Assembly (NCBI GenBank): GCA_000989565.1
Contig: LBOO01000006.1
Span: forward strand, 1 to 56,154
Origin: Candidatus Peregrinibacteria bacterium GW2011_GWA2_33_10
GTDB taxonomy: Bacteria > Patescibacteriota > Gracilibacteria > UBA1369 > GWC2-33-13
Reading direction: 5' to 3'
Length of the DNA stretch: 56,154 nucleotides
Shown in pieces: positions 1 through 56,154 of this stretch (its first letter is position 1; each line of letters starts with the position of its first letter). The notes beneath the pieces were generated by a model that worked only from the letters and a program-made list of their open reading frames with translations, was not told the DNA's origin and did no database searches. Both the position numbers and the translations under genes were made by a program.

Positions 1-1370
1 AGTCATTTATAAATAAGTTTGGAAAGACATTGAAATTAGGGTCATTGCAGGTACGTTTGCGAGTTGCAGAGATATATGGATTTGTTGATTTGGTTGAGGG
101 AATAAGTAGTGAATATCAAAAAAGAGAGAAGAATAAAGTTCAGGAAGAGCCGTTTCCGATAGAGAGAGTGATGGTGGAGGATGAATTATTTTTGGAATGT
201 GTAAAGCAGGCATTGGGGATAAAAGGAGAGATTAAAAGGGAAGATTTGATGAATATTTCATCTAATTGCACAAATAAAAATAAAATAAAATTATCTCATT
301 TAGAAGAAGGAAAAGAATACGCTTTTTATTTGTGGAAGTCATTTATAAATAAGTTTGGAAAGACATTGAAATTAGGGTCATTGCAGGTACGTTTGCGAGT
401 TGCAGAGATATATGGATTTGTTGATTTGGTTACGAGTATAAGAGAGGAAATAAAGATAGCTCAGGTTGAAAAGCAAGATAGAGAGAAGAGGCAAGTTTAG
501 GAAGAGCCGTTTCCGATAGAGAGAGTGATGGTGGAGGATGAATTATTTTTGGAATGTGTAAAACAAGCATGGGGGATAAGGGGAGATATCAAAAAAGAGG
601 ATTTAAAGAAAATTACAGCTAGTTGGGTGAATTGCGAGTGGCAAAGATATATGGATTTGTTGATTTGATCGAGGGAATATTAGAAGAAATCAAGATGGCT
701 CAAAGTGAAAAGCAAGAAAGAGAGAATAAAAAGAATCAGGAGGAGCCATTTCCGATAGAGAGGGTGATGGAGGAGGATGAATTATTTTTGGAATGTGTAA
801 AACAAGCACTGGGGATAAAAGGAGAGATCAAAAAAGAAGATTTAATGAACATTACAACGAATAGGAATAATAAAAATAAAATAAAATTATCTCATTTAGA
901 AGAGGGGAAAGAATATGCTTTAGGTTTATGGGAGGCTTTTTTAAAAGAGTTTGGAGAGACTCAAAGGTTAGGATCATTGCAAGTTCGTTTGCGAGTAGCA
1001 AAGATATGTGGATTTGAAGATTTGATCGCGGGAATATTAGAAGAAATCAAGATGGCTCAAAGTAAAAAGCAGAAAGAGCCGTTTCCGATAGAAAGAGCGA
1101 TAAAGGATGATGAATTGTTTTTGGCATGTGTAAAGCAGGCATTGGGGATAGAAAGAGAGCTAAGAAGAGAAGATTTGATGAGAATTTCATCAACCTTTAA
1201 GAATAAAAATGAAATAAAATTATCTCATCCTGAAGAAGGGAAAGAATATGCTTCTTATTTGTGGACTTCATTTATAAGAAAGTTTGGAGAAATGCGGAAA
1301 TTAGGGTCATTGCTGGTTCGTTTACGAGTAGCAAAGATTTGTAAATTTGAAGACAAAGTTGTAGAAATAC
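1..1370 (+). repeat. tandem ~330-360 bp protein-coding repeats
   Basis: Five copies of a unit encoding about 110 residues lie in a row. The landmark that encodes EPFPIER starts near 146, 504, 743 and 1076, with a partial copy at the left edge. The spacings are 358, 239 and 333 bp. Each unit reads roughly EPFPIER, then DELFLECVKQALGI, then a Lys/Asn stretch, EEGKEYA..LW and LGSLQVRLRVA. Copies are highly similar at DNA level, which suggests recent duplication. The third copy lacks 128 nt relative to its neighbour. The units look helical, but I do not recognise the family. Confidence 0.85.
3..668 (+). pseudogene. broken repeat-protein N-terminus (5' truncated by window edge)
   Basis: The frame is open from the left edge, so the gene begins outside the window. 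It encodes one partial and one full ~110-residue repeat, then meets TAG at 498-500. The sister copy has CAG at the matching codon, so a single C-to-T change made the stop. Reading past it, the same frame continues through half of the next repeat (501-668) before a 128-nt deletion moves the array into the frame of the downstream helicase gene. I infer that this was once the N-terminal part of the 623-4426 protein. An alternative is that it is a separate short gene ending at 500. Confidence 0.6.
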
Positions 1371-4300
1371 AGCAATTAATAACTCAGGAAGAAGCAATAC
1401 AAGCTTTAGATCATAAAAAACCACAGGAGATATTGGACGAGAATAAGGATATTTTAGCAGATATATCAGGGATGTTGGGTAGAGGCGCGGTGGCGGAATA
1501 TTTGGTCGCAAGCAATCCTGTTTTCGCTAAAATGGGAATTAAAAGAACATTAGGAATTTTAAAAGATTATTTGGGTAGCTTTTTGCCGCCAATGAGACCG
1601 ATACCGAGAGATAAGATTGTTTCTGAAGATATTTTAAAAATAGAGAGTTTATATGATCTTGTTTATCGTCAATGGTGTGACGCATATTTTCCTTTGATGC
1701 ATAAAAATGAAGATGAAACAATTGAGATTTTAAAAAATTTATCCGGGCACTACGAAAAAGAATATCCGCTATTTGCTAAGATGCTTTATCAAGTTCAAGA
1801 ATATTATCTTGATGTTTATTCAATTCCAAAACCTTCAAATTTTGTAGATTCTTTGAAAAAGGGAAGAAATTTTCCTGATATGAATCAGAGAAGAGCAATG
1901 AAAGAGATAGCTGAGAAAAGAAGAATGCTCATAGCGGATGATATGGGTACGGGAAAATCAGCCTCCGCGATTTTGGGGAAAGAATATGTCGGCGCAAATA
2001 AAGCATTGATAGTTTGTCCGGATGGAGATGTGGCGCTGCAATGGGTTAGAAATATTAAATTTAATTATTTTAAAGCGGATAATCAACCAAAGGTAGGTAT
2101 GATTCACGCAGGAATGGCTCCATCAGATTGGGAGCAGGTTAAAGATGCGGATTATGTGGTAATGGGTTTTTCTATGTTTATGGGTAAGGGTGAAGATGGT
2201 GAAGAAATGGTCGAAACACTAAAAAAATTAGGATTTGATTATTTGGTGGTGGATGAAGCGCATAATGCCAAAAATATTAAAGGCACTTGGGTGCGGATAA
2301 TTCAAGAGCTTTCGCTTAATACGGATTCAATCAGAGATGGATATACTGTACTTCTTTCAGGAACACCGATTCCAAACAGAATTCAAGATATTACGCCAAC
2401 TCTTCGATTGTTAGAGCCTGAAATGTTTAGAGATAAAACAGATGAACAAATACTTCATATGATAAAGACTTCTCATCCACTTTTGATAAGAGATATTTTA
2501 AAGAAACGAATGCTTAGACATAGCGCAAAGGAAGTGCTTAATTTACCTGAATTGGATTATCAAGAAATTATTTATAATCTTCGAGATGTTGAAGTATTAA
2601 TATACCAGGCTATGCTAGAAGAAGATGGAATTTTTCCCGCTCAAAAGATCAATATTTTGCAACAATTAGTACTTGATCCAAAATATGTGGACTTAGCTCC
2701 GTATATGGATAGCTCTAAATATCAAAATGTTCAGAGTTATTTAGACGACGAACTTACAAGAACGGATAAAGTGATAATTTTTGTTAATCAATTCAGAGAC
2801 GGCCTTACATCTGATTTTAAAGATTTGGATGGAGATTGTTTATTTAAAAAATTACAGAGACATTATGAGAAACAAGGTATAAAAGTATTGAAAAGGGATG
2901 GAAATGATTTTGTGGAGGGGATAGATCGTCAGCAAATACTTAAAGAGTGTAAAGAATCGAATCAAAAAGTGATTTTTTTGGCTACAGGGAAAACAACCTC
3001 TGAAGGTATGCAAGATTTAGTGTGTTTTGATTCAATGGTTCTTTATAATCTACCATGGACAGAGGCATTAAAATTTCAACAAATAGCAAGACTTCATAGA
3101 GAAGGCCAGCAGAATTCTGTGAAAGTGAGATCCTTTATAGCTGAGAATACAATTGAAGAAGGTATAAGGATTCTTTTGGCGGAAAAGCAGCGGATTATAG
3201 ATATGATATTGGAGGGAAATATAGTAGATGAGGAAGAATGGGATGTACTTGAGAGACAAAGCAGATATGACAGGCATGCTAATATTGAAGGTTATGTTCA
3301 TACCACTCAGCAGAAATTGGCTTTTATGTTTAATTGTATGTTTGGAAAAGGAAGCGCGTTAAATAGAAAATATTTAGAAAAAAGACTTTATCCGGAAGAC
3401 CCAAATAGAACAGATACTTATGGAGATTTGTACGCAAAATTGTATAAAATTAATTTAGTAAATTCATATTATGCTAATAATGGACGAACAAACGCGGAAA
3501 TTATGAGAAAATTAATTGTGGAAAGTGGAAATGCAGGGAAGATGGAAATAGCGGATTTGGGTTCAGCAAATAGAGTGTTGCAGCATTATATGGGAAGATC
3601 AGAAAATTATGTGATTAAAAACGTTGATATTAATAGCTCTCATTTTGATGAAGTTCAAGAAAATGATGTTGTGGCGGATTTTAGATCTTTACCTTTTGAA
3701 GATGGGAGTAAAGATTTGATTAATATGTCTTTAGCGCTGCATTATACGTCGTTAGCTATTACAGAAAAGAATTATGAAAGAGTTGATGTATTAAATGAGA
3801 TTAATAGGGTTTTAAAAGTTGGAGGATGCGCTATAGTGAGCTTCCCGTATGGTTCAATTAAACCTGAGCAATTTGAAAATTTAAAAGAAGAAATTCGTAA
3901 TTTCGGGTTTGATGTGATTGCTAAATATACAGGAGTGATAGAATCAAGTGATGGAGAAAAGGGACAAAAATTCAGAAGTTATACATTATCTTTGAAAAAA
4001 GTTGGATCTCCAAAAGATATAAAGGAAATTGATTTGACAAAATTGCGAATGAGTAAAGTAAAAGAATCTGATAATGTGGAGAGAAATTTATCAGGTGGCT
4101 ATCATACAAGCTTTAATTTGAATGGAATTAATCTTAATTATCAATCTTCTTTAGAAGATGAGTTGCTGTATCAGAGATATTTACATTCACAGACAGAAAA
4201 GTTATTTACTAGTTCACTTATTCAAAAATTGGTTCAGCAATATAGTGATCCAAGTTTAATCCCGGATGGTGTGTTGTTAGAATATGGTCTTCGAAGATTG

Positions 4301-4426
4301 GGATTAGAAGCTGATAAAGTAAAAAATTATACTTTTATCAAAGAAGACGGTTTGTCTGCCGGGGTTTGTTTTAAGGTAAACGGATTGAATGTCGCGGTGT
4401 CTGATGTTGGACATTTGAGTAGTTGA
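623..4426 (+). CDS. SNF2-family helicase fused to SAM-dependent methyltransferase, N-terminal repeats
   Basis: The protein has 1267 residues from a TTG start. Residues 1-250 hold the last two and a half copies of the ~110-residue repeat. A SNF2-type ATPase follows: Walker A DDMGTGKS near residue 438, DEAH near 545, LSGTP near 577, and the helicase C-terminal motif QQIARLHREGQ near 818. From about residue 970 comes a class I methyltransferase fold, with ADLGSANR as the SAM-binding loop and VLKVGGCAIVSFP later. The last ~130 residues are unassigned. SNF2 enzymes translocate on duplex DNA, and the methyltransferase target is unknown. The fusion suggests a DNA-modifying or defence role, which is inference. 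The TTG lies in the middle of a repeat at the deletion junction, so the true N-terminus has probably been lost upstream. A RelE-like remnant follows directly. Confidence 0.8.
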   Translation: MGELRVAKIYGFVDLIEGILEEIKMAQSEKQERENKKNQEEPFPIERVMEEDELFLECVKQALGIKGEIKKEDLMNITTNRNNKNKIKLSHLEEGKEYALGLWEAFLKEFGETQRLGSLQVRLRVAKICGFEDLIAGILEEIKMAQSKKQKEPFPIERAIKDDELFLACVKQALGIERELRREDLMRISSTFKNKNEIKLSHPEEGKEYASYLWTSFIRKFGEMRKLGSLLVRLRVAKICKFEDKVVEIQQLITQEEAIQALDHKKPQEILDENKDILADISGMLGRGAVAEYLVASNPVFAKMGIKRTLGILKDYLGSFLPPMRPIPRDKIVSEDILKIESLYDLVYRQWCDAYFPLMHKNEDETIEILKNLSGHYEKEYPLFAKMLYQVQEYYLDVYSIPKPSNFVDSLKKGRNFPDMNQRRAMKEIAEKRRMLIADDMGTGKSASAILGKEYVGANKALIVCPDGDVALQWVRNIKFNYFKADNQPKVGMIHAGMAPSDWEQVKDADYVVMGFSMFMGKGEDGEEMVETLKKLGFDYLVVDEAHNAKNIKGTWVRIIQELSLNTDSIRDGYTVLLSGTPIPNRIQDITPTLRLLEPEMFRDKTDEQILHMIKTSHPLLIRDILKKRMLRHSAKEVLNLPELDYQEIIYNLRDVEVLIYQAMLEEDGIFPAQKINILQQLVLDPKYVDLAPYMDSSKYQNVQSYLDDELTRTDKVIIFVNQFRDGLTSDFKDLDGDCLFKKLQRHYEKQGIKVLKRDGNDFVEGIDRQQILKECKESNQKVIFLATGKTTSEGMQDLVCFDSMVLYNLPWTEALKFQQIARLHREGQQNSVKVRSFIAENTIEEGIRILLAEKQRIIDMILEGNIVDEEEWDVLERQSRYDRHANIEGYVHTTQQKLAFMFNCMFGKGSALNRKYLEKRLYPEDPNRTDTYGDLYAKLYKINLVNSYYANNGRTNAEIMRKLIVESGNAGKMEIADLGSANRVLQHYMGRSENYVIKNVDINSSHFDEVQENDVVADFRSLPFEDGSKDLINMSLALHYTSLAITEKNYERVDVLNEINRVLKVGGCAIVSFPYGSIKPEQFENLKEEIRNFGFDVIAKYTGVIESSDGEKGQKFRSYTLSLKKVGSPKDIKEIDLTKLRMSKVKESDNVERNLSGGYHTSFNLNGINLNYQSSLEDELLYQRYLHSQTEKLFTSSLIQKLVQQYSDPSLIPDGVLLEYGLRRLGLEADKVKNYTFIKEDGLSAGVCFKVNGLNVAVSDVGHLSS

Positions 4427-4433
4427 GGGTTGA

Positions 4434-4562
4434 ATTGATACTTATAGATTAAGAGTAGCGGATTATAGAATTATTTTTAGGTTAGATGAAAAAGCTGGTG
4501 TTGTAGCAGTTTTAGTGGTATTGCGAGTGAAGCATAGAAGGGAAGTGCATAGATCTATTTAA
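4434..4562 (+). pseudogene. RelE/ParE-type toxin C-terminal remnant
   Basis: A 42-codon open stretch without a start codon translates as YRLRVADYRIIFRLDE, then a hydrophobic strand and VKHRREVHRSI, then TAA. The order R-V-x-D-Y-R-I-I and the closing H-R-R-E-V is the familiar C-terminal half of RelE/ParE mRNA-interferase or gyrase-poison toxins. The N-terminal half and any antitoxin gene are missing. It sits 8 nt past the helicase stop. I read it as the stub of a lost toxin-antitoxin module. Confidence 0.65.
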
Positions 4563-4592
4563 AGCGTTTTATTTTATAATTTGACCTGTTTT

Positions 4593-4621
4593 TTGTTTGT
4601 TTTTTATTTTTTGATTATAAT
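4593..4621 (+). promoter_or_regulatory. promoter for PIF1-like helicase
   Basis: TTGTTT at 4593-4598 and TATAAT at 4616-4621 are separated by 17 nt, 23 nt before the ATG at 4644. The boxes lie downstream of the in-frame TTG at 4581, which argues against that earlier start. Confidence 0.6.
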
Positions 4622-4643
4622 CAATTCGGAATTATTTATTTTT

Positions 4644-6218
4644 ATGAATAAACTTTTGGGAGCAACGAGATTTAATATTGAACTTAACGATGATTTTGTT
4701 CGGGCGTTTGAATTTCTTACAAACACTAATAAAAGCGTATTTATTACAGGTAAGGCCGGAACCGGCAAATCCACTTTGCTGCAATATTTTCGTGATAATA
4801 CAGCGAAAAATGTCGCTGTTTTAGCTCCCACAGGTGTGGCCGCGCTTAATGTTAAAGGTCAGACAATTCATTCTTTTTTTGGTTTTCCTCCAACAATAAC
4901 TCCTCATTCTCTTTTTAAGAAAAAGTTTTCAAAGAAAGTTTTGGAGGTTTTGAGAAAATTGGATGCCATTATTATTGATGAAGTATCAATGGTTCGCGCG
5001 GATCTTATGGATTGTGTTGATGAGGCTTTGAGGTTTTGTTTGAATGACAATTCACCTTTCGGAGGTTTACAGATGATTTTTATTGGTGATCTTTATCAAC
5101 TTCCTCCGGTTGTTGCTGATGTTTCCGAGAAAGAGCTTTTTAGATCTTATTATAAAAGTCCTTATTTTTTCGATGCCAAGGTTTTTGAAAATTTTGAGAT
5201 GGAATTTATAGAATTGGAAAAAATTTATCGGCAAAGAGATGATGATTTTATTGAGCTTTTAAACAAAATTCGTAATAATTCCGTTGAGGACGCGGATATT
5301 GAAAGATTGAACAGCAGGCGTATTTTTGATTTTAATGATGATTCGGGCGAGTTTTATATCACTTTGACTACGACAAATTCCGCGGCGGATGAGATTAATA
5401 TTAAGAAATTAGCCCAATTGGAATCTAAAACAAGAGTATTTTATGGGCATGTGAATGGGAATTTTGATAAGAAATATTATCCTGCTTCTTTGGATCTTGA
5501 ATTGAAAGAGGGAGCGCAAATAATGCTTTTGAATAATGACAGCGCGGGCAGATGGGTAAATGGGAGCGTGGGAGTGATTAATAATATTATTTCTGACAAT
5601 GAAGGAAATGATGATATTTTGGAGATTGAATTGAGTAATGGCGAAATAGTTGAGGTGTCGTCTTATACATGGGAGGTTTCGCAATATTTTTATAATAAAG
5701 ATTTGCGGAGGCTTGACGCGGAAGTCGTGGGGACTTTTACTCAATATCCTGTGCGGTTGGCGTGGGCTGTAACTATTCATAAAAGCCAAGGAAAAACTTT
5801 TGATCGTGTTATTGTGGATATTGGGAGAGGCTCTTTCACGCATGGCCAGATTTATGTGGCGATAAGTCGTTGCACAAGCTTTGAAGGATTAATTCTTAAA
5901 AAGCCGATTTTGAAAAAACATATTTGGATGGACCAAAGAATTGTGAATTTTGTAACACATTATCAATACACGAAATCTGAAGAAAATATGTCTTTGGAAG
6001 AGAAGTTGGAATTGATAACTCAGGCGATAAATTCCGGAAGCATATTGAAAATAATTTATTTAAAACCGGATGACACGAAATCAAAACGTGAAATCAAACC
6101 GCAAGTTGTTGGTAAAATGGGATATTTGGGCAAATCTTTTATCGGAGTGGAAGCTTATTGTCTGAAACGTAAGGCTAAAAGGGTGTTTAGAGTGGATAGA
6201 ATTTTGGAGTTGAGATAG
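4644..6218 (+). CDS. PIF1-like helicase with C-terminal WYL domain
   Basis: This is a 524-residue superfamily 1 helicase. Near the N-terminus are Walker A GKAGTGKST and APTGVAA. IIIDEVSM is Walker B, and FIGDLYQLPPV is the following Q-containing motif. Near residue 390 come LAWAVTIHKSQGKTFD and VAISRC, the UvrD/Pif1 C-terminal motifs. The last ~75 residues (LKIIYLKPDD ... FRVDRILEL) look like a WYL domain, a module that often senses nucleic acid or nucleotide ligands. PIF1 enzymes unwind DNA 5' to 3' and clear forks and G-quadruplexes. The ATG at 4644 is preferred because a good promoter lies between it and the upstream TTG. PIF1-WYL fusions occur in several bacteria, so the fusion alone is not unique. 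Confidence 0.88.
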   Translation: MNKLLGATRFNIELNDDFVRAFEFLTNTNKSVFITGKAGTGKSTLLQYFRDNTAKNVAVLAPTGVAALNVKGQTIHSFFGFPPTITPHSLFKKKFSKKVLEVLRKLDAIIIDEVSMVRADLMDCVDEALRFCLNDNSPFGGLQMIFIGDLYQLPPVVADVSEKELFRSYYKSPYFFDAKVFENFEMEFIELEKIYRQRDDDFIELLNKIRNNSVEDADIERLNSRRIFDFNDDSGEFYITLTTTNSAADEINIKKLAQLESKTRVFYGHVNGNFDKKYYPASLDLELKEGAQIMLLNNDSAGRWVNGSVGVINNIISDNEGNDDILEIELSNGEIVEVSSYTWEVSQYFYNKDLRRLDAEVVGTFTQYPVRLAWAVTIHKSQGKTFDRVIVDIGRGSFTHGQIYVAISRCTSFEGLILKKPILKKHIWMDQRIVNFVTHYQYTKSEENMSLEEKLELITQAINSGSILKIIYLKPDDTKSKREIKPQVVGKMGYLGKSFIGVEAYCLKRKAKRVFRVDRILELR

Positions 6219-6264
6219 GGGGTGTGATTTGTTGTTGTAAATTATGAAGGTGGCTTTGAAATCA

Positions 6265-6339
6265 TGGCTCCGCAGACTGGATTCGAACCAGTGACCTACC
6301 GGTTAACAGCCGGTTGCTCTACCGCTGAGCTACTGCGGA
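6265..6339 (-). tRNA. tRNA-Asn (GTT)
   Basis: Read on the minus strand, the sequence folds as a full cloverleaf with acceptor pairs TCCGCAG/CTGCGGA, the D-arm AGCTCAGCGGTAGAGC, anticodon loop CTGTTAACC, the T-arm GGTTCGAATCC and an encoded CCA at 6265-6267. The anticodon GTT reads Asn codons. Confidence 0.95.
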
Positions 6340-6417
6340 ATGTGAAAGAACTGATGTCGCAGATTAATATAAAGTTTTATGTTTTTTTTTGCAAGAGATA
6401 AATTCTAGGAATTGTGT

Positions 6418-7656
6418 TTATATTTTTATGAATTTCCAGATCTCTCTGCCTATTAGTTGGTCTTCTCTTTCGTAGCAGAGCGATGGGAAGTTGATTTTCA
6501 AATGTAGTTTTTTTTGTGTTTCTTCTTTAATAAGGGGGATTATTTCGTATTCTAATTTAGTGACTTCCTTTTCGATTTGCAAAAAGTATTTTTTCTTTTT
6601 TGTTCTAATGTAAGGGAAGATTATAATTATTTCCGTGTTTTTTTCTAAAATTGGCGATAGATTTCGAAAAAAATCAAATATTAAATTTTTTATATTATTC
6701 TGAATTTCTTTAATCTCTTTTTCATTTGGTTCTTTTTTTAGCGCCGGTCCAAGATATGGCTCGGTGATTATGGAAAAATTTGTTTTTGGCAAATGTTCCA
6801 ATGTCATTTGCAAAGCGTCCAAGGGGAAAATCGAAGTTTTAAATTTTGAATTTATTTGATAGTTGTTTTTTAACCACTCAATATTTTGAATGCTATCAGA
6901 AACGGCTTTTTCGCTGATGTCTGATCCGATCACGTTGTTGTCGCTTAAAAGAGCTTCTAAAAGGAGCGTTCCTGATCCGCAGAATGGATCGAAAATCGTA
7001 TTTATTTCAGGGCTTTTTAAATTGATCATAATTTGCGCCAATTTTGGCGGAAGCATGCCGGAGAGAGCATCTTTTTCGGGTTTTTCGTAATCTCTTTTGG
7101 AGTATTCATTAATATTTTGAATTGAAATGGTTTGGCTGATGTAAATTTTTTCGGAAGTGAATAATATGTTTAATTCCAATCCTTGTTCTAAAAGATTTTC
7201 ATTTAAAGCCGCGGCAGATGAGATGTTTTGAAAATCTTTATTGATGAATCTTGATGTGATATCGGCTTTTTTTAAATCGTGTTTAAAATCAATCAAGATT
7301 TCTTTTAAAAATTGTTTAGCGCTTTTTTGGTAATTGTATACGTTTATGCCGAATTTGAATTTTGATTTATGCTGATCTTGTTTTTTGCAGATTTCCATTA
7401 ATGATTTCAGTAAAGATTTTTTTTCGGAATTCGTGAAGTTTTTTTGCCATGAAATTGAAGATAGAATTTGAGTTATTTTTATTGTTCCTCCTAATTTATT
7501 TTGAATTTTTTCAATTTCTTTTAATTCTTTTGAAAAATTTAGAATCCCGAATTCACGGGAAAAATAATCTATGTTTTGATCATCCTGACGAAAAACATGT
7601 ATTACTTCCGCGAGTGAAAGATATGGTGTTTTTCCGAAAATAAAAGCGTATTGCAT
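6418..7656 (-). CDS. Trm11-like RNA guanine-N2 methyltransferase
   Basis: The protein has 412 residues. The N-terminal MQYAFIFGKTPYLSLAE resembles the start of archaeal and CPR Trm11-type proteins. From about residue 220 a Rossmann methyltransferase is clear: DPFCGSGTLLLEAL binds SAM, VIGSDIS follows, and TEPYLGPAL replaces the usual DPPYG as the catalytic loop of the Trm11/UPF0020 group. By family it would methylate a guanosine in tRNA (position 10) or rRNA; the exact target is not visible. A TATAAT hexamer lies about 10 nt before the ATG on the minus strand, so the mRNA leader must be very short or absent. It is the only minus-strand protein gene in the first 12 kb. Confidence 0.75.
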   Translation of the reverse strand: MQYAFIFGKTPYLSLAEVIHVFRQDDQNIDYFSREFGILNFSKELKEIEKIQNKLGGTIKITQILSSISWQKNFTNSEKKSLLKSLMEICKKQDQHKSKFKFGINVYNYQKSAKQFLKEILIDFKHDLKKADITSRFINKDFQNISSAAALNENLLEQGLELNILFTSEKIYISQTISIQNINEYSKRDYEKPEKDALSGMLPPKLAQIMINLKSPEINTIFDPFCGSGTLLLEALLSDNNVIGSDISEKAVSDSIQNIEWLKNNYQINSKFKTSIFPLDALQMTLEHLPKTNFSIITEPYLGPALKKEPNEKEIKEIQNNIKNLIFDFFRNLSPILEKNTEIIIIFPYIRTKKKKYFLQIEKEVTKLEYEIIPLIKEETQKKLHLKINFPSLCYEREDQLIGREIWKFIKI

Positions 7657-7705
7657 GAAAAATTTGATTATAATTTCTTGTGTATGATTCCATAGAATCT
7701 TTTTT

Positions 7706-7734
7706 TTGTCTATTCAAGGTTTATATGTTATAAT
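7706..7734 (+). promoter_or_regulatory. promoter
   Basis: TTGTCT at 7706-7711 and a perfect TATAAT at 7729-7734 are spaced by 17 nt, upstream of the ATG at 7760. Confidence 0.7.
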
Positions 7735-7759
7735 TTTATGAATTATTAAAACCTTTTAA

Positions 7760-8911
7760 ATGTCATTAGAAGCAAAAGATACCTGCGATGTCCATTCAAC
7801 TCCTCAAGATTTGAAAAATGAAAAAAATTTTTTAGAGAGCGAGAATTTGAAGAAAGAAAAAGAGCAGAAGAATGAAGGTAAAGAAAGTGAAGAGACTAAA
7901 GATAAAAAAGAAGAGGCGGAAAAAGATGAAGCTCAAAAAAAATTAGAAGTTGAATTAAATAAAGTAAAAAAAGGGGAAATATTTTCGAGTCAGATTCCGA
8001 AAGAAGAAATAAATAAAAAAGATTGGATAGAACAGATTGTTGATTTTATTCGTAAATTTTTTAATCTTGGTTCGGTTAATCGTTCAGATTCATTTTATGA
8101 CCAATTTGATGAAGGCATCAGATCAGATCTTAAAAAGGCTGATGCTGAGTATTATAAAGGCGTACCAAAAAAATATAATGGTATTCAGGAATCTATAGTC
8201 GCCGGTTCGCCTGCTGAAACTATTCAAAGAACTTTAAAAGATCGAACAATTTCAGATACAGGAGGTTTGTTGAACGGAAAAAATTATCCACCTGTAAGTA
8301 TGGCAAATGTAGTTATAAAGATTTCAGGGCATGAAGCCCAGACGGTTGATGCAAGGTGTGGTAATCCTAATGAGAGATCGATAGGTATATTTCAATTTTA
8401 TGAAGGAGGAGAATTGCCGAGTTTTATTGATTACATACAGAAAAATCATCAAGAATTATGGGGAGCATTAGATGATAATTTTAGAAATATATTAAGCGAA
8501 GCTGTAAAACGGAAAGATTTTAGAGTTGCTTTTAATAAGGAAAATTTGGGAAAATTGCAAAAATTATTCAGGGACGCGGCTCAACAACAAGTGGAATTTA
8601 AAGCATCGTTAATTGAAGATTTTGTTGATAGGATTCATTCTATCGCTCAAGAATATAAAGTTCCTTCGGTTGCTCAAGCGTTTTTGGCTACAGAGGAAGG
8701 TGTGGGGTTTTTAGCTGATAATTATAATCATCTAGGTCCGGGCGGAGTTATGAGATTTTTCAGAGAAACATGTAAAGCGCTTCAAGGTAGAGAAGTTTTG
8801 ACTGTTATGGATGTTTTACAGACTTATCATCAGATCTACTCAGGTACTAAAGGTAGAAAAGATAGAATGGCTCGAAATCAAAACTTTATGGATTCTGCAA
8901 AAAAGGTATAA
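7760..8911 (+). CDS. hypothetical protein, possible muramidase-like C-terminal domain
   Basis: The protein has 383 residues. Residues 1-80 are a highly charged Glu/Lys coil with no signal peptide. From about residue 165 the sequence becomes globular: SGHEAQTVDARCGNPNE, RSIGIFQFYEGGELPSFI, and later AQQQVEFKASLIEDFVDRI and ATEEGVGFLADNYNHLGPGG. The pattern Ser-x-Gly-x-(Y/F)-Q followed by Gly-x-LPSFI, then Gln-x-x-F and a late glycine, recalls phage and secretion-associated lysozyme-like domains (SYGxYQ...FI). I cannot confirm that by eye, and the catalytic Glu is uncertain. It is transcribed alone from the promoter at 7706. The acidic-coil N-terminus recurs in other hypothetical proteins in this window. 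Confidence 0.5.
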   Translation: MSLEAKDTCDVHSTPQDLKNEKNFLESENLKKEKEQKNEGKESEETKDKKEEAEKDEAQKKLEVELNKVKKGEIFSSQIPKEEINKKDWIEQIVDFIRKFFNLGSVNRSDSFYDQFDEGIRSDLKKADAEYYKGVPKKYNGIQESIVAGSPAETIQRTLKDRTISDTGGLLNGKNYPPVSMANVVIKISGHEAQTVDARCGNPNERSIGIFQFYEGGELPSFIDYIQKNHQELWGALDDNFRNILSEAVKRKDFRVAFNKENLGKLQKLFRDAAQQQVEFKASLIEDFVDRIHSIAQEYKVPSVAQAFLATEEGVGFLADNYNHLGPGGVMRFFRETCKALQGREVLTVMDVLQTYHQIYSGTKGRKDRMARNQNFMDSAKKV

Positions 8912-9010
8912 TTTATGTTTTAATTTTTTTTTAATAATTGATGCTTTATTAAAATAAAAGAAACGCTATAAAGAAGCGAATTTATTTGTAATTGTGTCAA
9001 CTTATATTAT

Positions 9011-9039
9011 TTGACGGAATAAAAAGTCTGGAATAGTAT
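9011..9039 (+). promoter_or_regulatory. ssb promoter
   Basis: TTGACG at 9011-9016 and TAGTAT at 9034-9039 have a 17-nt spacer, about 40 nt before the ssb ATG. Confidence 0.65.
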
Positions 9040-9081
9040 CCTAATACTTTTTGATATTTTTGTATTTTAAAACCAAATATT

Positions 9082-9549
9082 ATGGCAGTATGTTTAAATC
9101 GCGCGCAAATTATTGGCAATTTAACAAGAGATCCTGAAGTCAGACAAACACCTCAGGGTGTTTCTGTAGCGACTTTTGGAGTGGCAACCAATTATACTTG
9201 GAATGATAATAATGGTCAGAAGCAAGAAAAAGCTGAATTTCACAATGTCGTGGTTTGGCGAAAATTGGCTGAAATATGCGCTCAATATTTAAAAAAAGGC
9301 TCGAAAGTTTTTATTGAAGGCAAGATGCAAACAAGAGATTGGACCGGAGAAGATGGAGTTAAAAGGTATAAAACGGAAATTATCGCGGAGAATATGATCA
9401 TGCTTGATAGAAAAGGCGATATGGGTGATCACTCGGGGATGAATTATATTCCTAATGAAGACAGGAAAAGTCAAAATAAGATAAATAATAATGAGGAAAG
9501 TCCGGTGCCGGTTGAGGAAGAAGTGAAGTTGGAAGATTTGCCGTTTTAG
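9082..9549 (+). CDS. ssb: single-stranded DNA-binding protein
   Basis: The protein has 155 residues with the bacterial SSB OB-fold: LNRAQIIGNLTRDPEVRQTP at the N-terminus, VATFGVATN, EFHNVVVWRKLAEICAQYL, KGSKVFIEGKMQTRDW and a later IIAENMIML. A flexible linker follows, and the chain ends in the acidic EDLPF, a variant of the DDIPF tip that recruits replication and repair proteins. The length is normal for a homotetrameric SSB. It is a single-gene unit with its own promoter, and a hairpin follows the stop. Confidence 0.95.
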   Translation: MAVCLNRAQIIGNLTRDPEVRQTPQGVSVATFGVATNYTWNDNNGQKQEKAEFHNVVVWRKLAEICAQYLKKGSKVFIEGKMQTRDWTGEDGVKRYKTEIIAENMIMLDRKGDMGDHSGMNYIPNEDRKSQNKINNNEESPVPVEEEVKLEDLPF

Positions 9550-9560
9550 AGAATAAATTT

Positions 9561-9607
9561 CGTAATCCGTAATCCGTAATTCGTAAATGGAAAATTTTTT
9601 ACGAATT
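9561..9607 (+). repeat. heptamer tandem repeat running into a 10-bp hairpin
   Basis: CGTAATC occurs twice in a row, followed by the variant CGTAATT. The last copy runs into AATTCGTAAA (9578-9587), which pairs perfectly with TTTACGAATT (9598-9607). It sits between ssb and leuA and may end ssb transcription. Confidence 0.6.
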
Positions 9608-9689
9608 ATGACTATATTAAATTTACAATTGAAATCAGGATATTTTCAGTATAGATTTTTAAAAAGAATTATTATCCTAATTTTAATTT

Positions 9690-11213
9690 ATGCTTAATGA
9701 TTATGTTAAGATTTTTGATACTACTTTGCGGGACGGGGAGCAGTCGCCCGGATGCAGCATGAATATTGAAGAGAAAGTGAGACTGGCAAAACAGTTGGAG
9801 AAGTTGGGAGTGGATACTATTGAAGCGGGGTTTCCGATTGCTTCTCCTGATGATTTTTCCGCGGTTTCCGAGATTTCCGCAATTTTGAAAAATGCGGAAG
9901 TTTGCGGTTTGGCGAGAGCATTGGAGAAAGATATAAAAAAAGCTTGGGATGCTATTAAAAAAGCGAAAAAACCGAGAATACATACTTTTTTAGCGACTAG
10001 TGACATTCATTTGAAATATAAATTAAAAATGACTCGAAAAGAAGCTTTGAAACAAGCTGTTTTAATGGTTAAGTATGCAAAAAGTCTTTGTGATCGCGTG
10101 GATTTTTCTCCGGAAGATGCCGCAAGGTCAGATAAATTGTATTTGTATGAAGTTTTGTCCGCGGTGATTGAGGCCGGAGCGGATACTATCAATATTCCGG
10201 ATACGGTTGGTTATGCCATGCCAGAGGAATTCGGGGAATTGATCGCGGATATTATTAAAAATGTGCCGTTAATAAAGAAAAAAAATATTATTGTGTCTAC
10301 TCATTGTCATAATGATTTGGGTTTGGCTGTGGCAAATTCATTGGCCGGAGTGATTAATGGAGCAAGTCAAATCGAGTGTACGATTAATGGGATTGGGGAA
10401 AGGGCGGGGAATGCTTCTCTTGAAGAAGTTGTTATGGCAATAAGCACGAGAAAAGGATTTTTTAATTTAAAAACAGGAATCATTACTAAGGAAATTTATC
10501 CGACAAGTAAATTGTTAACGCAAATTACCGGAGTTAAAGTGCAGCCCAATAAAGCCATTGTAGGTGCGAATGCGTTTGCTCATGAGGCCGGGATTCATCA
10601 GGATGGAATTTTAAAACAAAGAGAAACTTATGAGATCATGAAGCCGGAAGATTTGGGTATAAATAAAACAAAGTTGATTTTGGGAAAGCATTCGGGGAGT
10701 CATGCTTTTAATGACAGGTTGAATGAGTTGGGATTTAATTTGAATAAAGAAGAATTGGAAGACGCATTTATAAAATTTAAAGTTTTGGCTGATAAAAAAA
10801 AGAATGTTTATGATGAAGATATTGCTTTGATCGCTTCGGAATCGGGGAAAGTTATAAAAGAAACATATATTTTGAAGACTTTAAATGTAGTTTGCGGCAC
10901 ACATGGATTGCCTACGGCGTCTATTATTTTGATTGATAAAGATGGGAAAGAACATGCTGAAGCTAAAATCGGAGATGGCCCCGTGGATGCCATTTATCAG
11001 GCAGTCAACAGCATTTTGGGTATTAAAAATAAACTTTTGGAATTTTTGATAAAAGAAGTTACGGAAGGCATTGACGCGCAAGCGGTTGTAACAGTTAAAT
11101 TGGAAATTGAAGATAAAGTATATTTTGGTCGAGGTTCAAGCACTGATATAGTTGTAGCCAGCGCGCACGCGTATTTGAACGCTTTGAATAAATATTTGGC
11201 TTTGAATGTATAA
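9690..11213 (+). CDS. leuA: 2-isopropylmalate synthase
   Basis: The protein has 507 residues, full length for LeuA with its regulatory domain. The TIM-barrel motifs are intact: FDTTLRDGEQSPGCSM at the N-terminus, IEAGFPIASPDD, STHCHNDLGLAVANS with the metal-binding HxH, GIGERAGNASLEEV and HEAGIHQDG. Residues ~385-507 form the C-terminal LeuA dimerisation/allosteric domain, ending GRGSSTDIVVASAHAYLNAL. The enzyme condenses acetyl-CoA with 2-oxoisovalerate at the first committed step to leucine. No leuB, leuC or leuD is in the window, which is odd for a CPR genome with poor amino-acid synthesis. A homocitrate or citramalate synthase role is possible, but the sequence reads as canonical LeuA. 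No Shine-Dalgarno is present. Confidence 0.92.
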   Translation: MLNDYVKIFDTTLRDGEQSPGCSMNIEEKVRLAKQLEKLGVDTIEAGFPIASPDDFSAVSEISAILKNAEVCGLARALEKDIKKAWDAIKKAKKPRIHTFLATSDIHLKYKLKMTRKEALKQAVLMVKYAKSLCDRVDFSPEDAARSDKLYLYEVLSAVIEAGADTINIPDTVGYAMPEEFGELIADIIKNVPLIKKKNIIVSTHCHNDLGLAVANSLAGVINGASQIECTINGIGERAGNASLEEVVMAISTRKGFFNLKTGIITKEIYPTSKLLTQITGVKVQPNKAIVGANAFAHEAGIHQDGILKQRETYEIMKPEDLGINKTKLILGKHSGSHAFNDRLNELGFNLNKEELEDAFIKFKVLADKKKNVYDEDIALIASESGKVIKETYILKTLNVVCGTHGLPTASIILIDKDGKEHAEAKIGDGPVDAIYQAVNSILGIKNKLLEFLIKEVTEGIDAQAVVTVKLEIEDKVYFGRGSSTDIVVASAHAYLNALNKYLALNV

Positions 11214-11230
11214 AATTTACAAATAAAATC

Positions 11231-11495
11231 AGGGTGTTAATCTGAATTGGGCACTTGCATAACCATACAAAATTTAGAAGGTTATCAGAGGTGAGATTAA
11301 CACCCTGCAGTAGTTACGACTCAAAGTTGATTATTCTAAGCTACGTATTTAAATTTGAGATTTTGAAGTAGAGAATATCAACTTATATATAGAGCCGGGC
11401 AAAAGGTTGCGACTTTTAAGTGGGCCTTAAGCCGGTCTCCCTACCGTTCTTTGGTAGAGGTATTTTTATAACCGGACACTACCATTCGGTTTTTT
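11231..11495 (+). ncRNA. candidate structured RNA 1 (unidentified)
   Basis: No protein gene lies between 11214 and 11921. This first half folds strongly. AGGGTGTTAATCT (11231-11243) pairs perfectly with 11294-11306 and encloses ATAACC/GGTTAT. AAGTTGAT plus ATTCT (11324-11337) pairs with 11372-11384, broken by one bulged base, and encloses CTAC/GTAG. AAAAG/CTTTT and CTACC/GGTAG hairpins follow. The block closes with AACCG/CGGTT and a T-run at 11470-11495 that looks like a terminator. I looked for tmRNA, RNase P, SRP, 6S and T-box signatures and found none. The strand is inferred from the terminator. Confidence 0.5.
11470..11495 (+). terminator. possible intrinsic terminator of RNA 1
   Basis: AACCG (11470-11474) pairs with CGGTT (11487-11491) and is followed at once by a run of T. 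The stem is short (5 bp), so this is moderate evidence. Confidence 0.45.
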
Positions 11496-11512
11496 ATATT
11501 TGTGTTTGTTTT

Positions 11513-11833
11513 ATTCCTCAAGTGTAAAAGAAGAGGAATTTAAGTTTTAAGCCCCGATAGAGGCTATAAGAAACGGTAAGTTGGTTGTTGTCGCGTCAAC
11601 CATCGAAAAGTAGGGAGAGAAAGACTTGAAATTACATTCTGAAGGCGCATCTGCAAGCCAATATTAAAATTTTTGATCCTCACGTAGCAACACTACGCTG
11701 CGGTCAAAAATTTTAATTTTAGCTCACATCTGCACCTTCAGAATGCAATTTCATGATCTATAAATTTTGAAAAAGCCTTATCTCTTTCTACTTTTTTACT
11801 CCTTCGCTAAAGCTACGGAGTATATTTTTTTTT
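11513..11833 (+). ncRNA. candidate structured RNA 2 with 125-nt hairpin (unidentified)
   Basis: The second half of the gap begins with ATTCCTC/GAGGAAT, then small AGCC/GGCT and TGGTTG/CAACCA hairpins. A long arm spans 11628-11752: GAAATT/AATTTC, CATTCTGAAGG/CCTTCAGAATG, an internal loop carrying CATCTGCA on both sides, a 16-bp A/T stem (11663-11678 with 11702-11717, one G-U pair) and a CGTAG/CTACG tip. AAAAGTAG (11606) and CTACTTTT (11788) close it from outside. A terminator follows at 11797. A long rod with an internal bubble and about 190 nt between the outer pairs recalls 6S RNA, but I see no diagnostic 6S sequence. It could also be a non-transcribed inverted repeat. Confidence 0.5.
11797..11833 (+). 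terminator. intrinsic terminator
   Basis: TACTCC (11797-11802) pairs with GGAGTA (11817-11822) around a GCT/AGC inner stem, followed by a run of nine T. It would end a transcript from the structured region before gmk. Confidence 0.65.
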
Positions 11834-11921
11834 AAAATATTTTGTGTTATATTGTTTCTGTTTTTTAAAGAGCAATTTTTAAACATCAGTATATAGTAAT
11901 ATAATTTAATATCTTTGTCAA

Positions 11922-12494
11922 ATGAATGAAAAACTCTTTTTAATCGTTGGTCCATCGGGAGTGGGGAAGGGAACAGTTATTGACCATTTGAAGCGGATTT
12001 ATCCGCAATTCGTTTTCCCTGTTTCTTATACTACTCGAGAAAAAAGGCCAAGGGAAAAAGATGGAGATGTGTATCATTTTATTTCTAAAGAGGAATTTAA
12101 AAAAAATATTGCAGAGGATAAATTCTTAGAATATGCGCGTGTTCATAGTGATAATTTTTATGGTACTTTAAAAGAGCCTATTTTGACTGCTTTGCAAAAA
12201 GGTAAAAATGTGGTTAGGGAAGTGGATATTCAGGGTTTTGAAAGTATTAAAAATAGAATTCCTAAAGAAAATTTGGTTTCTATATTTTTATATATTAATA
12301 ATTGGGAAGATTTAAAAGGCAGGATTATGCGTCGTCATCCTGAGTCTGAAGAGGAAATTGCCCAAAGAGAACAAAGTTTCGAACATGAAATGGCAAAAAG
12401 ATTTTTATGCGATTATCAGGTGGAAAGCAGGGAAGGGGATATCGAAGGGTGTGTAACGGAAGTGGAGGAGATTGTGAAAAGGTCTCTATTGTAA
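11922..12494 (+). CDS. gmk: guanylate kinase
   Basis: The protein has 190 residues. The P-loop is LIVGPSGVGKGTV, followed by the GMP-binding segment VSYTTREKRPREKDGDVYHF, the lid-flanking EYARVHSDNFYGT, a modified VVREVDIQGFESI (usually LDIDxQG) and a basic lid IMRRHPESEEEIAQRE. It phosphorylates GMP to GDP with ATP. A TATAAT hexamer at 11900-11905 is 16 nt before the ATG, so the leader is very short. The 3' end overlaps the convergent lipoprotein gene by 9 nt, with no terminator between them. Confidence 0.93.
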   Translation: MNEKLFLIVGPSGVGKGTVIDHLKRIYPQFVFPVSYTTREKRPREKDGDVYHFISKEEFKKNIAEDKFLEYARVHSDNFYGTLKEPILTALQKGKNVVREVDIQGFESIKNRIPKENLVSIFLYINNWEDLKGRIMRRHPESEEEIAQREQSFEHEMAKRFLCDYQVESREGDIEGCVTEVEEIVKRSLL

Positions 12495-14045
12495 CAATAT
12501 TTCTATTTCCTCGCTTTCATCATTTTCCGGCAAGCCTGACGGATTTGCTTTAATAAATCTTAAAGTTCCGGTTTGTTTCTCGCTAACGGTGTACGTTATG
12601 GGTTGAGATTTGAATGGGACTTGGTTTACAGTCATCCATTCTCCTTGTGCGGTTGCTAGAACTTCTTTAAGAAGGTTTCCGTTTTTATCCAGAAGTTGAA
12701 TATTAAAAATAGCTTCAAAATACCAATTTCCCGGGACATCTCCTTCTATTATTATAGGCGAAGTTAATTGTTGTCCCGGATTTATATTGTTTAATTTTAT
12801 GTTATTTAATGTAGAAATATATTTGTCATTCGTCGGTTCTTCATTATTGCCGGTATGTTTTTCAGAATTATAAGTTAATTTATAAATGCTTCCTCGTAAA
12901 TCATCTGTTATATAAGCCAAACCTCCGGGGTAAATTTTTATTTGAACTGGTCTTCCTGTGACATTTCCGTTTTCATCAAGCCATCCTGTGATAAAATCTT
13001 CTTCTCCCTCAAATTCACCATTTTCATCAAGTTTATAGCGAACGATTTTATATCCGATTTTTTCTTGAGGAAAGATTGAGCCATGATGAGAAACTATTAG
13101 GTTAAACCACATTTTTTCAGGCCATCCTTCTTCAGGGATAAAATCTAAACCTAATGGAGCAGAATGCGCCGGTATTTCAATTTTTGGAGTTTGTGTTGTT
13201 TTGCAGTATTCTTCATTTATATTGGAATTTTTAACTGTGTTGTCATAAATTTTATTGCCGTAACAATATGGCCAACCATAATTTGAATTTTCTTTTATGA
13301 TATTAATTTCATCAGGTGGTAGCTTATCCCCTAAATGATCGCTGCCCATATCTGTCGCCCAAATTTCACCATTAACAGGGTGGGTTACAAAAAACACTGA
13401 ATTTCGTAAACCTGAAGCAACTTTTTTAAAATCTGTTCCGTCAGGCTTCATGGAATAAATACTTGCTCTTAATTCATTCTGTTCTGTGCAAATGTCGCAT
13501 GAAGAACCGATAGAAACGTATAAACGGCCATCCGGTCCAAAATCTATGGTTCTGGTGATATGTCTTCCTGCATTTGGTAAATCCGCGATTTTATGCGGCG
13601 TGTCGTCTGAGTATAGAGCTACGCGGGAAATTTTATCGGATTCGGCAAAATAAAGTTCCATATTGTTTTGAGGATTTAAAACTATGCCATGAGGTGCATT
13701 CAGGTTTTTAAAAACATCATTGGTTTTTAACACATTCCCTTTTTCATCTGTTTCTAACATGGAGATTATTCCTTCAGTTGTTCGACTTACCCAAATATTT
13801 CCGAATTGATCAGGATGAGTCATAATTCGTATACCTTTTAAATTTTTAGCCCACTCAGTAATTGTAAAGTTGGCGGGGATTTTTAAATTTAAGGTGGTAT
13901 TGTCAATGCCTTGGTCATTGTTAGGCTCACCATTCGTCTGATTATCTCCATTATTATTTGTATTTTCGGGTGGTAGCGCCGTGCTGCACGCATTTATAAA
14001 AATTAATAGAGATAGAAGTAAAAAAATGAAGATTTTTTTAGACAT
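12486..14045 (-). CDS. PQQ-type sugar dehydrogenase-like lipoprotein with Gmad2 domain
   Basis: The protein has 519 residues. The N-terminus is a lipoprotein signal with lipobox FINAC, giving a lipidated Cys near residue 20, then a Pro/Asn/Gly-rich linker. Residues ~55-385 form a six-bladed propeller of the glucose/sorbosone dehydrogenase (GSDH) group: LNAPHGIVLNPQ, RTIDFGPDGRLYVSIGSSCD, ASGLRNSVF, NYGWPYCYG and AHSAPLGLDFIP are its blade motifs. The C-terminal ~90 residues (SPIIIEGDVPGNWYFEA ... GEWMTVNQVPF ... NPSGLP) match the Gmad2 immunoglobulin-like domain of surface proteins. By family it would oxidise sugars with PQQ outside the cell. No PQQ genes are seen here, so the cofactor would have to be scavenged. 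It has its own promoter and ends convergently with gmk. Confidence 0.85.
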   Translation of the reverse strand: MSKKIFIFLLLSLLIFINACSTALPPENTNNNGDNQTNGEPNNDQGIDNTTLNLKIPANFTITEWAKNLKGIRIMTHPDQFGNIWVSRTTEGIISMLETDEKGNVLKTNDVFKNLNAPHGIVLNPQNNMELYFAESDKISRVALYSDDTPHKIADLPNAGRHITRTIDFGPDGRLYVSIGSSCDICTEQNELRASIYSMKPDGTDFKKVASGLRNSVFFVTHPVNGEIWATDMGSDHLGDKLPPDEINIIKENSNYGWPYCYGNKIYDNTVKNSNINEEYCKTTQTPKIEIPAHSAPLGLDFIPEEGWPEKMWFNLIVSHHGSIFPQEKIGYKIVRYKLDENGEFEGEEDFITGWLDENGNVTGRPVQIKIYPGGLAYITDDLRGSIYKLTYNSEKHTGNNEEPTNDKYISTLNNIKLNNINPGQQLTSPIIIEGDVPGNWYFEAIFNIQLLDKNGNLLKEVLATAQGEWMTVNQVPFKSQPITYTVSEKQTGTLRFIKANPSGLPENDESEEIEILLQ

Positions 14046-14069
14046 AGTTATTTTTTTAAATTATTTATT

Positions 14070-14098
14070 ATAATATTTGGTAAAGTTTTTTTTGTCAA
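14070..14098 (-). promoter_or_regulatory. promoter of the GSDH lipoprotein gene
   Basis: On the minus strand a perfect TTGACA (14093-14098) is 17 nt from TATTAT (14070-14075), 25 nt before the ATG at 14045. Confidence 0.75.
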
Positions 14099-14167
14099 AT
14101 AAAGGAATCTCATTTAATAATAAAAACTTAAATAGGGAAATTGTATTACGTTTAATATTTTTCGGCA

Positions 14168-14196
14168 TTGACAGTTATTTGTTTTTATGTTAGGAT
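14168..14196 (+). promoter_or_regulatory. promoter that fixes the start of the next gene
   Basis: A perfect TTGACA (14168-14173) is 17 nt from TAGGAT (14191-14196). The in-frame ATG at 14187 lies inside the promoter, so translation must start later, at 14229. Confidence 0.7.
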
Positions 14197-14228
14197 TCGA
14201 TCTTGTAAAAAATTATAACCATACGATT

Positions 14229-14657
14229 ATGGCAGAAAAACAAATTTTTATTCCTGATTCTGAAATCGTTACTCACCATGACAGAGAATGGAATTCAGAA
14301 CTCAAAATTAAAGATTCTGAGAATTGTTCGGGATGTCAATATTCAAGATTTTTATCAGTTAATAACCCATCTGTAGAAGTAGGATCAGTACAATTTGATG
14401 CGTGTAAACGTAATGAAATGATTGGTACAGAAAATGCAGGACAAAAAGTTGATTGTATTATGGAGGAAGTTGCACCGGAAGTTGCTAATTTTATATCTGT
14501 AATGCGAAGTGAATATCCTCATTCAGTGATTAATCCTAATCAAGTAACTCAAAGAGTATTGGTGGGATTAAGAGAAAGCTTAAACTCTTTAGAACCTAAA
14601 CAGATTAAAGATAGAATTAGTTCAGTTTTAAAAGATATAATGACAGAATTAAGATAG
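14229..14657 (+). CDS. hypothetical Cys-containing protein
   Basis: The protein has 142 residues from the ATG at 14229 (MAEKQIFIPDSEIV). The notable part is NCSGCQYSRF, a CxxC, followed by a lone Cys in FDACKRNEM and another in VDCIMEE. Four such cysteines could bind zinc or an iron-sulfur cluster. The C-terminal half (VTQRVLVGLRESLNSL ... ISSVLKDIMTEL) looks helical. I do not recognise a family. The gene is monocistronic, with a strong promoter and a near-perfect terminator. The upstream ATG at 14187 is rejected because it falls within the promoter. Confidence 0.7.
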   Translation: MAEKQIFIPDSEIVTHHDREWNSELKIKDSENCSGCQYSRFLSVNNPSVEVGSVQFDACKRNEMIGTENAGQKVDCIMEEVAPEVANFISVMRSEYPHSVINPNQVTQRVLVGLRESLNSLEPKQIKDRISSVLKDIMTELR

Positions 14658-14675
14658 AAATGCGTTTTTATATTT

Positions 14676-14704
14676 AAAAAAGACCTAAATTTTAGGTCTT
14701 TTTT
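14676..14704. terminator. strong symmetric intrinsic terminator
   Basis: AAAAAGACCTAAA pairs with TTTAGGTCTTTTT. Flanking A and T runs let it work on both strands. It ends the 14229-14657 transcript just before tRNA-Gln. Confidence 0.9.
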
Positions 14705-14764
14705 AATTTGTAATATTGATTTTGGCAAAATTAGTTAGTATCTTATATCAGGCTTTTTAAATTT

Positions 14765-14839
14765 TGGGGTGTCGCCAAGTGGTAAGGCAGCGGTTTCTGG
14801 AACCGCCATTCGGGGGTTCGAATCCCTCCACCCCAGCCA
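14765..14839 (+). tRNA. tRNA-Gln (CTG)
   Basis: The sequence folds as a cloverleaf: acceptor TGGGGTG/CACCCCA, the D-arm CGCCAAGTGGTAAGGC, anticodon loop TTCTGGA with CTG, the T-arm GGGTTCGAATCCC and encoded CCA at 14837-14839. It closely resembles the well-known bacterial glutamine tRNA. Confidence 0.95.
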
Positions 14840-15062
14840 GTGATTTGAACCCCCAAAAGTGGACACGGGTACAGGTTTTTTTGTTAGGTTTTACGGTTTA
14901 AAGGAGAAGTGTGAAGGGGTACAAAATTCAAGAATTTTAGGAAAGATAACCACCTCGAATGACGCGACCGCCAAATCTCTCATGAGGAAAATTAGGGGAG
15001 ACTTTGTCCAGAGTAACCTCGCGAATAGGAGTACTGAAGCCGAAATCAGGGATAGTGCCGTT
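14840..15062. other. region of atypical composition next to tRNA-Gln
   Basis: Directly after the tRNA CCA lies ~220 bp with visibly higher G+C than its surroundings. Both strands have partial open frames but no recognisable protein. A + frame beginning GTG at 14859 contains SLANRSTEAEIRDSAVL-like text (SNLANRSTEAEIRDS in this copy), and the minus strand reads EVTLDKVSPNFPHERFGG. Neither has a convincing start. The position at a tRNA 3' end suggests a scar of an integrated element. This is inference; no integrase or flanking direct repeat of the tRNA end was found. Confidence 0.35.
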
Positions 15063-15254
15063 CTAAAAAACATATTGGGAATATCTTGTAACTTCTCTTG
15101 CATTATGCATATATTGATCAATTGTTTTATATTTAAAACATTTTTTTAAAAAGATTCCATATTCTTTTTTCGATAAATTATCGAAATCTATTTTTTGTTC
15201 TTTTTTTATTTTCCTTAGCCCATAGTCCTGGATTCTTTTGATTTTGTCTTCCAT
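15063..15254 (-). CDS. small basic hypothetical protein (63 aa)
   Basis: The reading frame starts MEDKIKRIQDYGLRKIKKEQ and is AT-rich and lysine-rich like local genes. It is transcribed away from the CHAT protease gene. A TATAAT hexamer on the minus strand overlaps the -10 of the divergent gene, 11 nt before this ATG. Its C-terminal end runs into the atypical sequence next to tRNA-Gln, so it may be truncated. No family was recognised. It could be a chance frame; the divergent -10 is the main support. Confidence 0.4.
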   Translation of the reverse strand: MEDKIKRIQDYGLRKIKKEQKIDFDNLSKKEYGIFLKKCFKYKTIDQYMHNAREVTRYSQYVF

Positions 15255-15281
15255 TTATGTTAACATTATAAGATATTTTAA

Positions 15282-18002
15282 ATGTATTTTATGTTAGATA
15301 ATTTTAATAATCGGATTAAGTTTAATTTATTTTTCGAGCAACGATTAGTTAAAGAATTTCATAAGATAAATGATTCATTTGGAGGAATCACAGAAGTGAA
15401 AAAGCAGCAAGAAAAGGAGGAAATATTAAAAAATACAGGTGCAGAATTATTAAAATTAAAAGATCAACCAGATATTGCAGAGATTGAGCGTAAATATTTG
15501 TACAATGATTTATTGAAGATAAGAGATGAATTTGAAATACAGGGAGCAATGTCTTTAGAGTTAAGCGATAAATTTGATGTTTTATTCATGATTTTAGAAA
15601 AAAAATTTTCTCTACCAGTTTTAAGATCAATTCATCAGCAGATCAGTGATACATCAAATACATGGTTTAAAGGGGCAAAGAAAGAAGAATATGCTATAAA
15701 GTTTTCAAATGACTTAGAAATTAAGATTATTGAAGCTTTAGGAACTTTTGATATGGAAACATGTAAGGTTTTTAATTTAATGCAAAATAAAGAAAATAAG
15801 TTATTGATTTTAAAAAAAAAGGAAACGGATGATTTTTTTGCATACGAAGATGATAAATTAGAGGTACTTTCCGGAACAGAGAATATTTATCAAGCCAAAG
15901 TTTTAGCTAAATTAATTGAAAAAATCGGGAAAGATAATGTCGATAAAGTAATGGGTAATTTAAACCATATACAAACCGAACTTCATGCGAACGTTATATG
16001 GTTTTTAATTTATTCAGATAAAATAAAAAAAGCAGATGATTTCATTTTATGGATGGAAATAATTGAAGATAATTTAAAATTAGTTAAAAATCTAGCTAAC
16101 GAAGCAATAATAATTTTATTTATAAGGCGCAATATAATAAAAAAACCGGAAGATTTTAATAATTTTTTAATTGCTTGTAAAGATTGTTTGGATTTGTCCA
16201 ATCTAAATAGAGGTGATGTTATTATAATTCAATTTTTTATTGATGCTCTATTTATCAAAGGAAAAATACAGAAAATAGAAGATTTACCTAATTTGATAGA
16301 TGGTATTGAAGACAGTTTAAGGTTGATTAATAATGAAACAAGGGAATTTATTTTGCAGTTAATAAGGAGTGGGAATATTTCCGGAATTAATGAATTGAAT
16401 GCATGGATTAATGCGGTTCAAGATAATTTAGGTACGGATATTAAAAAAAATCATAGGGCATTAGTATCGTCGATGTTAGAAAATGGAATATTTACTCAAG
16501 TTGATGAATTTAAAAGATTAAATTTTGAAAAATTAAGTTTGATAGAGAATGAATTGCAATTAGATATGATAAAAATTTTGATTGATAGAAAAATATTAAA
16601 AAGCGTTGATGATTTTAATAAATTAAATATTGATGCTTTAAGAATAATTAAAAATATAGGATTTAAAAATTTAATTTCCCTTTTAATAGAAAAGGCAAAT
16701 ATTAAAGATGTCGGCGAATTTAATCAATTATTGAAGGATCTAAATGGAAATCTAGAGATTATAAATTCTATTTATCAGTTTGAGATTATAAATTATCTAA
16801 TTGTTAATGGTACAATAAAAGATGGTAAAGAGCTTAATAATTGGCTCCAAACTATAAAATTATATTCAGATTCGGTAGGTATCAAAAGAAAAATTAGTCC
16901 TGTGTGGGGATTAATTAGTCTGAGATTTATCAGAAAAATTGAAGATTTTAAGAAAATTGAAACAGAAAAAGGGAAAAAGTTGTTAGAGGTACTACAGATG
17001 GTAAACGATGTGCACACTCCTTCCTTAGCTGAATTTTTGGATGATCCTGCTTTTGATGTAAGCAAATTGTCTTTATATTTATACGGAAAAGGTCTGGGGG
17101 CTTTAAGTTTAGGTTCTATGGATAAAATCGTCAATTCTTGGATAAAAAGTCCGGTAAAATTTGAATTTGACGGGAAAGAATATACTAAAGATATACCGGA
17201 TGAATTAATTCCTTCTTTAAAATTAATGATTGTTAGGAATTTATTTTTTCAGAAAAAAGAAATTAACCATGCGAATGTGAATCAGGAGTTGTTGAGAATA
17301 TTAAAGATGCAAAAAAAATATGAAAATATACCTCTGTTTCAAGATAGAAATATTCTTTTTGTTGCTAATGATGAACTATTGACCGGAGAATATTATGGAC
17401 ATAGATTTGCAAAAGGGAAAACAATAGATGCAATAAAAAAGCAAGGAGGCAGATTGGATTTTCTTATGTTACAAAATAATTTAAAACAAGAATTTCTTCA
17501 AAAGATTGCTAATACAAAACCACCATTTACTTTTATCTTTAGTGGACATGGTGAAGAAGAGGCATTAATATTTAAGAATGCTCTTCTTAAAATTACTTTA
17601 GAAGAATTCGTGGCAGCTTATAAACTAAGATATCTAAGATTTCCTGAGTTAAATAAACAAGATAATAATAGAGATATTTTAATTTTATCATGTTGTAAAA
17701 GTCATAATTTTATAAGAAATTTTTATGATTTATTGCCAAATGATATGTTAAAACCAATTTTTATCAGTCAAACTGAATACGGAGAATATGGTTATTCAGA
17801 TTTTGAATCAGAATATGGAGATAGGTTTTTAGAGGATACTTTTAATTTAGCGAGTGGAAATGTGACAACTTTGGGTGATGTATTTTCAGGTGAACTTAAA
17901 CAAGATATATCAAGTCCGACTTGTTATATCCCGGATGATTCCAATTTATTGATGCATTTAACGCAAAGAAATGAAGAGAAAACGCAAGGAATCGTAGCGT
18001 GA
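15282..18002 (+). CDS. alpha-solenoid protein with C-terminal CHAT/caspase-like protease domain
   Basis: The protein has 906 residues. Residues ~1-235 are helical. Residues ~237-580 hold about nine degenerate repeats of ~38 residues with the pattern LI..g.Ik..dDFN.l....d.L.lI.N, for example DKIKKADDF, NIIKKPEDF, KILKSVDDF, NIKDVGEFN and TIKDGKELN; these would stack as an alpha-solenoid. A linker follows, then a domain at ~688-880. Strand RNILFVAND opens it, IFSGHGEEEAL gives His756, and RDILILSCCKSHNF gives Cys804/Cys805. The His-Gly and Ser-x-Cys motifs, 49 residues apart, match the catalytic dyad of CHAT and other clan CD cysteine proteases. Solenoid-CHAT proteins act as effector or sensor proteases, for example TPR-CHAT in Craspase. 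Whether this one belongs to a defence or signalling system is unknown. A second in-frame ATG at 15291 is an alternative start. No signal peptide is present, so it is cytoplasmic. Confidence 0.72.
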   Translation: MYFMLDNFNNRIKFNLFFEQRLVKEFHKINDSFGGITEVKKQQEKEEILKNTGAELLKLKDQPDIAEIERKYLYNDLLKIRDEFEIQGAMSLELSDKFDVLFMILEKKFSLPVLRSIHQQISDTSNTWFKGAKKEEYAIKFSNDLEIKIIEALGTFDMETCKVFNLMQNKENKLLILKKKETDDFFAYEDDKLEVLSGTENIYQAKVLAKLIEKIGKDNVDKVMGNLNHIQTELHANVIWFLIYSDKIKKADDFILWMEIIEDNLKLVKNLANEAIIILFIRRNIIKKPEDFNNFLIACKDCLDLSNLNRGDVIIIQFFIDALFIKGKIQKIEDLPNLIDGIEDSLRLINNETREFILQLIRSGNISGINELNAWINAVQDNLGTDIKKNHRALVSSMLENGIFTQVDEFKRLNFEKLSLIENELQLDMIKILIDRKILKSVDDFNKLNIDALRIIKNIGFKNLISLLIEKANIKDVGEFNQLLKDLNGNLEIINSIYQFEIINYLIVNGTIKDGKELNNWLQTIKLYSDSVGIKRKISPVWGLISLRFIRKIEDFKKIETEKGKKLLEVLQMVNDVHTPSLAEFLDDPAFDVSKLSLYLYGKGLGALSLGSMDKIVNSWIKSPVKFEFDGKEYTKDIPDELIPSLKLMIVRNLFFQKKEINHANVNQELLRILKMQKKYENIPLFQDRNILFVANDELLTGEYYGHRFAKGKTIDAIKKQGGRLDFLMLQNNLKQEFLQKIANTKPPFTFIFSGHGEEEALIFKNALLKITLEEFVAAYKLRYLRFPELNKQDNNRDILILSCCKSHNFIRNFYDLLPNDMLKPIFISQTEYGEYGYSDFESEYGDRFLEDTFNLASGNVTTLGDVFSGELKQDISSPTCYIPDDSNLLMHLTQRNEEKTQGIVA

Positions 18003-18041
18003 TTCCATTACGATGCGAATTTTCTTTTTTTGTCATTTTTT

Positions 18042-18070
18042 TTGACAAAGCGATTTTATAAGAGTAATTT
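18042..18070 (+). promoter_or_regulatory. promoter
   Basis: A perfect TTGACA (18042-18047) and TAATTT (18065-18070), 17 nt apart, precede the lipoprotein gene at 18104. Confidence 0.65.
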
Positions 18071-18103
18071 TATTCTCAGCTTTGTTCTATAAGCTTATCA
18101 AAC

Positions 18104-18646
18104 ATGAAATTATGGAAATTGTTTTTAGGGGGAGTACTTATAATTAATGTTTTTTTCATTTCAGGATGCGATTTAAAGAAATATTTTGATCCGTTGTGGT
18201 TAAATAGTGTTAATTTTAATAATCGTTTTGTGGAATTCGTGGATAATGTCTCAACTATCGTGGAGGAAAGTTTTTCGATTTATGATGCTACCGTGCCTGA
18301 CAAAGTAAATGCGGATTCAAAAGTTGATACTTCTGATATGGATTTATATAAACAAGAATTTGAACTTCTTTTTACGGAGGCTGAAGATTTAAAGAAAATC
18401 AAGAGCAGGAATGAAAAACAGCAGGTAACCGTACTAAAGGAATTCGCAACTTATATTGATAGCTTGAAGAAATATGGAGATAAATATGATGATGTAATTT
18501 TATATTATTCCAGCAAAGGTTTTGAAATTGATGGCGGTAAAGTTCAGATTTTGAACGATGAAATCAATAAAGCTTTTGATGATTTTGCTTTAATTCATGA
18601 AAATTTTGTGAGTGATGTTTTGCCTGCTTTCTATAAATCAAAATAG
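18104..18646 (+). CDS. hypothetical lipoprotein
   Basis: The protein has 180 residues. MKLWKLFLGGVLIINVFF is a signal peptide, and FISGC is a lipobox placing the lipidated Cys at residue 22. The mature part is acidic and helical, with no family I recognise. It has its own promoter, 40 nt after the CHAT-protease stop. Its last 83 nt overlap the convergent lamin-tail gene, so one of the two 3' ends may be less constrained. Confidence 0.75.
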   Translation: MKLWKLFLGGVLIINVFFISGCDLKKYFDPLWLNSVNFNNRFVEFVDNVSTIVEESFSIYDATVPDKVNADSKVDTSDMDLYKQEFELLFTEAEDLKKIKSRNEKQQVTVLKEFATYIDSLKKYGDKYDDVILYYSSKGFEIDGGKVQILNDEINKAFDDFALIHENFVSDVLPAFYKSK

Positions 18647-19415
18647 AAGTAAAAATTGAGGATAGTAGAATTACTCCAAACAGTGTTATTAATTTTAGAT
18701 CATGCTTTTTTGCCGGTGGATTTGCAATTTCTAATATTCGGTAATCCGTGAGAAAATAATGATTTTTTATTTTTTCGGTTTTTATGTTTAATTTATTTTG
18801 TAGAGTGAAAATTTGTTTGGCAATCGAGGGGATATAATTAATATAATGGATTCTATAAATTTTTTGATTTGTACTGAGGAGAAAATAATTTTCTGAAAAA
18901 TTTGATTTTTGAATCGTGCCTTCAAAACTATAAATCGCGGGATTCTCTTTTTCTTTTGTTATAATTTTTTGCCAGGAATATCGGACAAGGATAGGTTTTG
19001 AATTTTTATCAAATTCAATGATCCTATTGTATGAATAGCCTTCTTTAGCATTTTTAAAGGAAATTTCATCGATTATTTTATTTTGATTATCCATTAACAA
19101 TAAATTCTCTTCATTGTTTCTTATCGGAAGTTTTTCAAAATGAATAATTTGATAATTTTTACTTTCAATTATTAAATTTTTATTGATTTTTTCTGTTTTT
19201 TCAGTGTTTTTTCTTTGGAAATACCAATTTTTTAAGTTGATATCATAATTTTGAGGATTATAAAGCTCGATCCATTCATTTCCTTTGTCAGTTCCTTTGG
19301 GATTTGGCATTGATTCATTGATATAAACCGTATTCGTTAAGTTTTCCGCTTGGCATATGGCGTTTTTTATTAAGATATACGAAATCAATAGGCAAGATAT
19401 AATTATTTTTTTCAT
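18564..19415 (-). CDS. secreted lamin-tail-domain protein, membrane anchored
   Basis: The protein has 283 residues. MKKIIISCLLISYILIKNAICQA is a signal peptide. Residues ~28-130 look like a lamin tail domain: VYINESMPNPKGTDKGNEWI is the hallmark opening (I-x-E-x-x-P-N-P-x-G-x-D-x-x-x-E-W-I), followed by ELYNP and LKNWYF. An extracellular region of ~100 residues follows. A single membrane helix (LITLFGVILLSSIFTSILIY) lies near residue 245, with a short basic tail inside. Lamin-tail domains in bacteria are surface or DNA/polysaccharide-associated modules. The 3' end overlaps the lipoprotein gene by 83 nt. Confidence 0.75.
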   Translation of the reverse strand: MKKIIISCLLISYILIKNAICQAENLTNTVYINESMPNPKGTDKGNEWIELYNPQNYDINLKNWYFQRKNTEKTEKINKNLIIESKNYQIIHFEKLPIRNNEENLLLMDNQNKIIDEISFKNAKEGYSYNRIIEFDKNSKPILVRYSWQKIITKEKENPAIYSFEGTIQKSNFSENYFLLSTNQKIYRIHYINYIPSIAKQIFTLQNKLNIKTEKIKNHYFLTDYRILEIANPPAKKHDLKLITLFGVILLSSIFTSILIYRKQAKHHSQNFHELKQNHQKLY

Positions 19416-19791
19416 GATTTTATTTTAAAATTTAAAAATTAAATAATTTTAAAATAATTATTAAATATCGATGTTTTTTTGTAATTAAAGAATATTTATG
19501 TATTGTGGCAAGGAGAATTTTGATGATTTTAATGATAAAAGATATTTTTTAACGCATATCAGCGTGTTTTATATTTGAGTGATCTTGTTGACTTTCCTTG
19601 ATTAAATTGATATTTTTATCCCGCTATTAAACTTAGTTAGTTTGGGCCATTTGTTATGATTTTTCACAAATTAAATATCAAAAACAGTTTCATTCTTGTT
19701 GATAACATTTTCTTAACAAAATCAGTACGGAATCTGATAACAAGAAGCGCTCGTCCTATCTAGGTTAGCTATTTTTTAACTTAGTAGAAAT
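19416..19791 (+). other. 376-bp leader/intergenic region upstream of rny
   Basis: There is no protein gene here. The left ~90 bp are almost pure A/T. A promoter lies at 19588-19616. TTCTTGTT (19693-19700) pairs with AACAAGAA (19739-19746), a possible hairpin in the rny leader. Nothing else is recognised. Confidence 0.5.
19588..19616 (+). promoter_or_regulatory. likely rny promoter with long leader
   Basis: TTGACT (19588-19593) and TATTTT (19611-19616) are 17 nt apart. The ATG at 19792 would then have a leader of about 170 nt, long for this genome, which could allow regulation of rny mRNA. Confidence 0.5.
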
Positions 19792-21318
19792 ATGTACAGT
19801 TATGCGTTAATTTTTTCAATTTTAGGGTTGGGCTTGGGTTTTGCTACGGGGTATTTTAGTAGGAATAAAATAATTACTGAAAAACAAAAAGAGATTGAAG
19901 AAAAAATATCCGTTTCTAGAAGAGAAGCAGAATCAAAAGCAAAAGAAGCTTTATTGGAAGCAAAAAATGAAGCTTTGAAAATGCAAGATGAAGTAAAAAG
20001 AGAAGAACAGGAACGACGCGGTCAGTTGGAAAAAGTAGAGAATCGTTTGATGGAAAAAGAGGAGGTTTTAGACAAAAAAATAGAAACAGTCGATAGATCG
20101 AGAGAAGATTTGGAATTAAAAGTTCAGAGTTTAAAAAAGCTTCGAGAGGAAGTGGAGGAAATTTATGAAATGCAAAAGACTCAATTGGAGAAAGTGGCTA
20201 CTTTATCAAAAGAGGAGGCAAAAGGTTTGTTGATGAAAAAAGTGGAGGAAGAGTCAAAAGAAGAAATTTTGGCTCAAATTGAGAAAAGCGAGAAAAATTT
20301 GAAAGAAGAAATGGAAGAAAAAGCCAGAAATATAATCGCGGAAGCAGTGCAAAAGTACGCCGCTGAAACAGCGATGGAGTCAACAGCTACGATAGTTACT
20401 CTTCCCAATGATGAGATGAAAGGTCGTATTATCGGACGCGAGGGCAGAAATATAAATACATTTGAACAAATTACGGGTATTGATGTGATTGTTGATGATA
20501 CTCCGGGTTCTATCGTAATATCCGGATATGACTTGGTTCGAAGATATATAGCAAAAGTTGCTTTGGAAAAACTTGTTGCTGACGGCAGAATTCATCCGGC
20601 GAGAATTGAAGAGGTTGTGCAAAAATCGAAAGAAGAGGTTAATACTATGATGAAAGAATTGGGAGAAAAAGCGGTTTATGATACCGGTGTGGCCGGTTTG
20701 CATCCTAATTTGGTTAAAATTTTGGGAAGATTGAAATTCCGTGTAAGTTATGGACAGAATGTTTTGAAACATTCTATGGAAGTGGCTTATTTGGCTGCTT
20801 CACTTGCTTCGGAATTGGGTGCTGATGTGAATTTGTGTAAAAAAGGAGGTCTTTTACACGATATCGGGAAAGCGGTTGATCATGAAATTCAGGGGCATCA
20901 TGCTTTGATCGGACGTGATATCTTAAGAAAATTCGGCCTTTCGGAGGAGGTTATTCATATTGTTGAAGCTCATCATAATCATGTGAAGCCGAAATCCATC
21001 GAAGCTTTGATTGTACAAGCGGCAAATGCGATTTCAATTTCCAGACCGGGAGCTCATACTGATAATTTGGATAATTATATTAAACGTCTTGAGGAGTTGG
21101 AAAATGTTGCCAATTCATTCTCAGGAGTGGATAAATCTTATGCCATTCAGGCCGGAAGAGAAGTCAGAGTGTTTGTAAGTTCTGAGCAGGTTGATGATTT
21201 GGGCGCGATCAGATTAGCTCGAGATATTACCAAAAAAATTGAAAATGATCTTCAATATCCGGGTTTAATAAAGGTTGATGTGATCAGGGAAAAGAGAGGC
21301 GTGGCATATGCGGCTTAG
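19792..21318 (+). CDS. rny: ribonuclease Y
   Basis: The protein has 508 residues, the family's usual size. An N-terminal membrane helix (YALIFSILGLGLGFATGYFS) is followed by a long Glu/Lys coiled coil to about residue 190. The KH domain carries MKGRIIGREGRNINTFEQ and TPGSIVISGYD. The HD domain has HSMEVAYLAASLASELGAD and GGLLHDIGKAVDHE (metal-binding HD), then VEAHHNH. The C-terminus QYPGLIKVDVIREKR is typical. RNase Y is the membrane-bound endonuclease that starts mRNA decay. The gene stands alone with a strong terminator. Confidence 0.97.
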   Translation: MYSYALIFSILGLGLGFATGYFSRNKIITEKQKEIEEKISVSRREAESKAKEALLEAKNEALKMQDEVKREEQERRGQLEKVENRLMEKEEVLDKKIETVDRSREDLELKVQSLKKLREEVEEIYEMQKTQLEKVATLSKEEAKGLLMKKVEEESKEEILAQIEKSEKNLKEEMEEKARNIIAEAVQKYAAETAMESTATIVTLPNDEMKGRIIGREGRNINTFEQITGIDVIVDDTPGSIVISGYDLVRRYIAKVALEKLVADGRIHPARIEEVVQKSKEEVNTMMKELGEKAVYDTGVAGLHPNLVKILGRLKFRVSYGQNVLKHSMEVAYLAASLASELGADVNLCKKGGLLHDIGKAVDHEIQGHHALIGRDILRKFGLSEEVIHIVEAHHNHVKPKSIEALIVQAANAISISRPGAHTDNLDNYIKRLEELENVANSFSGVDKSYAIQAGREVRVFVSSEQVDDLGAIRLARDITKKIENDLQYPGLIKVDVIREKRGVAYAA

Positions 21319-21327
21319 TTGTGACTG

Positions 21328-21365
21328 ATCAGGAACCCTTCATTGAGGGGTTCCTGATTATTAAT
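21328..21365 (+). terminator. rny terminator
   Basis: ATCAGGAACCC pairs with GGGTTCCTGAT inside 21328-21358, one of the strongest hairpins in the window, followed by a T-rich tail. Confidence 0.85.
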
Positions 21366-21371
21366 TTTCTC

Positions 21372-21399
21372 TTGACTCTCAAATTCCATCTGCTATATT
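21372..21399 (+). promoter_or_regulatory. groESL promoter
   Basis: TTGACT (21372-21377) and TATATT (21394-21399) are separated by 16 nt. The transcription start would fall within the adjacent CIRCE element. Confidence 0.75.
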
Positions 21400-21403
21400 T
21401 TTT

Positions 21404-21430
21404 CTAGCACTCGATAGTTTTGTGTGCTAA
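21404..21430 (+). promoter_or_regulatory. CIRCE operator (HrcA site)
   Basis: The sequence CTAGCACTC-N9-GTGTGCTAA matches the CIRCE consensus TTAGCACTC-N9-GAGTGCTAA with two changes, one in each arm. It overlaps the start of the groES transcript, where the HrcA repressor blocks heat-shock gene expression in other bacteria. The hrcA gene is not in the window. Confidence 0.9.
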
Positions 21431-21478
21431 AGTTAAGATCCCGTTAAAGTTGCTTAATATAATTTAACCTATATCAAT

Positions 21479-21793
21479 ATGGCAGATAAGAATGCTGAAA
21501 AAGCAAACATTGTTCCTTATTTGGACAGACTGGTAATTGAGGCTTTGACTGAAGATGAAGTAAGTCACGCAGGCATAGTTTTACCGGATACCGTTTCCAA
21601 GGAAAAACCTCAAAGAGGTAGAGTTATCGCGGTAGGTAAAGGAAAAAGAGATGATAGTGGCAAATATGTTTCTATGGATATCAAAGCCGGAGATATCGTT
21701 CTTTTTACGAAATATGGTCCGCATGAGATTAAAATCAGCGGAAAAGAATATTTAATCGCTAATGAAAGCGATATTTTGGCGATTGTTTCTTAA
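21479..21793 (+). CDS. groES: GroES co-chaperonin
   Basis: The protein has 104 residues. It follows the Cpn10 plan: VPYLDRLVIEALTEDE, a mobile loop with GIVLPDTVSKEKPQRGRVIA, AVGKGKRDDSGKY, KAGDIVLFTKYGPHEI and KEYLIANESDILAIV. GroES caps the GroEL cavity in ATP-driven folding. It is the first gene of the CIRCE-controlled operon, 27 nt before groEL. No ribosome-binding site precedes the ATG. Confidence 0.96.
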   Translation: MADKNAEKANIVPYLDRLVIEALTEDEVSHAGIVLPDTVSKEKPQRGRVIAVGKGKRDDSGKYVSMDIKAGDIVLFTKYGPHEIKISGKEYLIANESDILAIVS

Positions 21794-21820
21794 TTTTTTT
21801 ATTATTTAAACTTTAATTTT

Positions 21821-23446
21821 ATGGCTAAACAAGTTGCTTTCAGTGATGATGCGCGACAGAAACTTATGAGAGGAGCAAAAGTATTAAATGATTCTGTGTG
21901 CATAACTATGGGCCCAAAAGGTCGCAATGTGGTAATTGATAAAAAATATGGTTCACCGACAATTACAAATGATGGCGTAACTATCGCCAAAGAAATTGAA
22001 TTGGAAGATCCTTATGAAAATATGGGAGCTCAATTAATAAAAGAAGTAGCTTCAAAAACCAATGATGTCGCGGGTGATGGTACAACAACCGCCACTGTTC
22101 TTGCATACGCGATGATCTCAGAGGGGTTACGTAATGTTACGGCCGGAGCTAATCCGATTCAATTAAAAAAAGGTATTGATAGGGCTGTAAAAGTTATTGT
22201 GGATGAATTGGAAAAACAGAAAAAAGAAATTTCATCAAAGGAAGAAATAGCTCAAGTGGCTACTGTTTCAGCTCAAGATCCGGATGTTGGAAATTTGATC
22301 GCTGAAGTTATGGATAATGTTGGTAAGGATGGAGTTATCACCGTTGAGGAATCGCAAACTTTCGGTTTATCAAAAGAATATGTTGAAGGAATGCAGTTTG
22401 ATAACGGTTATATTTCTCCTTATATGATCACTGATACTTCCACAATGGAAGCTGTTTATGAAAACGCTAAAATTTTGATTACTGACAAAAAGATTTCTTC
22501 AATTCAGGAAATTTTGCCTTTATTGGAGAAATTGGCTCAAGCCGGGAGAAAAGAGATTGTAATCATTGCGGAAGATGTTGATGGCGAGGCTTTAGCTACT
22601 TTTGTGGTTAATAAATTAAGAGGTACTTTTAATGTTTTGGCTGTAAAAGCACCTGCTTTCGGAGATCGTAGAAAGGAAATGCTTAAAGATATCGCGGCTT
22701 TAACCGGCGGTAAAGTTATTTCCGAGGAAATCGGGTTAAAATTGGAAAATGCCACAATTGCTGATTTGGGGGAGGCCAGAAAAGTAATTTCTGATAAAGA
22801 AAATACAACACTTATTGAAGGTAAAGGAAATCAGAAAGAAATTGATGCCCGTGTAAAAGAAATCAAAGTTTCAATTGAGAATACCAATTCGGATTTTGAT
22901 AGAGAAAAGTTGCAGGAAAGATTGGCAAAACTTTCAGGAGGAGTGGCTATCATTAAAGTCGGCGCTGCGACTGAAGTGGAATTGAAAGAGAAGAAACATC
23001 GTATTGAAGACGCGCTTTCAGCAACGAGAGCAGCTGTTGAAGAAGGTATTGTACCCGGCGGTGGTACAGCCTTGGCGCAAGCTTCAATAAAATTGGAAGG
23101 AGTTGATGGTGATGCTGATGAAATTACAGGAATTCATTTGGTTAGAAAGGCTTTGGAAGCACCTGTTCGTCAGATCGCGATAAATGCGGGTCTTGATGGA
23201 GCGGTTGTAGCTGATAAGGTAATTCAGTCCAAACTTGGCATCGGATTTGATGCTGCGGCGAAAGAATATAAAGATATGATTGGAGCCGGTATTGTGGATC
23301 CTAAAAAAGTAACCAGAAGCGCGCTTCAGAATGCCGCTTCATTGGCTTCTGTCTTTTTGACAATGGAAGCCGCCATTACAGATATTCCAAAACCTGAAGC
23401 TGCCGCACCTATGGGCGGAGGAGGAATGCCGGGAGGAATGTACTAG
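21821..23446 (+). CDS. groEL: GroEL chaperonin
   Basis: The protein has 541 residues. It has the type I chaperonin hallmarks: [19 protein letters not shown], the ATP-binding [13 protein letters not shown], the central [49 protein letters not shown] and the Gly/Met-rich tail [10 protein letters not shown]. It forms the double-ring folding chamber with GroES. It is co-transcribed with groES, and a hairpin follows 20 nt after the stop. Confidence 0.98.
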
Positions 23447-23465
23447 GGAAACCATATAAATTGTT

Positions 23466-23494
23466 AGGGGCTTGCGCTAAAATGGCAAGCTCCT
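23466..23494 (+). terminator. groEL terminator
   Basis: AGGGGCTTGC pairs with GCAAGCTCCT (one G-U) around a 9-nt loop. The T-tract after it is weak. Confidence 0.7.
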
Positions 23495-23502
23495 ATTTCA
23501 AT

Positions 23503-23531
23503 TTGACTTTTAATAATTATATGATTATAGT
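23503..23531 (+). promoter_or_regulatory. promoter of the RRM protein gene
   Basis: TTGACT (23503-23508) and TATAGT (23526-23531) are 17 nt apart. The predicted leader to the ATG at 23663 is about 125 nt, long enough for post-transcriptional control. Confidence 0.65.
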
Positions 23532-23662
23532 TTTAATGTAATTTTCTTTTTTATACAGAAAATTTTACCCTTAATGGTTAATGTGTTGCGCGGACAAAAA
23601 TAATTTAAGGAATAAAATTTTTTAAAAAAGTGATTACATGTTTTATTTTTTTATATTTCAAT

Positions 23663-23950
23663 ATGACAATGAAATTGTACGTAGGAGGTCTATCTTATTC
23701 CACGACTGAAGATTCTTTAAAGGATGCTTTTAGCCAAGCTGGAATTGTTGTTTCCGTGAAAATTATTACAGATAGAAACTCCGGACGATCTAAAGGTTTT
23801 GGGTTCGTCGAAATGGAAACTGAAGATGAAGGTCAAAAAGCCATTGAATTATGGCATGGTAAAGAATTCGAGGGAAGAAACTTAACTGTTAACGAAGCTC
23901 GTCCTTTAGAACCAAGACAAAATTTTAAACCTTTTAAACAAAGATATTAA
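23663..23950 (+). CDS. RRM-type RNA-binding protein
   Basis: The protein has 95 residues and is a single RNA-recognition motif. MKLYVGGLSYSTTEDSLKDA contains RNP2 (LYVGGL), and SKGFGFVEME is RNP1 with both exposed aromatics. The short basic C-terminal tail ends QNFKPFKQRY. Such one-RRM proteins in cyanobacteria and CPR bind single-stranded RNA and are often cold-induced. The ATG at 23663 is preferred over the upstream GTG at 23630 because the family begins a few residues before the first strand. It is monocistronic, with a long leader and a strong terminator. Confidence 0.92.
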   Translation: MTMKLYVGGLSYSTTEDSLKDAFSQAGIVVSVKIITDRNSGRSKGFGFVEMETEDEGQKAIELWHGKEFEGRNLTVNEARPLEPRQNFKPFKQRY

Positions 23951-23987
23951 AAGTTTGTAAAATAACTTTCAAAAGTTTTTATAAAAG

Positions 23988-24014
23988 AAGAGGCGCGCGC
24001 GGCCTCTTTTTTTT
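23988..24014 (+). terminator. terminator after the RRM gene
   Basis: AAGAGGC pairs with GCCTCTT around a GC-only loop, followed by a run of T. Confidence 0.85.
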
Positions 24015-24028
24015 GTGGAATGTTTTTT

Positions 24029-24057
24029 TTGACTCTTTTATTGGTTTGTAGTATTAT
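24029..24057 (+). promoter_or_regulatory. promoter
   Basis: TTGACT (24029-24034) and TATTAT (24052-24057) are 17 nt apart, 29 nt before the ATG at 24087. Confidence 0.7.
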
Positions 24058-24086
24058 ATTAAGATTTATTCTTTTAAAGTTCAAAA

Positions 24087-24416
24087 ATGACTGATGCCAA
24101 TAACCTTGAAAAAATCATTAAAAATTCCAAAGTTTTGAAAGATGAAGATAAAAAGAATTTTTTAGAAATCTTGCCGAAATTAAATGAGAAACAACTACTG
24201 GAAACCGAGATTTTTTTAGAGAAAGCGGATAGTGATTTTGTTGCTATCGAGAAGAAATATGAAGAGAAAAAAACGGAAGTTTATAAAAAGAATTTGGATT
24301 CTTTAAAGGAAGCAGGACATAAAGCCGAGAGGATGGTTAGGGAAACAGTGGAAATGTCTTCGAACAAGAAGGATCAGCAAAAAGAAGAGGAGTTATTGAA
24401 AAAGTTGGATCAATAA
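24087..24416 (+). CDS. hypothetical coiled-coil protein
   Basis: The protein has 109 residues, almost half charged, and is predicted helical throughout (NLEKIIKNSKVLKDEDKKNF ... EEELLKKLDQ). There is no signal peptide, membrane helix or Cys. It lies 28 nt before the next hypothetical gene and probably shares its transcript from the promoter at 24029. I do not recognise it. Confidence 0.65.
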   Translation: MTDANNLEKIIKNSKVLKDEDKKNFLEILPKLNEKQLLETEIFLEKADSDFVAIEKKYEEKKTEVYKKNLDSLKEAGHKAERMVRETVEMSSNKKDQQKEEELLKKLDQ

Positions 24417-24444
24417 TAATATTTATAATTTTTTAATTTTTTTT

Positions 24445-25614
24445 ATGTTAGTAGAAAGGCCATTAAATCAACAAGCTTCTATTTCTAGTAGTGAAGCACA
24501 AAAAATGGAAACTTTGAAGGACGATAAAGGACGAGATGTTTATCTTGAGAATGAAGACTCTGAAGAGCGAATATCTCCGGAACATATGCTTATAACTATG
24601 AAAGGCGAGTATATTACTTCTCTCAGGGATTTGATAAATAATTCAGATTTTTCTTCAGAATTTGAAAATGGGGATGTTAAAAACAAATTAGTTTCATCTG
24701 TGGAAGAGTTAATTAATAAACAATTTGAATTGGTAAATCTTCAATTGCTAGCGATAGATAGAGCAGAAGATGCGGAGATTACTAACTTGATTAATGGTGT
24801 TGATAATTATTATCAAAAGTTGAAGAATCATATTTTTAATGCTTTAAAGAAGGCTTATGATAAAGAATCGGATGGCTCGGGAAAGGTTTTGGATGAACAT
24901 GAAGGAATTTTTGAAAATAATGAAATCAGGAGAGAAGAGCTTAATCCTTTGATGCAATCCATATTGAATGAACGCGGAAGTTTAGCCGAAGGTGTTAAGC
25001 ATGAAGAGAGAGGCAAGTATATGGATTATTTTGCTGCAAATATTGAAAAAAATTCTGATTTGGAAAATTTTGGTAAATTTTTAATTAAATATGCTGTAGA
25101 TAATAAGATGCAAGCAGGTAGAGATTTATATAGGTTTGGCACATTGGCGGCATTGAAAGAAGGGGTTATAGATGCGGAAGTCGCGCAGAAGATTAATAAA
25201 GATTTAAATTTGGGGATAAAAAATATTATTGTGGACAAAAAAAGAGATATAGATCTAAAACAAAGTGAGTTAAGGTTAGATACACTTAAGCCCGCTGATG
25301 AATATTTAAAAGAAGATAAAGGTTCATTTGAAGTGAGATTTACAAAAGGCACTGAAGCGTGGAAAAACATTGGATTGCATGATTTTGAAAAATTCAAAAA
25401 TGAGAATTTATTAGAAATTACTGATTCTGAACGATATGCTGCATATTTAAATAATGAATCTTATTCGCAAGATGGTGAAACCCTTTACGCTCAACGTAGT
25501 CCACAGGATCAAAAATTCTATTTGGCGAAATTTGAGAATAATACTTTTACTCTAACTAATAAGCGTTTTTTTATTAATGGTGGAGAAGTAATTAAAAAAT
25601 TTACGGCAATTTAA
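24445..25614 (+). CDS. hypothetical protein
   Basis: The protein has 389 residues. The first ~45 are acidic and disordered, the middle ~250 are helical (DLINNSDFSSEFEN ... AAKIEKNSDLENFGKF-like text), and the last ~80 may be beta-rich (YAQRSPQDQKFYLAKFENNT, NKRFFINGGEVI). No catalytic motif or export signal is visible. It is probably co-transcribed with the 24087 gene and belongs with the other lineage-restricted soluble proteins here. Function is unknown. Confidence 0.65.
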   Translation: MLVERPLNQQASISSSEAQKMETLKDDKGRDVYLENEDSEERISPEHMLITMKGEYITSLRDLINNSDFSSEFENGDVKNKLVSSVEELINKQFELVNLQLLAIDRAEDAEITNLINGVDNYYQKLKNHIFNALKKAYDKESDGSGKVLDEHEGIFENNEIRREELNPLMQSILNERGSLAEGVKHEERGKYMDYFAANIEKNSDLENFGKFLIKYAVDNKMQAGRDLYRFGTLAALKEGVIDAEVAQKINKDLNLGIKNIIVDKKRDIDLKQSELRLDTLKPADEYLKEDKGSFEVRFTKGTEAWKNIGLHDFEKFKNENLLEITDSERYAAYLNNESYSQDGETLYAQRSPQDQKFYLAKFENNTFTLTNKRFFINGGEVIKKFTAI

Positions 25615-25679
25615 TGCGTAAATTTGAATTTTTCCTTATTTTAGCTTATAATTAATGGATTTAATTAAAACGGTTTTTT

Positions 25680-26735
25680 ATGAATCTTGAAGCAGTGCTT
25701 TCGAAAGTGGTTGAGTATAACGCGCCGGATCTGCATTTGAGGGTTGGGATGCCTCCGATTATACGTATGAGTAATGGAGAATTATTTCCTATTGAAGGGA
25801 TTTTGAATCTAACTGAGGCGCAAATTTTGGCTATTGGTAAAAAAATCGGCGGAGAAGAGAAATTTAAAGTTTTTGGAGAGCATAAGGAAGTGGATTTTTC
25901 TTATGGTCTTGAAAAAGTCGGAAGATTTCGCGTTAATTTGTTTATGGAGAGAAATGGTGCGTCCATCGCGTTCAGATCGATTCACGATAAAATTCCTACA
26001 ATCACGGATTTGGGACTTCCTGATGTTTTGAATAATTTAGCGTTAAAACCGAGAGGTTTGGTTTTAATAACAGGGCCTACGGGAAGCGGGAAATCAACTA
26101 CCATCGCTTCTATGATTGATTTGATAAATGAAACAAGGAGATGTCATATTTTGACGATCGAAGATCCGATCGAGTATGTTCATGCCTCTAAAAGAAGTTT
26201 GATCACGCAAAGAGAAGTTAATCAGCATACTGATTCGTTTTTAAATGCCATTAAATCATCTTTAAGGCAAGATCCTGATGTTATTTTAGTCGGCGAAATG
26301 AGGGATCTTGAAACCATGAGTGCGGCAATCACTTTGGCGGAAACCGGACATTTGGTTTTGTCAACATCGCATACTGTGGATGTGGCACAAACCGTTGATA
26401 GAATTATTGATGTGTTTCCGGCCGGTCAACAGCAGCAAATCAGAGCTCAATTATCGTCTTGTCTTAAAGGAGTAGTTTCGCAAACTTTGATTCCGAAATT
26501 GGAAGGTAACGGAAGAGCTTTGGCTTATGAAGTCATGCTTGTAAATGACGCGATCGCGAATTGTATTAAAGAAGGCAATATCAAGCAGATTTTTTCAATG
26601 ATTCAGATAGGAAAAGAGAGCGGAATGAACACTTTGGATGATTGTTTGATTAATTTGGCGAATAACAGGATTATCAGTGAAAAGAATGCGATTGCGAAGG
26701 CGAGAGATCCTGAGTATGTGAAAGGAAATCTGTAG
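25680..26735 (+). CDS. pilT: type IV pilus retraction ATPase PilT
   Basis: The protein has 351 residues, typical for PilT. The N-terminal DLHLRVGMPPIIRMSNGEL is the PilT signature. The Walker A is ITGPTGSGKSTTIASMI, the Asp box ILTIEDPIEYVH, Walker B LRQDPDVILVGEMRD and the His box TGHLVLSTSHT. The C-terminus contains ALAYEVMLVNDAIANCIKEG, close to the AIRNLIREG retraction motif. PilT disassembles pili to power twitching or DNA uptake. No other pilus gene is in the window. A heptamer repeat follows the stop. Confidence 0.93.
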   Translation: MNLEAVLSKVVEYNAPDLHLRVGMPPIIRMSNGELFPIEGILNLTEAQILAIGKKIGGEEKFKVFGEHKEVDFSYGLEKVGRFRVNLFMERNGASIAFRSIHDKIPTITDLGLPDVLNNLALKPRGLVLITGPTGSGKSTTIASMIDLINETRRCHILTIEDPIEYVHASKRSLITQREVNQHTDSFLNAIKSSLRQDPDVILVGEMRDLETMSAAITLAETGHLVLSTSHTVDVAQTVDRIIDVFPAGQQQQIRAQLSSCLKGVVSQTLIPKLEGNGRALAYEVMLVNDAIANCIKEGNIKQIFSMIQIGKESGMNTLDDCLINLANNRIISEKNAIAKARDPEYVKGNL

Positions 26736-26741
26736 GCTATC

Positions 26742-26755
26742 GGTTACTGGTTACT
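26742..26755 (+). repeat. GGTTACT heptamer repeat
   Basis: GGTTACT occurs twice in tandem just after pilT. Its reverse complement AGTAACC is close to the GTAACCT and CGTAATC units found at other gene ends in the window. Confidence 0.5.
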
Positions 26756-26822
26756 TATTTTTTCCTTGACCACGGATAGTCTTTTTTCTAAAGTAAAAAT
26801 ATAAGGTTTAAAAATATTTTCC

Positions 26823-27230
26823 ATGTTTGATGATATTAAAAAGGCTTTGGGGGGGAGTGATGATTTTAAAATTTCTCCGATAAAAAGTTCTGAAGATGAA
26901 TTTGAAGATGATAATACGGAAATAATCGAATTAATGACAAAAGAAAAAAAAGTAAAGGATAATAAAAAAAGAGAACCGGAAATTGATCCGGATAACGTGA
27001 AAAGTTTTATAAAAGTGCCTTTTTCAAAGTTTGTTCAGCTTGTGGCTGTTCATGATTTTGAAAAGATTTTAGATAAATATGCGGAAGAGCAAATTGTTTT
27101 ATCCACTTCTTTATTGACTGATTTAGCCAATTCTCATGAACCGGAGGAGAAGGAATCGAAAATTCCGCTTTTTTTTGTAGTGGGGGTTATTTTTGGGATA
27201 GTGTTGACGTATTTGTTGGTGAAGTTTTAA
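26823..27230 (+). CDS. hypothetical tail-anchored membrane protein
   Basis: The protein has 135 residues. The first ~60 are acidic and disordered, a central segment KVPFSKFVQLVAVHDFEKIL looks globular, and the C-terminus is one membrane helix (IPLFFVVGVIFGIVLTYLLV) ending in KF. The topology is tail-anchored, with the bulk in the cytoplasm. It lies between pilT and pyrH, and a role near the pilus or membrane is a guess. TTGACC and TAAAGT at 26766 and 26789 may be its promoter. Confidence 0.65.
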   Translation: MFDDIKKALGGSDDFKISPIKSSEDEFEDDNTEIIELMTKEKKVKDNKKREPEIDPDNVKSFIKVPFSKFVQLVAVHDFEKILDKYAEEQIVLSTSLLTDLANSHEPEEKESKIPLFFVVGVIFGIVLTYLLVKF

Positions 27231-27235
27231 TTTCA

Positions 27236-27264
27236 TTGACGGTCGGGATTAAAAAATTTATTAT
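27236..27264 (+). promoter_or_regulatory. pyrH-frr-rseP promoter
   Basis: TTGACG (27236-27241) and TATTAT (27259-27264) are 17 nt apart, 29 nt before the pyrH ATG. Confidence 0.7.
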
Positions 27265-27292
27265 AGGTTTACCTTAATTTTCAATTTTTTTT

Positions 27293-28006
27293 ATGAAGCT
27301 CCAATATAAAAAAATTCTTTTAAAGCTGTCAGGAGAGGTGTTTTCGTCGAAAGACGCTAATTTTGATATGAAAAAGATTAAGGAAATTGCTGAGGAAATT
27401 TCAGAAATTGTTAAAGCCGGAGTGAAAGTTGGAATTGTAATTGGGGGGGGAAATATTTGGAGATATCGTGATTTTACTGATTCTCATATTGAAAGAGTAA
27501 CATCGGATACTTTAGGAATGATGGCGACTTTGATGAATAGCGTGGTTTTAAAAAATGCGTTAATTGCCTGCAAATGCAAAGTGGATATTTTGAGTACAAT
27601 TGACGTGCCGCAACTGGCGGAAAAATATGTGCCGAGATTGGCGCAAAAATATTTAGATGAAGGTAGTGTTGTGATTTGTGCGGGAGGTACGGGAAATCCT
27701 TATTTCACGACAGATTCCGCGGCAGCTTTAAGAGCATTGGAGTTACAGGTCGATGCTATGTTCAAAGCGACAAATGTGGATTTTGTTTATACTTCGGATC
27801 CGAAGAAAAATAAGCATGCGGAAAAATTATTATCCATTTCTTATGAAGATTTTTTAGAGAAAAATTTGAAAGTATTGGATTCAACAGCAATTGCGCTTTG
27901 CCGCGAAGGAAAATTGCCGGTTATAGTGTTTAATTTGGAAAAAAGAGGTAATATTTTAAGGGCTATAAAAGGGGAAAAAATTGGAACGACCATAAAATCC
28001 GTTTAA
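27293..28006 (+). CDS. pyrH: uridylate kinase
   Basis: The protein has 237 residues of the amino-acid kinase fold. KKILLKLSGEVFSS holds the phosphate-binding Lys, VGIVIGGGNIWRYRD is the glycine-rich nucleotide loop, followed by DTLGMMATLMNSVVL, GTGNPYFTTDSAAALRA and DFVYTSDPKKN. It converts UMP to UDP, is hexameric, and is usually GTP-activated and UTP-inhibited. It is the first gene of the widely conserved pyrH-frr order, here extended by rseP. Confidence 0.96.
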   Translation: MKLQYKKILLKLSGEVFSSKDANFDMKKIKEIAEEISEIVKAGVKVGIVIGGGNIWRYRDFTDSHIERVTSDTLGMMATLMNSVVLKNALIACKCKVDILSTIDVPQLAEKYVPRLAQKYLDEGSVVICAGGTGNPYFTTDSAAALRALELQVDAMFKATNVDFVYTSDPKKNKHAEKLLSISYEDFLEKNLKVLDSTAIALCREGKLPVIVFNLEKRGNILRAIKGEKIGTTIKSV

Positions 28007-28042
28007 TTTTACATAAATTTTAAATTTTAATGAAAATACTTT

Positions 28043-28603
28043 ATGCCAACGCAAAAATCAATTGAACAGGCAGTTAGGGAATTTGAATTAGCAATCTCGC
28101 ATTTTAAAACAGAACTTTCCAAATTACAGATTGGAAGAGCTTCGCCTTCTTTGGTGGAAAATATTATAGTCGAAGCTTATATGGTGGAACAGCCTTTGAA
28201 AGCGATAGCGAATATTTCCGTACTTGACGGTCAGACATTGCAAGTTCAGCCTTGGGATAAGAAAAATTTAGCTAACATTGAAAAAGCAGTAAGAAAAGCG
28301 GAAATTAATTTGAATCCGATTAATGACGGTAATATTTTGAGAATAATGATACCACCTTTAACTGAAGAACGAAGGAAAGATTTATCGAAATCAATCAATA
28401 AAATGGCTGAAGAAGCGAAAATTTCCATTAGAAATATTCGTCAGAGCGCTCATACCGGTTTTAAAGAATTGGAAAAAAATAAAGAAGCAAGTGAGGATGA
28501 AAAGAGAATTGCTGAAAAAAAGCTGCAGGAGAAAGTGGATTTATATAATAAACAAATTGAAGAATTGTCTGAAAAGAAAATCGAAGAAGTTATGAAGGTT
28601 TAA
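28043..28603 (+). CDS. frr: ribosome recycling factor
   Basis: The protein has 186 residues, standard for RRF. Motifs include LQIGRASPSLVENIIVEAY, PLKAIANISVLDGQTLQVQP, NPINDGNILRIMIPPLTEER and RKDLSKSINKMAEEAKISIR. RRF splits post-termination ribosomes with EF-G. It sits 36 nt after pyrH and 23 nt before rseP. Confidence 0.97.
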   Translation: MPTQKSIEQAVREFELAISHFKTELSKLQIGRASPSLVENIIVEAYMVEQPLKAIANISVLDGQTLQVQPWDKKNLANIEKAVRKAEINLNPINDGNILRIMIPPLTEERRKDLSKSINKMAEEAKISIRNIRQSAHTGFKELEKNKEASEDEKRIAEKKLQEKVDLYNKQIEELSEKKIEEVMKV

Positions 28604-28626
28604 AGATTAATCATTAACAAACAAAT

Positions 28627-30267
28627 ATGCAGTTATTTTTATCAATAGTATCTTTCATTATAATATTTTCAATAGTTGTTTTAATTCATGAGGCAGGCCA
28701 TTTTATCATGGCCAGACGGGCCGGGATTAAAGTTCATGAATTTGGAATCGGATTGCCTCCCAGAATTTGGGGATTTAAGAAAAAAGGTGTTTTATGGTCA
28801 ATTAACGCTATTCCTTTTGGAGGTTTTGTTAGAATGCTGGGTGAAGATGTTTCGGAAGAAAAAGCTTTAACGAGTAAGGATAGTTTTATCAATAAAACCT
28901 TGGGGCAAAGAATAAAAGTGGTTGTCGCCGGTGTATTTATGAATATATTATTGGCGTTTGTTTTATTGACTGTCGGATTTATTGTCGGTATGGAGCCTTT
29001 GATTGTTACAGAAGATGATTTTTTGTCGCAAATACAAAAAAATAATGTCAGTTTTGAGACGGGAATGGTTGTGAAAGATTTTAAAAAGGATTCTATTGCG
29101 GAAAAAAACGGTTTGCAGAAAGAAGACAGAATTATTGATTTAAAAATAAACTTAGAAAATAATAATAATGTTTTTTTGACTCCTGAGCTTATAGTTGCGG
29201 ATGATATGATTTTTTCAGGGACGGTTTATATGAAAATAATGAGAGATAGTCAGGTGATTGAAAAAAATATTCAGTTGAAAGATCAAAATTTAGGAATGAA
29301 AATTCCAAATTTTTATACTTTGCCAACGATTCGGGTGAGTGAGGTAAGAGAAAATTCTTTATCTTCAAAAACTTCTTTAAAAGAAGGTGATAAGATTTTG
29401 GCAATCAATGGAAAAAAAATATTTTATGTACAGAATTTGTTCGAGGAATTAGCCAATGCCGACGGACAAGTGGAATATGAAGTTTTTCGAGATAATGAAA
29501 TCATTAAATTAAAAGCGGATACCGGCGAATTTCAACCAAAAGTGGTGTTCAGTGAGATTTATTTAAATTCACCGGCAGAAAAAGCAGGATTACAGAAAGG
29601 GGATTTGGTTGTGAAAGTTAATGAAAGTAATTTGGACAATCCTATAAATTTTCCTAAATTTATTCAGGAAAATAAAGGAAAAAAAGTGGATTTGGAAATT
29701 TTGAGAAATAATGAATTGAGTAATGTTTCTGTGGATGTTCCGGAAAGCGGATTAATCGGAGTTGGCATTTTTTCCAATATTTCCTATAAAGATATTGATG
29801 TCAGTGCTTATCAGGATTATTTGAATATCTCGGTATTGGATATCGCGAATGTCAAATATCCGTTTTATCAAGCGCCTTGGAAAGTTTTTGGAGAAGTGAA
29901 AAGATTATCCGTTTTAACAGCTAAAATGTTTGTAGATGTGATTAAAAAAATTGTTGATGAAGGTAAAGTGCCTGAAGGTGTTTCCGGACCTGTGGGAATT
30001 GCCAGAATGACTTATGATTTTGTGGAAAAAGGGTTTGCGGCTTTGGTACGCTTTACCGCGTTAATATCTTTAAGTTTGGGTGTGATTAATATTTTACCTT
30101 TGCCGGCGCTGGATGGCGGAAGATTGGCTTTTTTGATTGCGGAAGGAGTTATAGGCCGTAGATTAAATCAAATTTGGGAATCCAGAATTCATGCGATCGG
30201 TTTTATTTTATTGATGCTGTTGATTTTTTACGTGACTTTTAATGATGTTATGGAAATTTTCTCTTAA
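28627..30267 (+). CDS. rseP: site-2 intramembrane metalloprotease
   Basis: The protein has 546 residues. The first helix carries the zinc site HEAGH (residues 22-26), and NILPLPALDGGRLAF near the C-terminus provides the third ligand (Asp). Between them are two PDZ-like segments, around residues 230-300 (LKEGDKILAINGK) and 305-375 (SPAEKAGLQKGDLVVKVN), before the last two membrane helices. S2P enzymes cut membrane-bound anti-sigma factors or signal peptide remnants. The first PDZ is preceded by an unusual insertion of ~90 residues, which makes the protein longer than the E. coli enzyme (450). It is the last gene of the pyrH-frr operon. Confidence 0.93.
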   Translation: MQLFLSIVSFIIIFSIVVLIHEAGHFIMARRAGIKVHEFGIGLPPRIWGFKKKGVLWSINAIPFGGFVRMLGEDVSEEKALTSKDSFINKTLGQRIKVVVAGVFMNILLAFVLLTVGFIVGMEPLIVTEDDFLSQIQKNNVSFETGMVVKDFKKDSIAEKNGLQKEDRIIDLKINLENNNNVFLTPELIVADDMIFSGTVYMKIMRDSQVIEKNIQLKDQNLGMKIPNFYTLPTIRVSEVRENSLSSKTSLKEGDKILAINGKKIFYVQNLFEELANADGQVEYEVFRDNEIIKLKADTGEFQPKVVFSEIYLNSPAEKAGLQKGDLVVKVNESNLDNPINFPKFIQENKGKKVDLEILRNNELSNVSVDVPESGLIGVGIFSNISYKDIDVSAYQDYLNISVLDIANVKYPFYQAPWKVFGEVKRLSVLTAKMFVDVIKKIVDEGKVPEGVSGPVGIARMTYDFVEKGFAALVRFTALISLSLGVINILPLPALDGGRLAFLIAEGVIGRRLNQIWESRIHAIGFILLMLLIFYVTFNDVMEIFS

Positions 30268-30302
30268 AATAGAATTTAAAAAAAATTAAAATTATATTAT
30301 TT

Positions 30303-30323
30303 TATAATAACTAACAATTGTTA
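30303..30323 (+). promoter_or_regulatory. dnaA -10 box with adjoining palindrome
   Basis: TATAAT (30303-30308) is followed 3 nt later by the perfect 12-bp palindrome TAACAATTGTTA (30312-30323), which covers the expected transcription start. Such placement fits a repressor operator. No DnaA box (TTATCCACA) is visible in this 69-bp gap. Confidence 0.5.
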
Positions 30324-30336
30324 ATTTGCGTGTTTT

Positions 30337-31794
30337 ATGGACTTTGATAAAAAGCAGCTATGGAAAGAAATATTAGTTGAAGCAAGTGAAAAAGTAAAAA
30401 AATCACATATTTTAACGTGGTTTAAAGATACCGCGATTTTGAGTATAGAAGACAATAAAGTGTTAATCGGTGTTCCGACCATATTTACGCGCGATTGGTT
30501 AAAGAGCAGGTATGCTCATTTGCTTTTGGATTTATTCAAGGCTCATATTTCGGAAGTACTGGAAATTTCATTTGAAATTTCTCAAGCATTATCGAACAGT
30601 GATGATAATCGGAAAGTTGATATTAAAAAAGTATGGAAAGATACGAAAGATAATGATAAAAAGCCGCGTAGAAATATGGAAAGAAGAGAAGTTAGATTAG
30701 TTGAAGGAATTACAAGTAAGTTGTTAAATCCGAAATATACTTTGGAAAATTTTGTGGTTGGTCCTGAAAATAGGCTTTCACACGCGGCTTGCAGTGCCGT
30801 GGCCGAGCATCCCGGAGGAGCATATAATCCGTTGTTTGTTTATGGAGGGGTGGGGCTTGGAAAAACCCATTTATTACAGGCGATCGGCAATGAAATTTTG
30901 GGTGATAATCCTGATGCGATTGTGGTTTATATTCCTTCAGAAAAGTTTATCAATGAGATTGTTGAAGCTATTGGAAAAAGACATACTCAGGAATTTCGTT
31001 CAAAATACCGTAAAGTGGATTGTTTAATTGTTGATGATGTTCAATTTTTGGCGCATAAAGAGACCACGCAGGTGGAGTTTTTTCATACTTTTAATGAACT
31101 TTTTGAAGCCAATAAGCAGATAATTTTATCTAGCGATCGGCCACCAAAAGAATTGATTCAATTACATGATCGTTTGCGCAGCAGGTTTGAAATGGGAATG
31201 ATCGTGGATGTACAGTTTCCGGGTTATGAAACAAGATTGGCGATTTTGCAGCAGAAATGCCGTGAACATCAAGTTCTTTTATCTCCTGAAGTTTTGGAAT
31301 TTATTGCTTATAATGTTCGGGATAGTATCCGAGAATTGGAAGGGATATTAATGCAAGCTATAGCTCAATCTCAATTGGAAGGCAGAGTCCCGACATTGAA
31401 ATCTGTTGCTGATTTAATGGCTAAATTAAACAGCAGTTATGAGAAAAATGGTTTTAACGGTTATGAATATCCCATCAGTAGTAGGCAGCAAGCCGCGAAT
31501 ATCCGACCGAGAAATATAGATGATGTTATTGACGTGGTTTCAGCTTATTTTAGAATTCCCAGAACAGATTTGCTTTCAGAAGCCAGAAAAAAGGAAATTA
31601 TGATGCCAAGGCAAATTTGTATGTATTTAATCAGAAAAGAACTTAATTTTTCATTTGAAAGCATTGGAAAAGAATTTGGCGGTAAAAATCATACCACAGT
31701 TATGCATGCTTGTGATAAAATTATCAAACAGTTAAAAAGAGAAGAGAGATTGGTGCTGGATATTAACGCGATTAAAAAGGAGTTGGGGTTGTAG
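30337..31794 (+). CDS. dnaA: chromosomal replication initiator DnaA
   Basis: The protein has 485 residues. Domain I starts WKEILVEASEKVKKSHILTW. Domain III has KYTLENFVVGPENRLSHAA, Walker A YGGVGLGKTHLLQAIG, Walker B CLIVDDVQFLAHKE and sensor LSSDRPPKEL. Domain IV ends with RQICMYLIRKELNFSFESIG and GGKNHTTVMHACDKI, the DnaA-box-binding helix-turn-helix signature. It opens oriC for replication. Unusually, it is not next to dnaN, rpmH or rnpA; rseP precedes it and a FecR-like gene follows. No oriC-like cluster was found nearby. Confidence 0.97.
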   Translation: MDFDKKQLWKEILVEASEKVKKSHILTWFKDTAILSIEDNKVLIGVPTIFTRDWLKSRYAHLLLDLFKAHISEVLEISFEISQALSNSDDNRKVDIKKVWKDTKDNDKKPRRNMERREVRLVEGITSKLLNPKYTLENFVVGPENRLSHAACSAVAEHPGGAYNPLFVYGGVGLGKTHLLQAIGNEILGDNPDAIVVYIPSEKFINEIVEAIGKRHTQEFRSKYRKVDCLIVDDVQFLAHKETTQVEFFHTFNELFEANKQIILSSDRPPKELIQLHDRLRSRFEMGMIVDVQFPGYETRLAILQQKCREHQVLLSPEVLEFIAYNVRDSIRELEGILMQAIAQSQLEGRVPTLKSVADLMAKLNSSYEKNGFNGYEYPISSRQQAANIRPRNIDDVIDVVSAYFRIPRTDLLSEARKKEIMMPRQICMYLIRKELNFSFESIGKEFGGKNHTTVMHACDKIIKQLKREERLVLDINAIKKELGL

Positions 31795-31854
31795 AAGTTA
31801 ATGGTCAGAGGCTGCTTTTTTGCCTGATTATCCGCAATTATTAAATTGTTTTTT

Positions 31855-32655
31855 ATGTCTTATTATAAAACAAGGAAAAATCGAAGATTTAACTATATGC
31901 TGCCATTTTTTTTGTTGATTTTAGTTGGTTTGACAGTAGTTTTATTGGTTAAGTTTGTATTATATTATGTTTCCGAGGATGCAATCATTGAAAAACAGGA
32001 AGTGATTTTTTATTCTGATAAAGGTGAGGGTAGCAGATTAACATGGAGAAGTTCAAAATGGGACATTATATCTTCAAATACAAAGCTTTTGGAAGGAGAT
32101 ACCATAAAAACACCAACTGATTCGAAATCCATGCTATCTTTTTATGGTTCTAATTTTGTCCGTATTGATGAGAATTCAAGCTTTGTTTTGAATAGTGGCA
32201 ATAATGATGACATTGAAAGTCCGAAAACCAAAATGCGTTTATTGAATGGTAGATTTTGGATTGATTTCAGATATGACGTAAAAAATAATTTGGAATTGGA
32301 AATGGGTAATATTTGGCTTGAAACCAATAGCGGACTTTTAGACGTGCGTGTTGATTTTGATTATGTGGAATTGAGAGTTCTTGAAGGTGAAATTGCGATT
32401 AAAGTGATTGAAAATGAAGATGATAAAATCAGACTTCTTGATACAGAGACAGTTTCAGCAGGTTATAAAGTAATTATAGATAAAGAAGTAATGGATTATT
32501 TAACTCAAATGGAAACCATAAATTATGTTTTGGCAATTGAGAAAGAGTATAGTTCAAGCGAGTGGTTTTTGTGGAATGACTCTCAAAATAAATCCGCCAA
32601 TTCTTTTATTGATATAAAGTTCAAAAAGGCAAATATAGAGAAGGATTTTAAATAA
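31855..32655 (+). CDS. FecR-domain membrane protein
   Basis: The protein has 266 residues from the ATG at 31855. A basic N-terminus (YYKTRKNRR) precedes one membrane helix (LPFFLLILVGLTVVLLVKF). Outside it a FecR-like beta domain spans ~55-210: LLEGDTIKTPTDSKSMLSFY, GSNFVRIDENSSF, LNGRFWIDFR, LETNSGLLDVRVDFD and VELRVLEGEI. FecR-type domains sense or scaffold outside the membrane. No sigma factor is adjacent, so classic FecIR signalling is not supported. The TTG at 31846 is a weaker start. Confidence 0.7.
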   Translation: MSYYKTRKNRRFNYMLPFFLLILVGLTVVLLVKFVLYYVSEDAIIEKQEVIFYSDKGEGSRLTWRSSKWDIISSNTKLLEGDTIKTPTDSKSMLSFYGSNFVRIDENSSFVLNSGNNDDIESPKTKMRLLNGRFWIDFRYDVKNNLELEMGNIWLETNSGLLDVRVDFDYVELRVLEGEIAIKVIENEDDKIRLLDTETVSAGYKVIIDKEVMDYLTQMETINYVLAIEKEYSSSEWFLWNDSQNKSANSFIDIKFKKANIEKDFK

Positions 32656-32658
32656 AAA

Positions 32659-33675
32659 TTATTCTAAGTATTTTTGTTTATTTTTATTATGCTCTTCGTT
32701 GGTTTTTGCGTAAATAACTTTATTGGAATTCAAGGGAGTCAGATAGAACCAATATTCTGTTTCTTTGGGTTCCAATGCGGCTTTTATTGAGTTTATGCCC
32801 GGATTGCAAATGGGAGTGGGTGGTAATCCTTTATTTAATCTTGTGTTATAAGGCGAGTCTATTTTTAAATCTTGGCCGGAAATGGTATTTTTATTAAGAA
32901 TGTACAATAGCGTTGCGTCAGCGCCGATTGTCCAATTATTTTTCAGTCTTTTCCATAATATTCCGGAAACCAGAGGTTGGTCATTTTTTGTTGATACCTC
33001 TTTTTCAATAATAGAAGCCATAATTAGGCTTTCGTACAGTTTTTCGTTAGGAATGTTCGGGAAATATGAGAAAGCTTTTTGATTGAAATTATCCAGAAGT
33101 CTTTGGACAAAATTTTCCAAATTAAAAGTTTTAGGATTAATAAAATAAGTATCAGGAAAAAGAAACCCTTCCAAGCTTTCAGTGTTTTTTAAAAAAGCGT
33201 ATTTCTTTTTGTTAGGATATTTCGCACTTAATGAGATCAGATCGCCTTGATTTATCAATTCAAATTCCGATAATTTTTGATCTATTTTTTTTATATTATA
33301 ACCTTCAGGAATCAATAAAGCGATTTCGCTTTCCGCTTCATTTGTTAAGATATTCACTATTTCCGGAATATTTATGTTTTTTGTTAAAATAAACGATCCT
33401 GCTTGTATTTTTGTATCGTAATTATTTTTTTTAATATAATTATAAAATACAAATTTGCTGCGGATAATATTTCTTGATTTTAATCCGGCAGCGATTTCTT
33501 TTGGCTTTTCATTTGTTTTTATATGAAAAACGATTTTTTCGGAGTTTTCCGAATCAACGGGATTAACTAAATTAAATTTATAAATCCATTTACTTAGAAA
33601 AATGCTGAAAATTATGATAAAAACTGCTAAAAAAAAATTTTTTCGCGATTTTTTTTTTCTGATTATATAGGACAT
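32659..33675 (-). CDS. mltG: endolytic murein transglycosylase
   Basis: The protein has 338 residues of the YceG/MltG family. A basic start and one membrane helix (FFLAVFIIIFSIFLSKWIY) anchor it, followed by a LysM-like segment (IPEGYNIKKIDQKLSEF). The catalytic region has ESLEGFLFPDTYFI and MASIIEKEVS, with the catalytic Glu, then GILWKRLKN, IGADATLLYIL, SPYNTRLNKGLPPTPICNPG and LEPKETEYWFYL. It cuts nascent peptidoglycan strands to end their elongation. It is convergent with the FecR gene (3-nt gap) and 9 nt downstream of ybaB, so these two are probably co-transcribed. Confidence 0.93.
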   Translation of the reverse strand: MSYIIRKKKSRKNFFLAVFIIIFSIFLSKWIYKFNLVNPVDSENSEKIVFHIKTNEKPKEIAAGLKSRNIIRSKFVFYNYIKKNNYDTKIQAGSFILTKNINIPEIVNILTNEAESEIALLIPEGYNIKKIDQKLSEFELINQGDLISLSAKYPNKKKYAFLKNTESLEGFLFPDTYFINPKTFNLENFVQRLLDNFNQKAFSYFPNIPNEKLYESLIMASIIEKEVSTKNDQPLVSGILWKRLKNNWTIGADATLLYILNKNTISGQDLKIDSPYNTRLNKGLPPTPICNPGINSIKAALEPKETEYWFYLTPLNSNKVIYAKTNEEHNKNKQKYLE

Positions 33676-33684
33676 TTTTTGTAA

Positions 33685-33987
33685 TTATTTATTTCCGTTT
33701 AATAAGCCTCCCAATCCCATACCTCCCATGACATCTTTCATTTCATCAGCGGCTATTTGTTGGCTTTTTTTAATGGCTTTATTAAAACATTTTGTTATAG
33801 CTTCTCCCAATCTTTTTTTATCAATTGGCGCGTTATCGTTTATTTCCACTAAAATTACTTCTTGTTCACCGTTTATGGTTACTTTTACTCCTTCTATTTC
33901 TGCTTCAATATGAAGATTGCCTAATTTTTTTTTAACTTCTTTGGCTTGTTTTTGAAGTTTATAGAGATCTTTTACTTTGTCGAACAT
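33685..33987 (-). CDS. YbaB/EbfC family DNA-binding protein
   Basis: The protein has 100 residues from ATG at 33987: MFDKVKDLYKLQKQAKEVKK, then EAEIEGVKVTINGEQEVILV, and a tail MKDVMGGMGLGGLLNG. The size and order match YbaB/EbfC nucleoid-associated proteins, which bind DNA as clamp-like dimers. The longer frame from 34047 is rejected because a TATAAT box on the minus strand lies between the two starts. In many bacteria the gene follows dnaX and precedes recR; neither is here. It is followed by mltG. Confidence 0.88.
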   Translation of the reverse strand: MFDKVKDLYKLQKQAKEVKKKLGNLHIEAEIEGVKVTINGEQEVILVEINDNAPIDKKRLGEAITKCFNKAIKKSQQIAADEMKDVMGGMGLGGLLNGNK

Positions 33988-34120
33988 GAAATGGTTTATT
34001 AAATTATAATGCTTGAATATAATAGTATCGGTTGCGATTGATAGCAATATATTTCTCTTGCTTTAACTTGTATTTTTCGCTAAACTCTTTTTGCTTAAAA
34101 GATACAATTAATCAAAAGTT

Positions 34121-34765
34121 ATGGATGTAATTAATTTAGATGTTAAATCTCGTGAATTAAGTGAAAAATTGAATTTTTTACGAGAGAATAGACAAATACC
34201 CGCAATATTTTATGGTGCCGGAGAAAAAAATTTAAATTTGAAAATTTTTGAAGGTGATTTCGTGAAAGCTTATCGAGAGGCCGGAGAAAATACAATTGTG
34301 GAATTAAATGTTGACGATAAGGTAAAGAAAAAAGTTTTGATACATTATGTGGATAGAAATCCTGTGACAGATAAAGTTACTCATGTGGATTTTATGAATA
34401 TCAGCATGAAGAAAAAAATCACAACGCATGTTCCTTTGAATTTTATTGGCACGGCGCCGGCTGTTAAAGATTTGGGTGGTATTTTTAGCCATAATAAAGA
34501 TTTTTTGACTATCCGTTGTTTGCCAACTGAATTGATACATGAAGTGGATATCGATATTAGCGGTTTGGTTGCGTTACATGACGCGATTCGCGTGAAAGAC
34601 ATTAAATTTTCGGAAAATATAGAGGTTTTGGAAGAGCCGGAAGATGTTGTCGCAACAGTAGTCGCACCAAAGGTTGAAGTTGAAGAACCGGTTGCGGTAA
34701 CCGCGGAAGGAGAAGCCGGAGCTGAAGAGAAGAAAGAAGGCGAGGCAGCGAAAGAAGAGGAATAA
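34121..34765 (+). CDS. rplY: 50S ribosomal protein L25/CTC
   Basis: The protein has 214 residues. The N-terminal L25 domain (KLNFLRENRQIPAIFYGAGE ... VLIHYVDRNPVTDKVTHVDF) binds 5S rRNA. The CTC-type C-terminal domain (VPLNFIGTAPAVKDLGGIF ... LPTELIHEVDIDISGL) follows. It ends in a Glu/Ala/Val-rich tail. It is a structural ribosome component with a stress link in some bacteria. It is divergent from ybaB. Confidence 0.93.
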   Translation: MDVINLDVKSRELSEKLNFLRENRQIPAIFYGAGEKNLNLKIFEGDFVKAYREAGENTIVELNVDDKVKKKVLIHYVDRNPVTDKVTHVDFMNISMKKKITTHVPLNFIGTAPAVKDLGGIFSHNKDFLTIRCLPTELIHEVDIDISGLVALHDAIRVKDIKFSENIEVLEEPEDVVATVVAPKVEVEEPVAVTAEGEAGAEEKKEGEAAKEEE

Positions 34766-34901
34766 AACAGTAAAAAACAATATTTAAAAAGGGCGAAAAT
34801 TATAATTGGAGTATTTATTATATATAAGCGAATTAATTCTCCTTGAAATTTTGTTGATTTAATGCGAAAATTATACATACTTTAGATTGTAAAATTTTGG
34901 C

Positions 34902-36020
34902 TTGATCTTCGTAAAAAATAAAAAATTAGCATTTTTTCTAGCAATAATTTTGAGTCTATTTATTTTGATAGGGATGTTTTTTTTAGTTAAGTATAAAAAT
35001 TTATTGATTGATACAAAGTTACGGGTTTATAGGAATGTAAATTTTGAAAATTTTTTACAGATTTGGGATAAGAAAAAAGTTATATTCGGCCAAAAAAATT
35101 TAATAAAAGATACGGCAGAATTGAATAATTCTGTTTTGGACAATAGGATTATCAGTAAAGAAGAAGATATGATTATTGCTGTTATGATTGAAAATCATCC
35201 TGATTCGCGCGCACAGATGAAAGGGCTTTCCAAGGCTTCCATAGTTTATGAAATGCTTGCAGAGGGAGGGATTACGCGCTTTATGGCCTTGTTTTCTTAT
35301 CAGGATTTGGGGCTTATCGGGCCGGTGAGGAGCGCACGGCCGTATTATGTTAACTTGGCACGAGAATTCAGCGATGTTTACGCGCATGCCGGAGGTAGCA
35401 ATGATGCTTTGAATTTGATTCCCAACACTAAGCTTATTAATCTTGAAGCTTTATATTATGAAGGATTTGGTAAATATTTTTATAGAAATAAGAATTATTA
35501 TGCGCCACATAATTTATTCGCGAATTTAAATGAGGTCAAAGAGTTGGTAAAAAGTAAAATGAAAAGTAAGAAAAAATATGATAAAAGTTTTTTTCAATTC
35601 AACGATTTGGAAGATATGGAAAATTTGGATAAAGCTTCTGAAATTGAGATAAATTTTTCTTATCCTTCTTTTAACGTGGTTTTTAATTATGATGAAAGCG
35701 ATCAGAAATATTACCGTTTTTTAGCGGGCAAGAAACATCTGGACAGTATTGATGGAAGCCAAATTGCGCCTTCGAATGTTGTTGTATTGCTTACAAATTA
35801 TAGAACTTATGATTCTTATGGTAGATTGGAATATGATTTGATTGGTGAAGGGAGCGCGATGTTATTTCGAAATGGCAGAATGGTGCCGGCTAATTGGAAG
35901 AAAAGTGGGGTTTTAGAGCGACTAAAGATATTTGATAAAAATGCCGGAGAAATAAGTTTTGAAAGTGGTCAAATATGGATTGGCTTTATTAATGATGAAA
36001 CCAAATTGGATTTTTTTTAA
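34902..36020 (+). CDS. DUF3048 (YerB-like) membrane-anchored protein
   Basis: The protein has 372 residues. One N-terminal membrane helix (LAFFLAIILSLFILIGMFFL) is followed by the DUF3048 signature: VMIENHPDSRAQMKGLSKAS, VYEMLAEGGITRFMALFS, GLIGPVRSARPYYVNLAREF and VYAHAGGSNDAL. The C-terminal part (VLLTNYRTYDSYGRLEYDL, EGSAMLFRNGRMVPANWKK) is the family's second domain. It is extracellular and its role is not firmly known. TTG at 34902 is the only start that keeps the signal region. Its stop overlaps the convergent SGNH gene by 4 nt. Confidence 0.85.
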   Translation: MIFVKNKKLAFFLAIILSLFILIGMFFLVKYKNLLIDTKLRVYRNVNFENFLQIWDKKKVIFGQKNLIKDTAELNNSVLDNRIISKEEDMIIAVMIENHPDSRAQMKGLSKASIVYEMLAEGGITRFMALFSYQDLGLIGPVRSARPYYVNLAREFSDVYAHAGGSNDALNLIPNTKLINLEALYYEGFGKYFYRNKNYYAPHNLFANLNEVKELVKSKMKSKKKYDKSFFQFNDLEDMENLDKASEIEINFSYPSFNVVFNYDESDQKYYRFLAGKKHLDSIDGSQIAPSNVVVLLTNYRTYDSYGRLEYDLIGEGSAMLFRNGRMVPANWKKSGVLERLKIFDKNAGEISFESGQIWIGFINDETKLDFF

Positions 36021-36949
36021 TTTGAATTTATTTCAGACAAATCCTTTTGCAGTTTTTCAGAAAATACTATCGCGCCTTCTTTATTCAAGTGGTCTGAATC
36101 AGAAAAAAAGTCTTTATTATCAAAATATATATTTTGATAATTTAAAATTTTTGGACTTGAATTGATTATTTTTTCATAAAGTTTATTGTTAAACGTACCG
36201 GTATTTTTCATTTTATCTACAAATTCTGTAGTTAACGGGTATTGTATTGTTATGAAGTTTATATTGTTTTCATTTAACAATTTTTGAATTTTTTTCAAAT
36301 ATTCCATTTGAACATTTGAATATGGATTTGAAGATATGAAATAATAGTGAATTTTTTGCGTAGCATCGAATATTTTTTGTTCTTTTGTTAAGTTTTGAAT
36401 TTTTTTATGATCGTTTTTGACTTTTGAAAATAAATTTACCAATAATTTTTCCCTTTCTCCTATGATCGGAAAAAAAGTTTTGATATATACAGTGATTGGA
36501 TTAATTTTATAAATACGGGAAAATTCTTTTAATGGGACAGTTTTTTTAAAATACCACATGTTTTGAATCGCTGATTTGTTTTTTGCGTCAGAAAGAGTGT
36601 GGGGATCCAGTTCGAATAAAACATTTTTTATTATAATTTTTTTATTGATCAATTCGCGCAATTTAAAATAGGTTAGTATCGGACCTTCCGACAAAGAAGC
36701 TTCTACGAATGATCCGGGAATTTTGTCGGTATTAATCGCATAATAAGCGTGAGAATCTCCTAAAAAAAGATAATCTATGGTATTTTTGTTATTTTTTAAG
36801 TAATTCGTCAAATTATCTTCTCTTTTTTTTATATAGTTAATTGATTTAAGTTTAGAAATATAAAGGGAATTTACAATAATAAAAATACTTATGAATATAA
36901 TTGAAAACGAAATCAGATTTATAAAAAAACGTTTTTTTTCTTTTCTCAT
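36017..36949 (-). CDS. membrane-anchored SGNH-type acyltransferase/esterase partner
   Basis: The protein has 310 residues. An N-terminal membrane helix (LISFSIIFISIFIIVNSLYI) anchors an extracellular SGNH-like domain. LFLGDSHAYYAINTDKIPG carries the nucleophile Ser in a GDSH block, and SDSDHLNKEGAIVFSEKL carries the Asp-x-x-His dyad near the C-terminus. This matches the AlgJ/AlgX/DltD type of partner that completes O-acetyl or alanyl transfer onto surface polymers. It is 6 nt downstream of an MBOAT gene, the usual partner. Confidence 0.75.
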   Translation of the reverse strand: MRKEKKRFFINLISFSIIFISIFIIVNSLYISKLKSINYIKKREDNLTNYLKNNKNTIDYLFLGDSHAYYAINTDKIPGSFVEASLSEGPILTYFKLRELINKKIIIKNVLFELDPHTLSDAKNKSAIQNMWYFKKTVPLKEFSRIYKINPITVYIKTFFPIIGEREKLLVNLFSKVKNDHKKIQNLTKEQKIFDATQKIHYYFISSNPYSNVQMEYLKKIQKLLNENNINFITIQYPLTTEFVDKMKNTGTFNNKLYEKIINSSPKILNYQNIYFDNKDFFSDSDHLNKEGAIVFSEKLQKDLSEINSN

Positions 36950-36955
36950 TTTTAC

Positions 36956-38401
36956 TTAAAATTGAAAATATATAAATTCACTTTTTTCAAATACACCGAA
37001 AATTAAAATCATGTAAATTATAATCAAATAAATAGACCATCTTAATGCTTTTGGTTTTGAATCTAAAAATTCTCTGATGCTTTTATGCTCCTCTATTAAA
37101 TGAATAAATTCCATAAATAAAATAACTCCGATTGCCATTATCAGTTCAGTCCAGCCAACGCCGATATTTATCCCATTTATATTGAAATTCATTTCTGTAA
37201 AAATATTTTTTATAATATAAATTGCGTCAGGTAAATTGTTTGCTCTGAAAAATATCCAGGCGATGTTTATTAAAATGAATGTGAAACAAATTTCCATAAA
37301 CGCCATTAGTTTTGGTAATTTCGTTAAACGCATGAATTCCATTATTTTATTTTTTATTGGTTTTAATATAAGTTCGAGTATTAAATATAGTCCGTGCAAT
37401 AGTCCCCATATTACAAAAGTCCATTTTGCGCCGTGCCATAAGCCGCTTATTAAAAACACAGTTAATAAATTAAAATATCTTCTGATTTTATTCACTTTAT
37501 TGCCGCCAAGGGGGATATAAACATAATCTTTAAACCAAGTTGAGAGAGATATGTGCCATCTTTTCCAAAATTCATTAATTGATCTTGAGAAGTAAGGTCT
37601 TTTGAAGTTGTCCATTAGATTAAATCCCATAACTTGTGCTGCGCCGATCGCGATATCCGAATAGCCGGAAAAATCACAATATATTTGGAACGCGAAAAAA
37701 ATAGTCGCTGTTATTAAAGCGATGCTATTATAACCTGATGGATTTTCATAAATTGTGTTGACTATCATTGCCAACCTGTCAGCGATTACTATTTTTTTAA
37801 AAAATCCCCAAAGCATCAACTTCAATCCATCAGTTGCTTTTTTGTAATCGAAATAGTGTTTTTCAAAAAATTGAGGTAATAAATTTTTGGCTCTTTCAAT
37901 CGGTCCGGCCACCAATTGAGGAAAAAAAGATATGTAAACCGCGAATATACCCGGATGTTTTTCGGGTTTAAAATTTCCGCGATATACGTCAATTGTGTAG
38001 CTTAATGTTTGAAAAGTGTAGAAGCTTATGCCTATTGGAATCACTAATTTTAAAGTTATAGGATCCAATTTTATACTGAAGTTTTGTAAAAGTATTTTAA
38101 GGGCTTCACTAAAAAAATTAAAATATTTAAAGGTGAAAAGTATTCCCAGATTAATAATTATACTGAATATCAATAAAAGTTTTTTTCTTTTTTTATTTTT
38201 TGTTTTGTAGATTTGGATAGCGGTTGCATAGCTAATTAAAGTGGTTATAATAATTAGAATTATAAGGTCAGGGTTCCAGCTCATGTAAAAGTAATAGCTG
38301 CTTAATAACAAAATAATCCATCTGAATTTATGGGGAATGATAAAATATAAGCTTACAACAAGAGGAAAAAAAAATAAAAATGATATTGAATTAAATGCCA
38401 T
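36956..38401 (-). CDS. MBOAT O-acyltransferase (AlgI/DltB-like)
   Basis: The protein has 481 residues with about ten membrane helices. The MBOAT motifs are clear: IPIGISFYTFQTLSYTIDVY, SFFPQLVAGPIERAKNLLPQ, CDFSGYSDIAIGAAQVMGF, INEFWKRWHISLSTWFKDYV and YIPLGGNK, and SGLWHGAKWTFVIWGLLHG with the catalytic His. These proteins pass acyl groups across the membrane to surface polysaccharides or teichoic acids. With the SGNH gene it forms a two-gene surface acylation unit. Confidence 0.92.
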   Translation of the reverse strand: MAFNSISFLFFFPLVVSLYFIIPHKFRWIILLLSSYYFYMSWNPDLIILIIITTLISYATAIQIYKTKNKKRKKLLLIFSIIINLGILFTFKYFNFFSEALKILLQNFSIKLDPITLKLVIPIGISFYTFQTLSYTIDVYRGNFKPEKHPGIFAVYISFFPQLVAGPIERAKNLLPQFFEKHYFDYKKATDGLKLMLWGFFKKIVIADRLAMIVNTIYENPSGYNSIALITATIFFAFQIYCDFSGYSDIAIGAAQVMGFNLMDNFKRPYFSRSINEFWKRWHISLSTWFKDYVYIPLGGNKVNKIRRYFNLLTVFLISGLWHGAKWTFVIWGLLHGLYLILELILKPIKNKIMEFMRLTKLPKLMAFMEICFTFILINIAWIFFRANNLPDAIYIIKNIFTEMNFNINGINIGVGWTELIMAIGVILFMEFIHLIEEHKSIREFLDSKPKALRWSIYLIIIYMILIFGVFEKSEFIYFQF

Positions 38402-38474
38402 CTTCCTAGTAATTACTCATTGAGGTAAGATCATAAATTTTATTATTTGAAAAAATAATTAATCTGTAACCTGT

Positions 38475-38711
38475 TTAATTAATCAGTTCTTCCAATAATT
38501 TTCTTTTAATTTGGTAAAGTTCATTTTTTCGATCACTATCTGTTTTTATTTCCAAGTCTATTTTTTCACCGGGGTTAATTTCGCGGGGAAATTTTTCAAT
38601 CGGCCAGAGGTATTCGTGGAAAAAATCGTTTTCCAGCACAGCGTATCGGTCCTTATAGCCGATAAACGTAAAACTCATTGATGGTAGTTGGTAATCGCTG
38701 TGCGGTTCCAT
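38475..38711 (-). CDS. small hypothetical protein
   Basis: The protein has 78 residues starting MEPHSDYQLPSMSFTFIGYK. It has an aromatic-rich first half (VLENDFFHEYLWPIEKFP) and a charged helical end. No signal peptide, Cys or membrane helix is present. It lies 30 nt downstream of the pyrophosphatase gene on the same strand, so it may be co-transcribed. No family was recognised. Codon use and length support a real gene. Confidence 0.6.
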   Translation of the reverse strand: MEPHSDYQLPSMSFTFIGYKDRYAVLENDFFHEYLWPIEKFPREINPGEKIDLEIKTDSDRKNELYQIKRKLLEELIN

Positions 38712-38741
38712 AAGAAAGAAATTAAATTTATAAAGTTAAAA

Positions 38742-40709
38742 CTATGAAGCAATTGTGCCTATTGATGCTATTAATGGCGCTATGATTAAAGCGATTGTAT
38801 TTATAACTTTAATTAAAGCATTTAGAGCGGGTCCGGCTGTGTCTTTGAATGGATCACCGACTGTGTCTCCGACTATAGCTGCTTTGTGAGCATCAGAGCC
38901 TTTTCCGCCATAATTTCCGTCTTCAATGTATTTTTTTGCATTATCCCAAGCTCCTCCTCCGTTTGACATTTGTATAGCCAATAACAAGCCTGTAACGATT
39001 ACACCAACCAATAATCCTCCCAGTGTTTGTGGACCAAAGATGTATCCAACCAAGATTGGAACAGCGACAGCCAAAGTTCCGGGAAGAATCATTTGTTTTA
39101 AAGCTGCTCTTGTTACTAAATCAACACATGCGGAATAGTCAGGTTTTGCTTTTTTCTCCATAATTCCTTTTATCTCATTAAATTGACGTCTTACTTCTTC
39201 CACAACTTTATGAGCGGCTTTTCCTACGGCATCCATACAAAAAGAACTGAACAAGAATGGCAAAACTCCGCCGATAAATAAGCCGATTATTACTTTGTAA
39301 TTACTGAGGTCAAAGTCAATTTTGATTCCATTTGAACCAACAGCCAATTCTTCAATATAAGCTTGAAATAAAACTAAAGCAGCTAATGCCGCTGAGCCTA
39401 TTGCATCCGTGATAGGACCGTATGAGTCCGTGGCTATTACAACACCGGTTGTGGAAAGCATTGCTACCGCGGCAATTGCGATTCCATAAATACCGCTTGA
39501 ATATACTGAATTTTCTCCTAAAGTGTAAGCTGCGATAATTCCTCCGATAATAATAATTACAGGTATAAGTGTACTTTGAAGACCTACGGCTAACCCTGTA
39601 ATTACGTTTGTTCCTGCTCCGGTTTCTGATGCTTTCGCGATTCTGCGAACCGGATTGTATTTTGTGGAAGTGTAATACTCAGTGATTATATTTATTAATA
39701 ATGTGATAACTAAACCAACCAAACCCGCCATGAATAATTTGATGTCATTCACAAGATATTTTGTGGCAAAGAAAAATCCTATCGCGGAAATGATACCTGT
39801 CGCGAGCATTCCTTTGTAAAGCGCGCCCATGATGTTGTTGTTTTTTCCCAATTTAACAAAGAAAGTCCCGATAATTGAAGCGATTATAGCGATTATTCCC
39901 AATAAGATAGGATAGAGAACCGGAGTCTCTCCATGAACATCGGCAAGGGTTACAGCAGCCAAAATCATGGCGGAGATCAAGGTTACGGCATAAGTTTCAA
40001 ATAGATCAGCTCCCATTCCGGCGCAATCACCTACGTTATCACCGACATTATCAGCGATTACAGCAGGGTTTCTGGGATCATCTTCAGGAATTCCTTTTTC
40101 GATTTTTCCCACAAGATCAGCTCCCACATCAGCGGCTTTTGTAAAAATTCCTCCGCCCACGCGAGCGAACAATGAAACCAAAGAAGCTCCAAATCCGAAT
40201 CCGATTAAGAGTTTTGGAGAAAGGGTTAATGGAATGTCCAATATATAAGTGAAAATATAAAAAAGTCCGCTTACTCCCAGAAGAGCTAAGCCCACAACAG
40301 ACATGCCTGTTACCGCTCCACCCTGAAACGCCACGCGAAGAGCGTCACCAAGGCTTTTTTTGGCGGCGTTTGTGGTGCGCACATTGGCGCGGACAGAAAT
40401 TGACATGCCAATATAACCCGCTAAGCCGGAAAATACTGCTCCCCCAATAAAACCTAAAGCAATAAGCCAGTTATTATTGTGTTGTTCCGATGGAAGCACA
40501 ATAATCAATACAATAAAAATAATAATCGCAAATACTGCGATTGTTTTGTATTGACGATTCAAATAAGCGGAAGCGCCTTCTTGAATGGAGGCGGCGATTT
40601 CCTGCATAGTTTGCGTACCTGTTTTTTCACTGAGTACGCGAGTAACGAGATAAGCTGCATAAGCAAGCGCAATGAGACTGACGATAATTCCTGCAATGGT
40701 AATATTCAT
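38742..40709 (-). CDS. hppA: membrane-bound proton/sodium pyrophosphatase with a deleted loop
   Basis: The protein has 655 residues with ~15 membrane helices. Catalytic blocks are [40 protein letters not shown] and, near the end, [20 protein letters not shown]. By family it hydrolyses pyrophosphate to pump H+ or Na+. However, [10 protein letters not shown] runs straight into [13 protein letters not shown]. In other members ~36 residues lie between these, including DNAGGIAEM and GNTTAA..KG, which carry substrate or metal ligands and the residue that sets K+ dependence. The deletion is in frame, and the rest of the protein is well conserved. The enzyme is therefore probably inactive or altered, unless this is an assembly artefact. 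Confidence 0.92.
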
Positions 40710-40860
40710 AGAAAAAAAACTTTAAAAAGTAAGTATCGGAAAAATATTAATAAAGGTATTTTTAACGTTTCTTAATATATATTTATTTACTAAGAAGGAA
40801 AATAAATTTTAAAAAGATTAAGTTGGCAAAAGTGGGGAAATGTTGGGTGGTAGAAGGTTA

Positions 40861-40911
40861 GGAGTCAGGAGTCAGGAACAATATATTTAATTGCTGATTC
40901 CTGATTCCTGA
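40861..40911. repeat. inverted heptamer repeats (hairpin)
   Basis: GGAGTCA occurs twice in tandem from 40861, and CTGATTC twice from 40894. The two blocks pair as TCAGGA.TCAGGAA with TTCCTGA.TCCTGA over 14 bp with one G-T, forming a stem with a 19-nt loop between hppA and the pantothenate kinase gene. Confidence 0.65.
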
Positions 40912-40944
40912 TTTATATTGTTTACGCGATAATTATTTAAAACC

Positions 40945-41802
40945 ATGCATTACTCTATCGATTTTGGGGCTTCGACCATTGATTTGATTATTTGGGAAGA
41001 AAATAAAATCAGTTCTATTTATAGTTATGAGAGAAGTAAATTTTTGACTAAAAGTTATGAGGAGATTTTAAATGAAATTGTTGGTAGTCATAATAATCGT
41101 ATTTTTAAAATTTTCGTGACAGGAGGGAAGTCTCGAAGCTTAAATGAGAAATTTAATAATATTGATTTGATTAAAGTTTCAGAAATAGAAGCAATTGCCA
41201 AAGGTGGAAATTTTTTAATTAAAAGTCAAAAAACATTTAAGAATGATAGAAAATTTTTGATTGTAAGCATGGGGACCGGAACTTGTATGGTGAAGACGGA
41301 TTTTGGAAGTGAAAAAAGAGATTTTAAAAACTTGGTTTTTGAGCATGCGGGAGGAACCGGAGTAGGAGGAGGAACTTTTTTGGGGTTATGTCGGCAATTA
41401 TTAAAAGAAACTGATATTAAAAATTTAATTAATTTGTTTAAAAAAGGGGATAAAGGGAAAGTGGATTTGACTGTTTTGGATATTGTGGGATCAGGAATTG
41501 GAATTGTTCCTTCTAGTGCTACTGCTTCGAATTTAGGTAAATTATCCGGAGAAATTGATTTTTCTAAGGCGGATTTGGCGGCGGGGATTGCAAATTTAAT
41601 CGGTCAAACTATAGCAATTACCTCAATTTTTTGCGCGAAAGCTTATAATCTTGAGAAAATTATTTTGACCGGAAAATTAATAAAGATTGAAAAAATCATG
41701 GATGTGATTTTGGAAACCGGAAAAATATATAATATGGAGTTTGTTATCCCTGAGATGGCTGAATTTGTTTCCGGGATAGGAGCGGGGGTATTTCATTCTT
41801 GA
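40945..41802 (+). CDS. type II pantothenate kinase
   Basis: The protein has 285 residues of the actin-like ASKHA fold. MHYSIDFGASTIDLIIWEE is the N-terminal phosphate loop, FLIVSMGTGTCMVK the second, and EHAGGTGVGGGTFLGLCR the type II PanK glycine-rich motif. IVPSSATASNLGKL and IILTGKLIKI complete the adenosine site. It phosphorylates pantothenate, the first committed step to CoA. Type II enzymes occur in staphylococci and eukaryotes and usually escape CoA feedback. panB and coaBC follow 650-1430 bp downstream, so the region is a CoA cluster interrupted by a membrane-protein gene. Confidence 0.85.
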   Translation: MHYSIDFGASTIDLIIWEENKISSIYSYERSKFLTKSYEEILNEIVGSHNNRIFKIFVTGGKSRSLNEKFNNIDLIKVSEIEAIAKGGNFLIKSQKTFKNDRKFLIVSMGTGTCMVKTDFGSEKRDFKNLVFEHAGGTGVGGGTFLGLCRQLLKETDIKNLINLFKKGDKGKVDLTVLDIVGSGIGIVPSSATASNLGKLSGEIDFSKADLAAGIANLIGQTIAITSIFCAKAYNLEKIILTGKLIKIEKIMDVILETGKIYNMEFVIPEMAEFVSGIGAGVFHS

Positions 41803-41901
41803 TTGCCGGTGACGGTAAGGTAGGCTGATGGTTGATTAAACTTTACTTGTTTTTCAAGGCTGAATTTTGATAAAATCTGCACGAAATTAAATAATATACA
41901 T

Positions 41902-42444
41902 ATGGAGAATTCAAATAATGATTTGAAAAAATATTTATCTTACTTGTGGGGGATTGTAAGGTTGAATAATGAAACCATTAAAAGTGTATCCTTCGATAAA
42001 AAAGCGACTATTTTAGGTTTTTTTTATATATTTTTGTACGCTGCATTTTTTTATTTTTATTTGTTAAAAATTTGGAATCCTTATTTGGATATGATTGTTA
42101 AAGATTTGAATTTGCCTGAAAATAAGATTCTCTTTTTTCTTAGCGCGGAAATAGTTTTTGATTTTGTTTTTTTACTTTTAATTCATTTTGTGGCGTCCGG
42201 AAAAAGTCAACAAAAAGATTTTTGGGTTCTTTTCAGACCGGTTTCGCAAGCTAATATTTTGGGATTAATCAGCCCTTTGTTTTTAAGAATATGGAAATTA
42301 TTATTAAGTTATAAAGCTTTGAGGTTGAATTATGATTTGAAGCCCGGTCAAAGCATTCTTTCAATTTTTTGGGCATTTATTTTATTGTTTTTACTTTTAA
42401 GTTTGGCCAATAGTATAGTTTTGTCTGTAACTTTACCTTATTAA
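41902..42444 (+). CDS. hypothetical Yip1-like membrane protein
   Basis: The protein has 180 residues with a soluble N-terminus of ~45 and four or five membrane helices (ATILGFFYIFLYAAFFYFYL; FFLSAEIVFDFVFLLLIHFV; ANILGLISPLFLRIWKLLLS; IFWAFILLFLLLSLANSIVL). The layout resembles Yip1/DUF1282 proteins, which is a weak match by eye. It is 9 nt before panB, so it is probably co-transcribed with the CoA genes. A role as a precursor transporter is speculative. Confidence 0.6.
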   Translation: MENSNNDLKKYLSYLWGIVRLNNETIKSVSFDKKATILGFFYIFLYAAFFYFYLLKIWNPYLDMIVKDLNLPENKILFFLSAEIVFDFVFLLLIHFVASGKSQQKDFWVLFRPVSQANILGLISPLFLRIWKLLLSYKALRLNYDLKPGQSILSIFWAFILLFLLLSLANSIVLSVTLPY

Positions 42445-42453
42445 TTTGAATCT

Positions 42454-43212
42454 ATGGAAAGAATTAAATCTTTGAAAGGCAAAAAGAAGATATGCGCATT
42501 GACTTGCTATGATTATCCAATGGCAAAGATTTTAAATCAGGCAGATATTGATATGCTTTTAGTCGGAGATTCGTTGGGAATGGTTGTTTTTGGTTATGGG
42601 AATACACATTTTGTTACTTTAGATGATATAATTTGTTCTACTCAAGCTGTGATGAGGGGAAATAAAGATGCTTTGGTCGTCGCTGATATGCCAATAACTA
42701 CTTGTGATACAAAAGAATCCGCTTTGAGAAATTGTTTAAAAGTTGTTAAAGAAACTTCGGTTCGTGCCGTGAAAATTGAGGGAAAAGCGGAAATTGTAGT
42801 GGAAGTTGTGAAGGCCGGTATAAATGTTTTAGGTCACGCAGGGTTAAAGCCTCAGGAAGTTAACAAGTTTAAAATTCAAGGTACTGATGACGAAAGTCGA
42901 AAAAATATTTTAAAAGAAGCTTTGGATATTGAAAAAGCCGGAGCTTTTGCTTTGATTTTGGAATGCGTGCCGGAAGATTTAGGAAAAGAAATTACGGAAA
43001 AATTAAAAATTCCGGTTATTGGAATTGGAGCCGGAAGATTCACGGACGGACAGATTCTGGTTTTGCATGATATATTGGGGTTAAGTTTTGATATAAAACC
43101 GAAGTTTGTGAGGAAATATGCTGATTTAAGCGGAATTGTCGAGCAGGCGGCAATGAGGTTCAAGGGGGATGTTGAGGAGGGGAAGTATCCCAAGGTGGGG
43201 GAGGTTTATTAG
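42454..43212 (+). CDS. panB: 3-methyl-2-oxobutanoate hydroxymethyltransferase
   Basis: The protein has 252 residues. Its TIM-barrel signatures are CALTCYDYPMAKILNQADID, LLVGDSLGMVVFGYGNT, VVADMPITTC, VRAVKIEG, INVLGHAGLKPQ, ALILECVPEDLGKEI and VIGIGAGRFTDGQILVLHD. It adds a hydroxymethyl group from methylene-THF to 2-oxoisovalerate, giving ketopantoate. panE/ilvC and panC are not in view, so the rest of pantothenate synthesis must be elsewhere or absent. 2-Oxoisovalerate is also the LeuA substrate, so two of its consumers are encoded here. Confidence 0.95.
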   Translation: MERIKSLKGKKKICALTCYDYPMAKILNQADIDMLLVGDSLGMVVFGYGNTHFVTLDDIICSTQAVMRGNKDALVVADMPITTCDTKESALRNCLKVVKETSVRAVKIEGKAEIVVEVVKAGINVLGHAGLKPQEVNKFKIQGTDDESRKNILKEALDIEKAGAFALILECVPEDLGKEITEKLKIPVIGIGAGRFTDGQILVLHDILGLSFDIKPKFVRKYADLSGIVEQAAMRFKGDVEEGKYPKVGEVY

Positions 43213-43230
43213 GTTAATTAACTAATTATT

Positions 43231-44418
43231 ATGTCCATATTATCTACAAAAAAAATTATTCTTGGTGTTTCTACCAGTGTTTCTCTATATAAATCATTGG
43301 ATTTGATTAGGGTTTTGAGGAAGCAGAATATTGAGGTGCATGTTGTTTTGACTGAAAATGCTTCAAAAATGATATCAAAAAATTTGTTCGAGGTTTTGAG
43401 TAATAATTTTGTTCACATTGATGGACAAATTGATTATTCGAAATTGTCGCATATAGAATTAGCCCGAAAGGCGGATGCTATAATTATTTGTCCGGCCACG
43501 GCTAACATTATTGGTAAAATTGCCAATGGGATCGCGGATACTTTTTTAACCACTTTGGTTTTAGCTGCAAATTGTCCGAAATTGATTTGTCCGGCTATGA
43601 ATAGTCAAATGTGGCTTAACTCAATTGTGCAGGAGAATGTGGAGAAATTAAAAAGGCATGGATTTAAATTTGTTGAACCGAAGGAAGGAATTTTAGCTTG
43701 TGGAATTCAAGGAGTTGGAAAGTTAGCTTCAATTAATGAAATAATGTTTAATCTGGAGAAATTATTCATTAAGCAGGATTTAAAAGGAAAAGATGTTTTA
43801 ATTACAACCGGAGCAACGATTGAAAAAATTGATCCTGTGCGTTTTATCAGTAATTTTTCTTCAGGGAAAATGGGTAAATCTTTAGCTTTGGAAGCTTTGA
43901 AAAGAGGAGCTAGAGTTAAATTGATTTGTGGAGAGAATGTGGAGATCGAAGAATTGAAAGATTTGGATTTTGGTATTGTTAAAGTACAATCCGCTTTGGA
44001 AATGAAAGATGCGGTTTTGAAAAATATTGGGAATTGTGATTATTTTATTTCTGCTGCTGCTGTTTCTGATTTTAAGCCAAAGAGGTTCGAAAATAATAAA
44101 ATTAAGAAAAAAGATATTTTAAATTTAGAATTAGAAAAGAATGTGGATATTTTGGAAAGTATTAAAAATATGAAATTTAAAAAGAAGCCAATGATAGTTG
44201 GCTTTGCTTTGGAAACCGAGGATTTAAAGAAAAATGCGCTGTTAAAATTAAAAGAAAAGAATTTGGATTTGATAATCGCAAATTCAATTGAGAATTTGGG
44301 CAGCGAGGAGAAAGAGGTTGTGATTTTGGACGGGAAAAGGGAGGTTAGGATTGGTAGAAGCGCCAGAGGGGATGTGGCGAGGCTGATATGGGATAAGGTA
44401 ATTACGAATTTTCTTTAA
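43231..44418 (+). CDS. coaBC: bifunctional phosphopantothenoylcysteine synthetase/decarboxylase
   Basis: The protein has 395 residues with both domains. The CoaC flavoprotein part (1-180) has LGVSTSVSLYKSLDLIRVL, SHIELARKADAIIICPATAN and LICPAMNSQMW, including the active-site His and the PxMNxxMW loop. The CoaB part has DVLITTGATIEKIDPVRFIS, NFSSGKMGKSLALEALKRGA and SAAAVSDFKP. It joins cysteine to phosphopantothenate and decarboxylates the product. It lies 18 nt after panB. The 3' end overlaps the convergent gene by 17 nt. Confidence 0.95.
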   Translation: MSILSTKKIILGVSTSVSLYKSLDLIRVLRKQNIEVHVVLTENASKMISKNLFEVLSNNFVHIDGQIDYSKLSHIELARKADAIIICPATANIIGKIANGIADTFLTTLVLAANCPKLICPAMNSQMWLNSIVQENVEKLKRHGFKFVEPKEGILACGIQGVGKLASINEIMFNLEKLFIKQDLKGKDVLITTGATIEKIDPVRFISNFSSGKMGKSLALEALKRGARVKLICGENVEIEELKDLDFGIVKVQSALEMKDAVLKNIGNCDYFISAAAVSDFKPKRFENNKIKKKDILNLELEKNVDILESIKNMKFKKKPMIVGFALETEDLKKNALLKLKEKNLDLIIANSIENLGSEEKEVVILDGKREVRIGRSARGDVARLIWDKVITNFL

Positions 44419-45427
44419 TCTTATCAAGTGCGCTGCTTTTGCGAGTTCTGGTTTGAGGCCCGATATTTTCAATTTCAGTTCTTATCTTTTTGTAATGAGT
44501 AGTATTGTTTGAATTAGGTTTAGGACACCAATATATTGCCAAAGGAGATGAAATCGAATATTTGCCGATGTCTACTTGCTCTCCATTAATAATTTTCAGA
44601 GTAGAAAAATCCTTTATTGATGATTCATATTGTTCGTTTTCTTTTGTATTAACTTCATGTCTAATTGATATTCTTTCGTATGCGACTTGGATCATGTCTT
44701 CGTCTCCTGTAGGACATAATAATGCAATTGATCCATTCTGACTCCATATCATAATTATATTTTTTAGAATTTCATTTCTATCAAGGGTTGTATTTTCACC
44801 TAATTTGTTCATATTAAAATTTTGGGCTATTTCAGAAATGTTTTTTCTTATTCGTATCCATAAATAGGCAACTAAGTCCTTAAATTTTCCTTTTGGAATA
44901 TCCGAATAGTAACCATGGTTTGTATCTGCAATTTTTTCTATTTGTCTTCTTTCAATGGGATTTTCTATGTCGTTGAAATAAGTCATATCTACATCGAATT
45001 TTCCATCATCAAGCTCAATGACTTTTCCTGATGTATCCTCTATGCCGGATTTCCTATAAACTGTAGGAAGAGGTGTGTGTGGCATCTCATGAGGTTTTAC
45101 TTCGCCCAATCCGATAAAATCTTTCAATTTTTTTATTAATCCTTCTCTTTGTATTGGAACCGCATAATTTCCATCTTCATCGGCTTCTCGTATTGCATTT
45201 ATGAGAGGCCCGGTTTCTGCAAATTTTTTAATTAAGTTTTCGGGATTTTTTATTGATTGGGGTAAATTTTGTTTTGGAATTAGATGCGCCCCATTTTTAG
45301 GTGTTTTTATGTCATCGCTAGTTTCTGACATTTCTTCCAAGTAGCCAAAATCGTCTTGTGGAGTGTTATTATCTTCATAATCATCATCATCATCTTGTAT
45401 TGAAAATTCATTATCATCTTTTTTCAT
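44402..45427 (-). CDS. hypothetical protein with acidic N-terminus
   Basis: The protein has 341 residues. The first ~60 are very acidic, with a run of Asp (QDDDDDYEDN), and probably disordered. A middle segment has EGLIKKLKDFIGLGEVKPHE. The C-terminal half looks globular (LVAYLWIRIRKNISEIAQNF; IALLCPTGDEDMIQVAYERI; ISSPLAIYWCPKPN). There is no signal peptide. No family was recognised. It has a strong promoter of its own and overlaps the coaBC end by 17 nt. Confidence 0.65.
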   Translation of the reverse strand: MKKDDNEFSIQDDDDDYEDNNTPQDDFGYLEEMSETSDDIKTPKNGAHLIPKQNLPQSIKNPENLIKKFAETGPLINAIREADEDGNYAVPIQREGLIKKLKDFIGLGEVKPHEMPHTPLPTVYRKSGIEDTSGKVIELDDGKFDVDMTYFNDIENPIERRQIEKIADTNHGYYSDIPKGKFKDLVAYLWIRIRKNISEIAQNFNMNKLGENTTLDRNEILKNIIMIWSQNGSIALLCPTGDEDMIQVAYERISIRHEVNTKENEQYESSIKDFSTLKIINGEQVDIGKYSISSPLAIYWCPKPNSNNTTHYKKIRTEIENIGPQTRTRKSSALDKIKENS

Positions 45428-45458
45428 ATTTAGTGTGTTAAGAAATTAATTTTAGGAT

Positions 45459-45488
45459 AAATTATGATTATTTTTATAAATTTGTCAA
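45459..45488 (-). promoter_or_regulatory. promoter
   Basis: On the minus strand a perfect TTGACA (45483-45488) is followed by ATAATT/TAATTT with a 17- or 18-nt spacer, about 30 nt before the ATG at 45427. Confidence 0.7.
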
Positions 45489-45520
45489 GTTTTTTTTGCA
45501 ACTTAAAACTTTATAATTGT

Positions 45521-46075
45521 TTAAACACTGTGGCATTCTCCCCATATTCCCTTTTTTTTCTGCTTTGCATCATTTTCCAGTTTGCGAAAATATTTTGAAT
45601 AAGCCAGATCAAAATACGGATAGTAATAAGCATAGCCGTTTTTTAAAAGTAGGGCGTTTATCTGTTGATTGTCCGGTAAATAAGCATAGCGAAGTAAACG
45701 TCCGTAGATGTCTTTATCTGTGTTGTTTTGGTCTTCTAATAGAAAAACTTTTTGGTTTTGTAAATGATCGGTTAAATATTTTTTTGCTTCCAATGAATAG
45801 CACTCGATTTGTGGTGTGATTTCTGTTGTATTGATGCCTAAAAGACGAACTTCAACTTCTTTTTTATTTATTTTAATTTTAAAACTATCGCCATCAATAA
45901 TTTGAGTAACTTCATAATAGGTTCTTTCCAGTGTTTCATTTTTTTCTAAATTTTGTTTTTCCAGGGTTAATTTATATGAATATGCGGCTAGAGGTAGAAT
46001 TAATGAAAAAGCTGAAATTATTGGAATGATCAGTTTTATTTGAGGCCGGATTAACACGCGTAGTAGGGAATTCAT
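45521..46075 (-). CDS. secreted or membrane-anchored staphylococcal-nuclease-like protein
   Basis: The protein has 184 residues. A basic start and one hydrophobic segment (IKLIIPIISAFSLILPLAAY) export or anchor it. The SNase OB-fold follows: VTQIIDGDSFKIKINKKEVE, VRLLGINTTEI, LTDHLQNQKVFLLEDQNNTD, KDIYGRLLRYAYLPDN, INALLLKNGYAYYYPYF and KKKGIWGEC. Catalytic Arg in VRLLG, the acidic DKDIYGR block and the late Arg are recognisable, although Glu43 of the classic enzyme is not obvious. It would cut extracellular DNA or RNA to nucleotides, useful to a cell with limited nucleotide synthesis. Confidence 0.88.
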   Translation of the reverse strand: MNSLLRVLIRPQIKLIIPIISAFSLILPLAAYSYKLTLEKQNLEKNETLERTYYEVTQIIDGDSFKIKINKKEVEVRLLGINTTEITPQIECYSLEAKKYLTDHLQNQKVFLLEDQNNTDKDIYGRLLRYAYLPDNQQINALLLKNGYAYYYPYFDLAYSKYFRKLENDAKQKKKGIWGECHSV

Positions 46076-46104
46076 AAGATTTAAAGATTTTATATTGAAT
46101 TTGT

Positions 46105-46132
46105 ATTATAAGAAGTTTTTTTTGTTTGTCAA
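46105..46132 (-). promoter_or_regulatory. promoter of the nuclease gene
   Basis: On the minus strand a perfect TTGACA (46127-46132) and a perfect TATAAT (46105-46110) are 16 nt apart, 30 nt before the ATG. Confidence 0.8.
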
Positions 46133-46254
46133 GTTTTTGTGACTGTGAGCAGTGAGTTCATATGGCATTCCGACCCCGCATTATGGGTGAGGAATTTTTT
46201 TATTTAACTTCAATTTATGTTATATTTAAATATTATATTAAGTGTTTTATTTTT

Positions 46255-46701
46255 ATGAAATACACAAAAGAAGACTTAAAGAAGAAGTTAACACATGAGC
46301 AATATTATGTTACTCAAACTTGCGGGACAGAGGCCCCATTTCAAAATGAATATTGGGATAATAAAGAGTCGGGAATTTATGTTGATATTCTTACGGGGAA
46401 GCCGTTGTTTGCTTCGATTGATAAGTTCGATTCAGGGACGGGGTGGCCGAGTTTTATTAAGCCGATTGAAAAAGAAATAATAGAAGAAAAAAATGATTTA
46501 AGTTTTGGTATTAAAAGAATTGAGGTTAAAAGTAAATCATCGGGATCGCATTTAGGCCATCTATTCAAGGACGGACCGAAACCCACAGGGCTTCGTTATT
46601 GCATTAATTCGGCTGCATTACAATTTATTCATAAAAAGGATTTTACAAATAAAGGTTATGCGAAATATTTGAAATTATTTAAAGAAGCTTCAAATGAATG
46701 A
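46255..46701 (+). CDS. msrB: peptide methionine (R)-S-oxide reductase
   Basis: The protein has 148 residues from ATG at 46255. MsrB signatures are [60 protein letters not shown] and [13 protein letters not shown], with the catalytic Cys in RYCINS. The four Cys of the zinc-binding class are absent, so this is the zinc-free form. It repairs oxidised methionine. The longer frame from 46162 has no family support. It lies divergent to the nuclease gene. Confidence 0.95.
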
Positions 46702-46720
46702 GATTTTTAGTAATATCAGG

Positions 46721-47350
46721 CTAGTATTGACTTATATTTATTCGCGCTCTGAAATTATTAATTTGTTCTAAAATTGCGCTTGCATTTTCGTTTTCAACAT
46801 ATTTTTTTAGTTCTTCAAATTTATTTAGAAGTAAGCTATAAATTTCATTGTAATTTTGGCTGAAATAATCATTGACATTTGGGTTTTCTCCTTTTGTGGC
46901 ATCTCTAATTTCCATATATTCAGCTATCTGAATTTGAATACCATTATAAAGCTGCATATCTCCAAAAATTTCTTGTTCTTTCAGATTTGGCATGGAAACA
47001 TTGAATTCTTTTAGATCGCCATTATTAATTTCAAATCTGATTTTTGGATGTTTCTCATCGCCGGTAAAGGTAATTTTTTTTTCCATTAATAGATCAAAAT
47101 AAATTGAATATTTTTGCCAATATTTTTCGAGTGAAATATTAATTTTTTTAATTTCAGTCAAATATTGGAAAATAAATGCATGGATTTGTTCGTTGAGTTT
47201 TTTGCATTCATTTTTTTTAGACTGTGGATCCTGTAAATGAGATATATGATTATTCATTGCTATTTCAAGAGGAACACCACACTTAGATGCTTCATATTCT
47301 TTCAGCATTAAATCTTTTCCTAATATTGTATTTCCATAATTATTTTTCAT
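46721..47350 (-). CDS. hypothetical helical protein
   Basis: The protein has 209 residues, mostly helical and charged (NECKKLNEQIHAFIFQYLTE; EEIYSLLLNKFEELKKYVEN-like text near the end). There is no signal peptide or membrane segment and a single Cys pair without a motif. No family was recognised. It has its own minus-strand promoter and is convergent with msrB, 19 nt away. Confidence 0.6.
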   Translation of the reverse strand: MKNNYGNTILGKDLMLKEYEASKCGVPLEIAMNNHISHLQDPQSKKNECKKLNEQIHAFIFQYLTEIKKINISLEKYWQKYSIYFDLLMEKKITFTGDEKHPKIRFEINNGDLKEFNVSMPNLKEQEIFGDMQLYNGIQIQIAEYMEIRDATKGENPNVNDYFSQNYNEIYSLLLNKFEELKKYVENENASAILEQINNFRARINISQY

Positions 47351-47376
47351 TGTTTGAAGTTATTTTTATTTTTTTG

Positions 47377-47405
47377 TTTTATGGACTAATTTATGTTTTT
47401 GTCAA
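47377..47405 (-). promoter_or_regulatory. promoter
   Basis: On the minus strand a perfect TTGACA (47400-47405) and ATAAAA (47377-47382) are 17 nt apart, 27 nt before the ATG at 47350. Confidence 0.6.
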
Positions 47406-47436
47406 TGGTATTGATGATAATATATAGTATGAATTC

Positions 47437-47465
47437 TTGTTAAATCAAGCTTTTTCTGATAAAAT
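47437..47465 (+). promoter_or_regulatory. promoter of the VirB4/TraC-like gene
   Basis: TTGTTA (47437-47442) and TAAAAT (47460-47465) are 17 nt apart, 34 nt before the ATG at 47499. Confidence 0.6.
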
Positions 47466-47498
47466 ATAAAGATTTTGGTAAATTGGCAATATTAAAAA

Positions 47499-49697
47499 AT
47501 GGTAGATTCAAATCAGGCTCAAATTTCTACAGATCAAAGTTCTACGGCTACCACTCAAGTTTTATCAGAAAATGAAACTGTGGCGCTTTCAGATGAAGAA
47601 TTGGTAAAGATCCATTCTTCTCAAGATAATTCTAGTTCTGAAGGAAATATTTTTAATGAAAGTAAAGTTGAAATTAAAAAAAGAGAAGATAAAGATGAAG
47701 AGCAGCTTAAAGATCCTGAAAAAGAAGCTGAAATGCGAAAAAATGCTGATTCCGAGAAAAAAGTAAAGACCGGAGTTTTGGCTTCGATAGCGGAAAAGTG
47801 GCAGCAGCATGTGCAAAAAAATAAGGAGATTTATGAAAAGAAAAAAGAATCCGGAAAAAATATTGAATTTATGAGTACTGCGGCTCAAACTAACGACGAC
47901 AAGCATTTGACGGCTCAGGAAAGACAAGAATTGGTTGAGGCGGAAAAGCTTTTTCAGGAAGGTTTGGCTTCGATTCGTGATTTGATCGCGCCTTCTTCAA
48001 TGGAAATAAATTATGATCATATGAGAGTTGAGGAAATGTACGCACAGTCTTTTATTGTTTATTCATATCCTCGTTTTATAGATGCGAATTGGCTTTCTCC
48101 GGTCATTAATTTTGATGTGGCAATGGATATATCCCAATTTATTTATCCGATTGATTCATCAAAGATTATGAAAATTTTGAAAACAAAGGTGGCGCAAATG
48201 CAGTCTTCAATACGAATTTCGCAGGAGAAGGGAAATGTCAGGGATCCGGCAATTGAGACTTCTTTGGAAGATGCTGAAACTTTACGTACTCAAATTCAAA
48301 GAGGTCAAGAAAAGTTTTTTCAGTTTGCTTTATATATTACGCTTTATAGTGATGATTTTAAAAAATTAAAAAAAGTGGCTCAACAATTGGAAAGTTTATT
48401 GGGAGGAAAATTGGTTATGGTAAAGAGAGCCGATCTTAGAACCGAACCTGCTTTTATTTCGACTCTTCCTCTTTGCATGGATGAAGTTGAAGTAACCAGA
48501 AATATGAATACTTCTCCGCTTTCCTCCACTTTTCCGTTCAGTTCATCGGAATTGACTTCCAATGAAGGTATTTTGTATGGTTTGAATCGTCATAATGACA
48601 GTTTAATCATTTTTGACAGATTTACCTTGGAAAATGCAAATTCAGTCGTTTTTGCCAAATCCGGAGCCGGAAAATCTTACGCCGTGAAATTGGAGGTTTT
48701 GAGAAGTTTGATGGTAGGAACCGATGTTATAATCGTGGATCCTGAAAATGAGTATGAAGCTCTTGCCACAGCGGTTGGAGGATCTTATTTAAAGGTTTCT
48801 TTGAATTCAGATCGGTGCATTAATCCGTTTGAGTTGCCAAAACCTCTTAGCGATGATGAGGTTAAACCGGGTGATTTATTGAGAACAAATGTGATCACTT
48901 TAAATGGTCTTTTAAAAGTTATGCTCGGACAAATGTCTCCGGTTGAAGAGGGATTATTGGATAAGGCCTTAATTGACACTTATGCCATGAAAGGTATAAC
49001 TATGGATCTTGAGGATCCATCTGCGATAACACCGCCGACTATGGAGGATTTTCAAAATATTTTGAGTGGTATGGATGGAGCGGCTGAATTGGTTCAGAGG
49101 GTGCAGAAATATACAACCGGAAGTTTTGCCGGAATTTTTAACAAACAATCGAATATTGATTTGGATAAAGGGTTAATGGTTTTTTGTATAAGGGATTTGG
49201 AAGATTCTTTAAGGCCGGCTGCGATGTATATTATTTTAAATTATATTTGGAATCGGGTTCGTAGCGAGTTGAAGCGGAGAGTTTTGGTAATTGATGAGGC
49301 GTGGTCAATGATGCAGCATGAAGATAGTGCGAAGTTTTTGTTTGGTTTGGTTAAAAGGGCTCGAAAATATTATTTGGGAATAACCACAATTACTCAAGAC
49401 GTGGAGGATTTTGTAAAAAGTCCTTTTGGAAAGCCTATAATAACTAATTCTTCGATGCAGCTTTTATTGAAGCAAGCGCCTTCCGCCATTGAAATTTTGG
49501 CGAAAGTATTCAATTTAACTGATGGTGAGAAATATTTTCTTTTAAATAGCGGTGTGGGGCAGGGACTTTTTTTCGCGGGTTTGAAACATGTGGCTATCCA
49601 GATAATCGCTTCCTACGGCGAGGATAAATTGGTTACGACTAATCCGCAGCAGATACTTAAGCAACAGTCGGAAGGAGAGAATTTTGAGACTCCGTAA
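47499..49697 (+). CDS. VirB4/TraC-like conjugation ATPase
   Basis: The protein has 732 residues. The first ~145 are an acidic disordered tail and Lys/Glu coil. A VirB4 N-terminal domain follows. The ATPase has VVFAKSGAGKSYAVKLEVLR (Walker A, near residue 387), DVIIVDPENEYEALATAVGG, INPFELPKPL, RVLVIDEAWSMMQ (Walker B, near 597), RKYYLGITTITQDVEDFV and IITNSSMQLLLKQAP. VirB4/TraC motors drive type IV secretion or assemble DNA-transfer machines. In CPR such genes often stand alone in the chromosome. No relaxase, coupling protein or other T4SS gene is in the window, so a domestic secretion role is as likely as conjugation. Confidence 0.9.
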   Translation: MVDSNQAQISTDQSSTATTQVLSENETVALSDEELVKIHSSQDNSSSEGNIFNESKVEIKKREDKDEEQLKDPEKEAEMRKNADSEKKVKTGVLASIAEKWQQHVQKNKEIYEKKKESGKNIEFMSTAAQTNDDKHLTAQERQELVEAEKLFQEGLASIRDLIAPSSMEINYDHMRVEEMYAQSFIVYSYPRFIDANWLSPVINFDVAMDISQFIYPIDSSKIMKILKTKVAQMQSSIRISQEKGNVRDPAIETSLEDAETLRTQIQRGQEKFFQFALYITLYSDDFKKLKKVAQQLESLLGGKLVMVKRADLRTEPAFISTLPLCMDEVEVTRNMNTSPLSSTFPFSSSELTSNEGILYGLNRHNDSLIIFDRFTLENANSVVFAKSGAGKSYAVKLEVLRSLMVGTDVIIVDPENEYEALATAVGGSYLKVSLNSDRCINPFELPKPLSDDEVKPGDLLRTNVITLNGLLKVMLGQMSPVEEGLLDKALIDTYAMKGITMDLEDPSAITPPTMEDFQNILSGMDGAAELVQRVQKYTTGSFAGIFNKQSNIDLDKGLMVFCIRDLEDSLRPAAMYIILNYIWNRVRSELKRRVLVIDEAWSMMQHEDSAKFLFGLVKRARKYYLGITTITQDVEDFVKSPFGKPIITNSSMQLLLKQAPSAIEILAKVFNLTDGEKYFLLNSGVGQGLFFAGLKHVAIQIIASYGEDKLVTTNPQQILKQQSEGENFETP

Positions 49698-49765
49698 CCT
49701 GTAACCTGTAAATTGAAAAATTTAATATTAATTTATTCCTTTTACGGGTTCCCCCGCAAACGGGG
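49694..49765. repeat. GTAACCT heptamers and GC hairpin between convergent genes
   Basis: GTAACCT is repeated twice (49694-49707) and trails into GTAAATT. At 49752-49765 CCCCG-CAAA-CGGGG forms a small stable hairpin without a T-run. Both lie between the converging ATPase and hypothetical genes. Confidence 0.55.
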
Positions 49766-49782
49766 CAAGACGGGTTATTATC

Positions 49783-51834
49783 TTACGTTTTTCTTTTTGT
49801 CTCCATTAAGCCTAGTTCATTTAAAAATTCGGTGAAATTTTGGTTGTAGGAATTTATAAAGTCTTCCGGAGATTTTTCTTTTAAATAATCAATAAAATTT
49901 CTCCTATTTGTGTGGGAAGATAGTCTCCAAGTGAGGATTTTTAATCTTTCTTCCACTGTATCTAATTCTCTTATTTCGTTGTTTTGATCACTGGAGGTTA
50001 GTAATGTTAGAAGATTTGTGAAGAAGTTTCTTCTTTCGAATTCATTTTGCAAAAGGCTTAAATTTGGAGTCAATTTTGTTGTTAAAGCTTTTAATTCACG
50101 GTCTTTTATTTTGCTTAAATTTAGAGATTCATTTTTAGCCATATCTCCGCGGTTAAAAGCTGTATCCGTGAGTTCATGGCTGATATCTACCGTAAGCACG
50201 GTATTTTTAACATCTTCAAAATCATTTAAGTTTGCTTCGCGGAAACCATTTTCGGCGCTTAAATCTTGGATAATTAATTTGTCGCCATTTAAAGGAATTT
50301 CTACTGCGGTTTTGTATTGCCAGTTTGTCGTTAATTTGCCAATGATTTTATTTCCTTCAATATGAATGTCCGTGATATTTGCGTCTGAAGAATCAATGGC
50401 TTTTGTCGCGTTTTCAAAATCCGAAATTTTATCCGGATATAAAGCATAAGTTATTAATGCCACCTCTTGCATTGTCAATTGTTGGCTTATATTTTGGTTC
50501 TTTAAAATAATCTGATATCCTGCATAAGTTTTTTCCAAATTATCATAATCGTTTTGGTAGTATTTATAGTTTAATTTATCCTGTATTCTAGCTGTTTCGG
50601 TTTCATTTTTTCCTTCCAGTTTTGCCTGAGTGATAAATATTATTTGTTCCGCCATTAATTGATCATTTGAAATTTGAGCCAAAGCCATTTTTCTTTGTTT
50701 TAACAAAATAGTGATTTCAGCCAGTTCTTGATTTTCCAAATCACTGTGGTTAGATCTTATGATATTCATGTTTTCGGGATTTTCCGGATCAAAGTTTAAT
50801 TCTTCAGATGTCAGAAGGTAATTTCGTCTTAATTCTTGTTCAATAATATTGATTAATTTAATTTGTCCGAAATATATATTTAAAGCTTCATCTTCTGCAT
50901 TTTTTTTAAAAATTGCCGATAAATTCGGCCTTTGTTTTGTTATAGCTTCTATTTTGTTTTGCAATTGAATACCATGATTTTCACAATCATTAATTTGAGT
51001 TTGGATTAACGCTGTTCTGGCGTGGGTTATTAATTGATCAGAATTTTCATCGGAAATTTCGTTTTTTTTGACTTTTTTTTCGGCATTTTTGGTTATTTGC
51101 TCCAAAATTAACTGAGACGCTTTGATTCTTAAACGCTGTATTACAAAAGTTCGGTACCTAAATTCAATGTCCGGATTTTGTGAAATAAATTCAGGAATAA
51201 TTTTTTGATCTATTAAAATTGTTATTTTTTCCCAATTTTCAGCAGTAATTGATTCGGGATTATTGATGAAATTTTGAATTTCCGGATTATTTAAAAAACT
51301 ATTTTTTAAACCCGGAAAGATATTATTCGCGTACATTAATCCTATTTCCATATCCCCATTCAATTTTTTAGACAATGGATCATTTCCTTCAAACTTTTTT
51401 AATGTCAGTGCTTTTTGAGTTGATGTAATTCTTTTTATTTCAGTTGAATTTTGAGCATTTTGCAAAGCTTCAATTTTTTGATAGCTTTCATTGTAATAGT
51501 TATCCACTTCTTTTCCGGCAATTTTACTCCAAACCTCCAATGCTTTATCTTTTGTTTTGCGCCAAAGATCAGATGCGGAATTTATTAAATTATCTGTCCA
51601 GCTTGGGTCAGAATTCAATGGTTCATTTGGTTTATTGTTTTTATCTTTTTGTTCCGGTGCTTCTAGGGGCTCTTTTATTTGTTTTAATTCAGTTTTCAGA
51701 TAATTATCGGCTAAACCGGAGTCTTTGTTTGTCTGCAAGATATCGGCCTTTTTTTGAAAAAATTTTGCTTTTAAATTTTCAGGTTTTTTTCTGATAGTAA
51801 TTTGATTTTCGCGATTCTCGAACGTTTCAGACAT
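49783..51834 (-). CDS. large hypothetical helical protein
   Basis: The protein has 683 residues. Residues 1-110 are charged and probably disordered, with a Trp-containing stretch NLINSASDLWRKTKDKALEV. Residues ~110-470 are helical. Residues ~480-560 look like a small beta domain (GNKIIGKLTTNWQYKTAVEI; GDKLIIQDLSAENGF). The tail is helical again and ends LNELGLMETKRKT. There is no signal peptide, membrane helix or catalytic motif. It shares style, not sequence, with the proteins at 7760, 24445 and 44402. No family was recognised. Confidence 0.65.
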   Translation of the reverse strand: MSETFENRENQITIRKKPENLKAKFFQKKADILQTNKDSGLADNYLKTELKQIKEPLEAPEQKDKNNKPNEPLNSDPSWTDNLINSASDLWRKTKDKALEVWSKIAGKEVDNYYNESYQKIEALQNAQNSTEIKRITSTQKALTLKKFEGNDPLSKKLNGDMEIGLMYANNIFPGLKNSFLNNPEIQNFINNPESITAENWEKITILIDQKIIPEFISQNPDIEFRYRTFVIQRLRIKASQLILEQITKNAEKKVKKNEISDENSDQLITHARTALIQTQINDCENHGIQLQNKIEAITKQRPNLSAIFKKNAEDEALNIYFGQIKLINIIEQELRRNYLLTSEELNFDPENPENMNIIRSNHSDLENQELAEITILLKQRKMALAQISNDQLMAEQIIFITQAKLEGKNETETARIQDKLNYKYYQNDYDNLEKTYAGYQIILKNQNISQQLTMQEVALITYALYPDKISDFENATKAIDSSDANITDIHIEGNKIIGKLTTNWQYKTAVEIPLNGDKLIIQDLSAENGFREANLNDFEDVKNTVLTVDISHELTDTAFNRGDMAKNESLNLSKIKDRELKALTTKLTPNLSLLQNEFERRNFFTNLLTLLTSSDQNNEIRELDTVEERLKILTWRLSSHTNRRNFIDYLKEKSPEDFINSYNQNFTEFLNELGLMETKRKT

Positions 51835-51869
51835 TATTTGTTTTCAATAAATATCAGTTTATTCTATCA

Positions 51870-53603
51870 TTAAATCTTAATTTTTTCCAGATATTCAATG
51901 GCGGTTTTCATCTGTTCATCAAGATTGATGGGATTTTCAAGTACGGTGTCGGGAGTTATTCCCACTTTATTGATACTTCCGAAATTAGGGCGAAGCCATT
52001 CAGCTACAGTCATTTTTAATATTGAATCATCTTCGTATATTTCCAATGTTTGAACTGTTCCTTTTCCAAATGTTTTTGTGCCTAAAATAAGGCCTATTTT
52101 GTAATCCTGAATTGCCGCTGCGAAAACTTCGGAGGCTGAAGCTGAACCTTCGTTTACTAAAACCACCAAAGGAGTTTTATTCAGATCCGCGTTTCCATTC
52201 GCGTATTGAGCTACTGTGTGATTAAGTAGTTTGAAATATGTTATAGGTTGGCCGTTTTTTACAAAATTGTTCAAAATATTGATCGTGCTTTCCAGATATC
52301 CTCCCGGATTATCGCGCAGATCAATAACAAGTTTGGTCATTCCCAACTTTTTTAAATTATCAATGGCGTTTGTGAATTCTTCATCTGAATCTTCGCTAAA
52401 GATCGTAAATTCGATTAAGCCGATGTCAGATGTAAGCATTCTATAGCTGATTTGCTCAATATTTACTTCGGCTCTTATCAATTTAAAGTCCATATTTTTA
52501 TTTTTATCAGGACGGAATATTGTAAGCAGGACTTCCGTACTAATTTCTCCTTTAAGTAAAGCGGAAACTTGGTCCAGTGTTTTTTCTTTTATGTTTTGTC
52601 CATTAATTTTAATGATTTGATCTTTCGCTTTTAATCCGCTTAGATCCGCGGGGCTATTTCTAAATACGCTTAATAATTCCAAATTATTATTTGCATCCAT
52701 GGTAATTTGGACACCAATTCCCACAAAATGATCTTCTAAAAGGTATTGCAGTTCTTCAGATTCAGGTGTTTGAAAAATTGTATAAGGATCGGACAAAGTC
52801 ATTGTCAAAGCTTCTATGGTTCGGTAGACAAGGTCGTTTTTGTTGATTTTATCCTTTTCTTGAAAGTAATAATTTTTTGAAACCGATTCCAGTACTTGAA
52901 TCAGTGTATTTATATTCGGGATTTCCGATGTGTTTTCTTTTTCTAAAATTTCCTCATCAAAGTCAGAAAAATCAATTTCATAAATTACATCGGGATCAAC
53001 GTAAAGAAGTGTTTTATAAGTTAGTTCAATCGCGTCAATATATTTTATTTTTTGGGTGGCATTTATCCGGTTATTCTCATCCGTTTGCAATAGGTTTATG
53101 TCTAGGGCTTTCGCGATAATGGGAGCGTACGCGCTATTAATGTTGAAATCTTGAGGTTTTTTTTCAATATTAAAAAATTTGGGAGTCGGAATTCCGGCAA
53201 TTTGAAAGATTATTTGCATGGCGTTCAGTTTTGTCAAAGTGTTGCCGCTATTACAATTTTTTTCCTGATCCGGAATTAAGGCGTTCAAATTAATGGCTTC
53301 ATTTAAGTAAGGAGCGAAAACATTGTTGTCTTCCAATTCACTACATTCGGAAATGATTTTTTTTTCTTTGGGAATATAGTTTAATGCGGAAAGTATCATT
53401 TTTATGAATTCTTTTTTAGTTATTTCTTTGTCCAAATTTTCTTTGTTTGAATTTTCCGGCAGTGCGTTCTTGTTTTTTAGAACATATAAAGCTTCTTCCA
53501 AGTCAATATTTTCCGGTACGCTTAGAGAGGTTCCGGCATATCCCATAAATGGGAAAAAAAGCAGACTTAATAATAAAATCTTGATAGATATAAGTTTTGT
53601 CAT
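51870..53603 (-). CDS. S41 family C-terminal processing protease
   Basis: The protein has 577 residues. ISIKILLLSLLFFPFMGYAG is a signal peptide. Residues ~30-190 look like SLH-type repeats (LDKEITKKEFIKMILSALNY; VFAPYLNEAINLNALIPDQE), which would bind the cell wall. A PDZ domain (GIGVQITMDANNNLELLSVF, LKAKDQIIKINGQ) precedes the S41 core: IGLIEFTIFSEDSDEEF, LVIDLRDNPGGYLESTINIL, NEGSASASEVFAAAIQDY (nucleophile Ser near 485) and GTKTFGKGTVQT (general-base Lys near 510). CtpA-type enzymes trim secreted or envelope proteins. The SLH-PDZ-S41 order is common in CPR and Firmicutes. A TATAAT box precedes it on the minus strand. Confidence 0.92.
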   Translation of the reverse strand: MTKLISIKILLLSLLFFPFMGYAGTSLSVPENIDLEEALYVLKNKNALPENSNKENLDKEITKKEFIKMILSALNYIPKEKKIISECSELEDNNVFAPYLNEAINLNALIPDQEKNCNSGNTLTKLNAMQIIFQIAGIPTPKFFNIEKKPQDFNINSAYAPIIAKALDINLLQTDENNRINATQKIKYIDAIELTYKTLLYVDPDVIYEIDFSDFDEEILEKENTSEIPNINTLIQVLESVSKNYYFQEKDKINKNDLVYRTIEALTMTLSDPYTIFQTPESEELQYLLEDHFVGIGVQITMDANNNLELLSVFRNSPADLSGLKAKDQIIKINGQNIKEKTLDQVSALLKGEISTEVLLTIFRPDKNKNMDFKLIRAEVNIEQISYRMLTSDIGLIEFTIFSEDSDEEFTNAIDNLKKLGMTKLVIDLRDNPGGYLESTINILNNFVKNGQPITYFKLLNHTVAQYANGNADLNKTPLVVLVNEGSASASEVFAAAIQDYKIGLILGTKTFGKGTVQTLEIYEDDSILKMTVAEWLRPNFGSINKVGITPDTVLENPINLDEQMKTAIEYLEKIKI

Positions 53604-53827
53604 TACTTGAAAGTTAAAATTTTTTTACATACAAGGGTAGATTATAGGAAATTGTGGGGAGTAGCAAGGGGGAGGTTTTATTCCCCTATATCAATTATAT
53701 TTACTAAAAAGTGTAATTGATTATAATATTACTAGATTTTGTCTTACAGATGTAGTGATGAAAAATAGTGCTGTTTTTATTAAATACCCCTTTTAAATTT
53801 AATCGTAGAAAAAATTTAATATTTAAT

Positions 53828-54619
53828 ATGAATAAAATCAAAAAAATCGTTTTCGTTTCTATTTTTTGTTTATCACTGCTTTTTTCTCTGTTTATAATTA
53901 TTTTTGATATATTTAATTATAAAATAGTTGATTTTTTTGCTCCGAAAACATTCGAAGAATGCCAAATAAATCGAGGAGATGATCCTCAAACTATATCAGA
54001 AATGTTTTGTTATTGGGATTCAGCTTACCATTGGTTATTTGGAAATTTTTATCAATTTTTTTGTCATGATGAAGGAGAATATCAAGATCCGAAATGTATT
54101 TATGGATATCGTAATTCTAACTATATTTTTCCAAAAAATTACGAAGAATGCTCACAAGAATATGACTATAAGGATGAAAATTATTGTTCTGTGGTAATAA
54201 GCGGTTATTATGAACGTCCTTCGAGAGCCATAAATTATAGTTCATATAATTTTAAAGAAATAATTAAAAATTGCCAAAAAAGTTATGGATTTTTAATTAA
54301 AAATGGAGGCTGTCGTATCAACTTTTTCACAGACAAAGCTTATGTGCCTGATGTGGTGGAAGAGGATAGAAATAACACAGAAAGTAATTGTATAAAATTA
54401 GGTGGAACAGAAACTGTTCTACATCCGCTAGGAAATAATGAATACTTATACAATTGCGATTTTTCCTATAATTCACAAAAAGAAAGCAAGCTTTTTAAAC
54501 AATGCGTTGATAAACAAAATCATACAATTTATGAAGGGATTAACAATTCTATGTGGTGTAATTACTATTATAATTTTATAATTAAAATTGAGCCATCGAA
54601 GCTTCCCAGTGCAATTTAG
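53828..54619 (+). CDS. hypothetical Cys-rich membrane-anchored protein
   Basis: The protein has 263 residues from ATG at 53828. MNKIKKIVFVSIFCLSLLFS begins a single membrane helix. The outside part has about fifteen cysteines in spaced patterns (KTFEECQINRGDD, SEMFCYWDSAYHWL, NYEECSQEYDY, ESNCIKLGGTE), suggesting a disulfide-rich fold. The FEECQ/YEECSQ/IKNCQ elements look like short repeats. No family was recognised. TATAAT at 53722-53727 is the likely -10. The upstream GTG at 53768 is less likely. Confidence 0.65.
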   Translation: MNKIKKIVFVSIFCLSLLFSLFIIIFDIFNYKIVDFFAPKTFEECQINRGDDPQTISEMFCYWDSAYHWLFGNFYQFFCHDEGEYQDPKCIYGYRNSNYIFPKNYEECSQEYDYKDENYCSVVISGYYERPSRAINYSSYNFKEIIKNCQKSYGFLIKNGGCRINFFTDKAYVPDVVEEDRNNTESNCIKLGGTETVLHPLGNNEYLYNCDFSYNSQKESKLFKQCVDKQNHTIYEGINNSMWCNYYYNFIIKIEPSKLPSAI

Positions 54620-54691
54620 GATTAAAATTGTGAATTCTATTTTTCATTAAGATTTATATATTTTGCAAAAAAAAATAATTTTTTAAATTTT

Positions 54692-54994
54692 ATGCGTAAA
54701 AAAAATGTTAATGTCTGGATTATGCTGGTAATATGTTTTGTAATTTTATTTTTAGTTTGGTGGAAATTAACTTGGACTCTTCCTGTTGTTGGAAAATTTT
54801 GCGGACTATCAACCTATGGTTATTGTGAGACGGAAAAGGATTGTTTTAGAGGAGGATGTTCTGGTCAAGTTTGTCAAAATAAACAAGACGAGGGAATGGG
54901 TATAATTTGCGAATGGAATAATTGCTATATGAATAAACTATATAATTTAGGTTGTCAGTGTATTAACAATCAATGTCAGTGGGCGAAAAAGTAG
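54692..54994 (+). CDS. small eight-cysteine-cluster membrane protein
   Basis: The protein has 100 residues. A membrane helix (VWIMLVICFVILFLVWWKLT) is followed by a compact extracellular domain: FCGLSTYGYCETEKDCFRGG, CSGQVCQ, IICEWNNCYM and LGCQCINNQCQWAKK. The GGCSGQVC core and the cysteine spacing resemble the eight-cysteine-cluster domain known mainly from archaeal and some bacterial secreted proteins. It lies 72 nt after another Cys-rich membrane protein on the same strand. Such folds need disulfide formation outside the cell. Confidence 0.75.
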   Translation: MRKKNVNVWIMLVICFVILFLVWWKLTWTLPVVGKFCGLSTYGYCETEKDCFRGGCSGQVCQNKQDEGMGIICEWNNCYMNKLYNLGCQCINNQCQWAKK

Positions 54995-55136
54995 CGTGCT
55001 GCTTATTTTGTTTTGAATTAATATCAAAGAGAATATCAGTGAAATAAAAGATTGAAAATTCAGATGGTTAAAGTAAGATAGATCAGGTTAAGGTAAAATT
55101 TTAGTACAAAATGTTAATATTCATAAAAAAAATATT

Positions 55137-55946
55137 ATGAAAAAGATTATATATATTTTTGTTTTAATATTAATTTTAGTTTGCGGATTTATTTATTATT
55201 TTTATATTATTGATGGAAATTTTAATATTGGTCAAAAAACAGGGAATGAAGAGAAAGAAAAATCTCAAAATAGTTTAGGACAAAAGGAAGAAGATAAAAA
55301 CCCACAAAGTAATAGTAAAATCAATTGGAGCGAGGAATCAAACGCTCTTTTGAAAGATATGGAGGAGATTCCGGAGTGGGAATTACAAGAATATATGAAT
55401 AGATTAGAAAATAAATTGTCTTACTTAGCCGGTGATAGAAAGTTTAGCAAAGAGGAGATAAAGGAAATATATCTAGAGTTGCTTAAAGCTAATTATCTTA
55501 AGCGATTACGTAGCGAAGAAAAAATTTCTAAAGCAATGTGGGACATTGAATATGATAAGATAAATAATTTTTTTATTAAAAAAACAGGGCTTACTTATGG
55601 TGATATATTATATAAAACATTACCAGTAAGTCCTAATATTAAACATCCCCCTAAAATAGAATATGATACTAAGCAAATAGAGTCCATCACAGTAGAAATA
55701 AAAACAATTTTAGCTGATAAATTTCCAGAAAAAAAATTCAATGAAGATTATTTGATCCAAGTGGCTGATATTATTTATACGGCTAGAGAATATGAAAAAA
55801 TGTTTAATACTGGTACGATTTCTGAATATGATTATCGTATTAATCTCGAAAGGGGAAATGATATAGTATTAGAATATTTTGGGATAGAATTACAAACTTT
55901 TTTGGATTCTATTGATGACAAATTATTAAATGGGCATTTTAATTGA
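55137..55946 (+). CDS. hypothetical membrane-anchored helical protein
   Basis: The protein has 269 residues. One N-terminal membrane helix (IIYIFVLILILVCGFIYYFY) precedes a polar linker rich in Glu, Lys, Asn and Ser, then ~200 residues of predicted helix (ELQEYMNRLENKLSYLAGDR; ELLKANYLKRLRSEEKISKA) exposed outside the cell. A weak duplication may exist: KEEIKEIYLELLKANYLKRL and NEDYLIQVADIIYTAREYEK sit in similar positions of two halves. It has no cysteine beyond the anchor. Unknown family. Confidence 0.65.
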   Translation: MKKIIYIFVLILILVCGFIYYFYIIDGNFNIGQKTGNEEKEKSQNSLGQKEEDKNPQSNSKINWSEESNALLKDMEEIPEWELQEYMNRLENKLSYLAGDRKFSKEEIKEIYLELLKANYLKRLRSEEKISKAMWDIEYDKINNFFIKKTGLTYGDILYKTLPVSPNIKHPPKIEYDTKQIESITVEIKTILADKFPEKKFNEDYLIQVADIIYTAREYEKMFNTGTISEYDYRINLERGNDIVLEYFGIELQTFLDSIDDKLLNGHFN

Positions 55947-56035
55947 TGTTTACAACGAATGAGATAGTCAAAAATGTTTTTTGTGCTGTGTTGATATGTT
56001 CCTGATCGCTTTTCGTAACGACTCACTGAGGTAAT

Positions 56036-56086
56036 ATGTCATCCCGAACTTCATTTATGTCATCCAGAACTTCATTTATGTCATCC
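56036..56086. repeat. 21-bp direct tandem repeat
   Basis: ATGTCATCCCGAACTTCATT (plus one T) is repeated as two full 21-bp units that differ at one base, followed by a 9-bp partial unit. It lies in the gene-free end of the window (55947-56154), where nothing else is recognised apart from AT-rich sequence. Confidence 0.75.
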
Positions 56087-56154
56087 CTGTAAATGTTACA
56101 TAATTCGTTGACAGAATTATAATAAAAAAAATTTTATAATCCTGTCATAAAATG

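Follow-up and report, generated by a model that had tools for sequence, protein, structure and literature searches.

The gap between leuA and gmk in the window (56,154 nt of contig LBOO01000006.1 from the uncultured, ultra-small Candidatus Peregrinibacteria bacterium GW2011_GWA2_33_10) holds one RNA gene, on the minus strand from about 11886 down to 11221, and it is almost certain that the RNA gene at this locus is a conserved one. The RNA is a new family within the known broad category of large structured bacterial RNAs. As judged from sequence comparisons, the best overall explanation, which we consider highly probable, is an independent boxA-bearing gene whose product would act in trans as a structural RNA. 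The features of the locus are collected in Table 1.

The gene and its transcription signals

The gap between leuA (9690-11213) and gmk is 708 bp long (11214-11921). Inspection of the open reading frames in the gap found no plausible protein gene, in agreement with the preliminary description, and ARAGORN found neither a tRNA nor a tmRNA there. A coding-sequence reading of the RNA region was dropped, as the longest open stretch on the minus strand inside the RNA was 42 codons. The strong structure reported for the gap was likewise confirmed. Both strands folded far better than shuffled sequences, with z-scores of -13.8 for the minus and -7.0 for the plus strand, both owed in part to a 127-nt palindrome.

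The preliminary description had proposed two adjacent RNAs. This model and a plus-strand reading were rejected by the promoters, the boxA element, the asymmetry of G-U pairs and the relatives, as the paired segments belong to a single minus-strand RNA. The two plus-strand "terminator-like ends" proved to be the pseudoknot and the CCAAAGAACGGTAGGGAG motif in reverse reading, and the supposed second RNA is largely the palindrome, nested in a hairpin loop. In the alignment of the 3' domain, the non-Watson-Crick cells comprised 63 G-U and 18 A-C (p 5e-7), an excess of G-U that would be expected of a minus-strand RNA. The class-wide 3' domain model (R3, see below) matched 11218-11319 on this strand with an E-value of 2.8e-9. 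The 5' start of the RNA is predicted to lie about 7 nt past the -10 box and its 3' end at a U-rich tract. Across the class the RNA measures about 400-670 nt, and the window copy roughly 650.

The promoter in the window consists of a -35 box TTGACA (11916-11921), a 17-nt spacer and a -10 box TACTAT (11893-11898). Relatives carry a minus-strand TTGA--N17-TATAAT immediately beyond the end of the element that faces gmk. A boxA-like element was found no more than 75 nt from the -10 box in 34 of 49 homologues, where shuffling expects 0.8. The rrn leader of the window genome has GTTCTTTAACA, and rrn leaders of this genome and its relatives in the class have GTTCTTTAACA, GCTCTTTAACA or GTTCCTTGAAA, versions close or identical to the boxA elements of the RNA loci. 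Downstream of its promoter, the locus has a boxA that resembles the organism's own rrn boxA. At the 3' end, a GC-rich helix is followed by U's, with ATTTTATTT at 11221-11229 after the 3' domain. The RNA is thus probably transcribed by the rRNA-type machinery. The boxA would recruit Nus antitermination factors, so that the long untranslated transcript is completed as it is for rRNA. The layout resembles that of an rRNA leader with boxA, which serves Nus-factor antitermination (PMC4807359), in having a promoter followed shortly by an rrn-like boxA, but the transcript is not rRNA.

Table 1. Positions of the RNA gene, its parts and its neighbours in the window.
Feature	Position	Strand	Basis or remark
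RNA gene	11221-11886	-	homologues; promoter, boxA and terminator layout; R3 match
gmk, guanylate kinase, divergent neighbour	11922-12494	+	divergent to the RNA in 42/51 loci
ssb, convergent neighbour in relatives	9082-9549	+	ssb in flank in 21/51 loci
Sigma-70 promoter	11893-11921	-	TTGA--N17-TATAAT at the equivalent place in relatives
boxA-like element GCTCTTTAAAA	11863-11873	-	34/49 homologues
5' hairpin, upstream arm AAAAAGTAGAAAGAGATAAG	11777-11796	-	two A-C mismatches in the window genome
Near-palindrome, 127 nt	11627-11753		self-match, 79% self-complementary
Strand M CTCCCTACTTTTC	11605-11617	-	pairs with upstream arm, or with local downstream element and motif F
Hairpin GGTTG..CAACC after M	11583-11604	-	own 14.7 vs cross 11.1, 0/2000
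Hairpin TTCCTC..GAGGAA between A-rich linkers	11514-11538	-	fold; variable hairpin there in relatives
A-rich linker ACAAACACAAATATAAAAA	11491-11509	-	conserved as CAAAAACAAAAACAAA
H-type pseudoknot, ACCG/CGGT interlocked with GGTAG/CTACC	11453-11490	-	permutations
Motif F CCAAAGAACGGTAGGGAG, the best conserved stretch; contains GTAGGGAG, a partner of M	11437-11454	-	relatives; pairing tests
Hairpin domain closed by CCGG..CCGG	11391-11438	-	0/2000 across the family
Long hairpin AAGTTGAT..ATCAACTT	11324-11384	-	counterpart of the relatives' GATAGG hairpin region
3' domain: 14-bp helix CAGGGTGTTAATCT/AGATTAACACCCTG, invariant CACCTCTG, apical hairpin	11230-11307	-	covariation, R3
Invariant CACCTCTG	11286-11293	-	in 3' domain

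Covariation and fold

The predicted fold is conserved and multi-domain. It contains an H-type pseudoknot, linkers that are A-rich and single-stranded, and an internal loop formed by an invariant CACCUCUG. With the core aligned simply by MAFFT, RNAalifold returned only 9 pairs, so helices were tested domain by domain. Complementarity within a sequence (own) was compared with that between family members (cross) in 2000 permutations. None of the 2000 permutations equalled the real pairing for the terminal helix, inner helix or apical hairpin of the 3' domain, for the hairpins that follow strand M and precede ACCGCTCT, or for the GATAGG hairpin. The pseudoknot gave 0/2000 for stem 1 and 3/2000 for stem 2, and a GCTCTTT/AAAGAGC helix was weaker (27/2000). 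The hairpin domain closed by CCGG..CCGG is the counterpart of the relatives' GGTAACAGG..CCTGTTACC hairpin.

The terminal helix occurred in 27 distinct versions in 27 sequences, with an own score of 28.8 and a cross score of 14.7. This is the 13-bp P1 of the preliminary description; the helix is real, but it has 14 bp (11230-11243/11294-11307). Aligned over 26 sequences, the 3' domain was 89% paired, with two-sided changes in 20 of 24 pairs. The covariation check on related loci that had been proposed earlier, extended to 45 sequences, gave 92% paired and two-sided changes in 17 of 20 pairs. Covariation in the 45 sequences was 0.642, compared with 0.226 for shuffled and at most 0.172 for slid columns, controls that ignore relatedness. 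We therefore also counted changes on an independent gmk protein tree, which required at least 85 two-sided changes between Watson-Crick types in the 3' domain.

The UCACCUC part of the invariant CACCTCTG is similar to the tail of 16S rRNA that carries the anti-Shine-Dalgarno sequence, which may be chance. It bears on the idea of a trans-acting RNA that regulates or sequesters a protein or ribosomes, as do a Shine-Dalgarno-like GGUAGGGAG and the occurrence of short invariant motifs amid variable structure. In the consensus, however, UCACCUC and GGUAGGGAG each take part in pairing, at least in part, and a seven-letter resemblance is weak. We consider such a role unlikely.

Strand M has three complementary partners: the upstream arm of the 5' hairpin, GAAAAGTAG a short way downstream, and GTAGGGAG of motif F. 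These pairings surpassed cross-sequence controls (upstream arm and local partner, 0/2000 each; motif F, 13/2000). The difference for the M-F helix was small (own 20.2, cross 19.6) because its sequence is nearly invariant; where M has changed, F matches it lineage by lineage (for example CAGGGAGA/TCTCCCTG, GGCAGG/CCTGCC and GTAAGGA/TCCTTAC). As the pairings of M partly exclude one another, the RNA may refold. M would pair first within the 5' hairpin, while the RNA is being transcribed, and later switch to the local element and motif F, so that the RNA would have two alternative folds. For the window copy, the A-C mismatches of the 5' arm and a large insertion suggest that the switch may have been lost.

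The 127-nt palindrome is a guest repeat that sits within the 5' hairpin's loop and does not belong to the conserved RNA. Its central 50 nt (TTTTTGATCCTC..GCGGTCAAAAATTTT) are related to a REP- or MITE-like intergenic repeat of other genomes of the order, which occurs several times per genome (for example in G034). An inserted palindromic repeat could favour the view that the locus is a DNA-level element, such as a repeat, an origin or a recombination site, that mimics an RNA. This is extremely improbable, as the excess of G-U over A-C, the promoter, the boxA, the terminator and the covariation of the pseudoknot indicate a transcribed strand.

Distribution and neighbourhood

Homologues were sought in genomes among which the window genome is the sole member of its family. 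When 89 genomes of the order were searched at the DNA level, blocks 11437-11511 and 11600-11630 co-occurred in the loci of many genomes, and the extracted loci contained a single element adjoining ssb and gmk. A covariance model of the core (R1) matched 31 of the 89, one copy each. The structure in R1 was poorly defined, and R1 therefore did not match the copy in the window; this copy was recovered by two models of the 3' domain, R2, which also matched other orders of the class, and R3. The latter, built class-wide, matched 58 of 353 class genomes in single copy. When R3 was applied to a phylum sample of 380 genomes, the 10 that matched were all inside the class, and the gmk loci of five genomes outside it contained no similar element. 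An exact-pattern scan of named genomes returned Candidatus Peregrinibacteria and Gracilibacteria (Patescibacteria) records and a few unrelated ones, by appearance chance. On these comparisons we regard the RNA as a lineage-specific family of one class of Patescibacteria. A phage origin was also considered and rejected, phage records giving no match.

By eye, reduced forms adjoin gmk in about 12 of 22 loci without a model match, and consist of a promoter, a boxA-like element, a TCCCTAC hairpin, A-rich linkers and GTAGGGA; such forms extend the distribution to further families. Several loci (L156, L158, L177 and others) are strongly shortened and lack the 3' domain, with the TCCCTAC hairpin, the A-rich linkers and GTAGGGA retained. 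Such variants could define a minimal functional core. No recognisable copy was found beside gmk in families f3 and f5 and in parts of f31 and f33.

The constant neighbourhood of gmk raises the question of whether the RNA regulates gmk, or ssb, in cis as a leader or riboswitch. A gmk leader would lie upstream of gmk on the same strand; instead, the RNA gene is divergent to gmk at 42 of 51 loci and convergent with ssb at 21, and a promoter and a terminator of its own delimit it. For one family at least (f12, locus L163 of G065) the element appears, by eye, to have the opposite orientation to gmk, which independently points to a separate gene. A leader function is thus highly improbable, and the product would be a stable, trans-acting structural RNA.

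Two further observations concern single genomes. A leuA gene between ssb and the RNA gene was seen only in the window genome (1 of 51 loci), and in relatives that place is taken by ssb itself or by some other gene. In G084 (contig C18, loci L185 and L188), the 16S rRNA match is in two pieces about 600 bases apart, which suggests an insertion in the 16S rRNA gene.

Identity and possible role

A search of Rfam 15 (4227 families) gave no match to the window at gathering scores and only chance-level matches at E<=5, and eight relatives likewise gave only chance-level matches. The set presumably includes OLE, ROOL, GOLLD, raiA, 6S, SRP, RNase P and tmRNA. The earlier failure to match any standard RNA by eye thus stands. 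Of the two explanations offered then, that of a lineage-specific structured RNA has strong support: conservation, covariation, the promoter, the boxA and the 3' terminator all favour it. The other, that an essential RNA is present here in divergent form, was not borne out as far as we checked. The genome's matches to RNase P RNA (RF00010, contig C22, 184.6 bits) and tmRNA (RF00023, contig C20, 65.1 bits) lie elsewhere, which removes both as candidates. Both share with the RNA a single copy, large size and structure. Single copy, conservation, boxA-type transcription and a compact genome would also suit a highly divergent housekeeping RNA such as 6S, SRP, RNase P or tmRNA. Besides the two genes found elsewhere and the lack of an Rfam match in the window and eight relatives, a length of 400-670 nt with a pseudoknot and A-rich linkers is unlike what we take to be the form of 6S or bacterial SRP RNA, and we consider this quite improbable. 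A search of the open-access literature found no paper on a Peregrinibacteria noncoding RNA or on a named class of this kind; neither this absence nor that from Rfam is proof of novelty.

The covarying, multi-domain structure extends over several hundred nucleotides without translation, as in large ornate RNAs. OLE, ROOL and GOLLD are large ornate bacterial RNAs that form homo-oligomers (PMC12286853). Like them, the Peregrinibacteria RNA is hundreds of nucleotides long and untranslated, and is rich in hairpins, with pseudoknots and with unpaired segments that are conserved; their function is structural or unknown. It differs in showing no sequence or covariance-model similarity to them, in belonging to another phylum, in its link to gmk and in its rrn-type boxA. 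The raiA-motif RNA (ModT), described from Bacillota and other phyla, is similarly a non-coding RNA that is conserved, structured and widely distributed (PMC11706538), but the Peregrinibacteria RNA has no Rfam match.

A large conserved boxA RNA could have many roles. By analogy with OLE and ROOL, a scaffold or assembly role, as an RNP scaffold or in RNA assembly, is a tentative proposal that we hold at less than even chance. More tentative is the fuller idea of a previously unrecognised housekeeping RNA of a whole class of Patescibacteria, co-produced with rRNA through boxA and acting, by virtue of its conserved competing pairings, as a bistable scaffold for an RNP or RNA-only assembly, which we regard as possible but rather doubtful.

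As the genomes of ultra-small Patescibacteria are stripped, and the RNA has been kept class-wide with dozens of compensatory mutations, it is presumably important. The boxA would link its production to rRNA-type transcription and predicts a high, growth-linked abundance. The RNA offers a defined target in a lineage in which little RNA biology is known.
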